A program made the translations under genes and the position numbers. A DNA stretch of 64,000 nt from Saururus chinensis. Its lineage: Eukaryota > Streptophyta > Magnoliopsida > Piperales > Saururaceae. The stretch is taken from positions 24,802,563 to 24,866,562 of the forward strand of contig CP141145.1 of NCBI GenBank assembly GCA_035235625.1, read 5' to 3'. The notes under the pieces were generated by a model that had not been told where the DNA came from, did not search any database, and saw nothing but the letters and a program-made list of their open reading frames with translations. Below, one piece after another: positions 1 to 64,000 of this stretch. Every line of letters starts with the position of its first letter. The stretch's first letter is position 1.

Positions 1-449
1 TTCTTCATTGTGACCAAAAAATTGTTTTTGAGGTTGTGTAAATGAGAACGTTTTGGATTTTTTAACTTCTTTTCTAGTTACTCGTGATTGACTGCAAAAT
101 TATCCAATCAAAGTTGACTGTAAATTAATATGAAGCATTTCCAAGTAGGCTTGTTAGATTTCTGAAGCAGGGGGAAGTACATATGTCGACATGAACTCTT
201 TTGCAAACTGATGCTTGTATAGGGTTGCGCTCGACGCAATTTTAACTGGAATTATGAAATGAGTCGTTCAATTATCTTAATCAGCTTAGCTTCCTTACAT
301 TATCATTTTATGTGAGTAATTTTTGTGATAATATTCTGGATGCTCTGCTATGTCTTCCACTAGGAGATGTGCATTTTCTTCATTTGTTGTTGGTTTTGAT
401 GACTGTCGTGTCTAGTTTACATTTTTAGTATTTTGATATACACTAAGCG

Positions 450-1000
450 TTGTTATGTCTTTTTCTTGGAGCACATGTCGATCATCATGATTTAATGCCC
501 AAGAATATATTGGCAAATGCTAATTGTAAACTTAAAAATTGTGGCTTCGGCTTAGCTAGAGTTGTTTTCAGTAAAACACCAACAACTATATTTTGGACGG
601 TAAGCTTAGTAGCCTCTAGAGGTGTTCTCGCTTATAAGTGTTTTGGATAGGTGAAATCATTATTAGAATCAAAAGGCTACGCAGAGGCTTAAAGATTTTA
701 ATATATGGAGAGAAAGCTATCTGAATGGACAGATATGAGTCTGCTTTTTTATTGTTTAACTGCTAAGGTTTGGTTGGAATGTCCAAATATATTGAACATA
801 ATGTCCTCATATTTATCGTTGGTATTTGATTTTGAGAGAAGATTTGTATAGCTATGGCATGCCCTTACCTCTTTGTTTTATTCTTTTTCCTCGGAGAGGA
901 TGACAATGGTTGATTCACTTTTTCGTGTACCTGCAGGACTATGTGGCACCAAGATGGTATAGAGGACCTGAGTTATGTGGCTCATTTTTCTCAAAAGTAT
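450..1000 (+). pseudogene. MAP kinase fragment (TDY class), decayed
   Basis: Two exon pieces encode the catalytic and activation-loop part of a plant MAP kinase. The first (about 473-599) reads HHDLMPKNILANANCKLK, then FGLARVVFS and TTIFWT. It ends at a GT donor (GTAAGC). The second (937-996) follows a CTGCAG acceptor and continues DYVAPRWYRGPELCGSFFSK up to a GTATTT donor. The joined FWT-DYVA gives the TDY phosphorylation motif of the MPK8/9/15-20 group. Key residues are lost: catalytic-loop HRDLKPKN has become HHDLMPKN, and the DFG aspartate is glycine (CGFG). No upstream ATP-binding lobe or downstream C-lobe exon is visible nearby. I infer a dead, truncated gene copy; the rest may lie left of the window. 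Confidence 0.8.
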
Positions 1001-2240
1001 TTTCACAATTCTTTTCTTCTCTCTTAGTAAATCTCTAGTTTTTGCATCTTGTTTTCCTTGTATTTAATACATTTGAACAGACTGAAGAAATTAAGGACTG
1101 ATTTAAGGGTACTAAAAACTACTATCTGTTAGAGAGCATGAGATTCAAGGAGGATATAAAGTGGGTATTTTAGTTCATCTTGTTCTTCACACTGTTTTTG
1201 TTTTCAAATTATACTATGATGATCTTCATTTTGAGTCTTTGGGTGCCTATTTCTGATGTTTACCTTCAGACCTATGAAGGCATGCTCTGGCTATTCTCCA
1301 TTTCAGATCTTCTTTCTTTGATTTATGGAATTGTCTGTAATTTCTGTTTCCTGCAATTGGTAAATGAATATGCAGAGTAATTTAGTGTTTGATCTCTCCT
1401 TTTCTGTTATGCACCTGGATATGTCCATAGGGTATTATATTGTGAATATTAATCATACAACCAGTGGAGCACAGAACCTTGCTCATTGAATCTGAAGTTC
1501 TATAATGAAATCTTTGTATAGCTTAAAATTTCCTTGTAATGTCGCTGGTATAATTGGCCTCATATTTAACTGTTTAGGTTATGTTCAAATTCCTGAAGTA
1601 ATGAAGTCTTCAGTTTGGTATTTAATGCACGAAGGTTTTTAGTTTTAGAGTTTTTTTGTTATTACCTAGCCTAAGATACAAATATTTTATATTCCCTGAT
1701 TTTGTAAAAAAATATTCCATAAAACCTAAATTTACACGATATTTAAAAAAATTAGACCAAAATACCCTTTTAACAAGGTTAGGGTTTAAAATCGTGTAAA
1801 CTAGTTGTGACGACACAAACAAAGAGGAGATTGGAGCTCAGTGATGATTTATCATTTTCGCCTGGCGGTTTTCATCAACAACAAATTCCAATTTCTATTT
1901 GGCAATTGCCGGCCTCCCTCATTTCATCGACAATTGCTTTTCTCTTCTTTTTGTCTAAAAATTTCTAACCACATAAACTATTTATCCTTACAAAAGGAGA
2001 TCAAGATGATACTACAACTCAAAAAATGAATCTTGCGGGATTATCCAGGGAGAACATAGCTATATAAAAATGGAGAATGATGTAGAAGCCAAGGAAGGAC
2101 ATTATAGAATAGCCATGATAGCCTCTTACCTTATTGTGCAAAGTGAGACTCTAGTATGATTTTTATATGCATGTTTTACTATGTAGAACATCTTATGTAA
2201 GCATGTACATAATCTCAGAGGTTTTTATCCCTGACTTTAT
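1001..2240. other. No gene recognised; AT-rich spacer
   Basis: AT-rich DNA without a coding segment I can recognise. Short open frames at 1180-1380 and 1841-2029 lack family motifs and sensible splice context. If the MAP-kinase fragment was once longer, this stretch would correspond to its introns and lost exons. Confidence 0.5.
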
Positions 2241-2244
2241 GAAT

Positions 2245-3130
2245 AATTGTATAAATAATAAATATTGGCGAATATCGTGTTATCAATAATACGCTATGAC
2301 GAATATCGTGTTATTAATAATACGCTATGACGAATATCCAATTATAGTATATGCAATATATCGTATTATCATTAACATGTATTGTTGGCATATTGTATTA
2401 TCACTAACACGTTAAGTCAAATATCATATTATCAATAACACGCTTTGGCAAATATTGTATTATCGTATGTACGATATAAAAGATATCGTACCGTATTGTA
2501 TTATCAATAGTATGTATTGTTGACATATCGTGTTATCGTTAACACGCTATGGCGAATATTGTGTTATTGATAACACGTTATGCCAAAATATCATGTTATC
2601 GATAACATGCTTCGACAAATATCGTATTATTGTATAGGCACTATAGAGGATATTGTAGCATATTGTATTATCAATAACATATAATGTTGGCATATCGTGC
2701 TATCAATAACACGGTATAGCAAATATCGTGTTATCGATAACACGCTATGACAAATATCATATTATAGTATATACGACATAGATGAAAATAAATAGCACGT
2801 CTTGTTAGCATATCGTGTTATCGATAACACACTATGCCATTATATCGTGTTATCAATAATACGCTATGGCGAATCTCACATTATTAATACGCTATAGCAA
2901 ATATCGTGTTATCGATAACACGCTTTGGCGAATATCATATTATTGTATATGTAATATATAGGATATCGTAGCTTATTGTATTATCAATAGTAAGCATTAT
3001 TGGCATATTATGTTATTGATAACACACTAAGGCGAATATCCTGTTATCGTATATGCAATGTAGAGGATATCATATTATGGGTTATTAGCTCAAAGAATAT
3101 ATATCGTATTATCAAAAATATGTTTTATTG
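2245..3130. repeat. Minisatellite with ~31-bp palindromic unit
   Basis: About 900 bp of degenerate tandem repeats. The commonest unit is about 31 bp, centred on the self-complementary core CGTGTTATCGATAACACG, followed by CTATGGCGAATAT. Units with TATCGATA, TATTAATA or TATCAATA centres alternate with a longer variant containing GTATATGCAATATAGAGGAT, giving a loose higher-order pattern. Each unit can form a small hairpin. No open reading frame runs through it. Confidence 0.85.
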
Positions 3131-4200
3131 ACATATCAAGTTATTGTATGTGTGATATGGATTAAGTGTTGGACACAGGTCATGCGGAGCGTGATATCTT
3201 TGGTCCGTTTAGTGGGAGCCATTATCTCATTCACGTATTCTCGGAAGTCTCGCAAGTCATGCAGAGTAGATGTACTCTACCCAATTTCATTCGGATTCAT
3301 TGTACTCCCAAAAATCCTTTCTTTTTGTAGCATTCAATCCCCATTTGCGACAAGTTTCTGGAGTCCTTCAATCCATTCTAAACACCACCCAATTTTTTCA
3401 AATTGCCATAACATTATGTTTGTCATAATTCAGCTAGCACTAAAGTGGCTTCCTTTGATTCCCCATTTTGAATTTTGGTATTTTCATCTTTTTTTAAATT
3501 AAGAACTCAATTTTTTGATTGAAACCGGAAAGTAGCTCTGTTCTAGTTTGTTCTCTGGAACACAGGATTGAGAAGGAGAAATTTTTTACTTTCTATCGAT
3601 CATCTTTAAGTGAGTGCTTTATTTTCTGTATGCTGAGTGTTTTGATTTTGCTCATATAAATTTGTACTATCGTCGGTAATATTTCACCAATAATGAGATA
3701 AGAGCTTGGGTATAGGTTTAGTTGCTACCTAAAGGTATATTTGTCCTAAACTAGGTCATATGAGATTAAATATTAAAATCTACAGAATATAAAATATTTG
3801 TATATCAAGCCAGGTAATATGGAAAAAACTCTTATTTTAATTGATAATTATCTAAATTTATTCATTGTATGGTTTTTATCATTATTCTTTTGGAAATTAA
3901 ATATGGGACTTGTTTTTTACATAGTTTCATCAGAAGTTGTTTGATGGAAGACTTAATTAATTTCTTAAATATATTATAGAAACGAAACATGTATAGTAAA
4001 TTTATTTAGGTAGACTTTATATGACTCTAAATAATAGGTAGTGAATAGTTGATTCTTTAGGTAGTGCGTAGTTATGAAGATGGGTCTTATCTTGGTTTCT
4101 TATAAGAGAATATTTTTTGGATCCGTTTCAATTCATGATCGGTGCATGTCTTACTTTTTACAATTTACTGCATTAATGATATGCTAATTAACATAATTCC
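3131..4200. other. No gene recognised
   Basis: Unique-looking AT-rich DNA. The open frame at 3128-3502 has no recognisable domain and starts inside the minisatellite edge, so I do not call it a gene. Confidence 0.45.
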
Positions 4201-4210
4201 CAAACTCATG

Positions 4211-4321
4211 TAGGTAGCCACCAAAGGAATGAAACCACACTGCTCTAGCAAAGGGGCATTGAAGGAACAGATGGTCCATAGTTTCATACCTCATTTGACA
4301 CAGAACGCAATTGTCAACTAG
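4211..4321 (-). pseudogene. LINE remnant: zf-RVT domain
   Basis: On the minus strand this encodes VDNCVLCQMRYETMDHLFLQ followed by CPFARAVWFHSFGGY. This is the zinc-binding C-terminal part of plant non-LTR retrotransposon polyproteins (zf-RVT: CxxC, then HLFxxC, then W). Only about 37 codons survive, without reverse transcriptase on either side. It is an old 5'- and 3'-truncated LINE or a processed relic of one. Confidence 0.75.
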
Positions 4322-4439
4322 AGTATTTAACCTACTATTAAGTCAGTAGTAGTTGAGAACTTTTCACAACATCAATTTAACCTTTTAGAAGTTAGGCATT
4401 CACCAAAATTTTAGTCAGAACCTGTAGGTCATTAGGTAT

Positions 4440-4925
4440 ATGCCTCTTATTATTTATGGTCATTAGGTAGAGTGCTCTCGAATTAGGTAAGATTGGTTTT
4501 AGAAAGAAAAAAAACGGAATTGGGCAAAAAATTGCTTAAAAATGGGAGGTAGAAAATTTTCAAATATGTGGAAATTAAGAGAGGAGAGGGGAAGTGGTGT
4601 GAAGGAAAACCATCCGCCCCTTCTGCGTTGTTGGATATGTGCCACACGGCATACATCAAACGACTACAAAGTCGTTCTGCATCTGCACTAACGCATGTAC
4701 AACTAGTGTGTCAGTGCTGATGTACGCAAGCAATGGCGACATGGCCTACTATCCAGGCCAGCTCATGACCTATAGTAGCAAAGCTGCGTGAGTGCCGCTA
4801 ACACCAATGACATCAATAGTGATAACATAATTTTTATTTTATTTTAAAATATCATCTTTATTTTAAAATAAAATTTAAAAATTAAAACGAATAGAACTCC
4901 TTACCTCGAACTCGGAATCATGTGT
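4440..4925. mobile_element. LTR-like remnant, left edge of repeat R1
   Basis: This matches 56,520-56,840 in order and orientation. Shared words include GCACTAACGCA, GGCAATGG and AAAATTTAAAAATTAAA-like runs after an AT-rich block. The same kind of sequence (tacctcg, ctcggaatcatg) occurs at the edges of the long terminal repeats elsewhere in the window. I read it as a degraded LTR fragment of the family at 23.7-27.3 kb and 41.6-44.8 kb, without recognisable ends. Confidence 0.4.
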
Positions 4926-5187
4926 TCTTATTATTGTTGCACTCGTATCATCAAGCTATGCGAAAAAAGACTACAAAAAGTATCTTATCTAGAGAATTTA
5001 AAGTTGACCTTACCTGTGTTATGCTTCTCATGGTCATAGCCTATGAACTCAATTCTAATTTATGCGTTTTTAAGCTCAATATGTTCATCTCTCATAACCT
5101 TATAAACAACTTTAAGGCTCTTTCAAATGTATCGAACTCAAAATAGTTAAAATTAAAAAAAACTATTATTAGGCCTAAAACTCACTT

Positions 5188-5451
5188 ATGGGCCTAAAAG
5201 ATCAAAATTTTAAAATTTTAAAATTCCATGGCATTACACCCACCATCGGCAATCATGACATGCACTATGTTGTATGGGATCGTCCTCCAGCAGCACCCTA
5301 TGACCCTCGCTCTCAGTTCGAGGCCAATGACCCAATGAGGTTTATGCTTGTTGACATTGTCAGAGCTGCATGGCCAAAGCTGCTTACCATGATCCCTCAT
5401 GGCCGGTACTATTATAAAACCATAACTGATATGAAAAATATTAGGTACTAA
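5188..5451 (+). other. Unassigned ORF, 87 codons
   Basis: An ATG-to-stop frame of 87 codons in a GC-richer patch. It contains IGNHDMHYVVWDRPPAAPYD. The NHDxHYxxWDxPP string faintly recalls plant Core-2/I-branching glucuronosyltransferase-like enzymes, where NHDLxxxxWDxPP is usual, but nothing before or after it supports that family. It lies inside repeat-rich DNA. It could be a captured gene fragment; function unknown. Confidence 0.25.
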
Positions 5452-5649
5452 TAGGGTACCAACGTAGCATGCCTAACACGAACCAGGATGTAATATATCA
5501 TCATATTTTTTTATTAAGTCGGTTAAAACATGAAGATGTATTTTTTGATTGGTGAGAAGCACTCCCATGTTGTACCCTATCCATACATAATAGTTTTTCA
5601 AACTAACAGTAAAATTTTATCACTTCATGTTACGACGGACATGGCTAGA

Positions 5650-6965
5650 GCCGCGGTGCACACACGTCCAGAGCCGCTAGATGACATGGCTAGAGGTAGG
5701 CGTGACGGCCATGTCAAGAGCTGGCCATGGCCGGAAGCCACTGGCCATTCAATTTCATGGCGGCAGGAGGGGTATGCCTTTTGTCCACTGGAGATTACAT
5801 CTATTACAAGCCCAGTGGGAGGTGTACGGCCAGGAGGCTGATGCTGGGATGCTTTGTCCACCTCTACCAAATATGTGTCTACAAGCCAGCTCCTCCCGGT
5901 GCCTCACATCCGCTCTCATCGACGCCAAGCTTTCCGTCTTCGGCATCGATCTTCTTGGGCTTCATCTCCTCCTTCGACCTATGTGTCGGCGATTGGAGCG
6001 AAGTCCACACTTATCTTTTCAGCTCTCCTGCAAAGACCGCCTCGTGCTGGCTGGGCTGCTCTGCGACGAGCTAAGTGGGCCTTCTTTAATATGTGGAGGG
6101 TGGAGAAGGGGAGCATGGAGTTCGCCGAGATGGCAATCCTGTTGCAGGCTTTGCTCTATTGCCACTTCGACGGCGACAAAGATGACGACGACGGCATGAT
6201 GTTGTGGGAGATGTACGTCTGCCTTAGGAGCGTCGGCATGACAAACCTCATTTATGTGTTCAATGAAGCGCCCATGCGAGATCATCAGTTGTGGTGGAAC
6301 CGGCCAAGGGAAGGCGATGTGAAAGTGGAGGAGGATCCCCGACTAGCTAGCGGCGGTGGACGAGTATGACAAGGTGATGGGCTTCCTTTCCACGGTGATT
6401 CTACATACGTAACGTGAGGGTGGCATCGGCTAGTCGTACTGATGGTGGGGGCTTTCTCCTGCAAATTTTGTAGCCACGCATCTACAAAATTCCAGTGCGG
6501 CCATGGCCAGTGTGGCTGTGGCCAGGATCCTGGCTGCAGACACAAGTTCGCACTGGCCACGGCCAAAGGCTGCTGGCTCCTACTAGCCATGGCCGTTTTC
6601 GGAAGGATGTGTCTATTCAGACTTCACTGTGTTTTTGTTAAATATTTTTTACTTTTCTCTCATTTTCTCGATCTTCAACTTTTCTTTGTTGGCTACGGAT
6701 CTGCTGTGAAGCACTCTCACCTGTTCAGGCTTAGAATGTCCAGTAAAAAATAGCCACGTCTACTCTCTTCAAAATTATTGAATCGACGTCACTTTTGTGG
6801 TGATAACTACACTAATGTCTAGAAGAATTTTTGTAATTAAAAAAATTAAATATTACTGCTCTAAGAACCTGGGACCTAATTTGCAATAATGCTACATATT
6901 CTATTTTTATCGTACAATAATGCTATATATTAATATTGTATCACTCTTCCAGTTTTTGTTGGGAG
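5650..6965 (+). repeat. Dispersed repeat R1 with protein-like segment
   Basis: GC-rich block repeated in the same direction at 57,830-58,400. One frame (5854-6369) encodes a protein-like stretch: AKWAFFNMWRVEKGSMEF, then a DGDKDDDD acidic run and MYVCLRSVGMTNLIYV. In the other copy the same region reads GDKDDDDSKMLSEMYAGLGS after a frameshift. I do not recognise the family. The word GCCATGGCC recurs many times around it. The last ~180 bp (6770-6960) recur at 58,870-59,045 in inverted orientation, so that tail behaves like a mobile terminal repeat. Confidence 0.6.
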
Positions 6966-7295
6966 GTGGCGTGGCAGTTTATCTACGCAGCCAAGAAACC
7001 AAAGTAACCAAATTAAGTTATTATCACTTAAAAGAATAATAATTATGTATGAAAATACAGTTAGGTCAAGCCATTGTATTAATTATCATTTAAGAACAAT
7101 GATTTTGATAGCGAACGCAAAGACGACAACCGCTGTATTAATTATGAAAAGAATAATTATATTTAGACCCCAGTATTTTTTCAACAAAGTGAAAAAATAT
7201 ATTATTTTATTTTATTTTTGTATATTTCCCGGTTACTTACTTTGCTCCTAGCAATTGCCCCACTCCCCCCGACACATGAGGATTAGACTCAACTA

Positions 7296-7563
7296 GGTAG
7301 GCACTCTCACCCAGCACGGTGGGAGTGTCTACTCAACGCCAAACGCATTAGCAAAATGGCCTTCAGATCCGCTGTGGAGCACTCACATGTGAGTGCTCCA
7401 CAGCGGATCCAACGTCAGCAAAATGTGTCTGGCATCAAATACGTTTTGCTGACGGATCGGACATCAAGATCCATCTTGCTAACATGTCTAACATTATACA
7501 CATTTTGTTAGCGCGTCTGGCGTTGAGTGGATACTCCCATCAGTTATGGTAGGAGTGCCTACC
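7296..7563. mobile_element. Foldback/MITE, 268 bp
   Basis: The two ends are inverted repeats of about 60 bp: GGTAGGCACTCTCACC at the left and the complement of GGTAGGCACTCCTACC at the right. The similarity continues through ACTCAACGCCAAACGC against ACTCAACGCCAGACGC and an AAAATG word. No clean target-site duplication is visible (CAACTA left, GAACTG right). It holds no coding capacity. A perfect 44-bp palindrome sits inside it. Confidence 0.7.
7366..7409. repeat. Perfect 44-bp palindrome
   Basis: Every base from 7366 to 7409 pairs with its mirror around 7387/7388. The arms read GATCCGCTGTGGAGCACTCA plus CA, meeting with no spacer. One arm resembles the CGGATCTGCTGTGAAGCACT word at about 6697 and 7890, so it is probably an inverted duplication of that dispersed motif. 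Confidence 0.9.
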
Positions 7564-9709
7564 GAACTGATTTGAACCGGACACATGAACCCCACCATCT
7601 TCTATAGTGATAACTCTATTGATGGTGTTTTAGAAGGGTGCACAAGCACGCCAAGGCCATATCTAACCACGCGCACAACCCCGCAGTGGCTAGATTTGCC
7701 TGTGGCGGCAACTAGCCATACATAGCCTCGCGAAGCCAGATCTAGTCATGTGCACAAGCCAATTGAGCTTTATCTACTAGCTAATACCTTCACGCCGTGT
7801 TGGCTTGTACCTCCACGCCGGCAGCCTGGGCTATGGCCACTGGTGGTCATGCCGGCCAGAGCTAGATAAGAAAGAGTGCTTCAGATCTGCTGTGAAGTAC
7901 TTTCACCAAGTTCTGGTGAGAGTGCCCAGTAAAAAATAGCCACGTCTACTCTCTTAAAATTTTAGTGAACCGCTATTCAGGTTTTTTCTTCTAAACCAAC
8001 TAGTTCAAATGAAAAGAAATTTGGTTAAAATGTTAGTATCCCAAACCTATCCGACCCAATGCGAGTCTGCACCGACACCTGCAAACATGTCCATACCCAT
8101 GTTGAGAGCTCGTGAAACTATCTTCTTCCTCGCTATTTAATTGATTTGTAGGAGTTCTCAACTGTTGTTGAGTAATCTCTAATCTCAAACCCACAACCCC
8201 ATAGAATTTTACTTTAAGAAACCCTAACTAGGGTCTAGGCATTACACTTATGCATCAGTTAGACTCTTTTTTTCCGGTTCTTAAGTTCTACTGATGACAC
8301 ATTGGCCAAGAGGTTGAGCATGTCAACTATCCATCAATACCACCCTGCCATGTCCAAGCCAATATAGGTGGGTTGAAGGTTATTTTTTGTGGGCAATTCT
8401 TATGTCCATTTGGGTTTTTAACCCACCGTGAACCTTTCTAGAGTTCCCTCCATGACCTTTAGAACACATTTCACTCCCGTTTTACCAATCTCGCTCTATC
8501 TTTTCAAGATTAAACCCAAACACAATACATCCAATGCAATCATACACAACTCTCAACGATTTATCATGGATTTCGATTAAGAAATCATAAAACACTTCAC
8601 TATTAATATTAACCAAGGATCTTATCTTCAAACTTCCAAATTTTCAAGCTTGCAGTATAGAGACGTGTGGTCATAACTTATCTGTTGCGAGGGCCTTCGC
8701 TTCCTACAAAATATTTTTCTCCATGCTCAAATTACCTCCCAAGCTTAGAGATCGGGTTTTCTACCTCCATTCATCTATTTATACCCATAACACACTATTA
8801 AGCAACACTGGAGATAAGTTTCTCGGCTTCGCAAAGCGATTACATATGCGTCAACACCAACTGACCAAATGGCCAACATATTAGTACCTATGTTGACAGA
8901 CTCCCCCCTTTTAACCTCATAAACTTCTAATTTGTTTTCCTCTCTCCCATCTCTTTAGTTCCTCCCGAGGGATGGAGTATTTGGAAGCAATGAACTTGAG
9001 ACATTCTATTTATAGAGGACGTTATACTTATCCCGTCATAATATTTTACTAAAATACCGCAAGGCTTTAGAACCTTCCTTCTAATATCCCAAAGGCATTT
9101 AAGTGATCTACTACAACACCTTTCTTCCTCAATAAGAAAACTCATGATACCTCAGTTCCTTCATAAGTTAGTCCTTCTGTGTAATATTTAATTATTTTGA
9201 ACTCCCTCATTTTACTTTATTAGTCTCTCTCTGTATTTAGAATATTATATAAAATCCTTAATATTAAAAAATATTACTCTCAACCCTTTAAATTAAAGGA
9301 TATTATATACTTAACTCCTCAAATTATAAGATATTATATCCAGTTTCTCAAGTTAACAGGATATCAGAGAACAAGGTATTACACTTGTACTTCACACAAA
9401 AATTCAGCTTATGGTGAAGGGTATTCCTGTGGTGGACAACTGAAAAAATGGTGAACTTTCACTAACTAATTACATCTTGGTAGGAGTCGGTGTTTTTTTC
9501 TTATTGAAGGCAATTGAGGTCAATATATAATCTTATATTTATTTGGCAATATTTCTAGACTGTATGTGTGGGAATTCTTCATGGAGGGCAGAGTCTACGG
9601 GAACTACTAAAAGGTACAGAGAAATGTTATCCTTGCTGAAGGAGATGAAGGGGATATTGAAATTAGTGACAATAATATGTTACAAATTCTTGATGAAGGT
9701 ACTCACAAC
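7564..9709. other. No gene recognised; short repeat at 7880-7965
   Basis: No coding region found. About 7880-7965 repeats the segment at 6695-6770 (both contain GTAAAAAATAGCCACGTC). Around 9270-9360 there are three loose copies of a word like GGATATTATAT-ACTTAACTCCTCAA. The remainder looks like degraded repeat DNA. Confidence 0.45.
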
Positions 9710-11061
9710 TGTTGGGTTTTGAGGCTAGTCGGATAAAGTGGATTGTCCACTTGAAGGCACTATATTTGGCTTATAAGGCAAAACCTAAGAATATCACTGG
9801 GTCAGGTTTTACCTTATACCCGATCCAAGAGAGTTTTTGAGTCTAACTTTATTAAGAAATAAACCTTTTAGCCGAAAATAAATTTTCAACTTAAAGGAAG
9901 CATTTCAATTAAAAGTTTCTATAAAGGAGTTTTTCTTAGTCCTAAGTATAAAAGGAAGTGAAATAAAGGGGGACTATATTAGGAAATGTTCTTCCTTGGA
10001 CTTTGTCTGTAAAGAGACTTGCCATGGGTGGAGTGACTAAGTAAAGGTGCCCTGAAGGTGTACATACATGCGTGTATGTGGTGTGGCCGCTTGGGTGCAT
10101 TGTGAGGCATAGTGATGCACTTTGTAATTCTCACATTCACATCATTATAAGGAGCCAATGAGCTTTTCTTATTGCTCTTTAGAGGATCTAATCCGGTTCG
10201 CCCGATGAAATTCTCGTCTAAGTAGATTCGACCCAATGTTGGTTGGGTTAGTGTGGGTGTGCCTAAGCAGGGGTCAGGTCTTGTGGGTACGGTGATACCC
10301 ATTTGGGTGGGAATCCACTGACTCACCCGATTGTCCCTTTGATCGCCATTGGGGAAGGGGTGTGTGTCTTCGGGGGTGTAGTGCCCCAACGGGTCTATAA
10401 CGGGGATTGTAATGCTGACGAAGATGCAAGCTTGACAGAAGTAGGGGTGTAAATGGCGTCCGTTTGTCCGGTGTCCGTCCGTGTCCGCGTCCATCCGCAC
10501 TAAAATAGACAACATTGATTTTTGTCCGTCCTAAATACGGATAGACATGGACAAGGGTTAGCCGTATCCGTAGCCATTTGTGTCCGCCAACTATATATTT
10601 TATTATTTTTATTTTTACTTTATACTAAATTACTAATTTATGTCACATAGTTAATCTTCACAACAAGATTATAACAAATACATATTATACTCTCACATGT
10701 CTTTTATAATATTATTATTTATTTATTTTTTAGATTAGACTATCTTACTATTATTATAACTTATTTTTTAATTAATTTTTTACTAACCACCCTTAATTTA
10801 AGAACAAAAGAGTATATGTTAAACTTTCATCTTCATTTTGTCCGTGTCCGTCCATTTCTGTATGTGTCCGTCATAGACAAATACGGATGGGCAAATACTT
10901 GGTCTATGTAAAAATAGACGGCTGCGAACATACCCTGTCCGCGTTTGCATCCGTCCGTTTACACCCCTAGAAGTCCTCGACATAGGGTCGGTCACCTCCA
11001 TCACTCTTGACTAGTCTACAGGGTCGATCGATCATGCGTCCGACTCCCAAATAGTCCAACA
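9710..11061. mobile_element. Candidate solo LTR (copia-like), interrupted by hAT
   Basis: The segment begins TGTTGGGTTTTGAGG and ends AGTCCAACA, so the TGTTGG/CCAACA termini are inverted as in many Ty1/copia LTRs. It is flanked by ACAAC on the left and ACCAC on the right (4 of 5 bases). A TATAAAAGG box at about 9948 is where an LTR promoter would be expected. Subtracting the 528-bp hAT at 10442-10969 leaves about 820 bp, a reasonable LTR size. No internal region adjoins either side, hence solo. The boundary call rests on short matches. Confidence 0.4.
10442..10969. mobile_element. hAT-type MITE, 528 bp
   Basis: The ends are inverted: TAGGGGTGTAAATGGCGTCC at the left and the complement of TAGGGGTGTAAACGGACGGA at the right. 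Both ends are dense in subterminal GTCCGTCC words in opposite orientations. YAGGGGTG termini with GC-rich subterminal repeats around an AT-rich core are typical of non-autonomous plant hAT elements. No exact 8-bp duplication is visible; GAAG is shared at both junctions. No coding capacity. Confidence 0.75.
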
Positions 11062-12117
11062 ACCACCCAAACAGAGAGCAGCTTGCCCACATGCTTAATT
11101 GTCAGCCTCGTGGCAGGGATCACAGGCTTTTCCCAGACACTTGTGAGAGGATCTGCCCAACTACCAGCACAAAGGACTCCCTTAGTCGACTCCCTGACTA
11201 AAACCCAGGACTACACCAACCCACTTGTGTGTCTAGGGATGCCACTCGGGTCGGGTAAATGGTAAACCCGACCCGACCCGACCCTAATGGATCGGGTTTG
11301 GTTTTTAAAAATAACCCTAATGGGTCGGGTCGGGTTTTAGTGATCCAACCCGACCCGACCCGAATATAAATATAAATATAAAATTTATATTTTTTGTATA
11401 TTTTTTAATATTATTTTTTAAAAAAAATAATAATAATATATATAAATTATTTTTTTAATCTATTCGGGTCAAACGGGTCGGGTCGGGTCGGGTTTGGGTT
11501 CGGGTCGGGTCGGGTTCGGGTCACAGCTTTGTGATGTGGGTTCGGGTTCGGGTTTGGCAAAACCCGACCCGGTGGCATCACTATGTGTGTCCTCTGCCGG
11601 TTCGACCCTCATCGGATCAGGTGAATGATCACCTCCCCCTTCAAGCTTCAGCAGCTTGTCATCTAGGAGCACCGCACCATATTTCACCGCAAGTTACTCG
11701 CCAGGGTACACGGGATTTTTGTCCATTCACCAAGGACAAAGTCTCTTCGACTGAGGTAGAGTAGCTTCTCCGTCCACCACCAGAGTTGTATGTGCCGTGA
11801 TGACTAGGTTCTACCACGGTGGCATGGAGTTCTTCTCCATCAGCGGAGTTCACCGAGTCCAGACGGAGGGCATTGCCCTAGTCATGGGCTTCGCAGTCTA
11901 CTTCAATGGCCTCCAGCCCATGGTTCCTTCCCATAAGGAGGCCATGGCTATCAAGGAGGAGCTTTGCAGGGGTCAGGTTGAGTGGAAAGAAGGGGAATGC
12001 TTTAGCTGTTTAAGATTTTTCCCCTCCCTACTAAGTGTTTCAGAGGATCTTTGCAAATAACCTCTACCCTTGGAACACCTATGTGCCTTACATGGTGTTG
12101 CGGTAGTCTCCCGTGAA
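11062..12117. other. GC-richer flank, unassigned
   Basis: Moderately GC-rich DNA with open frames on both strands (for example 11083-11265 and 11797-12060), interrupted by a hAT MITE at 11234. None has a domain I recognise. It may be a decayed retroelement body or captured exons. Confidence 0.35.
11234..11583. mobile_element. hAT-type MITE, 350 bp, with perfect 8-bp TSD
   Basis: Exact target-site duplication TGTGTGTC at 11226-11233 and 11584-11591. The termini are TAGGGATGCCACTCGGGTCG on the left and the complement of TAGTGATGCCACCGGGTCGG on the right. Subterminal arrays of CGGGT (left mainly as ACCCG) surround an AT core. An 8-bp duplication and TAGGG-like ends place it in the hAT superfamily. 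It has no transposase. Confidence 0.9.
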
Positions 12118-13005
12118 TTTTATTTGTCCCAAGTAGTATACACTTTTGCGACAATTTTTTTGTTGTAAAAAAGGTAATAATTATATAGTAAACAAATATA
12201 ATTTAACATTTGCAACAAAATAAATTTGTAGCAAATAATTTGAATGTATTTATTATTTTTAAAAAGTATTAGCGACAAACCAAATTCATCACAAATAAAA
12301 TTAATATCTTTACGACAAATTGTATATGTAGCAGAAAGATTGGCATGTGTATATTTCTTATAAATATTTGCGACAAATCAAATTCATCGTAAATAATTGT
12401 AACATATTTGCAAGAAAATAAATTACATTTACGACAAGAGAAATTTGTTGCAAAAGAGTTTTAACATAACAAGTATTAGCTATTTAGGACAAATTTGAGT
12501 TGTCACATATACATTAGTGCATTAATTGCAATAGCTATACCCAATTATTTAGGCGGACGGGGTCGGATATTTAAAAATATACAACTTCAAGAGAGTTGTA
12601 TAAATTAATCTATATAAATTAATAATATAAAAAATATCTTAATATGATCGACATAAATCATTCACTTTCTGTTTTATTTCAATAAACTTAGATACCTTAA
12701 TATTAAAATAAATATCATTCATTGTCTTACAACCCATGAATCCAATACATTTGGCTAACTAAAAAATACCAAATAACTAGAATGAAATCAATATCAATGT
12801 AACTTTATCACAAAAGAAGTCACAAAATATGTATCATTTTCTTTCATTGCAAATTTTGATAATTCTTTTCAACTCCCCTATTCACCTATAAATATATAAG
12901 AATATAAAGTAAGTATGATGTAGTAAAGAATCATGGTTCAATTAATTTAGATTTATATAGATAGACATAAAATTAAGACTATAAATAAGCCTTCTACGTG
13001 AAGAT

Positions 13006-14101
13006 CACTACAACAAATTGCAGTATTAGCGACGCTTGTAAGCGTCGATAAAACTGCTGTCACTATTACTTATTAGCGCACTTATCATTCAGCGTCGCTA
13101 ATAGTCTTAACTTTAGCGACGTTTAGATAAGTTTAACTAAATAGCTTTTTTTTGCGATGCATAGATAAGCGTCGCTAATGCGTAACTATTAGTGGCACTT
13201 ATAATTTTGAATAAAAAAAGTGTCGCTAATAAAAAATAACATAAAAAAATATTTTTCTATTAGCGACTCATAAATATATGCGTCACTTCTTTCTCTCTCT
13301 TCTCTAGCCTCTCTTTCCCTCTCCTCTCCCTCTTCTTCTCTCCCCTCTCCTCTCTCTCCTCTCTCCACTGTCTCTCCCTCCCTCCCTCTCTCTTCCTTTC
13401 TCTCTCTCCCCTCTCTCTCTCTATTCCTCTCTCTCTTCCTCTCTCTCCCCTCTCTCTCCTCTCCTCTCTCTTTTCAAGAAAAATTAAGAAATATAATATA
13501 TTTTATATAAATAGTGAAACTTTAATCTATTATTAAAACTACCTTTTATAGAAAATTTAATATTTATTTTTTATATATACAAATAGTAAATAATTAATAA
13601 AATATATTATATTTAAGAAGTTTATTTTCATTTTTGTTTTATATTTATTTATTATATAAAATTAATTAATAAAGCTAATAGCAACGTTTGTAGACAAGCA
13701 TTGCTATTATCAATACTATTTGCGACGCTTATTTACAAGTGTCGCTAATAGTTATAAATTTTTATTTTTTTATTTAAAATTTATTACTATTAGTAAACTT
13801 TTTATTAAGTGTCGCTAATAGTATAAGTATTAGAGACGCTTAGATAAAACATCGTTATTGTTAAAACAATTAGCGACGCTTAAGAAAAAGCGTCACTAAT
13901 AATTATAATTTTTTTCTTTTTAAAAAAAATATCTTTTAGCGACGCTTAGTGCAAGAGTCGCTTATGCCGTAACTATTAGCGACACTTATTGTAAAGCGTC
14001 GCTAATAGTTCAATTTTTTGTGACGATTTCATATACGTCACAAGTAGTTATTTTTAGCAATACTTGTGTATACATCGCTAATAGTACATTTTTTTGTAGT
14101 A
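13006..14101. mobile_element. Non-autonomous CACTA-like element, 1096 bp
   Basis: It starts CACTACAACAAATTGC and ends TTTTTTTGTAGTA, flanked by GAT on both sides. The homologous empty site is preserved at 15,300 as GTGAAGATGCTTT, so the insertion is read directly. Both ends carry repeated TTAGCGACGCTT / AAGCGTCGCTAA words in opposite orientations. The centre holds a C/T-rich tract. The last base is A rather than the expected G. It has no coding capacity. Confidence 0.88.
13286..13475. repeat. C/T-rich microsatellite
   Basis: About 190 bp of almost pure CTCTCC/CTTCTC sequence inside the non-autonomous CACTA-like element. Low complexity, no function inferred. Confidence 0.9.
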
Positions 14102-14181
14102 GATGCTTTGTACCTAAACCAATGAATCTGACTATATTCGTTGTTGCTCCATTAGTTTTAGCACCATCGACTCTAGATCAA

Positions 14182-16330
14182 CACTACAACAAAAAGAGGT
14201 TGTTGCAACAAACACATTTGTGACAGAACGTTCATATTTGGTCGGAAAAATGTTTTTGTGACGAAAATTTTTTGTGACCTTTTGTCACAAGTAAGGTGTC
14301 ACAAAAAGTCATTGTGACAAATTTTTATTTGTCATAAATAATATATACTTTTGCGATGAATTTGTTTGTTGTAAAAAAATAATTATTATGTCGCAAACAA
14401 ATATAATTTTTTGAGTTAAAAATATTTAAAATATGTCTCAACCCATAATTACGTCGCAAAAGCATTGGCTTTTGCAACAAAACAAATTTGTCACAAATGA
14501 TTTTAACGTATTTGCGACAAACTGCATATGTTGCATAGGCTTGATATTTGATTGTTTTTAAAAAGCATTAGCTACAAACCAAATTCATCACAAATGATGT
14601 TAATGTATTCGCGACAAATTGTATGTGTCACAGAAAAATTGACATATGTATTTTTCTTATAAATATTTGCGACAAACCAAATTCTTCGCAAATGATTGTA
14701 ACACATTTGTAACAAAATAAATTGCATTTGTGAGAAGAGAAGTTTGTTTCAAAAAAGCTTTAACATAACAAAAGTTAGCTATTTGAGACAAATTCGAGTC
14801 ATCGCATATACATTAGTACATTAATTGCTATGGCTATACCCAATTATTTGGTCGGGCAGGGAGGATATTTAAAAATATATAAATTGAATAGAGTTGTATA
14901 AATTAATCTATATAAATTAATAATATAAAAGATATCATAATATAATCAACATAAATCATTCACTTTCTATTTTATTTCAATAAACTTGAATGCCTTAATA
15001 TTAAACTAAATATCATCCATTGTCTTACCAACCATAAATCCAATACATTTGGCTAACCAAAAAATACTAAATAACTAGAATGAAACCAATATTAATGTAA
15101 CTTTATCACAAAAGAAATCACAAAATATGTATCATTTTCTTTCATCGCAAGTTTTGATGATTCTTTTGAACACCCCTATTCACCCGTGAAATGTATAAGA
15201 ATATAAAGTATGCATGATCTATTAAAGAATCATGGTTCAATTAATTTGGATTTATATAGCTAGACATAGAATTAAGACTATAAATAAGCCTTCTGCGTGA
15301 AGATGCTTTATACCTAAACCGATGAACCTGATTGTATTGGTTGTTGCTCCATTAGTTTTAGAACCATCAACTCTGGATCAAGTTGTTTTGATCTAAGAGT
15401 TTGCATATCCATTTCTAAAGATTTTGCACGTTCTTCATACGTCTCTGCCCTCGTATTAGCATTCTTAATAACATCGATATCATCTTGAGAAAGGCTACTT
15501 GATGATATAGGCATCAAACCATGCCCGGGCCCATTAACATATCCTAACCTTGCACCAAGAATTTCATGGAATATATCATTCTTATTAGATTTTGTTATAG
15601 GCCCCTCTTGCTTAGATGCAGCCACTTTATGATTCATTTGTGCCTATGAAAAAATATCCACATAGTAAATTCCAAGATTATGTTAGAATTTTAATAACTA
15701 AACAACAAATATAATTCATAAATTTAATATTCATTACATTTAGAAGTTTACAATGCGATGTCACCCAACTCCTAGTTTTGTTTTTGGAAGTGTGTAGCTT
15801 TATAAAATTTTCTAAGTTAGGCTCCTCATCTTGCTCTTTTCTTGCCGATTAATTCAATTCATTCAAGTACAACAGAAAATTAGTACATTGTACAAAGTAA
15901 ACAAATTTAATAGTTGAACATACTTCATTATATGAATTTATGTAAAAGGTACCATCTCTGTGAGAACTCTGACAAATGACTGTGAACCAGCAGTGTAGTT
16001 CATAGATGACTTTCCACGATTATCTTTGTTTGTGTGGCTTCATAACTGAATAAAATAATTATAAATTATATTTCATACACTAATTCATTTAAAGAAAAAA
16101 ATTTGAATTCTAAATGACATCATACCTTGTAGTTGTCATCCTCAATTTTTTTGCACATTTCTATCCGCTCATCAAGAGAAATCCCATAGTAAATTGTTGA
16201 GGTGTCATACTTCTGATAATGTGCATGTGTTCTATTTTTGTGGGACCGAAATCGAGTAGTTAAGAATTTATTCACTGCCTTCTTAACTTGGTTATCCTCC
16301 ATGTTAATCTCAAATTTGGACTAAAAAAGT
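14182..16330 (-). mobile_element. CACTA element copy B, left end and transposase end
   Basis: A new CACTA terminus (CACTACAACAAAAAGAGG) begins at 14182, immediately after CAA in copy A. Copy A breaks exactly where copy B's own internal sequence would continue (GATCAA then GTTGTTTTGATC at 15,383), so B inserted into A. Subterminal TTTGCGACAAA and TTTGTCACAAA repeats fill 14.2-14.8 kb. The minus-strand Transposase_24-like gene begins at 15.3 kb. No matching TTTGTAGTG end followed by CAA was found, so the right border is unknown; the element may extend well past 16.3 kb. Confidence 0.7.
15314..16322 (-). CDS. CACTA transposon protein, Transposase_24 (Ptta/En-Spm) type
   Basis: Four consecutive exons are readable on the minus strand. 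About 16,322-16,125 encodes FEINMEDNQVKKAVNKFLTT and RSHKNRTHAHYQKY. About 16,043-15,955 gives SHTNKDNRGKSSMNYTAGSQ. About 15,849-15,745 gives ENFIKLHTSKNKTRSWVTSH. 15,641-15,314 gives AQMNHKVAASKQEG, then IFHEILGARLGYVNGPGHG and a coiled-coil tail (ETYEERAKSLEMDMQTLRSK). The order matches the plant Ptta/En-Spm protein family (PF03004): a lysine/arginine-rich start, an NR...GS box, a TH/HT block and the GARxGYVxGxGHG signature. These are accessory DNA-binding proteins of CACTA elements. The N-terminal exons are not identified. No stop breaks these exons, so this part may still be expressible. Confidence 0.72.
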
Positions 16331-16689
16331 CAATTTATTTATGAAATGTTAACACCTATAATTTAATTTAAAAGACAATAATGAATTAAAATCATACTAT
16401 ATACTTACAACAATGAGGTCCTTTATCTAGGTTTTGTCAATATATTTGAGATGAAAAACAAAGCATCAATGAAAACAAAACTCTTTTATCATACTCTACA
16501 ATGAGCTGATCAAAGAAAGCTGAGAACTATTGCAAGTAAAATGAAACTCTTTTATCATAGGTGACATGCCATACTCTATAATGAGTTAAAAAGAAAGCTG
16601 AGAAAAAAATAGAGCATCAATTAAAATAGATCCACACTCGCATATTTGAGATTAAAAACAGATTCATTTTTCCATCTTAAGGCAAGGAA

Positions 16690-17240
16690 AAGAAATTCAG
16701 ACAGACTTATAAAGAAGAGCATTTGCACTCATGTACACACGGTTTTCATTCTCACACCTTTTAAATAAAGCACCATGATGGGTTGATTCACTTCTGAAAA
16801 TGAGAGCATTACTTTCTCTCCAAATGAAGTAAACAATGCAGTTAAAAAGAAGGTTCAGATGAGGCCCAAGCATACATTTTGTTTGCTGAAAAAGAGGATG
16901 TGCTCCATAATTTGGGTAGAACTGCCCACAGGGATGTCAATATGCAAGAGTTAAAAGGCTCAGAAATGATCTTCCCCTAATACGAGCAAGAGAAAAAAGG
17001 TGGCCCCTACTTTCACAAGCAGTTGTGCACAGAACACAATTCTTAGCAAGGGGAATACCACGGCATGACAGCCTATCATTGGTTTGGAGCCTCCCATGAA
17101 AGTGCAGCCAGGAAATGGATTGCCTGGGATTAGGTGTTTGAACCACACTACCATGGACCATTTAAGTTCAACTCCTGATGATGTAATGACTGAATAAGCT
17201 AACTTTAAAGTAAATTTCCCTGTAAGTGAAGGACGTCATT
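16690..17240 (-). pseudogene. LINE remnant: C-terminal zf-RVT region
   Basis: Minus-strand frames encode GKFTLKLAYSVITSSGVELK, then SWLHFHGRLQTNDRLSCRGI, then NCVLCTTACESRGHLF, and further on NCIVYFIWRE and NALIFRS. This is the order of the zf-RVT domain and the terminal WRERN motif of plant L1-type retrotransposons. Frameshifts separate the blocks. It interrupts the CACTA region upstream of the Transposase_24-like exons. Confidence 0.75.
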
Positions 17241-17289
17241 TAAACACATCTTCCTCTTAGACAATAGAAGGAATAATATACTCTATAAC

Positions 17290-18660
17290 TTGGAGCATTG
17301 TTGACCTCTAATGTTGCTTATTCACCAACTTGACAGTCATGAAAATGCTCATATTCCTTTTTCGAGAAGGATATAGGAATAACTTGCCAAGTAATTTCAA
17401 TGTATGAAATTTGATCATTAAGGCATATAAACAGTAATAGAACATGAACATGCCAGCACTAGAACAAAATTCTTAGTACAAATATTACTCATCAAATTTA
17501 ATAGAACATGAACAATAATAAAACTGTGTGACTATAACTGGAGCACGATTAGACAGTAACTTAAAATTGGCAGATTGAAAAAACACAATAATTTTATTTA
17601 AGGCATGCAATTTTCGTGTATTTCATTGTGCATATCATCAATGAAAACAGATCCACACTGACATATTTGAGATGAAAAACAGCTTCATTTTCCCAGTCAT
17701 TTTATGCAATGCCAGCTTTCTATATTCTTGTTCATTTGCTATTTTTAGAACAAGCCAACTATCACTAGAAGTTAAATGCAACAAATTGTGATATGATACT
17801 TCAGGAATAGAAAGAAGCTTTTTTAATATTACGACAGAAGTTTTAACAACAAAACAGGTGGCATATCATACTCTAGAATGAGTTCAAAGAAAGCGGAGAA
17901 CTATTGCATGGAAAACGAAACTCTTCTATCACGGGTGACATGTCATAGTGTAAAATGATTTAAAAGAAAGCAGAGAACTACTTCAAAGAAAAAGTGATTA
18001 TAATATAAGTGGTTTCATAACAGCTTACATGGGTAAAATAGATAGGAAAGCAATGAAATAAAAGCTCAAAAATATCTTCTGCAGAACTCTCTAATGAACC
18101 AGAAGGATCTGGAAATAACAGCTTTTCATGGTAGTATACCAAGCCAACTATTCAAACTCATATCAATGGTTTATCTCGATTTGTCCAGAACTTATTGAGG
18201 GCCAACTTACCATGGGAAATAGTAAGCTTTGTGGACAATCAGCTGGTGGGAGAAGTGCCGGAACAAGGTCTATTCAGAAATGCAAGCATAAGAGCCAAGG
18301 TTATATTTAAGGCATGCAATTAATTCTTATCACATAGCCAAGATTATATTTAAGGCATGCAATTTTCGTGTATTTCATTGTGCATATCATAAAAAAAAAA
18401 CAGAGCATCAAAGTAAACAGATCCACACTGACATATCCTACAGCAAAAAAAAAACAGCTTAATTTTCCCAGTCATTTTATGCACTGCCAGCTTTCCATAT
18501 TCTTGTTCATTTCGTAAAACAGATTAATTTTTCCAGAAGTATATAAGAATAAATTACCAATTAATTCCAATATATAAAATATGATCATTAAGGGACATGA
18601 ACAGTAATAGATCATGAACATTAAGGCAGGCAAATTTTTGCATAGGCAGCACTGCTCAAG
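17290..18660. repeat. Internally repeated non-coding segment
   Basis: A block beginning GGCATGCAATTTTCGTGTAT occurs at about 17,602 and again at about 18,354. Each copy is followed by AGATCCACACTGACATAT and CCCAGTCATTTTATGCA. A shorter relative (GATCCACACTCGCATATTTG) lies at about 16,628. The unit also includes a CATGCCATACTCTA word repeated at 16,565 and 17,860. The LRR-receptor fragment sits between the copies. Confidence 0.6.
18108..18295 (+). pseudogene. LRR receptor kinase fragment (last LRRs)
   Basis: Successive frames encode FHGSIPSQLFKLISMVYLDL and then NQLVGEVPEQGLFRNAS. This is the end of the extracellular leucine-rich repeat domain of XA21/EFR-type receptor kinases: an LRR with GSIP, the LDLS step, and the hallmark GEVPxxGxFxNAS that precedes the LCGG cap. 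A GGAAATAACAGC word just before it fits the usual GNxS start, with one extra T. At least two frameshifts and one stop (TGA after SRTY) separate the pieces. No kinase domain is nearby. I infer a small captured or inserted gene fragment inside CACTA-derived DNA. Confidence 0.72.
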
Positions 18661-19263
18661 GGCGAAGGAGGATCACAGGGGAAGGGTTGGGGTGAATGAG
18701 GAATAGACAGGTAATGGAGTCAATATTTTTGTGCATTTGTATTTTAATCTGTATTAAAAGTATGTAATTTATATATGTCTATCCATTTTAGGTCTTGAAA
18801 GAGAGTTTTGACTAGCTCTATGCAGCCGTCTTTAATCCATTGTATATATTTCAGTAGCCATCTATCATATCACCTGGGATAATAAAATGTTTTGACCAAC
18901 ACTTCAATTTTTCAGCGGATTGAAAGCCCAGTTGCTTGTGATAAAATAAATAGAATACAACTACAAACTGTACTCCAAAAATATATACAAAAAAATGGCA
19001 AATTGTCATTCAAGGCAAAAATATCGACAAATCGTCATTCAGTTTACCAAGGAAATAAATTACATTTAGTTGGATAGAAAATACCATTAAAATGTTAAGT
19101 ACAATGTATCTTATGGTGAGCTTTCTTGTAATGCCTGTCATAACTGTACCATCACATGGAGAAATTGAAATTTATGAGCATAAAACTTATTAATAAATAT
19201 ACAGCTACAAAATAACTAAGCAAATGTAAAACCTCTCAATATCTTAGCAAATATATATAAAGC

Positions 19264-19605
19264 CAGTGGTGGATCAAGAATTTTTAATCACAGTGGTAGA
19301 AAAATAATTAAAACTCAAGTTATATTTTTACGAGCAATTATACATAGTTTACCCTTTGATGAAAAATGCATATAAGAATTGATACCACATTTTCCTTCAA
19401 AAAAATTGATCAATGCAAAACATATCAAAATATCATTTATAAAAAATATGAAAAAGAGGCTAAAAGAGGTTTCAGCATGGTGGTCAATACTGCCCACCTA
19501 AATTTATTAGGTCCATTCTAGATTTTAATAGAGGAGGTTACAAAAGAATGCTAAATTTCATGGTGGTCAATTGACCACCCACCTTTAAACATGTATCCGC
19601 CACTG
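19264..19605. mobile_element. hAT-type MITE, 342 bp
   Basis: Inverted ends CAGTGGTGGATCAAG and the complement of CAGTGGCGGATACATG are flanked by TATAAAGC (19256-19263) and TATAAAGA (19606-19613), a 7-of-8 target-site duplication. The CAGTGGCGGA terminus is common in plant hAT-like MITEs. Internal GGTGGTCAAT words are repeated. No coding capacity. Confidence 0.85.
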
Positions 19606-19780
19606 TATAAAGAAATATTGTCTTCTGTGGATCCTTTCTCTTGAAATTGTACTAGCCATAAGCTCAGACGAGAGACTTCTTCCAGCTCTACTTTATAAGA
19701 GAACTTTTTCAACCTTATGCGATGCAATTGTTGACAAGTGTGCTTGAAAGCCATCAAAAAATGCAAGACATGATTCTCCA

Positions 19781-19900
19781 TTTCTCATAACCTCAAAACC
19801 ACCTCTGTAAGCAGCATACCTTTCTCATAACCTCAAAACCACCTCTGCAAGCAGCATACCTTTCTCATAACCTCAAAACCACCTCTGCAAGCAGCATACC
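19781..19900. repeat. Three exact-length 40-bp tandem repeats
   Basis: Three consecutive 40-bp units start at 19781, 19821 and 19861 (TTTCTCATAACCTCAAAACC followed by ACCTCTG and GCAGCATACC). They differ at one position (TAAGC in the first, CAAGC in the others), which implies recent amplification. Confidence 0.95.
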
Positions 19901-20028
19901 TCTCATGACAACTATCTCTATAATTCTTACATGTCAATCCCAAATACCAAAATATAAAGGATAATGAATACATACTGCCATATATAGTCATGCTCAGGAA
20001 TGGACGAATTCCTCAATGTTTTACTAAG

Positions 20029-20330
20029 TCAAGAATCATGTGTGGATACTTTAACCATGCAAGGCTTCAAATTAGCTTCATCAGCAACAAAATGAATGTT
20101 GCCCACTTCTCTAGCAGAATATGTTGCCTCCCGAAAAGGCAAATTCCTTACACCGTTTGAAGAACTTGACAGTTGGTCTTTACTAATAGCAATTTCGAAA
20201 CTCAAAACCGTATTAGAAATGGATGGCTCCTCGTTTCGGTTAGACAATTTGTTACTATTGTCACAATTAGTAGAACTACCACAACCATTGTGACTAGTAT
20301 TGTTGGGACTTGTAACTTTTCATAGAGCAA
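20029..20330 (-). other. Unassigned Asn/Ser-rich ORF
   Basis: A minus-strand frame open from about 20,330 to 20,029 encodes an Asn/Ser-rich protein (SPNNTSHNGCGSSTN, later LSFEIAISKDQLSSSSN). I do not recognise it. It lies upstream of, and on the same strand as, the CACTA Transposase_24-like gene, so it could be a 5' exon of that or another element gene. The bounding splice sites are not clear. Confidence 0.3.
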
Positions 20331-20464
20331 ACATAAAGTACTTTTTCATGTATTCAATAATCTCCACTACTATCTCAAACTAGCCACCTTTAATAAATTT
20401 GTCAAGTAAAATATCAAGCACTAGGTGACATTAGTATAAAAATTAGTTTGCTTGAGTATTCGAT

Positions 20465-21775
20465 CATTTTACCTTGATCAAATCTAATGATCACACAATA
20501 TACTGTTCGAAAAAAAAAACCTCCTACCAACTACTAGTCAACAGTTAGGCCCTATCAGTTAACTTTGTATTAACCATATAGACTAGTGCATATAGTCTCC
20601 TGCTTGCTAGAAATTAGATCATATCATTCAAATCGTGAGTAAAACTAAAGAGCTATATTATTCTTACTTAGCCTTCCAACAAAATGTACATAATCAATGA
20701 ATTACTTTGGATCTTTTATAATTTATCTAAGGCATGCATGCACACTAAGCAAAGAACACACAATATATGTTTCATAAAAGAACTTATATACACGCATCTT
20801 TTTTCTTCTTAAATATATGCCTAACTTGCTCAAATCTAATGACCACATAATGTATTTAGAAAAAAGAAGCCTCCTAACATCTACAAGTTAACAGTTAGGC
20901 AGTATCGGTTAACTTTGTTTTAACCACATAAACTAAGGTATATGATCTCCTGCTCACTAGATATCTAATCACATCATTCAAATCAAGAGTAAAAATAATG
21001 AGCTACATTCTTCTTACTAAGCCTACTAATGTAACATATATAATCAGTTAATTACTTTCCATCTATTATTATCTATTATAAACATGCACACTAAGCACCA
21101 AATAGACAAGATATGTTTGAAATTAAAACTTACATACACTCTTATTTATTTGCCCATATGTAAACCTACCTTGATCAAATCTAATGATTACACAATGTAC
21201 TTTGAAAAAAAAAACTTCCTAACATCTACGAGTCAACACTTAGGCCGATCAGTTAACTTTTTTTTAACTATATAAACTAGGGTATATGGTCTCCTGCTCA
21301 CTAAATATCTAATCACATCATTCAAATCAAGAGTAAAAATAATGAGCTACATTCTTCTTACTAAGCCTACCAACATAACATATATAATCAATTAATTAGT
21401 TAATTATTTTTCATCTATTATTATCTATTACAGGCATGCACACTAAGCACCAAACAGACAAAATAAGTTTGAAATTAAAACTTACATACACTCTTATTTA
21501 TCTGCCATATGTAAACCTACCTTGATAAAATCTAATGACTACATAATGTACTTTGAAAGAAATAAAGCCTCTTAACATCTACCAGTCAACAGTTAGGCCC
21601 TATCAGTTAACTTTGTTTTAACCATATAAACTAGGGTATATGGTTTCCTGTTTGTTAGATATTAGATCACATCATTCAAATCATGAGTAAAACTAATAAG
21701 CTATAATCTTCTTACTTAGCCTACCAACAAAACATATATAATCATTTAATTACTTTCCATCTATATGGTCACATA
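20465..21775. repeat. Four tandem copies of a ~350-bp unit
   Basis: The word AAATCTAATGA (A/T/C) followed by ACA(C/T)AATGTACTTTG recurs at about 20,478, 20,834, 21,175 and 21,525, i.e. every 341-356 bp. The units share AACAGTTAGGC..TATCAGTTAACTTTG, ACTAGGGTATATGGTCTCCT and TATATAATCA words, diverging by scattered substitutions and small indels. Non-coding. Confidence 0.85.
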
Positions 21776-23300
21776 TAGAAAATATGAGTTGAATGAACAA
21801 AATATGTGAATTGTGGCCACATGAGTTGATGAACAAAAAAGAATAGAGATTAAAGCCTTTTACACTGAATTTTTTATTCAAAAAAACCGGAAGAACATAA
21901 TTCATCATATACAATCATAATACAACCTTACTTTACAAACCCAAGTGACAAAATCTGACTGCCTATTTGAGGGGAAATTGTAGCAAAAGGCAAGAAAAAA
22001 TATATAAAAGAAAATAGACGATCAAAGCACTCAGACATAAGTAAAGATTCCAAAAATAACAACCTGAAATCACACATAATGAAGCTAATAATCAACATAT
22101 AAACAAATGTACATTCGCGGCATTCTTTCATGAAAGTTACGTGCAAACAAGGCTAGAAGATACATCTAATATCTTATCTTCTCACAACAAAATAGCATCA
22201 TATGATCATAATTAAAATTAACAAAGATAAATGGATGAGAAAATAAAAGCTAACATGTATGTAAATAGCATGTCCAAAACTCTTAGGAAAACTCTTAGAT
22301 GGATAAAGTCTTGACCAACGGACCTAAAAGTTGTTCCGTTAATCCTCTAAGATCTTCTATGCCTATTCTTTAAGGAGACTTTGAAAAGTACTGGTAGCAT
22401 GTCTATCTCCTCCAAACTGACCTCCCTTTACTTCATAGGAAATAATTGCAGCGAGGCATATCGAACACCCTTAGCTGAGCTGCTTCTGTACATAGTGCCA
22501 TATACAACACACTGACTTGGTGTATCTTGAATTTCCTTAAAACACTGAGTTCTCTTTTCCAAAAGTTTTTCTCTTTTCCGTAATCTACTCTCTGGTCAGA
22601 AGAGAAATTTCTTTCTGTTGAAGGTCATCACAAAGCTACCTTCCTCGTCCTATAAAATATATCTCATCTTTCTGTCAGTTGGAACCATCATCACCTTAAA
22701 ACTCTTTCTACTTCAACGGTCCACTTCTCGACAGCCTTAAAATTGATGTATCCTGTAAAGCTGGAGAAATATTCTTCACTCACTCTAACGAATGATCCTT
22801 CTTACTATGATTATTCTCAACAGAATAATTACAGTCACTTCAGCAACTAGAGTTAGGCTTGAACCACTACGCTTAATTCAACATTTAGCATCTTTAACCA
22901 ATCATTTTCCACATCATCAAAACAATTATTTCTATAAAGGTCCTTTGAGCCACTAATTCTTGAATTGATAATTCAACAAAAGTCAATCCATCAGACCATG
23001 TCTACCTCTTCCATGGTTAAAAACATCCTTGGGGTACTACTCGATTGTAACCACCTTGAATTAACAGTAAACAATTTTTTCTGCACTACTCTTATTAAAA
23101 GAGACGTGTGTTTACAACACCCCGCTCACTCGTTTTCAAAACCAAAAACACGCAAATCCTTCCGATAATAACAATTATTATAGGGCAACAAAACAAGAAA
23201 ACCAAAAAATCCATTGTTTGTTTTAACATATCTAGAAGTATATGTGTAACGACGCTTTTGATTAGCTAGTTCAAAAATAGTATTATGCTATAGCAGCACA
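21776..23300. other. No gene recognised
   Basis: AT-rich with several short frames but no family motif. By position it would be part of the internal region of the minus-oriented retroelement whose LTR and primer site lie at 23.74-27.25 kb, yet I find no gag, protease, reverse transcriptase or integrase motif. Confidence 0.4.
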
Positions 23301-23303
23301 ACC

Positions 23304-23620
23304 AACCTTGGAGCTGCCCACTAACACCGCATGTCCCATACCACAGGTGTTTGGTGGTTTCTCCGCAGCAATTCCACAACCCTTCTAGACATGTTACCTA
23401 ATTATTTGCATTGACATATCTTGAAGTGTACGCATAATGGTGCTTCTGAGTGGCCGCTAGTACTCATGTCCCATACCACGAGTATTTTGCGACGCCTCAA
23501 AAGCAACTTTATGCTAAACAAGCGCAACAAACCTTGAAGCTATCCACTAACACCGCATGTCCCATACCATGAGCGTTTGGTGGATTTCTCCTTGGCAATT
23601 CCACAACCTTACAAGATATA
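23304..23620. repeat. ~226-bp tandem duplication
   Basis: AACCTTGGAGCT followed by CACTAACACCGCATGTCCCA begins at 23,304 and recurs at 23,530 with few changes. A partial third copy (TCATGTCCCATACCACGAGT) lies at about 23,464. Non-coding. Confidence 0.75.
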
Positions 23621-23738
23621 CCACCAACAGAACTATGTTTATTAATTTACGTGCTACACCCCCTTACTCATACTAAAAATCAGTCTAGACTCAACATTAT
23701 TTTTCACCTCATGTATTTGTAGACAGAGTTTACTTGTT

Positions 23739-23750
23739 GCTCTGATACCA
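23739..23750 (-). promoter_or_regulatory. Retrotransposon primer-binding site (tRNA-Met type)
   Basis: On the minus strand TGGTATCAGAGC is complementary to the 3' end of plant initiator tRNA-Met, the usual primer of plant LTR retrotransposons. It lies two bases beyond the end of the LTR (TGTCGCG on the plus strand), as expected just inside a 5' LTR of a minus-strand element. Confidence 0.8.
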
Positions 23751-23752
23751 AC

Positions 23753-26700
23753 TGTCGCGATTTGGAAGCATAGAAAAATTCTTTTCATAAAAATATCGGA
23801 GTTTACTCGGGCACATGACTAGAGCAACTCGCCTTATGCGATAATATAATAATCCTTTCCCTAGGAACCACGGTCCATGTACAAACACATAAGAGAAAAA
23901 TAATAAGGTCTTACTCATTTCAGTGTGGTTGAAATCCTCCAAATCACATCGATAAAACTCGAAGTAGGCCCCTCTACCCACACACTAAGCTTCATCGATC
24001 CTGCAAAGTCTAGGGGGTGGTGAGTATTTTAAAATACTCAATAGGGGAGTTTATACAATCAGGCATAAATAAACACATGGAAGTTTCACAACACATATCA
24101 TATATAATATTTTTCATGAAAACAGGGTGTGCCTCTCACCCAAAACCACCCCTAGTGCTTCTTCCTACATATCGAAGATGCTTCTAGGGTTTATAAGCTC
24201 TCATGGCTTACTACTAATGTCTTAGACATATATTATTAATAGGAATTTGATGCGGGTACAAAGTAGTGACCTCTTACTCCTCCACAGATCAATCTCAAAA
24301 CATTTTGGCTTGTGGATAGAAGAGCCACCTGTGCTCATGGGGTGCTGGGATCTAGTGAGTAGAGAGTCTTCCCATGATACTCTCTACCCCAGCACGTAGC
24401 CTTGATAGGTGCCATTCATTAGGGGCTAATTAATCAGGGGCCTTACCCTTCATTAGGGGCTCACCAGGCTAAAATAAGTATCGTGCATCCGATTCCAAAC
24501 CGGATTAATTTTGTGTCATTAACTAGTCAACGAAGCTCTATCGGGGCGCCCAACAATAGCTTCAGATAACCAAAACACTCATGAGTCCCAGACTCATAGT
24601 CTTGAGTCCCAGACTGAATCAAAATATCCTAAAGTTCCTAGACTCCAAAAAGGGCTATTTTCTTTTAAAACATTCTATCCCAATTTTTATCCTTTTGAAA
24701 ACCCTAGCTCCGCCTCTACAAGCCATGGGAGGGTCACTATCAACGACTACAAAGGAAAGGTTGGTCGCTCATTCCAATGAGACAATTATCCCTTCTTTGT
24801 CCCGCTTCAGTGACTCGATCACCATGCTTATACATCTTTTCAAAAATAATCTTGAAAATCCTCCTTTTAACAAGAACGAGTCCTCTAAAACCATCTTTCA
24901 AACATACTGTATTCATTCGTAATGAAAATATTGGCAAAGCTAGTTTGTCTCTATCTCACATGCTCCAACGTGTATAATTTATATCAAAATCCATGGAAAA
25001 ATATTTGATCAAACTATATATGAGGCAATCGTAAAGCATGCAGTATATACAACATATTTGTTTCCAACAGAATTATATCTATGAGGAAATCATAAAGCAT
25101 GCAGTATATAATATATATCCGCTTCCAGCGGCTAATCATTCAACTAATTGAATATACATGATAGCATTATAAGCATACGATATATAAATCATATTCTATC
25201 TCAATGATTAACCATTTGACAGATCGAATATATGTGTAGAAATCATAAATCATAACTTGAAAATAATCTCCAATGCATAACATGCGAGAGTCATATAAAT
25301 AATAAGTTAAAAACATAACCAAAGTTTATAATCATGCCTTAAGAAAGGATAAAAACCCCTACCTCGCTCTCCGCATGAGTTTGAAGCTGATAAACTGGAG
25401 ACCACGAAATTGGATGTCCATTTCTAGGGATTTGAAGGTCTCCAACCAGGAAAATAACCCAGCCACGATGTCCGGCATGCTCGATTTAGGTAAGACGCGT
25501 CTTGAATGGAAGAAAACAGACTCATAACGACTCCAAAAACTCTTTCCGTGCCCGTGGTCTATAGACATAACCTCCGCTTGACCCGGAACACTTTTCTCTT
25601 TCCATGCCCATAGGCTACGGAAAGAACCTCTGCTTGACCCAGAACACTTTTATCTTTCTGTGCCCGTAGGATACGGACAGAATCTTCCCTTACCTGGAGA
25701 CACTTTACCCTTCCCGCACCCGTAGGCTACGGACATAACCTCTCCTTACCCTAGGATGTATCGCCCATATAGGGTCTCTAACTCTAGGAATGGACACTTC
25801 CATTGCATAGAACACCCTTGATTTAGCTAAGAACATCTTTTGAATGGAAGAAAACGGACTCCGAATGACTCCAAAAACTTCTCCAGATGAATGAATGGAA
25901 ATGAGAATTTATAGGAGAAGGACATGCAAGCATACGACAAAAGCCAAGTACGCACGTAAAAGCTCACACCACGTGGCACATTGTGACTGGACCAAAATCA
26001 TGTCAGCGCCGCCTGAAACTCGCGTGATGCACGCGTCAACACGTTGTGTGCAACACATGCGGCGCTATCGTGTGTCACGCGTGCGGCTCACGGATGAGGT
26101 TCTGTGCCGCGGCTTGAGCGGCTCGGCTCTACTCAGAGCCGATGACATCAGCTATTCCGTCTTTCTTTAATATTTTATTATTATTTCATTCAAATATAAT
26201 TCCAACTTCAAAACGTGATTACTTCTTATCCCGGAGTTAGAATTGCACATTCTTGGTACCGATAGACTCGTATCGATAAGCCCTTCGAAACTACACCCTA
26301 CATAGGTAGGTTATCTTGCACTTTTAAAGTGGGTCCCGCCCATGTGGCACATTTTCCTGAGGTAGTAACTTTCGCTCCCGACCTCCATTTCATGTATTCT
26401 TAGGTTCCTTATGCTTGTCTCACAAAGCTCTATCATACCCATGGAAGGTCGTATTGATACAGATGAGAGTATCGATGACTATGGATACGAGTACGAGCCG
26501 ATTATACGCTTGGTATGTGCTGAAATGGGCATAAACCCTTTTATAAACATAAAAAAATATTATAACTAATAATATATTATTATAATACTTCTTTTAGAGT
26601 ATAATAAGACTGTATAATGTTGTATCAACCAATATAGGTATTCTAAAATTAGTTCATTTAGAACTACTCTCCATCCCATACAAATTATTGCTTATTCTTT

Positions 26701-27254
26701 CTCAATGCTTTAAAATTAATTTATTTTAAAAATAAATAATATGCTTAATATGAGTCTAAGTTATATGTTTAAATAAATATATATTTGTGGAGCATTATAT
26801 GTAAAAAAATAATTATGTAAATTGCATGAACCTACTCGTATTAATCTCATATAACTTTAAAAATATTATTTTTAATATAACAAAAACTTAAACTTTTAAA
26901 GAAGTTGGGTTTGAATTGTGTTTTTGTTTGTAAGGAAAAAAATTAAATTTTTTTAAAAAATAAAATTAATTTTTTTAATTAAAAAATAATTTTTTAAATA
27001 AAAAGTTATTTTTAAATACGGTATCGATATGATACGGCCGTTACGTATCAAAAATTTTAGTGGGGGTTGTATCGCCCCCCGTACCGTACTGGTGTTGGCC
27101 GATACGGGTATGTATCGGCCGATACGGCCTTCCATGATCATACCCATATAAAAACTCTCCAAATATATGCTTTAAATAATTTAAAATAATTAAAAACTTA
27201 TAAAATAATTTTATTAGAGGCAAGAAATCATACCAAAAATTCGCGGTCGTTACA
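23753..27254 (-). mobile_element. Long terminal repeat of a gypsy-like element (minus strand)
   Basis: Read on the minus strand it starts TGTAACGACCGCGAATTT and ends AAATCGCGACA, the TG..CA ends of an LTR. The PBS follows immediately. A TATA-like CTATAAATTC lies around 25,905. Shared motifs with the solo LTR at 41,627-44,841 (CCCCTACCTCGCTYTCCG, the GAGTATTTT..ATACTC hairpin, the GCTCATGGGG block) make them one family; the TGTAAYGACC start resembles chromovirus (Tekay/Del) LTRs. At about 3.5 kb it is inflated by an inserted dispersed repeat (26.46-27.15 kb). The 5-bp flanks do not match (CCAAC and ATTTT), as expected if this is one LTR of a two-LTR element. Confidence 0.7.
26460..27150 (-). 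repeat. Dispersed repeat D (TATCGATACG type), copy 1
   Basis: The end at about 27,000-27,140 is rich in GATACGG, GGCCGATACGG and TATCGATATGATACGG words and includes GCCTTCCATGATCAT. This is the inverse of the start of the repeats at 36,822 and 52,795. The other end contains a Stowaway-like ACTCTCCATCCCATACAAAT word. It is inserted within the LTR at 23.75-27.25 kb. No coding capacity. Confidence 0.7.
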
Positions 27255-27693
27255 ATTTTTCAGTGATCCTAGCCCTCCAGACGAATTGGGTTCGAAGCTG
27301 AAGGAGCAGGAAGTCTCAATTGATTCTTGGGAGGGGACCATAGCAATGGAGGGACCTTCTTGAACTAGATGGAGAGGATATGAAAACGAGGAGGAGATGA
27401 GGGATGAGGAGATGTAGAAGAAGATGATGGAGGAGATGGGAGAGGAGGAGAGGAGGGAGGCAACTCCTCTGTGGGAGGCTTCGGCTGTTGTGTCTTTTCA
27501 TATACACTAAGGTTATTTTGGGCATTTCTATCTCGTGTGTGGGAAACTCGAACGTGCCTAAGTCTAATTCTACAAATTTAATTTTCTTTACCTAAATGTA
27601 TATTTCGGCCAATTGTTAGGTCTATTTTTAAACAAAATTCATTTTTATACTCAAACCACAAAAAGGATTACAACACAACCAGAAATTTCAAGG
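27255..27693. other. GA-rich spacer, no gene recognised
   Basis: Contains a purine-rich tract (27,370-27,470: GAGGAGATGGGAGAGGAGG-like) and nothing coding that I recognise, although the carboxypeptidase-like pseudogene follows directly. Confidence 0.45.
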
Positions 27694-28369
27694 CATCCAC
27701 CGATGTCTTGATATTTTTGGTGAATTAGCAAGAAAGGTTTCCTGAATACAGGAACAGAGACCTCTACATAGCCGGGGACCGCTATGCCGAGCATCTTGCG
27801 CCTCAATTAGCCTATTACATTCTGAAACACAAGAAGTCAGCAAAGAACAAGACGCTCAACCTGATAGGGTTCATGGTATGTAGAACCAATTAGGGTCAAG
27901 AACTCACCAAATATTTTTGTTGCCTTCTTTGTTACATACATGCCACTGTCATAGTTGTCATTTTCTCACAAAACAAATGGCCGATTAATCCAAGGTTGGT
28001 AATCCGGAGCTCACTTTTGATTGGAGTGGGAATTTCGAGTTTTATTGGACGCACGCACTCATTTCTAACGAGGCTTTGACACCAAATTAAAACGTACTGC
28101 TACTTGATACCCACCATCAACCAATCGATCATTTGCTACAATGTTGCGGACGAGACGGTACCTTCTCTTGATGAATGTTATATCAACTTCGACAACATAT
28201 ATGCCCCTCTCTGCCGCTCCGATCGCCTCACACCCAAGCCCAAAAGGGCCTATGTTTGTATCCAAAACTTCCTATCGCAATTGTTCTCAAAGATCTTTTT
28301 GTTGGATTAATTTGATTCCATCTGACTCTTTTGTTTGTGCGGGCAGGTGATGAAGTTTGACCCATGCAG
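27694..28369 (+). pseudogene. Serine carboxypeptidase-like (SCPL) pseudogene
   Basis: Four exon-like pieces in order. 27,694-27,876 encodes VLIFLVN, a stop, then ERFPEYRNRDLYIAGDRYAE and APQLAYYILK, ending at a GTATGT donor. 27,995 to about 28,088 encodes VGNPELTFDWSGNFEFYWTH and ALISNE. About 28,104-28,265 encodes CYNVADETVPSLDECYINFD and NIYAPLC. 28,347-28,369 encodes VMKFDPC up to a GTGAGC donor. This is the order of plant SCPL peptidases and acyltransferases. The gene is dead: the FLVNW tryptophan is TAG (27,727-27,729) and the catalytic serine of GESYAGH is arginine (GDRYAEH, codon 27,781-27,783). The Asp- and His-containing C-terminal exons are missing because a CACTA end starts right after the last donor. 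Confidence 0.85.
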
Positions 28370-28853
28370 GTGAGCAGAATTTTTTTTTCTTTTTTTTCCA
28401 AAAAAGGTGAGCATCAGCGACCGGCCAACCGCCATATCCGTTGCTAAAAATATATATAAAAAAAAAATACATTAGAGCCGTCGCTGAAAATTTAACAAAA
28501 AATTTAAAAAAAATGCATTAGAGCCGTCGCTGAAAATTTAACAAATTTTTTTAAATAAATGAGCATTAGCAATGGTTCATGGCTGTCACTAAAGCTATTT
28601 CTAGAGTAGTGATGGTTCATAGTCGTCGCTAAAAGTCTCACAACCGTTGCTGAAAGTACTTAGACGATGGTATGGTCATTTTTTTAGCGGTGTATACATC
28701 TGTTGTTGAAGTCCAATCTGACCGTCGCTGATAGTTATAACAACACAAGTAACAGTGACGGCTTACTAGCAGTCGCAATTAGCTTTAGTGACAACTATGA
28801 CTAGCTATATTGATGGTTTGTGGCCATCACTGTAGCCCAATTTTTTTGTAGTG
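28370..28853. mobile_element. CACTA element end fragment
   Basis: It ends TTTTTTTGTAGTG, the complement of a CACTACAA terminus, and is filled with AGCCGTCGCTGAAAA and GTCGTCGCTAAAAG words in both orientations, typical CACTA subterminal repeats. The matching left terminus is absent; the fragment begins directly in the carboxypeptidase-like intron after a T/A-rich run. The subterminal words differ from those of the CACTA copies at 12-15 kb, so it is a different family. Confidence 0.75.
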
Positions 28854-31457
28854 TGTGTTGTGTTGTTGTGAATAAACCCTTAATAATTATTTATGAAAAG
28901 AACAATTGAATGATCATTTTTTGCCTAATTGAATTGATCTTCAAAGCATGTAGCCAAAGCAAAACACTAATTACTCAAAACTCAATAGAGTAAACTCACC
29001 AATCTTTCTATTTTAACAATGGTTACCTCTCCTTTTACCACCTCTAAAAAACCTCTTAAATAGATATTAAAGTAAGTTAGGTGTTAGACCTTGAATAGGA
29101 ATCAAATCACACTTGGAATAACCTAATTTGGGAAACCTTACGTCTAACAATCGATTGCTATTGTAATAGATTAATCACTACAGTACATGATTCTAGACAC
29201 GTAAACAATTGATCGCTACAAAAGTGTTACAATATCGCTACAATACCAGGAAACAACTCTTAATTCCCAATCAATCCATTTTCAATCCCGATTGATCATT
29301 GATGAAAATTTTACATGCGTATGTAATTTTTATCTCATTTTCCCCTCATTCTTTTCCCACAATCATATGATAAATTCTTTATCCCAAGTGTGTAAATGTG
29401 ATGTATGTATGTATTTTTACTTGCCAAAATATTTCTTAGTCTTTATTTGTTTCATCTTCACCATGTGATCTTGAGCAGCAAACATTATATCCTACAACTA
29501 AAATTACACATCAATTTGATATTATTTTGTTCACCGAAATAAGTTATTACAATACATATGTCAACATATGTTCTAATATTTATTTCCCCAGTTATAGCGC
29601 CAAAAACTTACTACACCTTAAATATTATAAACCAAAGTATATGTTATCGTTATGTTGTAAAATATATTTAGTAAGTACGAGATCAAACCACATGGAACAA
29701 AAGATAGGTTTACTCTAACTAAACCCTAAACTACTAATTAACAAAATATACTAAAATTTGAAAGTGTTGTGTTATAAGAATAAAAGAAATTAGATCAAAT
29801 TTAAAAAACAAGTATATAGAAAAATAAACTATGAGAAAATAACCAATGTGAGAGCAAAGGTTAAGGTGTCTCTTCTAACAAATACCTATTGTCATTTCAA
29901 TTTATCATATTACTCAATTAAAATCAAATACAGATTTTATTGAATCAAAAAATATGATCTTTCAACCACTAATGAACATAATAATAGTAATCAACTGAAC
30001 ATAACTCTTAAGTACTTGTTAACTAATCACATAGAATCACAAGCATTCAATGTATTTAATGTTAACAATGAATCAAGTAACTATATAGATTAATAACCTT
30101 ATCAAAACACCATAGTCAATCAATTTAACACTCTAAAACACATCATTGAATCAAAATTAACACTTTGAGTATTCATTAGAAGTGTCACCCTTAATTAGTC
30201 ACAACTAAGAGTTTAGCCAATCATCCTGTAATTAGAAGCCTTTAATCTTTGGAAAAATAAATCTATAATAATAAAAAAATAATTGAGAAAAATAAAAATA
30301 TATAAAAATTAAGAAGTAAAAATTCCTCTGAACATTCGATATGAATTCTCCTTCACATTCCCAGTCGAAAAAGTCCCTACCCGCCGCTATGGTGTTTGAT
30401 ATCAATCTTCGTCTCTACAGCAATCTATCACTTCCTAATTTATTGACCATAACCTCCACTCAATGCTATACGTTTTTAGGTCATGCTATTCATCATGGGC
30501 TTCCAACTCCATACATATCAGCCACTTTCACATGAGGATTTGTCTAGTCGGATTAGCTTGTATGGCTATAGGAAAGTGGCGAGAGAAAATTTTAGGAATC
30601 GAATTGCAGTGGTTCCCATGCTCCCCTCTCTACATCTACATTAGTTGTTATACATTATGCGGTGGGTGATGATGAAAATATTTGCAACGCACTTAAAGAC
30701 TTCTCAACCAACGACAATAAAATCATAATGCTCAACACGTAAGCCCACCGACGAGAAGCTCTTCCTATGTCAATTAGCTGGACTTGGACGTATTATGGGG
30801 CCTACTTAGGAGCATGAAAAACTTCTTGTCTACAAATTTGCCTTTGTTTCAATACTCAAACCAATCAGTAGCATCAGATTCCCCCAGCTTTCATCTTGTC
30901 GTGTAGTCTTCATCTTTGAAACTGAACTCAATTTTGAGCTTGAATAATCTTTTCAAAACCTCTCTCAACCTCGTAATCAAACTTATAAAATTAAAGATTA
31001 AATTCTCCTGCAGCAAGGCCCTCTGCTGAGTACTGATACCAATTGCTTCACCACTGGCATCCCCACTTAATTAAAACCTATGCAAAAGACTTTTGGTAAA
31101 TTCTTAATTCTAAAATGAACCGCTTATATGGTAAAAAAATGCACTTTTTTTATGGGTACAAATCACCCACCCTGCCCCACACAACTAAGATGCATGCAAT
31201 AGGTTATTTTGGACCGTACATCCGATACGTATGTCTTTGGATTACTGGTGTTAAATATTATGTTGGAGTTCCTGTGTTCCTTAGAAGGAACTTGGGATTG
31301 TCAGCTAGGGTCGTTATCTCCCAGGATAAGTAAAAAGAAAAATTACTAAAAAAAAAAAGAGAAAATAAACAAAGAAAAGACAATATAATATCTAGAATTA
31401 CAGTTTCTTCATACTGCTTGAGTTTCACACATACACAGAAAGAAAGATGAAAGTCTA
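28854..31457. other. No gene recognised; AT-rich
   Basis: About 2.6 kb of AT-rich DNA with short frames only. A CTGATACCAATTG word at about 31,038 resembles a complemented primer-binding site, but no LTR end is visible beside it. The 3' untranslated region of the first P450 gene lies at the right edge. Confidence 0.45.
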
Positions 31458-33634
31458 CTACTGCAAGTTATCCTTCGCAACCAAAAGAAGGGGGGACCTC
31501 TTGTGTGTACTGAGACCAAACGTTTCATCCATATCCAACTCCTCCCCTTTACCCCCACCTGGCATCTCCCAATCAAACCTATACAAAAGACTTGCCAGGG
31601 CAAGCTCTATCGTTGACGTGGCAAGATGTATCCCCAGACAGCCCCGCCGGCCAGCGCCGAATGGAATTAGCTGAAAGTCATGGCCTCTGAAGTCTACGGC
31701 ACTAGATCCATTAGTGTTCACCATAAACCTTTCCGGCCAGAACTCCTCAGGTTCTTCCCATGATTTGGGGTCCCTTCCAATTGCCCAAGCATTAATAATC
31801 ACCCTAGTTCTTGCAGGAATGTGGTACCCTTGCAGTTGAACGTCTTGTGTGGACAGTCTGGGGACTAGGAGTGGGAGGGGTGGGTGCAGCCTTAGTGTTT
31901 CCTTTATCACAGCTTTTAAATAGTGGAACTGTTCAATATGAGCCTCAGTAACGTGATCTCTTCTTTTTAAGGCGTTTTTAATTTCTTCCTGCACCTTGTT
32001 CAGTACTCTTGGGTGTTTCATGAGCTCTGACATTACCCACAACATGGCAATATATACTGTGTCTGTTCCAGCTGCAAAATTGTCCTGGAAGTGAAAAAAA
32101 CAAAAAAAAATTCATGAAAACAAGAAGGATGTAGATTAGATTAAGACAACTGAATTCACATGGAATTAAGATTGATTAAGTACCAGGACTACGCCCTTGA
32201 TGTTATCTTTACTAAGAGGAAGACCCATCTCGCCATTCTTCTCAATATCAAGCAAAACATCAATAAAGTCCTTCCGGCCCTCATCAGCCAAAGGTCTAGC
32301 CGGGTCAATGTGTTCTTCAATAACCTTATCGAGAAACACATCCCACTCCTGGAAGTTCTTCTTTATTCTGGCATCCAGACCAATTAGACCTCCAATCCAC
32401 GCAAGCGAGGGAAAAAGGTCTCCTATGTGAGTTTTACCCAGCAGGACTATGAACTCTGCCAGCAGCTGGTGAAATCCTGTACCACTTCCCTTCTTATCCT
32501 CGTAGTACTTCTTCCCAAAGGCCACTCTGCTGAAAATGTTGTTGGTGGTAGAGATCAACAACTCGCCCAGGTTGATAGGCCCAGAAGATTTAGATATGTT
32601 CTCAATCATCAGGCTCACCTCTTCCTCTCTTACATCCCGAAACGATTCAACTCGCTTTGCACTCAGTAGATGGAGAACACAGATCATCCTCATCTGTCAC
32701 AATTAGGTCCAATCTAAATTTATAAGTTACTACCTAAAGATTTACAAATCTATATTACTAGCTCCATTTGGTAAAACGGTTTGTTCCTTATTAATAGCTT
32801 CATTTGGTTAAATTAAGTAGTTTAGCACTTGAAAATGAGTATTACGAGCTTATTTTTCCTTCTCTTATACGTGTGTTTCACTATTCAATAAAAACTTCTT
32901 TCTACTCAAATGCAACTATTAATATAAGACAGAAGAAATACTAATTTTTCGTTTCTTCCACCATCCAAACTATTGATCAACTAGGAAAAGTAATATAATT
33001 TTTTTTCGGGGACAAGAAAGTAGTAGAAGTTAGCGGCAATTTACTAAAGGCTCTTATTTTACTACTTAATCTCACTTGAAAAGTATTAAAATAATATTCT
33101 AATTGATGAAAGATTTGTAATATTATTTGTTAAGGAGAGCTAAAAAGACGTATAGTATATATGTAGAATAACGGACTTGTCTAATTTTATAATTTTCATG
33201 ACTGAGGCTCGGTTTCCAGCCCTACATTTGGTCAGTAAAATATTTTTCTTGAAGAACCCACGCAATACCTGGCGCCAATACTCGCCATATGGTGCAAAGG
33301 CTATGTCCTTGCCTCGGTACATGAGTTCATCAGTCATAATGGAAGTGGGTCTATCAGAGAAGACGAGATCGTGCGTCTTCAGAATCTCTCGCGCCGAGTC
33401 TTCGGTAGAGACGACGAGGTTAGGGATACTGCCGAAGTGAATGAGCATGAGAGGGCCATGTTTCTGAGACAGAGCCCTGAGAGAGCGGTGGGGGAGGGAG
33501 CCCAACTGGTGGAGGTTGCCGAGGATGGGCAGCTTGGCCGGTGAAGGTGGCTGCTGGCGCTTGCATTTCTTTGGTTTGAGAAGAAGGGTGAGGATCAGTA
33601 GAAGAGACGAGATGATTACAAAGTAAGGCATCAT
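31458..33634 (-). CDS. Cytochrome P450, CYP71A-like, copy 1
   Basis: Three exons on the minus strand (33,634-33,269; 32,693-32,184; 32,084-31,458) give 500 aa, the normal CYP71 length. Domains in order: ER membrane anchor ([19 protein letters not shown]), proline hinge ([19 protein letters not shown]), C-helix WRQxR across intron 1, I-helix AAGTDT, K-helix ETLR, PERF, and heme loop [30 protein letters not shown] is characteristic of CYP71A-type enzymes, which hydroxylate terpenoids, phenolics or nitrile precursors; the substrate cannot be read here. Intron 1 (575 bp, YWRQ|MRMIC) contains a Stowaway-like MITE; intron 2 (99 bp) lies just before DNFAAGTDT. Oddities: V replaces the usual T/S after AGTDT (also in copy 2). 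CLG replaces CPG/CAG at the heme cysteine and RMIC replaces RKIC in this copy only. No stops or frameshifts. Confidence 0.93.
32758..32940. mobile_element. Stowaway-like MITE in P450 copy 1, intron 1
   Basis: AGCTCCATTTGGTAAAA near one end and GCAACTATTAATATAAGACA at the other are inverted relatives of each other. The same element is at 51,183-51,370 in intron 1 of copy 2 and at 63,371-63,550. The 5' end is eroded here. Its presence in both P450 genes shows it was there before the duplication. Confidence 0.75.
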
Positions 33635-33850
33635 GGCACCTTGGCTTGCTTGTGGTCGTAATCTGAAAGGATGTAGGGAAGCAGATGTTAGAAAAGTCCA
33701 AGAGCTCTGACATTAATACTGCCAAAATGACATTAATGGATGCTCCTAAAACGGATTCAGATGGCACATGTTAAACCTGATTAGTTTTTTTTACCCTAAA
33801 ATTAGATTACAAAACTTTTTATTATAAGTTGTCCTTTATGTGGTCATTAG
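33635..33850 (-). promoter_or_regulatory. P450 copy 1 proximal promoter, cut by hAT insertion
   Basis: Only about 216 bp upstream of the start codon match copy 2 before the hAT element interrupts. The distal part of the ancestral promoter lies beyond the hAT element, from 36,391 on. I infer altered spacing of any distal cis-elements in copy 1 relative to copy 2; no individual binding site is assigned. Confidence 0.6.
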
Positions 33851-34298
33851 TAAAGGTGTTAACAAGCCAATTTGATTTGAGTTTTTAGGTTTTTTGACTT
33901 ACGTTTGATTTTTGAAAGTTCAGTTCGAGTTTGATTGAACAATTCGATGTCTTATTCGAGTTCGGTTCTGTTAAGAAACTCGAAACTCGACTTTAGCTCA
34001 AACTTGAAAATATATTATAGCAACTTGAACCTATGTTCTAATTGAGCTCGAATCTTATTTATAACCCAAATTATTTTTTCTATAAAAATTTATATTAATT
34101 TAGAGAATCACACCAACATTAATGAAATAAAAAAAATTATAACAAATATAATTCTATTTTATTAAAGTTATAAATATTATTTCAAAATCTATAGTTAAAA
34201 TAAAAGTCAATAAATACCCTACAAAAAAATTTCATTTCTCACTAAAAATTTAACTAATGTTATTCAAATATCTCATATAGTAAATATAATTATATAAA

Positions 34299-35529
34299 TA
34301 ATATTAAAAAAATAATTATCAAAATAACATAGAGAAAAAAATATTTATCAGTATAGTGTTCCTTTTCGCGAGCGTATGCGTGACTTATTTTAAAAAAAAT
34401 TATAATTTCATTCTTACATAGAAAATTTTCAATATAATGTTGTAATTTTGTCATTTAAAGGACGAAATCAATATAATGTACTGATTTTGTCCTTTTAAAA
34501 GATGAAATCAATGCAATGTACTGATTTTGTTGTTTAGAATTAGGAAATCAATAATGAAATAATTTTGTCATCTCTTCTCTTTCTCCTCTCTCCTATCTAC
34601 TCTCTCCTCTCTCTTCATTCTCTCATTTTCCTCTCACTCTCCTCTTTTTCTTCACTCTCTCCTCTCTATCTATTCTCTCTCTCTTCTCTCTTTATTCACT
34701 CTCTCTTTCTTTCAGCTATCTCTCTTCTTCTCTCTCCTCTTTCTCTCTCTTCACATACTCTCTCTATTCACTCTCTCTCTATATTTCTATTTAATCTCTC
34801 TCCTCTCTCTTTTGGCTATCTCTTTTATTCTCTCTTCACTCTCTCTCTACACTTTCTCTTCTCTTTGTCATCTCTTTTTTCTCTTTCTCTCTCCCTATCT
34901 CTATCTCATGTGTGTGACGTGAGCCTTAGCTCTAAGTAGTTGGGAGAAAGTAAAAAAATTTAATTTAATTTTTTTTATTTATATATTATATATTAAAATA
35001 AAAATATAATGTATTTGTGAATGACAAAATCAATATTTTTAAAAAACTTTCATGATTTTTTTCTTTAAAAAAGAGGAGAGAGAGAAGAGAAAGAGAATAG
35101 AAAGAAAGAGGAGAGAAGAGAGAGAACCAAAAGAGAGAGAAGAGAAAGATAATACAAAGAAAGAGGAGAGAGAGAGAAGAGAGATAACCAAAAGAGAGAG
35201 AAGAGAAAGAGAATAGAAATAAAGATGAGAGAGCGACAAAAGAGAAAGAGAATAGAAAGAAAGAGGAGAGAGAAAAAGAAGAGAGATAACCAAAAGAGAT
35301 AGGAGAGAGATAGTGAATAGAGAGGGGAGAGAGAAAAATAATTCATTATTAATTTTGTCATTTGGAAGGACAAAGTTAGTAAATTGTATTAATTTAAGTA
35401 TACTTATTTTGTCCTTCTAAAGGATGAAATTATTAAAAAAAATAAAAAAAACCACGCATGTGTGAGCCCCTAGTCAGCAAAAAGAACACCATATTAGTAA
35501 ATATTTCTCTCTCTCCGTTATTTTGTTAG
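34299..35529. mobile_element. Nested MULE-related foldback element, ~1.2 kb
   Basis: Flanked by TTATATAAA at 34,290-34,298 and 35,530-35,538, a 9-bp duplication as made by Mutator-type transposases. The two ends are inverted relatives: TATCAAAATAACATAGAG, then AAATATTTATCAGTATAG, TGTTCC and GCGTATGCGTG on the left, against CTAACAAAATAACGGAGAG, AAATATTTACTAATATGG, TGTTC and ACATGCGTGG on the right. The word order equals that of the large MULE's repeat (ACCAAAATA.., AAATATTT, GTGTTCG, GCCACGC). It also carries ATTTTGTCCTTTTAAAAGATGAAAT-like palindromes. The left end has about 15 extra AT bases, so borders are approximate. Confidence 0.6.
34556..35335. repeat. Inverted C/T and G/A microsatellite arms
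   Basis: 34,570-34,915 is almost pure TCTCTC/CTTTCT; 35,065-35,335 is almost pure GAGAGA/AAGAGA. The two are reverse complements in composition and lie about 150 bp apart inside the foldback element, so the transcript or single strand could form a long hairpin. The open frames of 80-124 codons across this region are translation artefacts. Confidence 0.85.
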
Positions 35530-36821
35530 TTATATAAAATTTTTCATCTAATAAGCCACAAAAAACTAAACTTGTCACCAAAGTTATAACAACCCTTATT
35601 CACATATTTCATATCTAATTATTCTAGTGACTACAAAAAAGTTCATAATAAGAGAATTATTTGGACCATAGCAATAACATATTTCATGGTGTCTGGATTG
35701 CCTTTAAAAAAAAAATTAATGTAATTAAAATTTAATAGTAAAATCTAGACTTGGTTCACTGAATATGTTTATGGGCAAAATCTAGATATAGTTCACTAAA
35801 TCTTTAATTTTAAACTAATATGATTAAAGGTAGAATTATATATTTATATTTCTTAGGATTAGAATGATTAAATGTAGTATTTAAAATTTAAATAATATTA
35901 TATAGATAAATAAGAGTAGAATAGAAATAAAATTATTCATCATACCTACATTCTCAATTTTATTAATAGTAGGATTTACATTTGCTTGAAATATAATAGT
36001 ATAATATAGGTATTACATATCATATTATATTGTATATCATATACCATATATTAATGTATATATAGTATATATATTTATTAAAATAATATAAAATATTATA
36101 GGTACATAAAAGGTAAAAGTTAAGAAATTTATATAATATGGGTATAATATATAAAAAATGATAAATACAAATCGAGTTGAGTTCAAGCCGAGCTTCAAGT
36201 TGATTTCGAGTCGAACCGAACAAGTTTCAAATTGAGTTGATTTGAGTTGACCCATATTCGAGATCGACTCGTTTACTTTCGAGTTCGAACCGAGCTTGAG
36301 TCGAGCTCACTTCGAACCGAGCCAAATTCGAGTCGAACTGAGCTGAGCCTATTTAGCTTGACGAGTTGACTCGGCTCGTTAGCAGCCTTAGCCATTAGTT
36401 ATCTAATTTAAACATAAAAATTGGTCAGCAAAATATTTTTGATTGAGACCATCAGCTGTGGGAGTACCTAATTAAAAATGTGCTTAAAAATTATATTAGT
36501 ATATAGCATTCCAACTAAAATATGCCAATTGGAATAAAAATGTTTTAACGATGTCAACATTTATAGATTAAAATTCTACTTCATTCTTCTCGTACCATTG
36601 ATAAAAGTAATGATTTAAAACGGATGAAATAGAGTTTTGGCGTGTAAATATTGAGGCTGCAATAGTATGATTCTTAGAAAAATGTGTTAAAATCTAACAC
36701 ACTTATCAATTGTCAGGGAAGTGTATAGTCAGCTACTTTAAATCCTTCAACAGCTATAAGTCTAAGATAATTTTTTTATATAGTCCCCACCGTCAATATA
36801 AATTGTGTCACTAGACGACTT

Positions 36822-37388
36822 ATGATCATGGAAGGCCATATCGGTCGATATCAATATGGTATGGGGGGCGACACGCCCCCCTCACGTATCTTTGATATGT
36901 ATCAGCCATATTGTATTGATATGACCGATATATATCGATACTCTAATATTTTATTTTTTTTTATTTTCAAAATTAATTTAAAAAAATTAATTTTTTTTCT
37001 TAAAAACAAAAATATAATTCAAATTCAACTTCTTTGAAGGTTTAAAGATGACGATATTTTAATTATATTAAAAATATTTTTTTATAAATTATATGAGATC
37101 AATATTGGCAAGTCTATATAATTTACATATTTTTTTTAAAATATAGTGCTTCTTAGTTATGAATTTACTTAAACGTTTACCGTATGAGTTTTTCTGTAAT
37201 ATTCACGTGACTCGTATTAAATATCTTATTTAGTTTCAAAATAGACTAATTTTAGAGCACTTATTATAGGACGGAGGGAATAATAATTTGTTGAGGAAAG
37301 AGGGAGTAAAGTATATGGTTCTAAAATAAAAAAAATTTAGAATACTCATATCAGTTGATACGACATTCTGTTCTATTATCATACTATA
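36822..37388 (+). repeat. Dispersed repeat D, copy 2 (left part)
   Basis: Starts GATCATGGAAGGCCATATCG and contains GGGGGGCGACACGCCCCC, a near-palindrome, then AT-rich DNA and a Stowaway-like ATAGGACGGAGGGAATAAT. It matches 52,795-53,360 in the duplicated unit and the inverse of 26,460-27,150. The MULE at 37,398 inserted into its AT-rich flank. Confidence 0.75.
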
Positions 37389-37397
37389 AATAAAATA

Positions 37398-37735
37398 GGG
37401 AAATTTATTAAAATAATAAAAAAAATAATTACCAAAATATACCACTTTGGGAAATATTTCCCAAAGTGGTGTTCGTTTTTGCCACGCTGGCCACAAGTGG
37501 CTTTTTTTTTATATTTTTTAAGTTGATTTCGTCGTTTAGAACGACGAAATTGGCTTGAATACGATTTCGTCGTTCTAAACGACGAAACCTTATATTACTT
37601 GACCCGGTTTTGTCGTTCAGAACAACGAAATCAACTTAAGTTGATTTCGTCGTTCTGAACGACGAAACTACCACATCTTATTTCGGGCTCGGTTGTGGGA
37701 GGACACTGATTTCGTTGTTCTAAACGACGAAATCA
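37398..37735 (+). repeat. MULE left terminal inverted repeat
   Basis: Contains a perfect 30-bp palindrome at 37,441-37,470 (ACCACTTTGGGAAAT and its complement), then five copies of a 22-24 bp palindrome with arms TTTCGTCGTT and AACGACGAAA (about 37,528, 37,565, 37,606, 37,645 and 37,711). The third and fifth have single changes (TTTTGTCGTT, TTTCGTTGTT). The nearly identical right copy is inverted. Confidence 0.95.
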
Positions 37736-37744
37736 TCGTCGTTA

Positions 37745-38491
37745 TATCCGCAACTCCGCTCCGCCTCCCGTCGCGTTCCAGTGTGTTTTTGCACCGCCGC
37801 TGCTGCCGACGTCCGGACGCTGCCAAACTCGCCACCACCATCCAGCCCGCCTCCGCCGACCTCAATCCACCGCCGCCGACTGCAGTCCGCCGCCGCCGAC
37901 CTCAGTCTGCCGCTGCCTTGGTCTAGCCCGCCGCTGCCCACGTCGAACCGCTCCCATTTCATTTTTTTGGTATGTGTTTTTCTATTTTTTTTTATTTACC
38001 TATTTTTTAATTGTTGTAATATATTTTTTATATGTTACATTGAAGAAATATAGTTTTTGTATATTACATTGAAAAAATTTAAAGTTTTAATGTCCTATCA
38101 TTTAGCCCTAATTTTAGAAGTATTGTTCTAAGTCATTGTGTGTGTTTTTTTGTTTAAGATTATTAAATTGAGATGGATTTTTTATTAATGAGTTTTTGTT
38201 TTTTAAGATGGCAAGTATCTCAAATTTTGGAAAATAAGGAGGATTTGAGTTTTTGAACATGTTTTTATATGATATGTGACATTGTATGCGTTATTACATT
38301 AAATGTCTAATTTTATTAATTAGAAAATTTACTCATTAATATAAAGTATTAATGATATGCTTATATACTTGGTAAAGTTATTAGTTTCTATGCGTATATA
38401 TTTTAAAAATATATTTGTTAGAGTAGATATTAGTATTAGTTTGCTTAATCTAATATTAATTTTATTTATTATTTATGAATTAATTGAATAG
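37745..38491 (+). promoter_or_regulatory. Probable transposase leader exon and leader intron
   Basis: 37,745-37,969 is strongly GC-rich (CCGCCGCCGAC-like triplets) in otherwise AT-rich DNA, ending at a G|GTATGT donor at 37,970. AT-rich DNA up to a TTGAATAG acceptor at 38,491 precedes the transposase ATG at 38,494. This looks like a 5'-UTR exon plus intron, with the promoter in or next to the TIR. Open frames across the GC block have no domain. Confidence 0.5.
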
Positions 38492-38493
38492 AA

Positions 38494-41339
38494 ATGGCAG
38501 AAGAAATGGTTAGTTTTTTCATTAACTACGACGGACGCATAGAAGGATTATTAATGAAGAAACCGTCTACATTTGATGAATTTGAGATGCACGTAGCAAG
38601 TAAGGTTGGGTTGGATCGAAGAAGATGGAAAATTACTATCAAATGTAATCTTCCGTCCTATGGATCGAGAATGATACTAATGAACATAAATAATGATTCA
38701 TCAATGGCTTTTATGTTTCACCACTCGCGTCACATAATTTCTTTCGAGTTATTTCTCGAAAAAGAGGCCCGAGTGACTAGTGGAAGGCGAAGTAGTTCAC
38801 ATAGGAGCTCTCACAGAAGCTCACAAAGGAGCTCGGATAGAAATGTGAACAATGAAAGTCAAATGCAAGTGCCGGTGGACGACGAAGAAGAGGGAAATTT
38901 ATCTATGACAGTAGCTTCAAATGAACGTCATAGGTCGTCTGCCCCTATTTACGATGGAAGTGGACCTACTTAGAGGTAAGGGTTGATTTAGTTGTGAATA
39001 CGCTTTCAATCTTATTATCCTTTAATGAAAATACGTTTAGCTAAATTTTGAGATTTTGTGTGTAATATGGAAGGTCTACGATGCATGCACACGAGCCATT
39101 TAGCATTCCAATGTCTCAAGGAGGTGCATGGTATGAAACTCAAAGTTCGATGGGCCTTCATTACCCCTACACGTATGTTGGTCATACCGATGCTGGACCA
39201 TCTAATCATAGGTGAAATATATATTTATAAATGAATTCAACTTTTTTAGGCTTACAAAATTTAATACATATGCGATGTTTATATGTAGGGGGGGATATGT
39301 CTACGGTGAAGATATTGATGAAAATGAGGATAATGAAGGTGAAGATAATATTGACGAAGTAAGTGGAGAAGATTCTGATATGAATGTAGAAGGGGTTAGA
39401 GGTGAAGAAAGTGCTCAACAGATGGTTGACGGCGAGGGGGATGATGCGGTAGACAATGTCATTGCTGGGAATGATATGAATGTAGATGATGAAGAGCCGC
39501 CGTACTATGAAGTGGAGCCACTTTATGCACACATCACAGATGAGGAGATAGATGCTGCAGTGAATTCTACAATGGATTTGGACCAACAAAATGAAGATAA
39601 GTTATACGTTGGCCGCATCTTTGAGAATAAAGAAGCATTCGTTACAGCCTTGCAGGAGTTTTCCATTCAAAATCATGTCGAATACAAGGTTGTACGAACA
39701 AATTCGGTGGAGTATACAGTGAAGTGCATTAATAGCACTTGCCCTTGGAGAGTGCATGGCTCAATCAAAAGGGGTGGTGGGTTCTTTAAATTGAAGATGT
39801 ACAAAGGTGACCACACATGTCGGAATGCCCAGCTTAGCACAGATCATAGGCAGTGCAGTGCCTCCTTTATTTCGAAGGTCATAATGCCCGCTATCCAAGC
39901 CGAATTAACTCTCACACCAGGGGATATTATTCAAAGAATGAAAGAGAAGTATCATGTTGACATATCTTATAAGAAAGCATGGGCAGCAAGGAATATGGCG
40001 ATCAAGGCCATTTATGGAGATTGGGTTGAATCGTATAAATTGTTGCCAATGTACCTAAGGGCGGTGCAAGAAGCCAATCCTGACACCTACTACCGCTTAG
40101 AGGATGATGTAGTACCTCGTGCAGATGGTGGCACTTGTAGGAGATTTAGACGGTTGTTTTGGGCCTTTGGGCCGTCTATAGCTGGGTTTCGACATTGCAT
40201 CCCTGTGATTGGCGTTGATGCCACTCACTTGTATGGCAGATATCCTGGTGCTCTTATGGCTGCAACGGCTACAAATTGAAATAATGGGTTATTTCCTCTT
40301 GCATTCGGGCTTGTCGGGAAGGAAGACGGAGACAATTGGAAATGATTTCTAATGGAATTGAGGGATCATGTACTGATGGGCATGACGAACATCGTCATTA
40401 TTTCAGATCGACATAAGGGGCTTCAGAAGGCAGTGCACGAGGTTCTTCGAGCCGGATTACCACCATCGTTATTGCATCCGTCACATAAAAGCAAATTTTA
40501 AGAAGGAGTTCAAAAATGATACACTGACGGACTTGATTGGGGCAGCAGCTTGTGCACTCACAGTAGAAAAGTTTGATGCTAAAATGGACTTGATTGGTCA
40601 AGAGAGTCCTAGGGCAAAACATCTCCTCTTAGGAGGAGAATTGCATCCTGCACAGTGGTCCCTTGCACACGGTGGTTTTATGACATTTGGCATGACGACT
40701 ACAAATATGGCTGAAAGTTTAAATAGCGTCTTGAAGGGGGCACGAGGGTTACCCATGCAGGCTTTAGTGTCAGCTATCTTTTATCGGCTCATAAAATTTT
40801 TTGTTAAACGATCTTCTGCCGCCTCTGCCATAGTCACCCCATATACTCCTAGAGTGGAAGCCATATTGAGAGAGCAAACAAGAAAAATTGGGGAGTATAT
40901 AGTTAATAGGATCAACAGGAGTCAGTACGAAGTGACATCAATTCGTGCCCGCAAGGTTATGGTAAATGCCATGCATACTTGTACATGCAACATCCCTCAG
41001 GTTTATGGTTATCCTTGCTCGCACCTTATCGCCGTGTGGGCAAAGCGACGGGAGCCAATCAATGCATCACTGTTTTACACATCTTCTACTTATAGAAATG
41101 TGTACTCTGCAGAATTTTATTCTCCTCGTGGTCGGGAGTATTGGGAGAGGGATATACCGTTTGTGTTATACCCACCGATAGCAACAAGGCAGCCCGGTCG
41201 CCCACGGTCTGTTCGCATTAGGAATACCATGGACCGCAGAACAATGGAAAGAGATGGTAGAGGAGGATATAAATGCGGGAGGTGTAAACAAAGTGGGCAT
41301 AATAGTAAATCATGTAGAAACCCTCCTGTTGATTGGTAA
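38494..41339 (+). pseudogene. MuDR-type transposase, inactivated
   Basis: Three coding exons: 38,494-38,975, 39,074-39,211 and 39,289-41,339, joined through AG|GT borders that keep frame. Exon 1 encodes a PB1-like N-terminal domain (MAEEMVSFFINYDGRIEGL) and a Ser/His/Arg-rich linker. Exon 3 has an acidic stretch, the MuDR zinc-binding region (VKCINSTCPWRVHGS..HTC), and the catalytic triad: D of PVIGVDATHL (40,217), D of IVIISDRHKGL (40,406) and E of TNMAESLNSV (40,713). A SWIM finger (CTCNIPQVYGYPCSH) and a C-terminal CCHC knuckle (CGRCKQSGHNSKSC) follow. Breaks: TAG at 38,971 (CAG expected), TGA at 40,277 and 40,343 (both TGG in the family), and one frameshift at about 40,440-40,457, after which DYHHRYCIRHIKANF continues in the next frame. 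Unspliced start choice: first ATG after the leader intron. Confidence 0.93.
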
Positions 41340-41435
41340 ACATATAATCAACCTCTGTATTTATTATATTTTTTTAGTTATGTACGCATGTATTCATTAC
41401 GATTAATGATATGATCTTCATCTTCCACAGATCAT

Positions 41436-44400
41436 ATGGATCATGCAGAGCCTTGTTACGGGCCAGGCCCGAGTGACGCTTCTTTACTCGTAGAGCAGGA
41501 GTCACATAGGTCTGCTGCTATTTGGAGAGGAGAGGTATGATAACTTTTTTTAAAATTTGTTTCATTGTTTTTTGGTTGATATAATACGACATGTTATAAT
41601 TTTAAAATTTATTATAGGACCCCGGGTGTCACAGCCCGGGTTTTTCAAACCATTTTCCGGTAAATTTCATAAAAAAATTTTGCAATATAACGGCTGTATT
41701 TTGTGAAAATTGACGAAAATCGAAACCTGTGAAAACATTTTATATTTCTCACATCATCAATTTAAAATCACACAACCTTAAACTTTCTTTTAAATCATCA
41801 AAACATACCGACTAAACACCCGGGTGTGAGATCAAACAAACACACATAAAAACACGAGTGCCATGGCCATGGGCTTAAATACACATCTCCCAGGCATAGC
41901 CGAGTACAAGTCCGATAACAGTCCCAATATAAACAGTCCATATACAAGTCCAAAATAATACATGCATAAGCTCTCAACTCGCCCAATACATGTATACTCA
42001 AAATTTGCATCAGATCGTGGCATAACTAAACAAAAGAAACTGAACAGTCAAAAAATCGACCTGAAGTCCGCAAGTCTGTCCTCTCCTCCAAAACTAAGTC
42101 CCGCCTACGAAGCTCTCGTGCTGGGACCCGCAGAAGTCACTGGAAGATCTGAAATTCAGTAGAGGGAAAGTGAGTATTTTCATACTCAGTAGAAAATACC
42201 TAGTAGGGGATTTCTAACAATGAACTTGTAAGCCTAAACGTAGTTGCCTTCATGAAGCATAACATGAAGCAACAAAACATGGCAATCAAAGTCTCTCAAA
42301 ATATGATGCTCACAACCACACACATATCACGAACTCATGTTCGTTCCATCTTTCCACACAATCCTACGCATATACCTACACTTACTGTCTTACTTAACTC
42401 TTACACTTACAGTCTTGATCTTACAATCATACTCAACACATACACTTACGATCGACACCTAGAGCTCATTATCAAACTAATAAGCTCCAACGTCGACGGA
42501 AAGGAATGCCACTGGGGCGTCACCTTAACCTCCGGAGAGTACTAGACGCCATGGACTTTTCCGAAGGTAAGGTACACCTATGCTCATGGGGCACAGGATC
42601 AAACAGGTAAGAGTAGTTCCATGATACTACTTACCTGAGCGCGCAAACATAAACGGCCACACATTAGGGTCATACAATTGCCCATACTTTAGGGTCTTAT
42701 AGTGCCAATGCCACTCTTGGGCAGAATTCATACAGTGCCCCTCTAGGGCAGAATCATAAGGTGCTCTCAATAGAGCATCAACCGTCTGGGCTTAATTACA
42801 GCACACAGACCAACTCCCGCAGGATACACACCATGGCTAGACAGGAGAAATGCTTAGCCGATTAATCACCGGCTAGCTCAACCACGGAACTTAATCCGTC
42901 AAACTACTAAAGTCTCAAACTCATAAGGTTAACATTTTAGTTTTTACTTAACATTCCAGTTTGAATTAAATACGTTACGCTCGAGTAATTTTCCTCTGAA
43001 ATCATACTATCATAAAGTCTCTCGATGAACTCAAAACTACGTCTGTTTTCCCCGAGAACCCTGAAGCTTTCCGCTCATGGCATCAAAGCCTGATCCAATC
43101 CAAACTAATCTCAGCCCATCAAGCGTATACATATCGATACCATCGATATAAACATTCATCATTCCGTATGTATTTGTCCATCCACACACATCTAACCAAA
43201 CCCTACTTACGATTACAGCACATCCATTATATGCATAAACCATTGCATACGTGTGCAGATAAATTATCCTACTAGCATGCAAATAATTACCCCGTAAACC
43301 TATACATCCATCATTTGTCAAGCCAATAACATGTCATTTAATTAGCATTAGCATAAGCTAATATCACACCATTACACGCGATATCCATAGCATTACGCGT
43401 TATGAAGCATGTAATTAAATTGGCCCTAGCATGCATTCTAACATACTAAGCACGCTACGATAGAATTACAAATTCAAAGCCCCCTACCTCGCTTTCCGGG
43501 CGTACGGTGTTGTCGGGGCGCACAACTGTAGCGGCGTCAGTGGCAACTTCGGCGAACCCAAGCGTCGCTTTCTATAAAACGAGCTGCCCCTGGGTGCGAA
43601 AGTGCCGCAAGCTTGCCGGGGTTTACACGATGAACTGGTCCGGTCCCGATTCAACACCCGTCGATCTCCGTGCCTCCCGTTGACGTGTACAAGAGGTGGT
43701 CGGGGGTGGACACTGCGCCCAAAAGGGCTGATATGCAAATCCAAATTTTGTGTGGTGTCTAGCTCCACCGTCAATCACCGGGCGTCGTGGCGAATCGCTG
43801 GAAGCCCAAATCGTACTGGGTAGAGGTCGACAATCGTGGTTCCGGAGGCCAAAACCCACATACAAGGGCTGGAGGGGCGTGATCTAAGGTAGAGAGGTGA
43901 GGAGGAGGAGAAACAAGGCGAGGGTGGCCAGCCACGGCCGCCGGCAAGGCCACACGACTGCTGGACAGCAAGGTTCTTGCTTCCCGGTGTGAGCTTTTGG
44001 GTGAAAAACAGGGGACGGTGGATGGGAGGAAGGTCGGAGAGGAGAAAGAAGGGCGTGGGAAGGAAGCCTCTGACCGGAGGAGGGGTGGAGAGGTGGTGGC
44101 CGGCCAGAAACGGAGCACGACGGTCACCAAACGAAGCCCCGACGCTCCAACGGCCAAAAGAGTGAAAACCGAGCCAAAATCCGGTAGCGCGAGGAGGAGC
44201 AAGGAGGTGACGGCGGAAGCTCTAGTCGGTACCACCGGACTTGTGGCGGCCGGGTGAAGCGAGATCCGGCAAGAAACAGCGGATTCCGACCAAGGAGGAG
44301 GCGCGACGAAGGGTCCGGAAAAGCCCTCATTTTTTCTTCCCGGACTGAAAATCTTACTGGAGTTCTGGAATGAATAGTGGTCGTGGCTGGAAAGCCACGA

Positions 44401-46972
44401 TCCACTATTCCTTTATAAGGTTTTAATTTAATCCATGTAAGCTTTTCAATATTTTTCACAACAGCCTCCCTGTTTTACACGTTGCCGCTCCCGTACATGT
44501 GCCACGCCACCTCTAACGCGCCCAAAAGCTAATACACCTCGGGCCCACCCTTTTCACACCGAAGCTTCCCTTCGCACGGCGAAGCTTTATTTTATGCACC
44601 AAAGCCTCGACTTACGTGCCAAAACGTATTTTAGGTGCAAAACCCCTTTTTGCGCGTCAAAACCTTCTCTTCACGCCAAAGGTTTAATTTACACGCAAAC
44701 CTCTCCACTTACTCAAGCTCCAAACGTAACACATGTACACATACATATACGGAACAAATGCAAATTAAATATAAGGGGCAACTTGATTTATTTTCCACAA
44801 AACAAGTAGAAACTGCGAAAAAAAAAAACCGGGTCATTACACCGGGTGCCTTGAGTGCACCGAACATTTTAAATACCTCCGTCATTGGCCTATAGATGAG
44901 CGTATATTACCTTATATCGAGCGAGCGGGATTCGGCCATTTCATTCATCTACAGTATGTTCGTCTCGATCGGCCTCTATTGACGGCTCTTGTTGAGAGAT
45001 GGAGGAGGGAGACACAGACGTTTCATTTGTCATATGGAGAGATGTCCATCACGCTCATGGATGTGGCAGTTCTATTAGGACTCCGTATTGATGGACGTCC
45101 GGTGACAGGCACGACAGGAGGAGCTCATATGGATATATTACTTAGACTTCTTGGTAGAGCTCCTCCTCCTACAGTGATGCGTGGTAGCCGAGTGAGCCTA
45201 CGATGGCTGTTACAGGAGTTTCGTGAGCTCCCAGCCGATGCTACAGAGATAGTTATCGAGCAGCATGCACGAGCCTATATATTGCATTTACTTGGAGCCA
45301 CTGTATTTGCGGATACCACGAGCAGCCACGTGCATGTTTCGTATCTCTCTCTCCTTCATGACTTTGACATGGCTGGCACTTATTCATGGGGCAGTGCTAC
45401 TCTCGCATTCTTATACCGAGAGTTAGGAAAGGCATGCCAGGCCATGACCTCGGGGATTGCGGGTTGTCTGACTCTTCTTCAGGTAAATAATTGTGTAACT
45501 TTACTTGGAATTTTAGTCACGTATAATTTTTTATTTCTAATATTTGTTATCACTATTTTATGACATAGTTATGGTCGTGGGAGCACTTACACATCGGCCG
45601 ACCAACTGCTGAGATGGGTCGCTTGGTCGAGGGTGCTCCATTAGGGGTGAGGTAGGTTGTATTTATGTTTACCACATTACTTTTTGTGCAACGTTTTATG
45701 AACATATGCTGAACTCATTTCTTAAATTTAACTCCTTAAGGTGGAATGTTCGGAAGAAGAGAACCGAAAATCCACAAGGAGTCCTCCGTTTATATAGAGG
45801 GGAGTTAGACCACTAGCGGCCATACCAGGTAATTTTATTGTCGTGTTGAACTTTTTTATATAATGATTTTAAAAAATTTTGTCGTTATTTAAACTAACTT
45901 ATCTTTATATATTATATAGATTATTTGGCAGTCGTACTCGGAGGACTTGTTCGTTGTGATACCTCCACTCTGCACTGACGGTCGAGAGGTGTGGCTTTCT
46001 CGAACCCCTCTCATATGTTATGAGATTATAGAGATGTATGTGCCAGATCGTGTAATGCTCTAGTTTAACCTGGAGCAAGGGGTCCCACCTTCTACTGTCG
46101 AGTTTGTCCATCGCATCACTCGACAGGGCCGCCATATTACCGACTGGGCTATATATCATGCGTCGTATATTGCTCGATGGGAGGATAGGAGATCCACTAT
46201 TATTAGAGGGGAGCTGGCTACGACATTGCGAGATGTTCGTAGTACTTATATGCACTGGTATTTACCGATTACACGGCGATATATTTTACCGTGCGATGAT
46301 GTAGAGGAGATGACATATCAGCCTAGGGGAGCATCTGAGGCAGCTCTAGTAAGTACAACTTTGTTAATTAAGGCATATATTATTTTCTTATTTTGTTTTA
46401 ATTATTTATCTAATATTTAATTTATTTTTTTATAGCTTCGTCAGCTTCGACATACTAATGCGTATTTGAGTGATGCACTTGTCACCTGTATTTCGCGCGA
46501 GGACTTAGCAGCAGCATGTGAGTCGGTGATTAGATCGTCTAATGATGTCCTTCGTAGCTTGCCACTACTTCATTCGGTGATCACGGATGTTCAATCATAT
46601 TATCCTGTCGACGAGGCCGCTCAGACGCAGCCGATGCACTCTTCATGCCCTGATATTCCATCATCATCAGCAGCATATAGCTCTTCTCCAGGTTCATCAT
46701 TTTCAGATACTACACATGTCACTCAGCCAGATCCGATTTTATATTATAGACGACATCGGCCAGCTCGTATTGTACCATCTATTACTTATGCTGAGCCGGA
46801 GCCCGAGTAGGAGCCTGACATGGAGTCACAGCCGGAGCCCCAGCCCCAGTCGGAGCCCGAGCCCCAGTTGGAGCCAGAGTTAGAGCCATAGCCAGAGGTA
46901 GATCATGAGGAGCTCGTACACCCCCGTCGAGGACGAGGGCGAGGGCGAGGACGAGGATGTAGGAGATTATGA
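41436..46972 (+). pseudogene. Plant mobile domain (PMD/MAIN-like) protein, inactivated
   Basis: Six exons follow from GT-AG borders: 41,436-41,534; 41,618-41,626 plus 44,847-45,482 (split by the solo LTR); 45,569-45,651; 45,741-45,828; 45,920-46,348; 46,436-46,972, about 627 codons. PMD signatures in order: IERAGFGHFIHL, LDRPLLTALVERWRRETQTF, GEMSITLMDVAVLLGL, DGRPVTG, LWSWEHLHIGRP, MYVPDRVM, DWAIYHASYIARWEDR and PYQIIWQSY. The tail is rich in EP and QP pairs and ends HPRRGRGRGRGRGC. PMD proteins (MAIN, MAIL1, and forms fused to PP7-like phosphatases) act in transposon silencing in Arabidopsis; related domains are known from plant transposons. In-frame stops at 45,814, 46,061, 46,808 and 46,889 are each explicable as CAG to TAG. 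It starts 96 bp after the transposase stop; an acceptor-like CTTCCACAG just precedes the ATG. Confidence 0.92.
41627..44841 (-). mobile_element. Solo LTR (gypsy-like) inside PMD exon 2
   Basis: On the plus strand it starts TGTCACAGCCCGGG and ends CCGGGTCATTACA, with CCGGG duplicated exactly at 41,622-41,626 and 44,842-44,846. Read on the minus strand it begins TGTAATGACCCGG, and a CTTATAAAGG TATA box lies around 44,415, so the LTR is in minus orientation. It is 3215 bp, belongs to the same family as 23,753-27,254, and has no internal region: the two-LTR element was lost by LTR-LTR recombination. Open frames inside (43.5-44.5 kb, GC-rich) are non-coding LTR sequence. Confidence 0.93.
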
Positions 46973-47183
46973 TATTACTTGTGATGTATTATATTTGTTA
47001 CTCGTATATGATGTACTTTACTTATATTTGTTATGGTGATATTCGTGATAGTGATATTTGTTATGGGTGGAATGAATGAAGTCGTGCATATTTATGTGTG
47101 TTTTGTGTTCTGTGTTTTGAATTGAATGAACAGGGACAGGTGATAAAATTAGTTTTAAATAGTAATTTTAAAAAAATTTAAGT

Positions 47184-47549
47184 TGATTTCGTCGTTCTAA
47201 ACGACGAAATCAGTGTCCTCCCACAACCGAGCCCGAAATAAGACAAGTGTGGTAGTTTCGTCGTTCAGAACGACGAAATCAGCTTAAGTTGATTTCGTCG
47301 TTCTGAACGACGAAACCGGGTCAAGTAATATAAGGTTTCGTCGTTTAGAACGACGAAATCGTATTCAAGCCAATTTCGTCGTTCTAAACGACGAAATCAA
47401 CTTAAAAAATATAAAAAAAAAAGCCACGCTGGTGCCAGCTGCTTGGCTGGCGCCAGCGTGGCAAAAACGAACACCACTTTGGGAAATATTTCCCAAAGTG
47501 GTATATTTTGGTAATTATTTTTTATTATTATTATTTTAATAAATTTCCC
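47184..47549 (-). repeat. MULE right terminal inverted repeat
   Basis: Inverted copy of the left repeat with five TTTCGTCGTT/AACGACGAAA palindromes (about 47,187-47,397) and the 30-bp palindrome at 47,473-47,502. It is about 28 bp longer because it keeps a fuller GCCACGCTGGTGCCAGC / GCTGGCGCCAGCGTGGC hairpin that has collapsed to GCCACGCTGGCCACAAGTGGC on the left. About 210 bp of AT-rich 3' flank separate it from the PMD stop. Confidence 0.94.
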
Positions 47550-47558
47550 AATAAAATA

Positions 47559-49845
47559 TTATAATAAAATATTATTAATTATAATATTATTTTATATATA
47601 TTATAGAGTTTACAATTATTTCGGTACATACCAAACATATTATTAACACGTATCTACATCCATAATTATTGATACTATCTATCATTCATATTTTTACTGC
47701 CTTCTATGCTTATGATGCATTGTATAACTATTACTAATATTATATTTTGGCGCTTATTAACTACATCTCTTTATGTGTAACGCAAAGCAATCTATATGGT
47801 AATATGCTTTGTCTTGGTTTAATAATTACAATAATAACTTACGTAAGCACCTAAAATTATGTCTACCTCAATGAGGGGCCCACATAGCATAGTCCAAAAA
47901 TAAGCATATGTAAAATTGAAGTAGGGTAACGACCTAAATAAGTGATGTCATTTATTTCTATTCTAAAAAATGTCAATCATAGAGGATCACAGCGCTTAAA
48001 TTATGATGATGTTTTGATTTTTTTTATTTCTTATTATTTCTTTAAAGTGGAGAGTAAGGTTGTAAGCGGGTAAGGCCTTAGCTTGCCTGGGATAAAACCG
48101 AACCCGGCCTAAGAATACATCTCAACTAAAAAAATGACCAGATTTAACCTGACTCTATATGTGGGCCCACGCTAAGCTACATGTTTTCAAGTTTTTTTAA
48201 TATTATATTTTAAAAAAATAACTTTAGCCTTTGAGTAAGGTCTTATTAATAGACCTTTAGTCTTTTAAGTTAATACCTTCCTAGCAAAAAGATATATCTT
48301 TAAATGTTTTGCCTCTCTTAAATAAGTAATTTTTTGTAAAAAAAAATTTCCTAATGATGTGAGACTATCCCATACAACAAAAAAATTTATTTTCTTTATT
48401 TTGGATTGTGCTAGCGGGCCTTCATGCTTTTTACTCTTGTGCCTTGGCTCGACCCTATTTATAACGTGCTTAAACTATTTAGGCCCAAACCTGTTATTTT
48501 ATGGGCCATGTTCGACCCAGCTAACAAGTCAACCCATAAACTTGTAGTCCTAAAGATAGTAGCTATGTGACAAAAAACTTTATTAATAATTTTGAAAAAA
48601 GTTATGAATAGGTCATTTGACTTAGATGTTTAAATTTCACTTTAGTCCATATATTATATTTGTTTTCATATTAGTATGCTTTCTGTGTTTAAAATTTCTT
48701 AAGGGGACATTAATATTACAAGTTTGCCACCATCTAATTTAATATTTTTCTCTAATACCCCTCCTTGGTTTTCGCGCATCATCGCCTACCTCCATGGCCG
48801 TGGCCAAAGCCATCGACTGGCAAGAGCCTGCCAAGTCCAACTCTGCTCAGGCCATGACCAACAAAAGACAACCATGGCAACAGCATGGCCAGGCTATTGG
48901 CGCTAACCATGGCTAGTGTCTACTGGCCTACTTTGGCCAATGGCCAGAGTAGCCATGGTTCACCCGCACATTTGATTTGGATTTTGGGGAACCCTTCTCC
49001 ATCAAAAGGGAGCTAGCAACCTCCTTGCCCTCTTTCAGAATTCATGGAAGCTGAAGGGTATACTAGTCATCATTTAATTTTTGGAAGGATGGGCCATGGG
49101 TATGCTCATGAGTTCTTTCAGCTCTTTTGATCCCCTTCTTTCACTCTTCTTTCCCCACTTTTGTACTTGTTTTGCCGGCCCCACTAGTAAAACATTCAGT
49201 TTAATGAAGATCCTTTGTAAATAAGAACTGCATATGCATTTGCAAGTTTAGCGTGGATGGTTCTATCACGTCCATTCCTTAGGTATGGGACAACCTCCCA
49301 ATAATGCTTCTCATGTACCGCATCAACTCGGTGTTCACAAAATTTTACTTTCACACTATCATATGCAACGCCATGGACTTTGTGCCCACTATGTGAACCC
49401 AACTTTGTAAATAATATAAAAGTTGGATTCTGTTAATTTATAATTAAAAGGGGTCAAAATTAACTGTATATAAAATAGTAATTTTTTATTTATATAAAAT
49501 TTATAAAGCATGGCTCAACGTGCCTCGACAAAATTAAAGTAGCACAATGTATATGATTAATATATAACAAAAAAACTTGATAAAATAAATAAAAAACATA
49601 GATCTTTCGAAGTTCTACGGACTATTTTCTTTAAAATCATCTCTTCTGTTCATACCTACAACATTTAGAAGAGAGTGAGTGTATTTATACTTAATAAGTA
49701 GAGTTAAATTTTATTAATATATTACAGTATAAAACATAATAAAATATATATAATTATTATTTTAATAATTTTTATTAGTATTTTAAAACCTAGGCCGGCC
49801 CGGCCTATCGGACCAAATTCAACTGGACCCGGTTGACAAGAAAGT
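47559..49845. repeat. Duplication unit 1, distal part
   Basis: Continues dispersed repeat D past the MULE and then matches 53,360-55,575 base for base with scattered changes, up to about 49,771 (TAATTATTATTTTAATAATT). No gene is present; frames such as 48,724-48,906 sit in a CCATGGCCGTGGCCAAAG low-complexity block. The last 60 bp before the P450 stop (AAAACCTAGGCCGGCCCGGC..) are unit-1 specific and resemble 56,855-56,930. Confidence 0.8.
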
Positions 49846-52143
49846 TTACTGCTGCAAGTGATCCTTGGCAACCAAAAGAAGGGGGGACCTCTTGTGTGTA
49901 GTGATACCAAACGTTTCATCCATATCCAACTCCTCCCCTTTACCCCCACCTGGCATCTCCCAATCAAACCTATGCAAAAGACTTGCCAGGGCAAGCTCTA
50001 TCGTTGACGTGGCAAAATGTATCCCCGGACAGCCCCGCCGGCCAGCGCCGAATGGAATTAGCTGAAAGTCATGGCCTCTGAAGTCTACGGCACTAGATCC
50101 ATTAGTGTTCACCATAAACCTTTCCGGCCAGAACTCCTCAGGTTCTTCCCATGATTTGGGGTCCCTTCCAATTGCCCAAGCATTAATAATCACCCTAGTT
50201 CTTGCAGGAATGTGGTACCCTTGCAGTTGAACGTCTTGTGTGGACAGTCTGGGGACTAGGAGTGGGAGGGGTGGGTGCAGCCTTAGTGTTTCCTTTATCA
50301 CAGCTTTTAAGTAGTGAAACTGTTCAATATGAGCCTCAGTAACGTGATCTCTTCTTTTTAAGGCGTTTCTAATTTCTTCCTGCACCTTGTTTAGTACTCT
50401 TGGGTGTTTCATGAGCTCTGACATTACCCACAACAAGGCAGTATGTACTGTATCTGTTCCAGCTGCAAAATTATCCTGGAAGAGAAAAAAACAAAAAACA
50501 AATCTTGAAAAGAAGAAGGACGTAGATTAGATTAAGACAACTGAATTCACATGGAATTAAGATTGATTAAGTACCAGGACTACGGCCTTGATGTTATCTC
50601 TACCAAGAGGAAGACCCATCTCGCCATTCTTCTCAATATCAAGCAAAACATCAATAAAGTCCTTCCGGCCCTCATCAGCCAAAGGTCTAGCCGGGTCAAT
50701 GTGTTCTTCAATAACCTTATCGAGAAACACATCCCACTCCTGGAAGTTCTTTTTTATTCTGGCATCCAGACCAATTAGACCTCCAATCCACGCAAGTGAG
50801 GGAAAAAGGTCTCCTATGTGAGTTGTACCCAGCAGGACTAGGAACTCTGCCAGCAGCTGGTGAAATCCTGCACCACTTCCCTTCTTATCCTCGTAGTACT
50901 TCTTCCCAAAGGCCACTCTGCTGATAATGTTGTTGGTGGTAGAGATCAACAACTCGCCCAGGTTGATGGGCCCAGAAGTTTTAGATATGTTCTCAATCAT
51001 CAGGCTCACTTCTTCCTCTCTTACATCCCGAAACGATTCAACTCGCTTTGGACTCAGTAGATGGAGAACACAGATCTTCCTCACCTGTTACAATTAGGTC
51101 CAATCTAAATTTAATTTATATGTTACTAGCTAAACTGATTCACTAATCTATATTATTACTATATGATACCTGATATGCAAAATACTCCTTTCTTAAATTA
51201 ATAGCTCCATTTGGTAAAAAAAATATATTCTATATTAGATCTATTTGGTTAAATTTAAGTAATTAAATACTTAAAAAAGAGTATCCATAAGATTATTTTT
51301 TCTTGTTTCATTATTTAATAAAAATTACTTTCTACTCAAATGCAGCTATTAATATAAGACCGAAGAAGTACTAATTTTTCGTTACTTCCACCATCTAAAC
51401 TATTGATCAACTAGGAAAAGTAATAGAATTTTTTTTCGGGGACAAGAAAGTAGTAGAAGTCAGTGGCAATTTGCTAAAGGCTCTTATTTGGATTCACAAG
51501 ACTACTTAATCTCACTTGAAAAGTATTAATTCCTTGCCTCACCAAATTAGAATTGCTCAGTCCCATAAAATCAGCAAATATCGGAGCCAATAATATTAAA
51601 AAAATATTCTAATTGATAAAAGATTTATAATGTTATTTGTTAAGGAGTGGAGTGCTAAAAAGACGTATAGTATATATGTAGAATAATGGACTTGTCTAAT
51701 TTTATAATTTTCATGACTGAGACTCGGTTTCCAGCCATACATATTGGTCAGGTGACCTAGAAGAACCCACGCAATACCTGGCGCCAGTACTCGCCATATG
51801 GTGCAAAGGCTATGTCCTTGCCTCGGTACATGAGTTCATCAGTCACAATGGAAGTGGGTCTATCAGAGAAGACGAGATCGTGCGTCTTCAGAATCTCTCG
51901 GGCCGAGTCTTCGGTAGAGACGACGAGGTTAGGGATACTGCCGAAGTGAATGAGCATGAGAGAGCCATGTTTCTGAGACAGAGCCCTGAGAGAGCGGTGG
52001 GGGAGGGAGCCCAACTGGTGGAGGTTGCCTAGGATGGGCAGCTTGGCCGGTGAAGGTGGCTGCTGGCGCTTGCATTTCTTTGGTTTGAGAAGAAGGGTGA
52101 GGATCAGTAGAAGAGACGAGATGATTACAAAGTAAGGCATCAT
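49846..52143 (-). CDS. Cytochrome P450, CYP71A-like, copy 2
   Basis: Exons 52,143-51,778, 51,084-50,575 and 50,475-49,846 give 501 aa with the same intron positions as copy 1 (intron 1, 693 bp; intron 2, 99 bp). By eye it differs from copy 1 at 2 of 122, 11 of 170 and 10 of 208 residues in the three exons, plus one extra C-terminal glutamine. Exon 2 starts with GTG (valine) after AACAG, giving WRQVRKIC, and the heme loop is canonical [10 protein letters not shown]. Other motifs: AAGTDT, ETLR, PERF and the N-terminal anchor. It acts at the ER with a P450 reductase; substrate unknown. The promoter (52,144 onward) is free of the hAT and MULE insertions seen in copy 1, and its residues fit the family consensus better. 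Confidence 0.94.
51183..51370. mobile_element. Stowaway-like MITE in P450 copy 2, intron 1
   Basis: TACTCCTTTCTTAAATTAAT at one end and the inverse of TACTTCTTCGGTCTTATATT at the other; AATAGCTCCATTTGG is shared with 63,371-63,550. Ends of the TACTCCYTC type with a TA target are typical of Tc1/mariner-derived Stowaway MITEs. Confidence 0.75.
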
Positions 52144-55100
52144 GGCTCCTTGGCTTGCTTGTGGTCGTAATCTGAAAGGATATTATAGAAGCAGATGTTA
52201 GAAAAGTCCAAGCTCTGACATTAATACTGCCAAAATGACATTAATGGATGCTCCCGAAACGGATTCAGATGGGACTTGTCAACCTGATTAGTTTTTTCAC
52301 CCTAAAATTAGATGACAAAACTCTTCGTTATAAGTTGTCCCCTTCATGGCCATTAGTTATCTAATTATTTGAACATAAAAATTGGTCAGTAAAATATTTT
52401 TGATTGGGATCATCAGCTGGTGGGAGTATCTAATTAAAAAATATGATTAAAAATTATATTAATATATTGCATTTTAACCAAAATATGTCAATTAGAAGAA
52501 AAATACTTTAACGATGTCAACATTTACTTTTTAAAATTCTACTTCATCCTTTTCATATTATTATTATTGATAAGTGGGGTAATAATATAAAAAAGATAAA
52601 ATAGAGTTTTGACGTTTAAATATTGAGGTCGCAATAATATAAATTTTAGAAAAATGTGTTAATCTAACACTTCCCAATTGTGATGGAAGTGGACTCTCAG
52701 TAGCTTTGAATCCTTCAACAACTAGAAGGTTTGAAATAATTTTTTTATATGGTCCCCACTGCCTATATATAGGTGTCATTAGACAACTTATGGTTATGGA
52801 ATACCGTATTAAATGATACCGATACGATATGGAGGTTGATACGCCCCCATATATATCTTTGATACGTATTGGCCATATCGTATGGATATGGCCAAAATAT
52901 ATCGATATTTTAATATTTTATTTTTTTTTTTTATTTTTAAATTTATTTATTAAAAAAAATATTTTTTTTAAAAAAAATATAATTCAAATTCAACATCTTC
53001 AAAGGTTTAAAAATAATAATAATTTTATTATATTAAAATTATTTTTTAAAAATTATATAAGATCAATATAGGTAGGTCTATATAGTTTACATATTTTTTT
53101 AAAATATAGTGCTGTATAATTATAAATTTACTTAAATATATACCATATGAGTTTCTCTATAATATTCATGTAATTTATATTAAATATCTTATTTAATTTT
53201 AAAATAAATTAATTTTAAAATACTTAATATGGAAATGAGAGAATAATAATTTATAGAGGAAAGAGAGAGTAAAGTGTATAGTTCTAAAATTAAAAAATTT
53301 TAGAACACTCATATTGATATGATCTTCTGTTGAATTATCATATTTTAAATAAAATATTTTAATAATATATTATTAATTATAATATTTTTTTATATACATC
53401 AAATAGTTTATGACCGTTTTAATATGTACTAAATATGTTATCAATGCGTACTTATATCTATAATTATTAATATTATTTATCATTCGTATTATTATTACCT
53501 TCCATATTTATATATAAATATTAATAATATTATATTTTGGCGCTTATTAAATTTAATATCCACGCCAAACATCTCCTTATGTGTAACGCAAGCAATCTAA
53601 ATGGTACTATCTTTGTCTTCGCTTAATAATTACAATAATAGCTTACGTAAGCACCTAAAATTATGTCTACCTCAATGAGGGGCCCACATAGCATAGGCAA
53701 AAAATAAACATATGTAAAATTAAAGTAGGTTAACGACCTAAATTAGTGATGTCATTTATTCCTACTCTAAAAAATGTCAATCATGGAGGATCACAGCGCA
53801 TAAATTATGTTGATGTTCTGATTTTTTTATTTATTATTTTTTATTTAAAGCGGAGAGTAGGGTTCTAAGCGGGTTAGGCCTTAGCTTGCCAAGGATAAAA
53901 CCGAACCCGGCCTAAGAATACATCTCAACTGAAAAAATGACTAGACCCAACCTGACTCTATATGTGGGCCCGTGCTAAACCACATGCTTTTAATTTTTTT
54001 TAATGTTATATTTTTAAAAAATAACTTTAGCCTTTGAGTGAGGTCTTAATAATAGGCCTTTAGTCTTTTAAGTTGATACCTTCATAGCAAAGAGAAATAT
54101 CTTTAAATATTTTGCCCTTCTTAAATAAGCAACTTTTCTCTTAAATTTTATTTTCCAAACGATGTAAGACTATCGCATATAGTAAAAAAAATTATTTTCT
54201 TTATTTTAGATTGTGCTAGCGGCCCTTCACGCTTTTTACTCTTGTGCCTTGGCCCGACCCTTTTTATAACGTGCTTGAACTTTTTAGGCCCAAACCCGTT
54301 ATTTTACAGGCCATGTTTGGCCAAGCTAACAAGTCAACCCATAAACTTGTAGTCCTAATGGATAGTAGCTATGTGACTAAAAACTTTATTAATAATTTTG
54401 GAAAAATTTATGAATAGGTAATTTGACTTAGATGTTTAAATTTCACTTTAGTCCATCTATTATATTTGTTTTCATATTTTGAAATTTCTTAAGGGGACAT
54501 TAATATTACAAGTTTGTCACAATCTAATTTAATATTTTTCTCTAATACCCCTCCTTGGTTTTATCTTGTCCTCGCCTGCCACCATGGCCGTGGCCAAAGC
54601 CATCGGCTGGCAAGAGCCTGCCATGTCTAGCTCTACTCAAGCCATGGCCAACCAGAGACAACCATGGCAGCAGCTTGGCCAGGCTATTGGCGCTAACGAT
54701 GGCTAGCGTCTACTGGCCTACTTTGGCCAATGGCCAAAGTAGCTATGGTTCCCGCACGTTTGATTTGGATTTTGGGGAACCCTTCTCCATCAAAAGAGCG
54801 CTAGTAAACCTACTTACCCTCTTTTTGAATCCATAGAAGCTGAAGAGTATTCTAGTCAACATTTAATTTTTGGAAGGATGGGCCATGGGTATGCTCACGA
54901 GTTCTTTCAGCTCTTTTGATCCACTTCTTTCACCCTTCTTTTCCACTTTTGTACTTCTTTTGCCCACCCCACTAGTAAAATATTCAATTTAATGAATATC
55001 CTTTGTAAATGAGAATTCCATATGCATTTGCAGGTTTAGCGGGGATGGTTCTATCACGTCCATTCCTTGGGTATGGGACAACCTCCCAATAATGCTTCTC

Positions 55101-55575
55101 ATGTACTGTGTCAACTCTGTGCGTTCACAATATTTTACTTTCACACTATCATATGCAATGCCATGGACTTCGTGCCCACTATGTGAACCCAACTTTGTAA
55201 ATAATTTAAAAGTTAGATTCTGTTAATTCATAACTAAAAGAGGTCAAAATTAACAGTATATAAAAGAGTAAATTTTTATTAATATAAAATTATTACAAAA
55301 TTTATAGAACATGGCTCAACGTGCATCAATAAAATTAAAATAGTGTAATGTACATAATTAATACATAACAAAACATATTTGATAAAATAAATAAAAAACA
55401 TAGATCTTTTCAAGTTCTACGAACTATTTTCTTTAAAATCATCTCTTTCATTCATACCTGCAACATGATTTGGGAGTGGGTGAGTATATTTATACTTAAT
55501 AAGTAGAGTTAAATTTTATTAATATATTACAACATAAAACATAATAAAATATATATAATTATTATTTTAATAATT
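52144..55575. other. P450 copy 2 upstream region, no other gene
   Basis: Uninterrupted promoter and distal flank of copy 2. It includes dispersed repeat D copy 3 (52,795-53,400), with the hAT empty site at about 52,350 (GGCCATTAGTTATC) and the MULE empty site at about 53,350 (TTTAAATAAAATATT). The frame at 54,555-54,836 falls in a repetitive GCCATGGCC-type block and has no domain. Confidence 0.7.
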
Positions 55576-56850
55576 CATGTAATTAACATTCTAAAGTCTA
55601 AAAAAAACTTAATATATTCTTACTGTCTAATAGAATTTGGACATACTTCTTTTATGAAGAGTTAGATAACACAATCTTTTATGGAACCCCATAAAATTAG
55701 ATAAATCATTTGAAAAGCAAAATCTAATAAATCTTTTGAAACTAGATAAATCATCATTCACAATCGTCGATATCAAAGTAACATACACCCATGCTCATGG
55801 GCAACATAATCTAAGTGAAAGGGATCTTCCCACGATATCCCATTTTATGAGTGTGTCATATTCTTTAATAGGCAGTACCTATATTTCATAACTCTCATAG
55901 CTTTTGGGTTTTATAACAAATAATTATTTTCAAAACTTATGATAGTTTTTTGGCTTTATACTAAGTAACTACCCTTCAAATTCAATCAAAATCATTCGTA
56001 ATGTGAACAAAATAAGAATAATGTTTTAAATTCTATATCACGATGAAATCTCACTAAGAGGTATACAAGACGCTATTATGTTAGTATTTGTACGATCCTT
56101 AATAAACACCATCTTTTAAGAATAATATTATATGAAAGAGTTACGAAATCGTATAGCCTAGTCATAGTACATAATTAGAGTTTAAATTCACCTACCCTTC
56201 ATTCTAAATTTTGACCAGACTAACGACTGGCGATTAGAGCCTCCTCCTATTCATGGGGTGTAGTCTTTCTGAGCTCGAGAGAGGTGGGTAGAGCCCCTCC
56301 TTGCACTAGGATAGAATCTCCTTCCGGGTTTGAAAGTAGTGGGTGGAGCCTCCCCTTACGTTGAGATAGAATCTTCTTTAGAGCTTGGAAGCGGTAGACA
56401 GAATCTCCCCTTTGCTCAAGAACATTTTATCATTTCGACCTGAAAGTGGCTGACAGAGCTTCTCCTTACCCCAAGTCATTGGCCCATCTCTAGAGTGGCT
56501 AACTCGAAATATAGACCCCTCTACAATGTAGAGCATTCTCAAATTAGGTGGGATCGGGTTTAGAAAAGGACAAAATCAGGCGAGAAAGAGCTTGGCACTA
56601 TTGGATGCTAACGGCTACAAAGCCATTGTGCATAAGCACTAACGCACGTGTAGCAAGTGCAATAGTGTCGACACACGTAGGCAATGGCAACATGACATGT
56701 AACGGCAACTGTACATGAGCATTGTTGACGCTAATGACATTAGTAGTGTTGACACAATTTTTATTTTTTTAAATTTCATCTTTATTTAAAAACAAAATTT
56801 CAAATAAGTGTAGCTCCATACCCCAAACTTAGACTCATGTATTTTTATAG
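55576..56850. mobile_element. Degraded LTR of the gypsy-like family
   Basis: CACCCATGCTCATGGG at about 55,786 and the CTCCTTGC..GGATAGAATCT repeats (56,220-56,480) parallel the GCTCATGGGG block and the repeated GTAGGCTACGGA paragraphs in the LTR at 23.75-27.25 kb. The right part (56,520-56,840) matches 4,440-4,925. No terminal TG..CA or target duplication can be fixed. Confidence 0.45.
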
Positions 56851-56854
56851 TGTT

Positions 56855-57110
56855 TTAAAACTTGGCCCAGCCTGACCGATTAGACTCGGTTCAACTGGAC
56901 GGACCCGGTTGATAAACAGGTTCGTCCGATTTAATGGGTCATGTTGACCTAGCCGGGTCAACATAACCTGGCCGGTTGAACCACTGATTGACCTAGCCGG
57001 GTCAACATAACCTGGCCGGTTGAACCACTGACCTGGGCTGGACTGAGTTAACGTTTTATGTGAGGTTTGAGGTTTTGAAGAAAAACTTTTGTGATTTGAA
57101 CTGGATTCGA
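56855..57110. repeat. GC-rich repeat with 46-bp tandem duplication
   Basis: A GTTTTAAAACTTGGCCCAGC start resembles 49,784-49,838. Within it GACCTAGCCGGGTCAACATA..CCGGTTGAACCACTGA occurs twice in tandem (about 56,950 and 56,990). Immediately downstream, on the minus strand, AGTTCGAATCC and TAGCTAGTGGGG resemble Pol III B and A boxes. Confidence 0.6.
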
Positions 57111-57829
57111 ACTCAAGCCATGCTGAAACACAATGATAGTACGTACCCCACTAGCTACGGGAGTTTTGGTATACACTATTAACACAAATGTTTTATATAT
57201 TATATATCTACTTTATAATGTATATATTATATATCTACTTTATTACATTTCTCAAAAAGTATCTATGCTTAGGTCAGACAAGCCACTGTTGGAGGTGCAC
57301 GACCAAGATGGGATGCTCTTTAATTTCTACCTCTAGTAGCAAAGGAGTATCTACATAGCTTCTCTCGGTGTCTCACTAAGGAGACCCAAACTCAAACCAA
57401 TGGGATGGAACCGATTCGAGATGGACTCGGGTGGGGTCCAATCTCAAGTCAGGGTGGTCTATGAAAAAAAAACTTAGGTAAGTCTTGAGTTGGGTCCAGT
57501 ATGGAAAAATCAAAGAACCGACCCAAGTTTTTAATCAGCTTATAAAATTATATTTAACCTTAATTATATAATTTTTTATAATTTTTTATACATAAAATTA
57601 TTTTAATATAATAAATAAATTAATTTAAATTATTAAAACCGACCCAACTCAATACAGAATCTCAATTTCTATTTCGATTCTTAGATTTTTTAGGTTGAAT
57701 TGGGTCTAAAAATTTTACTTTTTATCTCCGGGTCGAGTATAAGGAATTCGGTTCCTATATCGAGTTGGGTTAACCGGACCTAACCCGACCCGAGATCTCG
57801 TGGACACCAAGCGTTTTATCTTCGGCTTC
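57111..57829. other. No gene recognised; possible SINE and hAT debris
   Basis: Up to about 57,170, on the minus strand, a tRNA-like box A/box B pair suggests a SINE. Between about 57,360 and 57,805 there are GGGTCGAGT/ACCCGACCCG words at both sides of an AT core, reminiscent of the hAT MITE at 11,234, but terminal repeats and a target duplication are not convincing. Confidence 0.35.
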
Positions 57830-59045
57830 TACTGGAGCTTCATCTCCTCCTCAGATCTATGTGTCAGCGATTGGAGCTGAGGTCCACACTTATTTTTCCT
57901 GCTCCCCTTCAACGACCGCCTCGTGCTGGTTGGACTGCTCTACGACGAGCTAAGTGGGCCTTCCTTCAATCTGTGGAGGGTGGAGAAGGGGAGCATGGAG
58001 TCCGCCGAGATGGCAATCTTGCAGCAGGCTCCATTGCCACTTCGGTGGCGATAAGGACGACGACGACAGCAAGATGTTGTCGGAAATGTACGCCGGCCTT
58101 GGGAGCGTCAGCATGACAAACCTCATTTATGTGCAATGGAGGAAGATCCCCGGAAGGCCTATCCAGCATGCGTCTGCGAGATCATCAGTGGTGGTGGAAT
58201 CGGCCAAGCGAAGGCTATGTGCAATGGAGGAAGATCCCCGACTAGCTGGAGACGGTGGACGAGTATGGCAAGGTGATGGGCTTCATTTACACGGTGCCTC
58301 TACATTCGTAACGTGAGGGTGGCATCAGCTAGTCATGCTGATGGTGGGGCTTTCTCCTGCAAATTTTGTAGCCACGCATATATCCACAAAATTTCAGTGC
58401 GATCATGGACGCAACTTGGCTGCTGTCTATGGCTGTTTTTGGAAGAATGTGATTACGCAGACTTCACTTTTTTTTTTTTTTTTGCGTCCCTTACCTTTTT
58501 TTCTTTACCTTTTATTAAAATATTTTATTTATTATTATTTATTATTTTTTTTCTTATCCGGATCTCATTACTATTAAGAGGCAGAACTCAGCCGACCTGC
58601 CTTAGAGGCACTAGCTAGCGCAGTCAGAACCATGCCAACCAGCGCAAAGACATGGACCAGCTCGGTCAGAGCCCTACTGGCCTATACATGTTATTAAATT
58701 TGGTCGGCTCACTACTACAACCAAATCTGGCCGCTGTGGGGTTGTGCACATGGTCAAATCTAGCCCCCATGGGCTTAGTGCATATTGCCACACGGGGTGA
58801 GGTTTATGTGTTAGGAAAAGTAGGGGAAGTAGAAGTAAAGTAACAAAATAAATATAATAAATTAAAATTAAAACAAGTATAGCATTATTGTACGACAAAA
58901 ATAGAATATGTAGCATTATTGCAAATTAGGTCCCAGGTGATTAGAATAGTAATATTTAATTTATTTTTTAATTACAAAAATTATTCTAAACAGTAGTGTA
59001 GTTATCACCACAAGAGTGAGGTCGATTCAATGATTTGTTTAGCCG
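57830..59045 (+). repeat. Dispersed repeat R2 (second copy of R1)
   Basis: The left two thirds match 5,930-6,500 in direct orientation, including TTGGAGC, GGTCCACACTTAT and the protein-like GDKDDDD..SEMYAGLGSVSMTNLIYV segment, here split by frameshifts and with a tandemly duplicated GTGCAATGGAGGAAGATCCCC. The right end (58,870-59,045) matches 6,770-6,960 in inverted orientation. The protein-like part is not recognised. Confidence 0.65.
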
Positions 59046-59440
59046 AAATATCACACTCTTACTGTCCACTTCGATCCCAAATATGGATCTGAATAAATAT
59101 GGGGCCCTCTTCCCTGTAAATGTATTAAAGTTTCAGTTGCCTCAAAAGTTAGAATTTTCAAAAAAGTTTCTCTATGGTTCTCTCCACTAAGGTTGGAGCG
59201 AAGTGTGATCAAATTGTGAAGGCTCACAAAGGTAAAGGTTTTTCAGCCGTTTCTTATGAAAAGTCGAAGGCGCATGCACATATTAACGTACATTGTCACA
59301 ACTCAATATCTTAAAATTTATTTTCTAAATTCATTATAGTATAAAAAAATAAATAAGTAATTTTCATGTTTAGGGTTATCTAAGTTGTTACCGCTACCTT
59401 TTACACATATGGATAATAAAATATTTACACAATTTATACA

Positions 59441-59851
59441 AGGAAAAAATATATAAATAATATTTTAAAAAATAATTACTAAAATAGTAGAGAGATAAAA
59501 ATATTTACCAAAATAATGTTATTTTTTGCCATGCAAGTGCCAAGTGTATGTGTAGTTTTTTTTTTAAATTTTTGTAGTAATTTCATTTTTTATAAGGATG
59601 AAATAACCCTTATATGGTGATTTTGTCTTTGTACATTCTCATCATTACTTCCTTTGCAAGGACAAAATCAGATTTCGTCATTTAGAAGGATAAAATAAGA
59701 TTTCGTTATTCTAAAGAATGAAATTATAATTTTTTGTTTTAAAAAGTCACGAAGGCATAAGCTTTTGCATGACAAAAAAATAACACCACTCAGGCAAATA
59801 TTTTAATCTCTACGCTATTTTGGTAATTATTTTTTTAAAATTTTGTAACAA
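59441..59851. mobile_element. MULE-related foldback MITE, ~0.4 kb
   Basis: The ends are inverted: AATAATTACTAAAATAG, AAATATTTACC, TGTTATTTTTTGCC at the left, and the complement of AATAATTACCAAAATAG, AAATATTTGCC, GTGTTATTTTTTTG at the right. This is the same word order as the TIR of the 10-kb MULE. The interior has the ATTTTGTC-CTT / AAGGATAAAAT palindromes, including GATTTCGTCATTTAGAAGG. No clear target-site duplication; borders approximate. Confidence 0.65.
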
Positions 59852-60475
59852 GTCAAAGTTGACATTGAAGTCAAACCATGTCTTTTATGTAACAACCAGA
59901 CATTTTTTATAGTAAAAATTTTAATATGGTGTGTAATTTGAACATAAGAATGTGACTATCAATTATTTATAGTTGTATGTGTGATGGATCTTAGTATGTA
60001 CTCAGACATGACCCTGTAAGATTTATGTGCAATTTGATCTTATCCTATATATAGATATGATGTTTTTAACATTATTATGTTTGAGAACGAGTGAGTCACT
60101 ATAAGGATAATTTTGTCGAATGATTGACAAAAAAGAGTTTTGAAAAAGAAAATTTTGTTCCCGCTAATTTTGTTATGATAAATAAGTTTTAAAAAATATG
60201 GGGGTGTGAATTTCTTGATTCTTGGTTCCTTATTTTGAGAATTCATATGGGTTTTTGTTAATTTCTTCAATCTATTTAAGTTAGAAGAAACCTAATTTAT
60301 CATAATGTTGGATTTGTTTATGACTTGTTTACTAAGGTGTTTTGGGACAAACTTAGTGAGACTATTAGACTTTGTAAAATTAGTCTAATTAAATCTTAGT
60401 CTTCTTATATCAGTACAATCTTTTCTCATGTTCAACATCTTGTCCAATATTTCTTACCTTAAGATAAAGGTTTTC
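59852..60475. other. AT-rich spacer, 3' part of copia-like relic
   Basis: No independent gene. On the minus strand just below 60,480, frameshifted pieces such as LDKMLNMRKDC follow the coiled-coil reading frame and belong to the same degraded element. Confidence 0.4.
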
Positions 60476-60483
60476 AATTTTTC

Positions 60484-60890
60484 TTAAGAAGCCTTTAAAT
60501 CATAACCTAGATCTTCAATCTTCTTCAAATAAGCCTTATTTGTCTTTACTGTCTCATACACTTTATTCTCTATGAATTTTATTTTATGTAGAAGATTAAT
60601 TTTCTCATATTTAAAGACATTAACTTCTTCATTAAGATACATAAGTTCGTTATCTAAAGACCTAGATTTCCTCATCTCTTTCTCAAGTTCACTCCTCAAG
60701 GTTTTCACTTCTTTCTCTAGTGATTCTTTATCTTCAGTCAATTGGATTTTTTAATAAAAATTAATTTAATTGTCTCCTCATTAAATTTGACAATCTTCTC
60801 TAACTTCTTACACTTTTTATATTATTTAATGACTTGTATAAAAAAGACTTTCAATATCAAAATCCTCATTATCACCAAAAGAATGAAAAC
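60484..60890 (-). pseudogene. Copia-like gag coiled-coil remnant
   Basis: An 85-codon frame plus frameshifted flanks on the minus strand encodes a heptad-rich coiled coil (EKEVKTLRSELEKEMRKSRS, later NELMYLNEEVNVFKYEK), followed after a stop by LDKMLNMRKDC. This layout resembles the region between the zinc knuckle and protease of many plant Ty1/copia polyproteins, where long coiled coils precede an L..ML..QK..GLG motif. No zinc knuckle, integrase or reverse transcriptase remains. A cellular coiled-coil protein fragment is the alternative. Confidence 0.5.
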
Positions 60891-62330
60891 TAGACATGAT
60901 GAATGAATCAAGCATAAGAAAACAAGTTCTAGCAAACACACAAAATCACAAAATATACACTTTTAAAAATATGAGCAAGATTTAACATACACTAGCATGC
61001 AAAGCTAGATAGATAGCATGATTTAAAAGTAATTTTTTAATAAAAAATCCTATGCTACTAATTAAGAGTTTAATATCCATCTAGATGACTTAACAAATCA
61101 CTAAATTATTCATAACCTTAGTATTTTAATAAGTATGCAACTAAGACTTCTAGCCTCTATGTGCAGGAATTTATTTTGAAGCGAAAACAACAAAACATAA
61201 TCATCATTCAAGCCATAATCATGCAAACACACGATTTTTAAGCAAAAAACCCCAACTAGGTTAAAAAATTACGACAACTTTTTAATAGCTAAATCAATGC
61301 ACTAGCAAGTAAGACCTTTACATTAACATAAGAAAACCGCCAACCTCTTATAAAAACTCTAACACAAACTCCTCATTTTGTTTAGATCTCTCTTTTATTT
61401 TGTTGTTGGCCTTGAAGCCTTCTCCTCAAGTCTTGAAGCTTTTTCCCTCCTTGCTTTGTCTTCGTCTTTTTATAGCCTCTTCAAACAAGCTCAATCTTGT
61501 TTATGAATTTAGCCTTGAGTCTTAATCTCCTATTGAACTTAGTTGACACTCTCCTCAGGCTTTTGTGTGTGAAAACTCTCTTTTTAGTTGTATGTCACTC
61601 AAATAATCACCATTAAAACTTTAACTTTGAAACATGATAATGATCTCTTGGGAAAACAATGAACAATAGACTTCTCCTCTTTTCTCTATCAAATTGTAGG
61701 TTTTTCTTTATTCAATTTTGTGTTTACCTAGCCCTTATATAGTCTTTTAAGTCAATTTATTAGTAGACTCTAATTATGAGTGAATTTTTTCTCAGAAGGA
61801 TTGAACTAGGTAAGTTACATAGACAACAATCGATAGGGGAAAACAACGATCAATCGGTCACTATTATAATTAAGTAAAAGTCTGCTAGCGATTGATCTTT
61901 CACTTTTGTCGATCGATCGATAAACTCTTAACAAGATTTTACTCAACCTAATTCAAGGGCTGATCGACTGATTGTCCAGTTCAATTTGCAATAATCGATA
62001 GATTCATAGTAAATTTACACATTTTACCCTAACTTTGTCTTAAACTTCAAAATTTATTTACTTGACTATTTTTCAGTTAAACTAAGTAAATTGTGTATGT
62101 GAGTGTGTGCAAATAAACCTTCTACCTTTGACACTCAGCTTAGTATTCAACCTTGATTAATAAATACACGCTTGCTCTTATTTTTTAAGTCAAATCAATT
62201 TGGAATCTGACTCGACCATAACCAAATATAGTTAGATTCCTAAGACTAAAACTTACATGAAGTATAACATTATTTTAATTATCGAAATTAGCTAAATTAT
62301 GATATATCTGCCTCATATGTTCTTTCATGC
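60891..62330. other. No gene recognised
   Basis: AT-rich DNA. 61,380-61,760 has a pyrimidine-rich composition and GATCGATCGATAAAC / CGATCAATCGG words (61,800-62,000). It may be leader sequence of the copia-like relic. Nothing coding seen. Confidence 0.4.
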
Positions 62331-62334
62331 CAAA

Positions 62335-63245
62335 CTTCCAAAAAGCATTCTAATTGTGACAGACAATTGCCACACTTCCTATAAGGCATTACAAATGCCC
62401 TTAGACAGTTCCCAACAACTATCTCTAAGGTAGTTACAAATGACCTGAGATAATTGCATGCTTCTAGAAAAGCATCACAAATGCCCTAAGTCAGTTGCCA
62501 CACTTGAGAAAAGCTTCATAAATGCCACAAGGCAATTGTTATGCTTCCAAAAAGCATCCCACTTATGACAAATAGTTGCCACACTTTGAGGAAAGCATAG
62601 CAAATGTCTTAAAGCAGTTCCCCACAACTAACTCTATGGTATTTGCCACATTTCCAGAAAAGAGTGGCAAATGCCCTTACACAGTTGCCATGCTTCCAAG
62701 AAAGTGCATCTAATGCCCATGGTAGTTTCCATAGTTCTAGAAAACATCTCAAATGCACTAAGGCAGTTGTCACATTTCCATAAAAGTGTTGCAAATGCCC
62801 TAAGGAAGTTTTCACATTTCTAGAAAAAGCCCCATTTGTGAAAGATAGTTGCCAAGCTTCCATGGAAGCGTTGTAAATTCCCTAAGATGAATCAAACATT
62901 CAAATTGTGGCAAGTAATTGCCACGCTTCCAGGAAAGCATCGAAATAACCTTAGACAATTCCCTACAACTATCTCTAAGGCAGTTGCCACACTTCCATAA
63001 ATGTGTCGCAAATGCCCTAAGGTAGTTGCCATGCTTCCAGAAAAGCATCGTAAATTCTTAGGTAGTTGCCACACTTCCAGTAAAGTGTTGCAACTACCCA
63101 AACAATTGTGATGCACGAAAAAACATAACTAAGGGAGTTGCCACAATTTCATAATAGCATCGTAATTGTTATGTGGTAGTTGTCACAGTTTAACAAAAAC
63201 CATCACAATTGGCTTGTCCAATTGCCATTGTGTTAAGGAAGTGTT
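62335..63245. repeat. Minisatellite, ~40-45 bp units
   Basis: About 20 degenerate tandem units of the form AGTTGCCACACTTCCAGAAA-AGCATCGCAAATGCCCTAAGGC. Every few units an insert CCCAACAACTATCTCTAAG appears (62,405, 62,620, 62,965), making longer higher-order units. Frames on the minus strand through it (for example 62,609-62,863) only translate the repeat (GNCxRxxATxxxK). Confidence 0.9.
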
Positions 63246-63370
63246 GCAACTATGATGCACATACAAATGTAGCACTCACCCCCTCTCTTAACACTCACCA
63301 TCGAATTGTGATCCGACCGATTGTGAGGGTCATACTCACGTAGGTGTCTAATTTTAACTTTTCCCATATA

Positions 63371-63550
63371 CTCTCTCCATACTAAATTAATAGCTCTATT
63401 TGAAAAAAAAGTTTGTTCCATATTAATAGCTCCATTCTTTTAAATTTAAGTGGTTGGGTGCTTAAAATAGAGTATCATAAGCTTATTTTCCCTTCTATTA
63501 GATGTGAGTTTCAACATTTCAAATGTAGCTATTAATATAGGATGGAGGGA
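63371..63550. mobile_element. Stowaway-like MITE, ~180 bp
   Basis: Ends CTCTCTCCATACTAAATTAA and the complement of TCCCTCCATCCTATATTAAT are inverted repeats; TA precedes the left end and AT-rich DNA follows the right. Same family as the intron MITEs in both P450 genes. Confidence 0.8.
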
Positions 63551-63552
63551 AT

Positions 63553-64000
63553 ATTATATACAAAGTTTGCGATCATCCATATTGACATGATCCACAAGAA
63601 TCATAATTATATATACTCTAGTTTTGTGTTGGCGCCTTCATCTTGATGCTTTGGCCATGAAAACTAATATTTGATTGAAGACGAATTAGGCAGGAGGGTC
63701 GGTTTGCACTCGTGAAGCACCACTTCCTCTTTATATTGAGGGCATTCACAATTGTAGCACACTAAGAGAGCAAAAGAGCGCCACCATTGCTCTGCCTTAT
63801 TAATCTTGGACCCAATATTTGTTTCCTTTGGTAATTCCGAAAGATTAATGCATAACTTTAGCATAGGGAGTGCCCACTAGACTCAAATGTCCAATTGACT
63901 CCCGCGGTCCCACCCCTTATTTTCACTCTCCCGCGAATCCCTCCTTCCTTCCGACTGTTACCCTCCTTTGCACCACCAGAATTCTCCTCCCCTCTCCTCA
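63553..64000. other. Unique DNA; possible promoter/leader at right edge
   Basis: No recognised gene. A minus-strand frame at 63,664-63,864 (LVCYNCECPQYKEEVVLHEC) has no family I know. The final ~110 bases become C/T- and GC-rich (CTCTCCCGCGAATCCCTCC, CTCCTCCCCTCTCC), which resembles a plant promoter/5'-UTR for a plus-strand gene starting beyond the window. Confidence 0.35.

Follow-up and report, generated by a model that had tools for sequence, protein, structure and literature searches.

The presence of a gene for a plant mobile domain (PMD) protein directly behind the transposase gene of a MULE in Saururus chinensis raises the question of whether that gene belongs to the element and, if so, what it may do for it. 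The PMD has been called a domain of unknown function, and the host proteins MAIN and MAIL1 are described as acting with PP7L in silencing (PMC8616336). The reading that we prefer, to which we give a probability of roughly 45%, is that this MULE family was once autonomous with two genes, and that its PMD protein would read palindromes in the TIRs and counter silencing there, or else keep the TIRs accessible.

Structure and decay of the element

The copy lies in a window of 64,000 nucleotides, by which the whole stretch of DNA that was analysed is meant; its features are collected in Table 1. It begins with GGGAAATTT at 37398 and ends with AAATTTCCC at 47549, its TIRs of about 370 bp are 90% identical (332/369, with 28 gap columns), and the same 9-bp TSD, AATAAAATA, stands on both sides. 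A tandem duplication in the window preserves the uninterrupted site in its second copy, and since the joined flanks align to this paralogous site (241/305 columns), the TSD is the footprint of a real insertion. The long TIRs and the perfect TSD claimed in a sequence-only reading of this DNA are thus borne out. Duplicated ORFs at 31.4–33.7 kb and 49.8–52 kb resemble P450, as judged by eye.

Table 1. Coordinates of the MULE copy and associated features in the window
Feature	Position	Strand	Remarks
MULE copy, whole element	37398..47549		Saururus chinensis
Left 9-bp TSD	37389..37397		AATAAAATA
Right 9-bp TSD	47550..47558		AATAAAATA
Left TIR	37398..37735	+	
Right TIR	47178..47549	-	
Transposase exon 1	38494..38975	+	predicted PB1-fold domain; in-frame stop near end in window copy
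Transposase exon 2	39074..39211	+	GT-AG borders
Transposase exon 3	39289..41336	+	DBD_Tnp_Mut and SWIM; two stops, then frame loss, in window copy
Transposase stop codon	41337-41339	+	TAA
Intron-like spacer, transposase to PMD	41336..41430	+	GT...AG, 95 nt; TAA overlaps GT donor
PMD exon 1	41436..41534	+	ATG at 41436
PMD exon 2, piece before insertion	41618..41626	+	
Nested solo-LTR-like insertion	41627..44841		TG...CA, 3,215 bp; splits PMD exon 2; does not belong to the MULE
PMD exon 2, piece after insertion	44847..45482	+	
PMD exon 3	45569..45651	+	
PMD exon 4	45741..45828	+	stop in window copy
PMD exon 5	45920..46348	+	stop in window copy
PMD exon 6	46436..46972	+	EP-rich and RG-rich tail; stops in window copy
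Paralogous empty site within tandem duplication	53194..53494		coordinates approximate

The transposase gene comprises three exons on the same strand as the PMD gene. Two pieces of the window transposase carry the Pfam domains DBD_Tnp_Mut (1.4e-12) and SWIM (2.2e-5), and a full copy elsewhere in the genome, L036, holds the MULE DDE core (2.5e-19) together with DBD_Tnp_Mut (1.6e-10) and SWIM (4e-5); the window pieces and this copy together contain the MuDR DNA-binding, MULE DDE and SWIM domains of the MuDR-type DDE transposase that had been proposed. The PMD gene begins 96 nt after the transposase stop codon. GT-AG borders delimit all six of its exons in the window, and all five introns keep them in four of six full copies (L034 lacks two donors and L036 one acceptor); Pfam recognises the PMD at 3.4e-50 in 44877-45482, and the exon number, the 96-bp gap and the EP-rich and RG-rich tail are as the sequence-only reading had described them.

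The spacer between the two genes measures 92–96 nt in 37 copies, of which 32 keep both the GT and the AG end. Splicing it out would place a TGA 4 nt ahead of the PMD ATG, and a single bicistronic mRNA for transposase and PMD is possible from the sequence. A transposase-PMD fusion by splicing was rejected, because joining the spacer ends gives the TGA and the PMD lies in another frame.

All features of the structure first proposed are real, but it omitted the 3,215-bp insertion, the stops and frame loss of the transposase and the stops in PMD exons 4–6. The insertion is flanked by its own 5-bp TSD, CCGGG (41622-41626 and 44842-44846), is missing from the six full copies and, among 30 PMD loci, occurs in the window copy only. 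Because of these lesions the window copy should make neither protein whole; it is a dead, decayed element.

Recurrence and selection of the PMD gene

The PMD has at least 186 matches in the host assembly (516 Mb, 11 contigs), a copy often contributing two, with 117 scored of 2,738 first-look candidates. Thirty loci chosen by best PMD score (L001-L030) were returned, one being the window and one (L003) being without DNA similarity; transposase DNA adjoins the PMD in 27 of the remaining 28, the exception being L018, where a TIR lies directly upstream instead. The six full copies measure 6.2–7.0 kb each, and five of them have a perfect 9-bp TSD. To lessen bias, 12 further copies were chosen by TIR similarity (40 scored of 2,813 candidates), TIR matches near already-listed PMD places being skipped for the second six. 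PMD DNA is present inside the TIRs in 11 of these 12, and a check for same-TIR copies lacking any PMD found none among them, with L048 not judged, its stretch ending inside the transposase. Full-length transposase and PMD regions are found in seven (L038, L039, L042 and L044-L047, with L039 gapped in exon 1); L040 has a full PMD and part of the transposase within its stretch, in L041 little of the transposase is left, L043 has an internal deletion in the PMD, and L037 has lost most of the PMD and keeps its last ~570 bp only. A perfect TSD is present in six of the ten TIR-chosen copies with both ends in the stretch. The PMD is not a one-off capture, since transposase DNA adjoins it at nearly all of the other loci, and the TIR-chosen copies likewise support the earlier proposal that it is the element's own gene.

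Between subfamilies A and B, dN/dS indicates purifying selection on the PMD, with values of 0.13 for exon 2 and 0.29 for exon 5 (100 pairs each) that are flattered by the choice of loci on PMD score; the C-half of the transposase gives 0.24 (85 pairs). MULEs are able to capture genes, and some deletion copies keep only the PMD (L018, and nearly so L041) or mostly the transposase (L037), as would suit a host gene fragment captured once in the style of a Pack-MULE and serving no role. This is very improbable and largely refuted: a transposase is present, the PMD recurs across sampled copies and subfamilies with common exon borders, its exon 2 has the low dN/dS given above, and individual gene models from Aristolochia, Actinidia and Paspalum combine PMD with MULE transposase domains.

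Inside subfamily A, decay prevails in the PMD exons. The TIR-chosen copies give dN/dS values of 0.51 in PMD exon 2, 0.53 in exon 5, 0.64 in exon 6 and 2.09 in the tiny exon 1, beside 0.67 in transposase exon 3, and the six-copy sample gives 1.11 in PMD exon 5, with PMD exon 1 free of synonymous change. Each of the 18 sampled copies has at least one scored exon that is not open. Decay at CpG sites affects 10–15% of cells, compared with 1–4% minor alleles elsewhere, as methylation would lead one to expect, so the copies were apparently methylated despite the PMD.

For subfamilies A and B, dS reaches 0.62 in PMD exon 2 but 0.255 in the transposase, and the transposase tree joins L005, L012 and L019 with A and C (100/99.7), a grouping, chosen after seeing the tree, that the PMD data reject (AU p 9e-7). 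Given this dS difference and this conflict between trees, the subfamilies have probably swapped transposase and PMD modules.

Relatives of the PMD and comparable elements

The best-scoring relatives of both proteins, each among 8,000 scored candidates sharing most words, are from Aristolochia (45% identity for the transposase, 53% for the PMD). A tree of 42 PMD rows, built without A. thaliana MAIN and MAIL1, places the element PMD in one clade with 10 rows from Aristolochia (100/97), of which several are gene models with MULE transposase domains as well; A. thaliana MAIL3 falls in another part of the tree. Next to this clade, on a long branch and weakly supported (80/50), stand a Camellia protein named MAIN-LIKE (P0290) and a Vitis protein. 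Searched with P0290, the genome yielded 73 matches of 44–50% identity (73 scored of 2,400 candidates), many of them at places already known as this MULE family, and no host MAIN/MAIL gene was found with this query among the matches, which were checked in part. In the sampled copies the gene lies inside TIRs, rather than standing alone outside a transposon.

These relationships bear on the idea of a decoy or poison, in which the element PMD would compete with or disturb host MAIN/MAIL1 through shared PMD surfaces and the TIRs would not be read. Host PMD proteins silence transposons and PMD counter-silencers encoded by transposons have been suggested (PMC8616336, PMC5418596); the likeness of the genome's PMD exons to P0290 and the placement of P0290 and the Vitis protein are in keeping with such a role. 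However, the grouping with Aristolochia PMDs and the separation from MAIL3 in that tree argue against it, and it leaves the palindrome array described below, and its switch with PMD type, unexplained, which makes it quite unlikely.

The arrangement had also been put forward as an undefined element class, which the literature does not support, as PMD in MULEs together with speculation on anti-silencing has been published in one of the sources (PMC5418596), and a table in another lists several MULE groups with PMD (PMC6446971). The groups concerned in Dupeyron et al. (2019), namely MULE-Solanaceae_1, VANDAL, MuDR-9_OS, MULE-Monocots, MDR, MUDRAVI2 and MUDR, resemble the present family, by the published table, in a 9-bp TSD, long TIRs (several groups), a SWIM transposase and a PMD in many members, but the PMD is often or mostly antisense in some of them, whereas here a separate six-exon gene follows on the transposase strand (PMC6446971). 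The MULE-linked PMD-C of Ikeda et al. (2017) is similarly tied to a MULE transposase, and anti-silencing was proposed for it; it is described in fusion proteins from several grasses and Amborella, whereas two ORFs in different frames are found here (PMC5418596). In MUSTANG B genes, PB1 is likewise encoded by a short 5-prime exon that precedes the MULE transposase, but these are domesticated host genes without TIRs, and the passages available from the source on them carry no mention of PMD (PMC3435246).

Predicted folds and the TIR palindromes

The PMD protein is predicted to fold like the DNA-binding region of VANC21, the match being obtained by one aligner on one predicted model against the deposited structure (PDB 9lnj). 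A Foldseek search of the PDB with the PMD gave 21 rows, with a best E of 3.2 and VANC21 not among them; VANC21 was not recovered from PDB sequences by a PMD profile either, nor was any VANC when the PDB was searched by sequence with PMD and DUF1985 as queries. DUF1985, taken from eight near-identical copies, matched the PMD profile weakly (E 0.0012, probability 19%, 38 columns), and its profile matched a smaller PMD alignment at a probability of 4% and an E of 0.012. Since the predicted shape is that of a known Arabidopsis silencing-lifting protein, the PMD partner may help the element to cope with host silencing. The VANC analogy drawn in the sequence-only reading would thereby gain a structural basis, along with a motif that differs by PMD type. 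VANDAL elements and the present family share a MULE accessory gene, to which the predicted fold match may be added as a tentative likeness (PMC5735166; PDB 9lnj), and short repeat motifs, located in non-coding DNA, that vary from one related element to the next (PMC5735166). They differ in that VANDAL TIRs are absent or short as a rule, though not universally (PMC5735166), whereas those here are long and alike, and in that sequence search here did not link PMD and VANC, their likeness being one of predicted fold.

The palindrome TTTCGTCGTTnnnAACGACGAAA occurs in eight exact copies in the window element, all within the TIRs; at <=3 mismatches, the left TIR holds five units (three exact), the right TIR holds five exact units and the rest of the window holds none. 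Seventeen of 18 copies contain 8–12 units at <=3 mismatches; L040, one of whose ends lies beyond its stretch, contains five. Outside the TIRs the element has hardly any palindrome half-sites. In subfamily B, TTTCGTCCTT replaces TTTCGTCGTTnnnAACGACGAAA in most units. Scored by the variable base, with A or T also counted as G-type, as decay would give, the window, 17 copies of subfamily A, two of subfamily C and four more A/C copies are G-type, each of the two C-subfamily copies having one C-type half-site among its G-types, and five B copies and one B2 copy are C-type with no G. Palindrome type agrees with PMD type in 30/30. For L031-L047 the motif count took in the whole stretch and not the TIRs alone; L037 and L043 are without exon 2, and their PMD types come from the PMD DNA that remains; L048 was not included. 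Where both ends were read they agree (L001 and L019 C-type, L006 and L008 G-type), the left end of L019 having one strict half-site and others that are degenerate; the left TIRs of L005 and L012 lie outside the stretch.

In the preferred reading, the first gene encodes a transposase combining PB1, MuDR DNA-binding, DDE and SWIM domains, and the second, downstream on the same strand and a regular part of the family, a PMD protein whose predicted VANC21-like DNA-binding fold would recognise the palindrome array of both TIRs. The protein would counter host silencing there, or keep the TIRs accessible, and family copies could then be transcribed and moved. The concentration of half-sites in the TIRs would also suit a transposition cofactor, in which the PMD would assist the transposase on the TIRs and have no part in anti-silencing, and PB1 could join both protein kinds in relatives. 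The structure model of window exon 1 has a confident core (block means 85–96 over residues 1–90), and its top six rows against the PDB are all PB1 domains (2bkf, E 6.8e-5); Pfam gives PB1 on this exon at 0.093 only and none in L036. PB1-like N-termini occur in MULE transposases and also in PMD proteins of several plants (such as P0001, P0006 and P0022), exon 1 of L036 matching P0001 at E 3e-11 and exon 1 matching P0006 at E 0.009. Maize MuDR is likewise an autonomous MULE with two genes, mudrA and mudrB, and mudrB is not known to be a PMD protein. For mudrB, an apparent requirement in integration has been reported (PMC6446971). However, PB1 is absent from the PMD reading frame of this family, a PB1-PMD isoform was rejected because exon 1 and the PMD are out of phase at the annotated splice sites, and the predicted fold match is to an anti-silencing protein; a cofactor role is rather unlikely.

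The motif switch requires one change on the PMD tree and two on the transposase tree, and the transposase data do not reject a single C-type clade (AU p 0.19); a tie of palindrome type to the PMD rather than to the transposase is suggestive only, and linkage could explain the match because the PMD adjoins the right TIR. The predicted fold match and the palindrome switch appear to be the new parts of this analysis, PMD in MULEs and the anti-silencing guess being already published; no prior report of either was found in the literature searched, which leaves most subscription journals outside it. A broader and doubtful extension is that the PMD as a whole may be a VANC-type sequence-specific DNA-binding domain, that MULE PMDs may be its widespread ancestral anti-silencing form, reading and co-evolving with TIR palindrome arrays, and that MAIN/MAIL1 may have been domesticated from such proteins. 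If the PMD shares the VANC21 DNA-binding fold, binding of PMD to the palindromes and of MAIN/MAIL1 to DNA become directly testable questions, and the two palindrome types and two PMD types provide a ready-made specificity swap. A further locus, L002, left out of the palindrome count because its TIR is decayed, looks C-type.

Deletion derivatives and a further PMD lineage

Among the host-genome copies of the MULE family, L018 is a deletion derivative that carries the plant mobile domain (PMD) alone and L041 is nearly so, while L037 is one in which mostly the transposase is kept; perfect target-site duplications (TSDs) are present in both L041 and L037. Locus L003, a PMD match lacking DNA similarity to the window MULE family, is, as judged by sequence, a separate PMD lineage of the host genome. 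Reading frames with DUF1985, including L049-L060, are plentiful in this genome (150 of the 957 candidates were scored); DUF1985 is a domain named in VANC, the anti-silencing protein of VANDAL MULEs.

N-termini of PMD proteins

P0001, P0006, P0022, P0016 and P0198 are PMD proteins of various plant species; each has a PB1-like region at its N-terminus, and MULE transposases share this region.

Duplications and repeats in the window

The empty site of the MULE is supplied by a tandem duplication whose ORFs, judged by eye, resemble P450. Elsewhere in the genome, the MULE copy L036 is adjoined by the same two-copy repeat that occurs in the window.

Insertion, duplication and repeats in the window
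Feature	Position	Strand	Details
Two-copy repeat	12249-12864 and 14548-15162		85-92% identity
245-nt unit, four direct repeats	20470-21762		spacing ~350 nt; 63-84% identity to reference copy
Tandemly duplicated ORFs	31458-33712 and 49846-52056	minus	93-98% identity over parts
Solo-LTR-like insertion, 3,215 bp	41627-44841		interrupts PMD exon 2; 5-bp TSD
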